A stretch of 10,206 nucleotides of DNA from Candidatus Alcyoniella australis (lineage in GTDB: Bacteria > Lernaellota > Lernaellaia > JAVCCG01 > Alcyoniellaceae). Both the position numbers and the translations under genes were made by a program. The stretch spans positions 1 through 10,206 of the forward strand of contig JAVCCG010000142.1 of the NCBI GenBank assembly GCA_030765605.1. The letters run 5' to 3'. The notes under the pieces are model-generated. The model did no database searches and was not told the DNA's origin. It saw only the letters and a list, made by a program, of their open reading frames with translations. This document shows positions 1 to 10,206 of this stretch, piece after piece (position 1 is the first letter of the stretch; each line of letters starts with the position of its first letter).

Positions 1-149
1 AAACATTATGTCAACTACACGACTTCAGGCGTAATTTTCCAATCGCCGTCCGAGATTCAGTTTTCAATGAGCACCTTTATATTTTACCAGGGGATGGGGA
101 GGTGTGTCAAACGCTATCTTACATGACGGGTGAAATTTGGCGTTACAAC

Positions 150-605
150 GTAGACCCTTCACTTCGTTCAGAATGACAGCCCGCGTGCGACTGATAGCGT
201 CATATCGCATTGATATCATACGAGAAACCGTCATACTGAGGCTCAGGCGAAGGATCTACGTGCGCACGTGGAATTTGTCTATAATGGACGATTGGTGGTT
301 GTAGAAAGTAGATTCTTCACTTCGTTCAGAATGACAGCCCGCGTGCGACTGATAGCGTTATATCGCATTGATATCATACGACAAACCGTCATCCTGAGGC
401 CCTGCCGAAGGATCTACGTGCGCACGTGGAATTTGTTTATAATTGGCGCAGGGTGGTTGTAGGGCGTAGACCATTCACTTTGTTCAGGGTGACAGCCCGC
501 GCGCGACTTACAGCGCTATATCGCATTGATATCATACGACAAGCTGTCATCCTGAGGCCCCGGGCCGAAGGATCTACTTCACGTATGCTGAATTTGATGT
601 GAATT
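150..605. repeat. Left cluster: three tandem copies of a 158-bp composite palindromic repeat
   Basis: Copies begin at 150, 308 and 466, an exact 158-bp period; the third fades out near 605. Each copy has four parts: a left arm (GTAGAnCCTTCACTTCG then TTCAGnnTGACAG), a small central hairpin (ATATC-gcatt-GATAT), a right arm (TGTCATCCTGAGG then CCGAAGGATCTAC) that is an inverted version of the left arm, and a 12-bp perfect palindrome ACGTGCGCACGT (258-269 in copy 1). A conserved spacer of about 39 bp with GAATTTG and GGTGGTTGTAG joins the copies. Copy 3 has lost the 12-bp palindrome. The repeat has no coding capacity of its own; short open frames across it are by-products of its composition. It resembles dispersed intergenic palindromic repeats known from many environmental bacterial genomes, but its function is unknown. 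The stop codon of the STAND gene lies about 15 bp to the right. Confidence 0.9.
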
Positions 606-618
606 GGCGTAAAACGTC

Positions 619-2709
619 CTACAACTTGCCGCGCAGAATTTCGAGGTTGCGTTGTGCCCTCTCGACATTGGGCTTGGCTCCGATGCGCTCGAAGATCTCC
701 AGGGCCTGCTGAACTAACTTAAGTCCTTCATCCTTTTTTCCCATCTCAAAGAGTAACAAACCGATGGTGCTATAGCTCTGCCCAATGCCAAGCTGATTCC
801 CTAAACCAATCTCGATCTCGAGGCTCTGCTGGTATTGCTCCAGGGCGGCGGCGTTATCGCCACGCTTCTGATGGATCATGCCGATCTGGTGGAGGGTCCG
901 AGCAACTCCCGCCTTATCGCCAATCTCGCGTTCAATTTTGATGCTCTGCTGGTATTGCTCCAGGGCGGCGTCCAAATCGCCGCGCAGATAATGGACGTTG
1001 CCGATCTGGTGGAGGGTGCTGGCCTCTCCCTCCTTGTTGCCGATCTCGCGTTTAATTTTGATGCTCTGCTGGTATTGCTCCAGGGCGGCGTCCAAATCGC
1101 CGCGCTGCTGGAGGATCATGCCGATCTGGTGGAGGGTGATGGCTTGCTCCATTTTAGCGCCCAGCTCGTCGAATATCTCTTGCGCCTGCTGGTATTGCTC
1201 CAGTGCGGCGTCCAAATCGCCGCGCAGCTGATGGATCACACCGATCAGGTGGAGGGAGGTGGCGACGTTACGTTTATCATCTGCCTGTTCAAATATCTCC
1301 CTACATTCGTCATGCATGCGGATGGATTCCAGGTATTCGCCTTGGTTCTGTAGCATGATTGCCAGATTGCCCAGTGATGCCGCGCCATCTTTTCCCAAGC
1401 TGCGGGCGCCGCGGACTAGGTCGGGAAGCATCTGCTGGACCGAGACCAGGAAGTCGGTATCTGATATGTCTCTTTCGGCTGCAAGATCGCGGTCGATGAA
1501 CAAGGTGTACTTGGAGAGTTTTTCAGACCAGCGGTCTTGATCGGCCTTTTCCCAGATTGTCTCCCTGATCAGCGCGTGGATCGTGTAGACCTCGACTCTC
1601 TGGTAGTGCGGCACTTTCCCGCACTCGACCAGGCTGCGGCGGCAGAGGCGGTCGAGAACTGGAATGGGCTCGTCAAGCACAGCTATAAATCCGGCAGCCT
1701 CGGCAGTGAACGGCCCCTGAAAGATCGATACCGCCTCGATCAGTCGGCGCTCGTCAGCGGAGAGCGCGTCCAGGCTCAGAGATAGAGAGCCCTCAAAACT
1801 GCTGAGGCTAGGGTCTACGTTCGCAGCGTGCGCCTTGGTTATCAGGTTCCGCGCCTGTTTAACAGCCTGATCTGGTTTCAGGGATGACTCGGCCAGATAG
1901 CCGCCGATCAGGCGACAGGCTAAAGCATGGTCAGAAAGCTTGTCCGCGATCTCGGACAGCACAGCAGCCTTATAGTCCTCTTGCTTGATGGACAGTTCGT
2001 CTCGAATGACAGCCACCGCAGGCTCTCGGTCAAGGGACGGAACTTGGATAGTTTTCTCTCCGGTTAAATGCGTGGGAGCCTCTCGGGATGTGATCAGCAG
2101 GGTCGCGTTTGGACTTATTCGGTTGAGAAACCCGAGCAGCGCGTCAGCGTCAGTATCGCCGTGTTCCTGGGCGTGCAGCACGGTCTCAAAGTTGTCCAGG
2201 ATCAGCAGGCGGCGGGCATCGGCTAAGCCATTGAGCACACCAGCCTTCAGATCTTTTTCGGATAGCCCCTCTATTACACCCTTGCCCAGAAGCCGCTTAC
2301 CGATCTCGGTGAGGAAATTTTGCAGGGTTGTGTCGGTCTTGAAGCTGAAGCCCCAGACAGCGTCGAAACGGTCCTTGGCCCGCTCGGCCGCCTTGCACGC
2401 GAGCACTGACTTGCCGATGCCGCCCATGCCCAGCAGGGTCAGCACGCGATGCTCTTGCAGCAGCGCCTCGATCGCGTCCAATTCCTTTTCCCGGCCATGG
2501 AACGAGGACGTGGTGTAGATGGCGGAAAGGTCGAAGGTGGTTGGTGGTTTTGGCTCAACAACGGGAGGATCGGGTGCTAATGTCTTGGGCTCATTTTTAT
2601 CTTTATCATGGGCAAGAATATACTGCTTGCGTTCGTAGTAGAAGACTCCAATACAAGTAACAACCAAGACAGCTATACCAAGGGCTATTTGCATAATTAC
2701 CACGATCAC
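619..2709 (-). CDS. Membrane-anchored STAND NTPase: TM helix, NB-ARC domain, C-terminal TPR array
   Basis: From the GTG at 2709 the product is 696 aa. Residues 7-25 form one hydrophobic helix followed by a basic stretch (YYERKQY), which predicts a cytosolic C-terminal part. A proline-rich linker (43-57) leads to an NB-ARC-like ATPase: P-loop GMGGIGKS (94-101), Walker B LLILDNFE (168-175), a sensor-type LLITSRE (204-210) and HALACRLIGGYL (261-272) in the GLPLAL position. A winged-helix-like region follows to about 430. Residues 443-690 are TPRs of about 40-residue period with the recurring unit RGDLDAALEQYQQ. In the STAND family, nucleotide exchange after ligand sensing drives oligomerisation and effector activation, and several bacterial members are anti-phage sensors. 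Here no enzymatic effector domain is seen; the N-terminal helix is the only effector candidate. The Shine-Dalgarno-like AAGGTGAT overlaps the GTG, so the ATG at 2694 (691 aa) is the likelier start. The gene is monocistronic between two clusters of the 158-bp repeat. Domain calls are firm; biological role is inferred. Confidence 0.9.
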   Translation of the reverse strand: MIVVIMQIALGIAVLVVTCIGVFYYERKQYILAHDKDKNEPKTLAPDPPVVEPKPPTTFDLSAIYTTSSFHGREKELDAIEALLQEHRVLTLLGMGGIGKSVLACKAAERAKDRFDAVWGFSFKTDTTLQNFLTEIGKRLLGKGVIEGLSEKDLKAGVLNGLADARRLLILDNFETVLHAQEHGDTDADALLGFLNRISPNATLLITSREAPTHLTGEKTIQVPSLDREPAVAVIRDELSIKQEDYKAAVLSEIADKLSDHALACRLIGGYLAESSLKPDQAVKQARNLITKAHAANVDPSLSSFEGSLSLSLDALSADERRLIEAVSIFQGPFTAEAAGFIAVLDEPIPVLDRLCRRSLVECGKVPHYQRVEVYTIHALIRETIWEKADQDRWSEKLSKYTLFIDRDLAAERDISDTDFLVSVQQMLPDLVRGARSLGKDGAASLGNLAIMLQNQGEYLESIRMHDECREIFEQADDKRNVATSLHLIGVIHQLRGDLDAALEQYQQAQEIFDELGAKMEQAITLHQIGMILQQRGDLDAALEQYQQSIKIKREIGNKEGEASTLHQIGNVHYLRGDLDAALEQYQQSIKIEREIGDKAGVARTLHQIGMIHQKRGDNAAALEQYQQSLEIEIGLGNQLGIGQSYSTIGLLLFEMGKKDEGLKLVQQALEIFERIGAKPNVERAQRNLEILRGKL
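830..1290 (-). repeat. 120-bp in-gene tandem repeat encoding near-identical TPR units
   Basis: The same DNA block recurs with an exact 120-bp period: segments starting at 841, 961, 1081 and 1201 all read CAGnGCGGCG then nnnTTATCGC or TCCAAATCGCC, and each is preceded by CTGCTGGTATTGCTC. Each period encodes one 40-residue TPR (about residues 483-640 of the STAND protein). Conservation at the nucleotide level, including synonymous sites, indicates recent duplication or gene conversion. The array may therefore differ in copy number between strains. Confidence 0.9.
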
Positions 2710-2711
2710 CT

Positions 2712-2740
2712 TTAATAATATTTATTCGCCGTATGGTCAA
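2712..2740 (-). promoter_or_regulatory. Possible promoter of the STAND gene
   Basis: On the minus strand TTGACC (2735-2740) and TATTAA (2712-2717) are separated by exactly 17 bp. The start of transcription would fall near 2705, inside the ribosome-binding region and downstream of the GTG at 2709. If this promoter is the one used, translation must begin at a later codon such as the ATG at 2694. The -10 match is only fair and the leader would be very short, so the call is tentative. Confidence 0.35.
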
Positions 2741-2828
2741 GTTATTCTGTGGAAAAGAGAAAAAAAGATGGGATCAGGACCGGCAGGCGGGAGTCGGTGC
2801 TAACCCTGACACGGCGTGGGAGTAGAAA

Positions 2829-3125
2829 GTAGATCCTTCACTTTGTTCAGGATGACGTACTGCGGGCGATGTGTAGGGTTATATCGCATTGATATCGTGC
2901 GCCAATTGTCATCCTGAGGCCCAGGGCCGAAGGATCTACGTGCGCACGTGGAATTTGTTTATAATTCACGTAGGGTGGTTGTAGGACGTAGACCCTTCAC
3001 TTCGTTCAGGGTGACAGCCTGCGCACGACTGACAGCGTTATATAGCATTGATATCGTGCGCCAATTGTCATCCTGAGGCCCTTGGCCGAAGGATCTACGT
3101 GCGCACGTGGAATTTGTTGTGAATC
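2829..3125. repeat. Right cluster: two more copies of the 158-bp palindromic repeat
   Basis: Copies begin at 2829 and 2988 (159-bp offset) and lie in the same orientation as the left cluster. Both keep the inverted arms, the ATATC-gcatt-GATAT style centre (one substitution in the second copy) and the ACGTGCGCACGT palindrome. Both share GTGCGCCAATTGTCAT next to the right arm, where the left cluster has ATACGACAA followed by ACC or GCT. The copies within a cluster therefore resemble each other more than copies across clusters, as expected from local duplication or conversion. The cluster ends about 10 bp before the stop codon of the neighbouring beta-propeller gene. Confidence 0.88.
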
Positions 3126-3134
3126 GACCGCTTG

Positions 3135-4631
3135 TCACCCGCAGCAGCCCGAGTCTTTGTCGTCTACGTCCTCGTTGTCGTCCTCCCAGAATCCGTGATC
3201 ATCATCGTCATCATCATCATCGTCGATGTCATCATCGTCGATGTCATCATCATCGATGTCATCATCGTCTTCGCCGCCTTGGTCGGGCATGTAAATGGTC
3301 CCGGCAACATAGACGTGTGACTGGTCGTCAACGGTCAGCGCATTGAGGCCCATGTAGGAAAAATCTAGATTCGGCAGATAGCTTATCGTCTCGAGCAGCT
3401 CGCCGTCCGTGCTGTAACGCAGGTAACCCAGGTACTCTCCGCCGAGTATGATCAAATCGCCATCGGGAGAGAGAGAGAGAGCCGACCTTGTCAGGTAGGA
3501 GGTCTCCGGCAGATATTCAGACCATTGCAGCTCACCATCGGGATTGTATTTTACCAACGCCATACAGACATTGTTATCGTCGCTTTCACAGCAGGGACCG
3601 GTAACGTAGGCGTTGCCCTGATCGTCCAAGGCCATGGCCGATTCCTGGTTCGTGTAGTACTTCGACGAACCGCGATCCTCCCCGTTGTTTAGATAGAAAC
3701 CATCGGACCACAGCAGGTCGCCGTTGGGATCGTACTTCAAGGTGTTGCAATGTCTCTTGTCGTCCATGCCCGTGACGTAGGTGTTGCCCTGATTGTCCAC
3801 GGCGATCGCCGATCCATAATCGTTGCCTGGGCCGCTGTCGTACGTCGCGCCCCATTCCTCGACGCCGTCAGCGGAATATTTCAGCGTGATGAAACCGGTC
3901 TGGTCCGACTCGTCGATCAATAATCCGGTGAAATACAGGTTGCCCTCGTGGTCGACCGCCGCATCCTCGGGTTGACAATAATCGCCGTAGCCTTGGATGG
4001 TAGCGAGCCACTGCTGGTTGCCGGAATAATCGTATTTAACCGCCCGGCATGCTTGGCCGTATGTCCGTTGTCCAAGGGCGAAGAAGTAATCGTCAGCGTC
4101 GGCAACCAGCACCTCTCCTTTAGCACTTCGATGGTCGGGGATTGCAGTCCACAGCAGGTTGCCGTCCTGGTCGTATGAACAGGTCTCCATCCAACCCTCG
4201 TCCGAATTGCCGGTGGTGATCACGCCGCCCTGGGGTGCGGGGAGAAGATCGTAGACAAGTTCGTTTATCCAGAGCTGCCAATGGTCCCCGCCATCCGCGC
4301 TTACACTCATCAGCGACGAATTATAGTCGTTGCAGCGCGATGTAAAGCTGTTTCCGGAGCTGTCCAGGGCGAGGGAGATCTCGGAATCGTCCTCATACGA
4401 ATCACTAAAATACATGTCCCACAGCGGCTCGGGATCGCTGTTGATTAAAAACTTGGCGAGCACGAAGTAGGTTTCTCCGGGCGATGAGTCGCCCAGCGCC
4501 GGAGAGCTTAGAAGGCCAATCGCCAGGCAGATCAGCAGCAGCGCGGGAAAGAACTTCCGTGATCGCGCCCAGGATCGGGAGGCTGGTCGGATTGTACGGC
4601 GATGGCGGCTTGCGGTCCCCTCGTGCTTCAT
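3135..4631 (-). CDS. Secreted SBBP-type beta-propeller protein with Asp-rich, Cys-Cys C-terminus
   Basis: The protein has 498 aa. A GGAG ribosome-binding site lies 8 nt before the ATG at 4631. A long basic N-region (1-26) precedes a hydrophobic core FFPALLLICLAIGLL, with likely signal-peptidase cleavage after ALG (residue 47), so it is exported. The body carries repeated propeller strands of the SBBP kind: VDHEGNLYFTG (226-236), VDNQGNTYVTG (278-288), LDDQGNAYVTG (335-345) and VDDQSHVYVAG (434-444). These alternate with strands of the type LKYxxDGxxxW. Such folds usually bind or scaffold; no catalytic residues are recognisable. Residues 454-478 are almost pure aspartate in DDDDI units, then HGFWEDDNEDVDD and the terminal SGCCG. 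An acidic linker before a Gly/Cys motif recalls the part of C-terminal sorting tags such as MYXO-CTERM that precedes the membrane helix, but here no helix follows. It is the first gene after the transporter's terminator and probably a separate transcription unit. Confidence 0.82.
   Translation of the reverse strand: MKHEGTASRHRRTIRPASRSWARSRKFFPALLLICLAIGLLSSPALGDSSPGETYFVLAKFLINSDPEPLWDMYFSDSYEDDSEISLALDSSGNSFTSRCNDYNSSLMSVSADGGDHWQLWINELVYDLLPAPQGGVITTGNSDEGWMETCSYDQDGNLLWTAIPDHRSAKGEVLVADADDYFFALGQRTYGQACRAVKYDYSGNQQWLATIQGYGDYCQPEDAAVDHEGNLYFTGLLIDESDQTGFITLKYSADGVEEWGATYDSGPGNDYGSAIAVDNQGNTYVTGMDDKRHCNTLKYDPNGDLLWSDGFYLNNGEDRGSSKYYTNQESAMALDDQGNAYVTGPCCESDDNNVCMALVKYNPDGELQWSEYLPETSYLTRSALSLSPDGDLIILGGEYLGYLRYSTDGELLETISYLPNLDFSYMGLNALTVDDQSHVYVAGTIYMPDQGGEDDDDIDDDDIDDDDIDDDDDDDDDHGFWEDDNEDVDDKDSGCCG
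3225..3269 (-). repeat. 15-bp coding microsatellite in the Asp-rich tail
   Basis: Three tandem 15-bp units (3225-3239, 3240-3254, 3255-3269) of the form GATGTCATCATCGTC encode the IDDDD units of the acidic tail. More ATC/GTC triplets lie at 3198-3224. The units preserve frame, so copy-number change would lengthen or shorten the linker without breaking the protein. Confidence 0.85.
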
Positions 4632-4703
4632 GATTTCAACTCCGCCCCATGGATAAGATTAAAATAACACAACGCATAAGGCGGGAGAAGGATTTTTTCA
4701 GGG

Positions 4704-4740
4704 AAATAAAAAAAGGGCCCGACCGCAATGGCCGGGCCCT
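4704..4740 (-). terminator. Intrinsic terminator of the OFA transporter gene
   Basis: Read on the minus strand, AGGGCCCG (4733-4740) pairs perfectly with CGGGCCCT (4714-4721) around a short loop, and a run of seven T follows immediately (A-run at 4708-4714 on the plus strand). It begins 25 bp after the transporter stop codon and lies upstream of the propeller gene start at 4631. It should separate the two same-strand genes into different transcription units. Confidence 0.88.
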
Positions 4741-4764
4741 GGTAAGGACTATCGCGCTAGGTGC

Positions 4765-6030
4765 TTAGGCCTGCTTGGGGGGCTTGACCATGCTGATCAC
4801 GCCCGCGGCCGCCAGGCACAGCACGCCGCAGATGGTGAAGGCCAGGGCGAAGTTGCCCATGTCGCCGAGCTTGCCGCCCAGGATCGGGCCGAAGATGCCG
4901 CCGATACCGTAGGCCAGGAAGACCCAGCCGTAGTTCTGGCCCACGTACTTGGTGCCGAAGGTGTCGGCCGTGATCGTCGGGAACAATGCGAAGTTGCCGC
5001 CGAAGTTAAAGCCGATCAGCGTGGCGAACAGGAACAGCGTGGCCGGGGTTCCGGCCATCCATTGGAAGAGAATCACGAACACGCCCTGGGTGGCCATCAT
5101 GATGATGATCGAGGGCTTGCGGCCGATCTTGTCCGAGATCATGCCCCAGGCGATGCGGCCGATGCCGTTGGCCAGGCTGAAGAACACGGCCATGGCCGTG
5201 CCCGCAATGGCGCTGGCCTTGATCGGGTCGATGCCGTTGGCGATCAGCGCCTCGGACGGGAAGAGCTTCATCAGGCCGATGCTCATCAGGCCCGCGGACG
5301 CGCCAAAGGCGAATGTCAGCAGGATCATATAGAACTGCGGGGTGGAGAGCATCTGGCCCGAGTTAAAGTCGACCGTGCCCGCCGCAGGTGCGCCGGCAGC
5401 ATTGGCCGCGGGCGGCTTGTAGCCCTTGGGCAGCCAGCCCTCGGGCGGGAAGACCATCCAGATGCCGCCGATGACCACCGCGATCAGGAAGATCGCGCCG
5501 TAGAGGATGAACGTGCCGCTTAGGCCCAGGCTGGTCTCTTCAAGCAAATGGCCCCAGGCGCCCGCCAGCTTGACCCACAGCATGGCGCCGAAGCCGAAGC
5601 CCGCAACCGCCAGGCCGGTGATCATGCCTTTTTTGTCCGGGAACCAGCGCATGCCCACGGCGATCGGAACCACGTACGCCAGGCCGATGCCTGCGCCGCC
5701 GACCACGCCGACAAACAGGAAGGTCACCCAGAAGTTCAGCGGACCCAACAGCCCGGCCAGGGCATAGCCCGCGCCGAGCACAACGCCGCCGGCCATTGCC
5801 AGCTTGCGCGGTCCGAGTTTGGGCATCAGGCGTCCGGCGATCACCATCACGATGGCGAACAGCGCCAGGCCCGCGGCGAACACGTACTGCGTCTCGGTCT
5901 TGGTCCAACCGGCCGCTTTCAGCGGCGTGGTGAACACCGACCAGGCGTAGATTGCGCCCAGGCAAAGCTGGATCATGATCGCCCCGACCACGACCAACCA
6001 GCGATTCATCACTTTTTCACCGTTGCTCAC
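4765..6030 (-). CDS. MFS transporter, oxalate/formate antiporter (OFA) family
   Basis: The protein has 421 aa, the normal size for a 12-helix major facilitator. It opens with the OFA-like NRWLVVVGAIMIQLCLGAIYAWSVF broken here as NRWLVVVGAI and QLCLGAIYAWSVF (residues 9-33). The loop 2-3 motif is GRLMPKLGPRKL (66-77) and its second-half counterpart GMISDKIGRKPS (296-307). GIGLAYVVPI (114-123) and MRWFPDKKGMITGLAVAGFGFG (127-148 region) are also characteristic. A hydrophilic Ala-rich central loop (about 200-225) separates the halves. The family exchanges small mono- or dicarboxylates such as oxalate, formate or lactate across the inner membrane; the substrate here cannot be read from sequence. 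The GTG start at 6030 is supported by GAGGAGGT with a 7-nt spacer; the later ATG at 6009 lacks such a site. Promoter, operator-like site and terminator around it indicate a monocistronic, regulated unit. Confidence 0.92.
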   Translation of the reverse strand: MSNGEKVMNRWLVVVGAIMIQLCLGAIYAWSVFTTPLKAAGWTKTETQYVFAAGLALFAIVMVIAGRLMPKLGPRKLAMAGGVVLGAGYALAGLLGPLNFWVTFLFVGVVGGAGIGLAYVVPIAVGMRWFPDKKGMITGLAVAGFGFGAMLWVKLAGAWGHLLEETSLGLSGTFILYGAIFLIAVVIGGIWMVFPPEGWLPKGYKPPAANAAGAPAAGTVDFNSGQMLSTPQFYMILLTFAFGASAGLMSIGLMKLFPSEALIANGIDPIKASAIAGTAMAVFFSLANGIGRIAWGMISDKIGRKPSIIIMMATQGVFVILFQWMAGTPATLFLFATLIGFNFGGNFALFPTITADTFGTKYVGQNYGWVFLAYGIGGIFGPILGGKLGDMGNFALAFTICGVLCLAAAGVISMVKPPKQA

Positions 6031-6111
6031 GGGGAATACCTCCTCATATTATCGCTTGATGACTTTTCGGCAAACAGTCTAGTTGAAACGCCCGCTAAGG
6101 CGAATCGAAGG

Positions 6112-6140
6112 ATCCTATGAAGCGCAGGCTATTATGTCAA
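6112..6140 (-). promoter_or_regulatory. Sigma70-type promoter of the OFA transporter
   Basis: On the minus strand a perfect -35 box TTGACA (6135-6140) is followed by exactly 17 bp and the -10 box TAGGAT (6112-6117). Transcription would start near 6105, giving a leader of about 75 nt that contains the transporter's Shine-Dalgarno site. This is the best promoter match in the window. Confidence 0.7.
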
Positions 6141-6148
6141 GCATAAAA

Positions 6149-6166
6149 TGAATGAATGCTCATTCA
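6149..6166. promoter_or_regulatory. FadR-like (TetR-family) operator candidate
   Basis: The 18-bp site TGAATGA-ATGC-TCATTCA has perfect 7-bp inverted arms. Known Bacillus FadR sites, bound by a TetR-family acyl-CoA-responsive repressor, have the pattern TGAATGA-MTAN-TCATTCA, with the same arms and spacer length. The site begins 8 bp upstream of the transporter's -35 box. Binding there could influence the transporter promoter or a rightward promoter. No TetR-family gene lies in the window, so the cognate regulator is unknown. Confidence 0.6.
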
Positions 6167-6425
6167 GAGAGGCACGGTCCGATTCCTCCGGCTGCCGCGC
6201 CGCGGGCTGTCCCTCAAAATTCTGATGTTAGGCTCACAAATTTATTACCAAACCGAAAGTTGATACGCTATATAAAGTTTAGAATATGCTTAATTAACAA
6301 CACTGTCGTATATATCGGTGAGCCTGGCACTTAAATTGCTTAAAACTAATTAAATTGAATTGCATCCGCGGCAACGGGGAAAATTGCTAACCCGGATGCA
6401 TGTTGGATCAGCAGGGAGGTGGCTA
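6167..6425. other. AT-rich intergenic region upstream of the small ORF and lipoprotein operon
   Basis: No convincing protein-coding frame is seen here. An AT-rich segment is bounded by a 7-bp inverted repeat, GGCTCAC (6231-6237) and GTGAGCC (6318-6324). TTGATA (6260-6265) lies 17 bp before AATATG (6283-6288), a weak promoter-like pair for rightward transcription. A stronger inverted repeat near the right end is listed separately. Confidence 0.5.
6361..6400 (+). promoter_or_regulatory. Nested inverted repeat in a possible mRNA leader
   Basis: TGCATCCG (6361-6368) and CGGATGCA (6393-6400) are perfect 8-bp inverted arms. Inside them GCAA (6371-6374) can pair with TTGC (6384-6387) around a purine-rich loop. 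The structure ends 13 bp before the strong Shine-Dalgarno of the 30-residue ORF. It has no T-tract and so is not an intrinsic terminator. I could not match it to a riboswitch class I know; it may be a protein operator or an RNA stem. Confidence 0.4.
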
Positions 6426-6518
6426 ATGAAAGAGAAGAGAATGAAAAATCGTTGGGGCATGATGTTCTCGATCCTAATGATTTCTTTGATTTCGCCGGTG
6501 ATGCTCAAGGACAACTAG
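6426..6518 (+). CDS. Possible 30-residue hydrophobic small protein or leader peptide
   Basis: An ATG at 6426 stands 5 nt after AGGGAGGT (6413-6420), one of the best ribosome-binding sites in the window. The frame runs to TAG at 6516-6518. It encodes a basic N-terminus (MKEKRMKNR), a hydrophobic stretch (GMMFSILMISLISPVML) and a short polar end (KDN). This is the layout of a small single-span membrane protein, a toxin-like peptide, or a decayed signal peptide. It lies 135 bp upstream of the lipoprotein operon on the same strand and may act as a leader peptide for it. No homologue is recognised; support is the Shine-Dalgarno site and the peptide's layout only. Confidence 0.42.
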   Translation: MKEKRMKNRWGMMFSILMISLISPVMLKDN

Positions 6519-6592
6519 CGTCGTTGCGTGTAAGTAACGAACAACAACCAGCACTTAATTAATATAATTCGATAGATCCGCGATAAGGCAAA

Positions 6593-6611
6593 GGACGCCA
6601 TTCGTGCGTCC
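6593..6611 (+). promoter_or_regulatory. Small stable hairpin upstream of the lipoprotein operon
   Basis: GGACGC (6593-6598) and GCGTCC (6606-6611) form a 6-bp GC-rich stem; an inner A-T pair would close a TTCG loop. It lies 31 bp upstream of the ribosome-binding site of the first lipoprotein gene. No T-tract follows, so termination is unlikely. A TATAAT hexamer lies 25 bp upstream at 6563-6568 but lacks a good -35 partner. Confidence 0.35.
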
Positions 6612-6653
6612 GGATGAAAAAATAGAAAAATCTGGGGCAATAAGGGGGGTGGC

Positions 6654-8231
6654 ATGCGTGCTAAATGGACGGTTGCGCTCGCGCTGATGGTCCTGGCCGG
6701 TCTGATCGCCTGCGGATTGGGCTGTTCCGGACTGGGCGGCGACGGCGCCGACGCGGACGACGACGAGGATTACGATGACGATGAAATGAACGACGACGAC
6801 GCCAGTGACGACGACGCCAGTGGCGACGACGATTCGGGCGACGATGATTCGGCCGACGACGATGATGACATCGAACCGCCTGATCCCGAGGAAGAGAGCG
6901 ATCTGGGCCGCAAGCCGGTCTACTGCGACGGCGCACTGTACGTGCCCAATACCGGAGAGGATTACCTCAGCCGCATCGATTCCCAGACCCTGGCGGTGAC
7001 CACGATCGAGGTTGGGCGGCATCCCGAGGTATTGCGCGCCACTGATGACTGCTCGGCGCTGCTCACGCTCAACACCGGGGACGATACGCTGAGCGTGATC
7101 GATACCAACGACAACAGTGTAAGCGAGCTCGATCTTCGGCCGGGGCTCAATCGGCTCGATGCTGCTCCGGGCGCACGTTACGCTTTGGCCTATCACCACT
7201 ACGAGGGTGGCGACAAGGGCTTTTTCGAGGTCTCGATCGCCGACATCGCGGCTTCAAAGGTCAGTTCGTTGGCCATCGGCTTCTCGCCGGACTCGGTGTT
7301 GTTCACGGTCAACGATCACGCGCTGCTGGCATCGGAGGTGGATCTGGCGCTGATCGGTTTGGCGGACAGCTCGTTCGTCAGTCTGCCCAGCGGAATCAAC
7401 GTGCTTCAGGGGGAGCGCATCAGCCGAGTCAAACTCACGGCCGACGGCCGTTACGCGCTGATCATGGTCACCGGCTCGACCGTGGTACGGGCTCTGGATC
7501 TAAGCGACTACTCGATTGAGCCGATCGAGCTGGGCTGCTACGCCACGGACCTCGATGTCGCGTCCCAGGGCGATTGTTCGCTGATCATTTGTCGCGAGGA
7601 GGGCCGGATCAACGTGCTGGACAACCAGACCCTCGAGCTGACGCAATTTACCACCGACGAGGTGATCGGCTCGGGCGAGCTGACCGCCGACGGCTCGCTG
7701 GCCGTGCTGTTCACCAACGCCCAGCAGATCGAGCGCGTGCATTTGCTCGATGTGGATGCGGGCGAGCTGCGGACCTTCCTTACGCTCAAACCGCTGAGTT
7801 CGGTTGCCATTGCGCCCGGGGACACCGGCGCGGTGCTGTTCCACCAGGGCGGAGACGGCGAGCCGATCGATCCCCTTGACGAGTATTTCGACAGAGTACA
7901 GGCCTTCTCGGTCATGAACTTCGATGACGGCCGGATCAACACTGTGGAGGTGCCCCAGAAGCCCACAAGCGTCTCGTTCGACGAACTGGGGCGTTACGGC
8001 ATCGTGCCGCTGCCCACGCATAAGAAGGTCGCCTTGGCGCGAATCAGCAGCGGCATCGTCGACCTGATCAGCTCGCCCTCCAAGCCGGTGGACGCCGGAG
8101 TGATTGCCGCCGACGACTTGGCCTACGTGCTGCAGGACCACCCGCTGGGACGGATCAGTTTCGTCGACGCGACTAACCTGCAGATCCGTACGATCACCGG
8201 GTTTCTGCTCAACGGCGAGATCGAGCCCTGA
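6654..8231 (+). CDS. Lipoprotein with Asp-rich linker and beta-propeller-like domain
   Basis: The product is 525 aa, with ATG at 6654 behind AAGGGGGGTGG. The N-terminus is a lipoprotein signal peptide with lipobox LIAC; Cys20 is the likely acylated residue, although Cys24 is close by. Residues 30-72 are a disordered acidic linker (26 of 43 are Asp, in DDDAS and DDDSG units). From about residue 88 the sequence consists of repeated strand motifs typical of YVTN/WD40-like propellers: YCDGALYVPNTGEDYLSRID, LLTLNTGDDTLSVID and LTADGRYALIMVTGS. The acidic arm would hold the propeller away from the membrane. No catalytic residue is recognised, so binding or scaffolding is inferred. It is the first gene of a pair with the next gene, only 12 nt away, and the two share the same fold and order of motifs. 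Confidence 0.87.
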   Translation: MRAKWTVALALMVLAGLIACGLGCSGLGGDGADADDDEDYDDDEMNDDDASDDDASGDDDSGDDDSADDDDDIEPPDPEEESDLGRKPVYCDGALYVPNTGEDYLSRIDSQTLAVTTIEVGRHPEVLRATDDCSALLTLNTGDDTLSVIDTNDNSVSELDLRPGLNRLDAAPGARYALAYHHYEGGDKGFFEVSIADIAASKVSSLAIGFSPDSVLFTVNDHALLASEVDLALIGLADSSFVSLPSGINVLQGERISRVKLTADGRYALIMVTGSTVVRALDLSDYSIEPIELGCYATDLDVASQGDCSLIICREEGRINVLDNQTLELTQFTTDEVIGSGELTADGSLAVLFTNAQQIERVHLLDVDAGELRTFLTLKPLSSVAIAPGDTGAVLFHQGGDGEPIDPLDEYFDRVQAFSVMNFDDGRINTVEVPQKPTSVSFDELGRYGIVPLPTHKKVALARISSGIVDLISSPSKPVDAGVIAADDLAYVLQDHPLGRISFVDATNLQIRTITGFLLNGEIEP

Positions 8232-8240
8232 AGGAGGTGA
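8232..8240 (+). promoter_or_regulatory. Strong Shine-Dalgarno coupling the two lipoprotein genes
   Basis: AGGAGGTGA starts directly after the TGA stop of the upstream gene, and AGGAGG lies 6 nt before the ATG at 8244. With only 12 nt between the reading frames, co-transcription and translational coupling are very likely. Confidence 0.85.
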
Positions 8241-8243
8241 AGC

Positions 8244-9674
8244 ATGCGACGGATGATTGCGATTCTATTAGTGCTGATTCTGGCCGCGCTGCTGGCCGCC
8301 TGCCCCGAAGAGGAGCAGGACCAGGGACGCGAGGAGGCCGGCGAGTACGTTTATCGAGCAGCCTTGTCCGCCGGACAGTGGGCGGTGATCGTCGATCCCT
8401 ACGACAGCTCCCTGGAGCTGTTCGACCCGGCGAATACGGTCCACAGATCGCTGGCCGCGGCCCAGGAACTGGCTGACATTAAAACCGTTGCCAATGGCGA
8501 GACCCTGGCGGTGCTCGACGGCGCGGCCGATCAAATTCTGGTCGTCAATCCGGCGAACCAAAGCGTGGTCAGGACGATTGATGTCGGCGAAAGCGCCAAT
8601 CGGCTGATCGTCTCACCCGACGGAGTGCACGTACTGGCGCTCTACGATCCCAACGCCGGGGAAGCGGACTACGGCGAGGGCGGAGTAATCAACTATTACG
8701 AGATGAATGTGGTCGACGCCCAGGCCGGCAGCGCCGTGGCGCTCTCCATCGACTTTACGCCGGACAACATTGCCTTTGCTCCCGCTGGAGACAGGTGTCT
8801 GCTGAGCAAGGACTACCGCGTGGTCTACCTGGACCTCGATACGTTGGAGACCTCGACCTTCCCGCTGTCGTTGGGCCCCGAGGATCCGCGCGAACCCAGT
8901 ATGATGAGCATCAGCCCCGATGGCGAGCTGGCGCTGGTGCTCGCCGATAAGCTGCCCGATCTCTACGTGCTGGACCTGCTGGCGCCCTCGATCAACATCA
9001 TCGACATCGAGCGCAGCGCCAGCGACATCGTGTTCATCCCCGAAACGCGCATTGCGCTGCTGACGATCCCCGAACTCTCGCGCCTGAGCGTGCTCGACCT
9101 GGATCAAGGGATGCTGGAGAACATCGACCTGACAATCAGTGCGGAGAGAGTGCTGCTCAGCGACGACGGCTCCCTGGCCGTGCTCTATGATCGCGGCGAG
9201 GACATGCTGCTCACCGTGGACTTGGCGGACTTTGACGTACAGAGCTATCCGCTGAGCGTCAACGTCAGCTCCAGTGTCGACGATCCGGTGAAGTTCATCG
9301 GCGAGGGAAGGCTGCTGGTGATCGGCAAGAGCGGATCAGGCGAGTTCGGGAGCAACGACATCAACCTGGTCGACCTCGAACGCAACGTGGCCGTGCCCAT
9401 CGGCTTCCAGGGCGAGTTCGAGAGCTATGCTCTGGGAAACTCGACCATGGCCGTGGTGATGGCCCAGGAACGCAGGCTGGTCCGGCTGGACCTGGATACG
9501 CTGCAGGCCCAGTCCTGGGATCTGGGAACGTATCCGCAGAACGTGACCTACGTTGCAGGCGCACAGGCGTTCTGCGTTGACTACCTAGACGAGGAGGGCA
9601 AGGTGACCTTTGTCGGTGATCAAGGAACCGAGATCTATTGGAGCGATCGGGACTTCTTCAATCGCTGGAAATAA
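8244..9674 (+). CDS. Second, paralogous beta-propeller lipoprotein
   Basis: The product is 476 aa. The signal peptide MRRMIAILLVLILAAL ends in the lipobox LAAC with Cys20 acylated, followed by an acidic PEEEQDQ. It lacks the long Asp-rich arm of its neighbour. The body is a series of propeller strands such as DQILVVNPANQSVVRTIDVG, RLIVSPDGVHVLALYD, YRVVYLDLDTLETSTFPLS and MSISPDGELALVLAD. Collinear segments match the upstream protein: FSPDSVLF there against FTPDNIAF here, each after a block ending in a hydrophobic strand about 10 residues earlier. This indicates an old tandem duplication. The likely location is the outer or inner membrane surface; acidic residues after Cys rather than Asp at +2 give no clear inner-membrane retention signal. 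Function beyond binding or scaffolding is unknown. No intrinsic terminator is visible after the stop. Confidence 0.87.
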   Translation: MRRMIAILLVLILAALLAACPEEEQDQGREEAGEYVYRAALSAGQWAVIVDPYDSSLELFDPANTVHRSLAAAQELADIKTVANGETLAVLDGAADQILVVNPANQSVVRTIDVGESANRLIVSPDGVHVLALYDPNAGEADYGEGGVINYYEMNVVDAQAGSAVALSIDFTPDNIAFAPAGDRCLLSKDYRVVYLDLDTLETSTFPLSLGPEDPREPSMMSISPDGELALVLADKLPDLYVLDLLAPSINIIDIERSASDIVFIPETRIALLTIPELSRLSVLDLDQGMLENIDLTISAERVLLSDDGSLAVLYDRGEDMLLTVDLADFDVQSYPLSVNVSSSVDDPVKFIGEGRLLVIGKSGSGEFGSNDINLVDLERNVAVPIGFQGEFESYALGNSTMAVVMAQERRLVRLDLDTLQAQSWDLGTYPQNVTYVAGAQAFCVDYLDEEGKVTFVGDQGTEIYWSDRDFFNRWK

Positions 9675-9684
9675 ACGCCCGGCC

Positions 9685-10085
9685 GGATAGATCGCAGGCT
9701 GCGCGGCGGCGGCTTGGAGCCGCTGCAAGGCTCGCATATTTCCCGGATCGTTTAGCGTCGATCTATGCCGCGTCGCGGAGATTATCGTCGAGCCACATGC
9801 AGGTCACGTACGCGAGTTTTGCCCCGGCTCGAAGCCGGGCGACAGCTCGTTCAGCGCGTTCTCAAAGAAGTATTGTTCATCGAGACAAAATATTCCGCAC
9901 GATTATCGGTCATAGATCGTGGCGTGGCACATGGCACCGCAAACTGAGCGCATCAGTCCACCCTCGGATGATCCGGCTTGGAGCCGGCCCGAAACTCGCG
10001 CACTGCGATTGTCTTTGAACATTGATCAATCCCGCGTCGCGGAGCGCATCGTTGGACAATGACTATGGTCCGCTCGCGTGCCTTG
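9685..10085. repeat. Degenerate intergenic repeat, about three units, with palindromic cores
   Basis: This long non-coding stretch contains CGGCTTGGAGCCG at 9710-9722 and again at 9974-9986, and CCGCGTCGCGGAG at 9768-9780 and again at 10032-10044. Both pairs have exactly the same 264-bp offset. Sequence between and after them is also similar (GATCnATnCCGCG, and a later CGCGnGnnTTG). A third, more diverged unit in the middle starts at the hairpin CCCGGCT-CGA-AGCCGGG (9823-9839). Unit length is therefore about 130-140 bp. It is unrelated to the 158-bp repeat on the left of the window. No convincing reading frame spans it. Confidence 0.55.
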
Positions 10086-10103
10086 CTGCGTATACATGAA
10101 AGA

Positions 10104-10186
10104 GGGCTGTCCTCGAGGTCTGTTTGATAAAACAGCCTCAAACGTTAAACGTGCTCATACGACACAAACTTTGAGGAGGACAGCCC
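10104..10186 (+). ncRNA. Foldable leader of the edge gene; possible structured RNA or SD-masking element
   Basis: An 11-bp perfect inverted repeat, GGGCTGTCCTC (10104-10114) and GAGGACAGCCC (10176-10186), encloses a hairpin at 10115-10139: GAGG-t-CTGTTT, loop GATA, AAACAG-CCTC, ten pairs with one bulged T. CCTCAAA (10136-10142) could instead pair with TTTGAGG (10170-10176). The right arm includes part of the Shine-Dalgarno sequence of the following ATG, so the fold would mask it. In IS110-family elements the non-coding end next to the transposase can encode a bridge RNA, and other transposons use such stems to block read-through expression. Which applies, if either, cannot be decided here. 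Confidence 0.35.
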
Positions 10187-10187
10187 A

Positions 10188-10206
10188 ATGCAACTTTACA
10201 TCGGCC
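10188..10206 (+). CDS. 5' end of a gene, probably an IS110-family transposase (cut by window edge)
   Basis: GAGGAGG (10173-10179) lies 8 nt before the ATG at 10188. Six codons are visible, MQLYIG, and the next codon begins with C. IS110-family transposases (DEDD, RuvC-like fold) typically begin with a short hydrophobic strand such as YIGLD or YIGID that carries the first catalytic Asp, and the visible residues fit that pattern with Leu next. Six residues cannot prove the family. The unusual folded leader and the repeat-rich surroundings agree with an insertion sequence. The rest of the element lies outside the window. Confidence 0.45.

What the first reader, a model, noticed from the sequence alone, without database searches (positions are those of the whole stretch)
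10104..10206. Structured leader of a possible IS110 transposase: bridge-RNA or SD-masking candidate
An 11-bp perfect inverted repeat surrounds a ten-pair hairpin with a GATA loop, offers an alternative pairing, and covers part of the transposase's ribosome-binding site. In IS110 elements the non-coding end can encode the guide RNA that joins donor and target. This leader is short, and the true left end of the element is not identified.
Basis: inference. Interest (0 to 1): 0.6.

Follow-up and report, generated by a model that had tools for sequence, protein, structure and literature searches.

The report
RBS-masking leader of REP-targeting IS110-type element
The hairpin is the start of a mobile DNA element that sits in at least seven copies of a palindromic repeat in this genome, and it most likely hides the ribosome-binding site of the element's own transposase to keep jumping rare, a trick known from one related element and seen here, by sequence, in many others.

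Summary
In detail: a perfect 11-bp inverted repeat (10104-10114 / 10176-10186) encloses a ten-pair GATA-loop hairpin and buries the Shine-Dalgarno AGGAGG (10174-10179). The fold is far stronger than shuffles (z -5.6 to -7.7). The window is a contig that breaks inside a repeated element. Seven contigs of this genome end in the same left end, each joined to the same point (TGC[T/A]GC) at the foot of a REP-like palindrome. The longest copy encodes MQLYIGLDV, an IS110-type N-terminus. The transposase body and right end are missing from the assembly. The guide-RNA reading is not supported: the left non-coding end is only ~98 nt, no Rfam family matches, and the leader shows no target complementarity above shuffles. 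SD masking is supported: predicted SD accessibility is 2% (shuffled mean 40%). In a survey, 20 of 30 elements with 325-372-aa transposases (14 of 24 without seed elements and this one) pair their start region with their own leader better than shuffles, against 2 of 57 control genes and 1 of 17 long-transposase elements. Swapping arms between elements destroys the pairing (p 2e-5). Closest precedent: ISPpu9. New member of a known kind; the breadth of the masking leader may be new.

The parts
10000..10089 (+). left half of a REP-like palindromic repeat, the interrupted target; ends ...CTCGCGTGCCTTGCTGC
   Evidence: 34 further places in the same genome match part of this stretch; those aligned run on into a short hairpin instead of the element
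9808..10003 (.). two inverted copies of the REP-like hairpin unit (31-nt arms, 84% complementary)
10088..10206 (+). left end of the mobile element, present at least 7 times in the genome
   Evidence: seven contigs break at the same place with 99-100% identical sequence
10091..10096 (+). TATACA, -10-like hexamer about 7 nt before the hairpin; possible half of a circle-junction promoter (inference)
   Evidence: sequence; junction promoters in the group are described in PMC11187229
10104..10114 (+). 5' arm of the outer stem
10115..10139 (+). inner ten-pair hairpin with GATA loop
10136..10142 (+). 5' half of the alternative pairing (CCTCAAA)
10170..10176 (+). 3' half of the alternative pairing (TTTGAGG), overlapping the SD
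10174..10179 (+). Shine-Dalgarno AGGAGG, predicted 2% unpaired
10176..10186 (+). 3' arm of the outer stem
10188..10206 (+). start of the transposase gene (MQLYIG; MQLYIGLDV in copy C136), cut by the contig end

Best explanation
This is the left end and mRNA leader of an IS110-family element (probably of the short-left-end, IS1111-like layout) that inserts at a fixed point in REP-like palindromes. In any transcript that contains the leader, whether from the joined ends of the circular form or from outside, the outer stem pairs the Shine-Dalgarno with the leader's 5' arm, so ribosomes load rarely and transposase stays scarce. If the 5' arm is absent or not yet folded, the CCUCAAA/UUUGAGG pairing still covers part of the site. 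Shown: the sequences, the seven copies, the fixed target, the predicted fold and the recurrence of the design in related elements. Inferred: the transposase type (nine residues), where transcripts start, and the effect on translation.
For: Seven identical left junctions in REP-like sites. Fold z -5.6 to -7.7. SD 2% accessible against a 40% shuffled mean, 1 of 100 shuffles as low. Of 30 leaders in the 325-372-aa group including this one, 20 pair their last 22 nt with their own upstream leader better than 95% of shuffles; 14 of 24 when the four alignment-seed elements, one near copy and this element are left out. Comparison: control genes 2/57 and long-transposase elements 1/17. Own arms beat swapped arms, p 5e-5 in the full set and 2e-5 without seeds; no such excess in long-transposase elements (p 0.15-0.19). 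Experimental precedent in ISPpu9: a leader with weakened structure gave 26 times the reporter activity (PMC8450116).
Against: No transcript or translation data for this element. Only nine residues of the protein and no right end are known. Thirty 100-nt leaders are a modest sample, start codons were chosen partly by SD, and a third of the comparable elements (including IS4321 and IS5075) show no significant excess in the pairing test. The plain SD-accessibility test was weaker than the pairing test: 10 of 33 at or below the 5th percentile, and no significant difference from 11 controls.
Confidence: 0.78

Rival explanations
1. The leader is (part of) the element's guide RNA (bridge RNA or seekRNA) that pairs with target and donor DNA.
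For: IS110-group guide RNAs lie upstream of the gene, and a 74-nt seekRNA is known (PMC11187229), so 85 nt would fit in length.
Against: Left end of only ~98 nt, as in the IS1111 layout with the RNA at the other end (PMC11208160). No Rfam match. No complementarity to the seven target flanks or to the left end beyond shuffles. The same-class element has a 332-aa gene, an ~100-nt left end, ~330 nt downstream and an 11-bp subterminal repeat.
Confidence: 0.08
2. The inverted repeat acts at the DNA level, as a transposase binding site near the left end.
For: IS1111-type elements have subterminal inverted repeats near the ends (PMC11187229).
Against: Those repeats pair left end with right end, whereas here both arms lie in the left end. 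In related elements that show the pairing the 3' arm covers the SD-to-start stretch, and the fold is strongly RNA-stable. A reverse-complement copy of the extreme left end was not found elsewhere in the assembly, but the right end itself is missing.
Confidence: 0.07
3. The hairpin is a transcription attenuator or terminator, or protects the mRNA 5' end, with SD overlap incidental.
For: The stem would stand almost at the 5' end of a transcript started from the TATACA box (inference from sequence).
Against: No U-run after the stem and no terminator call in the leader. The 3' arm tracks the SD across related elements.
Confidence: 0.05

Closest known systems
ISPpu9 of Pseudomonas putida (IS110/IS492 family; PMC8450116)
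   Same: seven copies, all at one point in REP palindromes; [quoted passage not shown]
   Different: its UTR is 244 nt and it carries antisense and sense small RNAs; here the leader is ~85 nt and no small RNA is known
IS1111-group elements (IS4321, IS5075, ISEc11; PMC11187229, PMC11208160)
   Same: short left end, site-specific insertion; related elements with 325-372-aa transposases often share the masked start region
   Different: right end, subterminal repeats and transposase of this element are not available; IS4321 and IS5075 themselves did not pass the pairing test
IS621 (IS110 group; bridge RNA in the left end)
   Same: likely the same recombinase superfamily
   Different: IS621 has a long left end with the bridge RNA; here the left end is short and no guide loops were found
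IS10/Tn10, IS50/Tn5 and IS200 transposase mRNAs
   Same: post-transcriptional limits on transposase synthesis
   Different: different transposase families; there an RNA structure, antisense RNA or Hfq is used (partly from general knowledge; Hfq and small RNAs are noted in PMC8450116)

Membership tests
IS110 family (IS110 + IS1111 groups) | DEDD (RuvC-like) transposase, PF01548 + PF02371 | not testable with these tools
   gene cut by contig end; no significant PF01548 match and no PF02371 match above cut-off in the whole assembly
IS110 family (IS110 + IS1111 groups) | N-terminus of the form M-x-(Y)-[IV]-G-[ILV]-D-V | tested here: met
   MQLYIGLDV in the longest copy; compare MFYVGLDV and MHYVGVDL in fetched IS110 transposases; only nine residues, so weak
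IS110 family (IS110 + IS1111 groups) | insertion at one specific target sequence | tested here: met
   7 of 7 left junctions at TGC[T/A]GC in a REP-like repeat; the repeat motif occurs 63 times in 1.6 Mb against 12 expected, 40 of 62 unoccupied sites followed by a hairpin
IS110 group (guide RNA in left end) | long non-coding left end carrying the guide RNA with loops matching target and donor | tested here: not met
   ~98 nt left end; no complementarity above shuffles to the left target flank or left donor end; right flank and right end unavailable
IS1111 group | short left end, long non-coding right end, 7-17 bp subterminal inverted repeats | tested here: inconclusive
   short left end met; right end not recovered
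IS1111 group | transposase of about 330-350 aa with GL-P----S(T)G motif | not testable with these tools
   gene truncated
RBS-burying transposase leader (ISPpu9-like) | 5'-UTR structure that pairs the RBS | tested here: met
   predicted only:
RBS-burying transposase leader (ISPpu9-like) | translation rises when the structure is weakened | not testable with these tools
   needs reporter fusions

The most novel reading that the evidence does not exclude
A start-site-masking stem between the left end and the Shine-Dalgarno is a group-wide, conserved feature of short-left-end (IS1111-like) elements. Its arms change together in sequence, and it sets transposase dosage against a guide RNA made from the other end. 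So far only ISPpu9 has been described with a masked RBS in the literature I could search.
Probability: 0.5. Interest if true: 0.5.

Novelty: new member of a known kind. Interest (0 to 1): 0.36.

Why it matters
IS110-family recombinases are being developed as RNA-guided DNA editors, but how the natural elements keep recombinase levels low is known for one element. If a masked start site is the rule in the short-left-end group, it would help explain low activity in place, give a simple handle for expressing them, and help tell regulatory leader structure from guide RNA when new elements are annotated.

Tried and rejected
Right end of the element: starts of 120 contigs and, for those of 20 kb or less, their ends were read (six contigs under 3 kb read as N). 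A reverse-complement left-end pattern found only the seven left ends plus weak chance sites. Transposase body: absent from the assembly. Same element in 60 other genomes: none; in plasmids: none. Exact 15-mer GAGGACAGCCCAATG in genome and viral collections: only chance hits, no IS110 start behind it; this used the one genome-contig scan. Viral-contig searches with two IS110 transposases found no relatives. First survey runs mis-sorted some transposases into controls and showed no difference; redone. SD accessibility over all IS110 leaders did not separate from 11 controls; the signal is confined to the 325-372-aa class. Partial 30-nt match in contig C134 (L035): no gene behind it, left unexplained. 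Terminator, promoter and Rfam scans: nothing convincing in the leader.

Full report
Observation. Arms: 10104-10114 and 10176-10186, 11 of 11 complementary; inner hairpin 10115-10139, ten pairs, GATA loop; SD AGGAGG 10174-10179; ATG 10188. The RNA folds to -41 kcal/mol with z -5.6 (10090-10206) or -7.7 (10104-10203), and no shuffle of 200 folds as well. When the 5' arm is removed, CCUCAAA pairs with UUUGAGG and still touches the SD, but that fold is not better than shuffles (z -0.8).

What it belongs to. The window is contig C142 of a 157-contig genome and ends inside a repeated element. Six other contigs (C56, C63, C128, C129, C136, C146) end in the same sequence, 99-100% identical over 119 nt; a pattern search finds exactly these seven left ends. 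Two copies share one substitution (A to G), which falls in a predicted loop. In all seven the element is joined to TGC[T/A]GC at the foot of a REP-like palindrome. Unoccupied copies of the repeat run on into a short hairpin such as TGCGGCTCTAAGCCGC. In 1.63 Mb of sampled sequence the motif CGCG[AT]G[CT]N[AT]TGC occurs 63 times (12 expected from base composition), and 40 of 62 unoccupied sites are followed by a hairpin; only 12 of 62 go on with [T/A]GC, as all seven occupied sites do. The genome also holds one Y1 (REP-type) transposase relative.

Which element. The longest copy reads MQLYIGLDV, the usual start of IS110-family transposases (compare MFYVGLDV, MHYVGVDL, MMYLGIDH). The rest of the gene and the right end are absent: PF01548 has no significant match and PF02371 none above cut-off, and the contig ends that were read do not contain a right end. 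This is the usual result of a short-read assembly collapsing a repeated element below the contig length limit (inference). Family membership is therefore likely but not proven.

Guide RNA or leader. IS110-group elements carry the guide RNA in a long left end, IS1111-group elements in a long right end with a short left end (PMC11208160; PMC11187229). Here the left end is about 98 nt to the ATG. A 74-nt seekRNA is known, so length alone does not exclude a guide. But neither Rfam nor a direct test for complementarity to the seven target flanks or the left donor end (all within shuffle range) gives any sign of guide loops. An element in a same-class genome (G005) serves as a comparison: about 100 nt of left end, a 332-aa transposase, about 330 nt of downstream non-coding DNA and an 11-bp subterminal repeat ATAACCGCGCG at both ends, i.e. 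the IS1111 layout. Its leader too pairs the SD (AGGCCCCTTG / CAAGGAGGCC), and two of its three inspected copies lie beside palindromes.

Is masking a rule? IS110-family loci were fetched from hundreds of other genomes and from plasmids. The first test, SD accessibility, put all four elements with 328-345-aa transposases in the lowest 2% of shuffles but did not separate all IS110 elements from controls. The four were then used as an alignment to find more, and a pairing test was applied: the last 22 nt before the start against the upstream 72 nt of the same leader. In the 325-372-aa class, counting this element, 20 of 30 leaders beat 95% of shuffles (median z -2.7), against 2 of 57 genes of the window's own genome (Mann-Whitney p 3e-8) and 1 of 17 long-transposase elements. 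Leaving out the seed elements, one near copy of a seed and this element leaves 14 of 24. Exchanging the upstream halves between elements removes the excess: own mean -17.9 against swapped -13.6 kcal/mol, p 2e-5 without seeds; p 5e-5 in the full set, 0.15-0.19 for long-transposase elements. The arms therefore differ in sequence between elements but keep their complementarity. The present element has the strongest z of the set (-6.1). Limits: the length class was chosen after seeing the first survey, start codons were picked partly by SD strength, and GC content is only partly controlled by the swap (it is controlled by the shuffles).

Mechanism. Most likely the stem throttles translation of the transposase. 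The TATACA box 7 nt before the 5' arm could be the -10 half of a promoter made when the ends join in the circle, as described for the group (PMC11187229); transcripts would then start at the hairpin. That step, and the effect on translation, are inferred. ISPpu9 provides the experimental precedent: seven copies at one point of P. putida REPs, an RBS buried in the 5'-UTR, and a 26-fold rise in reporter activity when the structure was weakened (PMC8450116). REP targeting by ISPpu9, ISPpu10, ISPa11 and others is long known (PMC1525189).

Verdict. The finding is real and is best read as an RBS-masking leader of a new REP-targeting IS110-type element, not as a guide RNA. The element itself is an ordinary new member of a known kind. 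The breadth of the masked start in the short-left-end class appears undescribed in the searchable literature (no paper; ISPpu9 only among IS110 relatives) and is the more interesting lead.

Noticed in passing
window 9680-10089: REP-like palindromic repeats in a cluster, two of them inverted (31-nt arms); the family occurs tens of times in the genome and is the target of the element
   Followed up: partly
window 144-577: three tandem copies of a ~158-nt unit with a palindrome TCTACGTGCGCACGTGGA, spacing 158; nature unknown
   Followed up: no
L035 (contig C134) 1501-1530: 30-nt, 90% match to the leader segment AAACAGCCTCAAACGTTAAACGTGCTCATA without the rest of the element; remnant or chance
   Followed up: partly
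window 619-2709 (-): NB-ARC/STAND ATPase with TPR repeats and an N-terminal membrane segment, possibly a signalling or defence protein
   Followed up: no
window 3135-4631 (-), 6654-8231 (+), L046: secreted-looking proteins with long aspartate-rich stretches (DDDDD) after the signal peptide or at the C-terminus, also seen in a same-class genome
   Followed up: no
L046, L060, L359 (genome G005): IS1111-type element (332 aa, 11-bp subterminal repeats) in several copies, two of three inspected beside short palindromes; some copies carry frameshifts or truncation
   Followed up: partly
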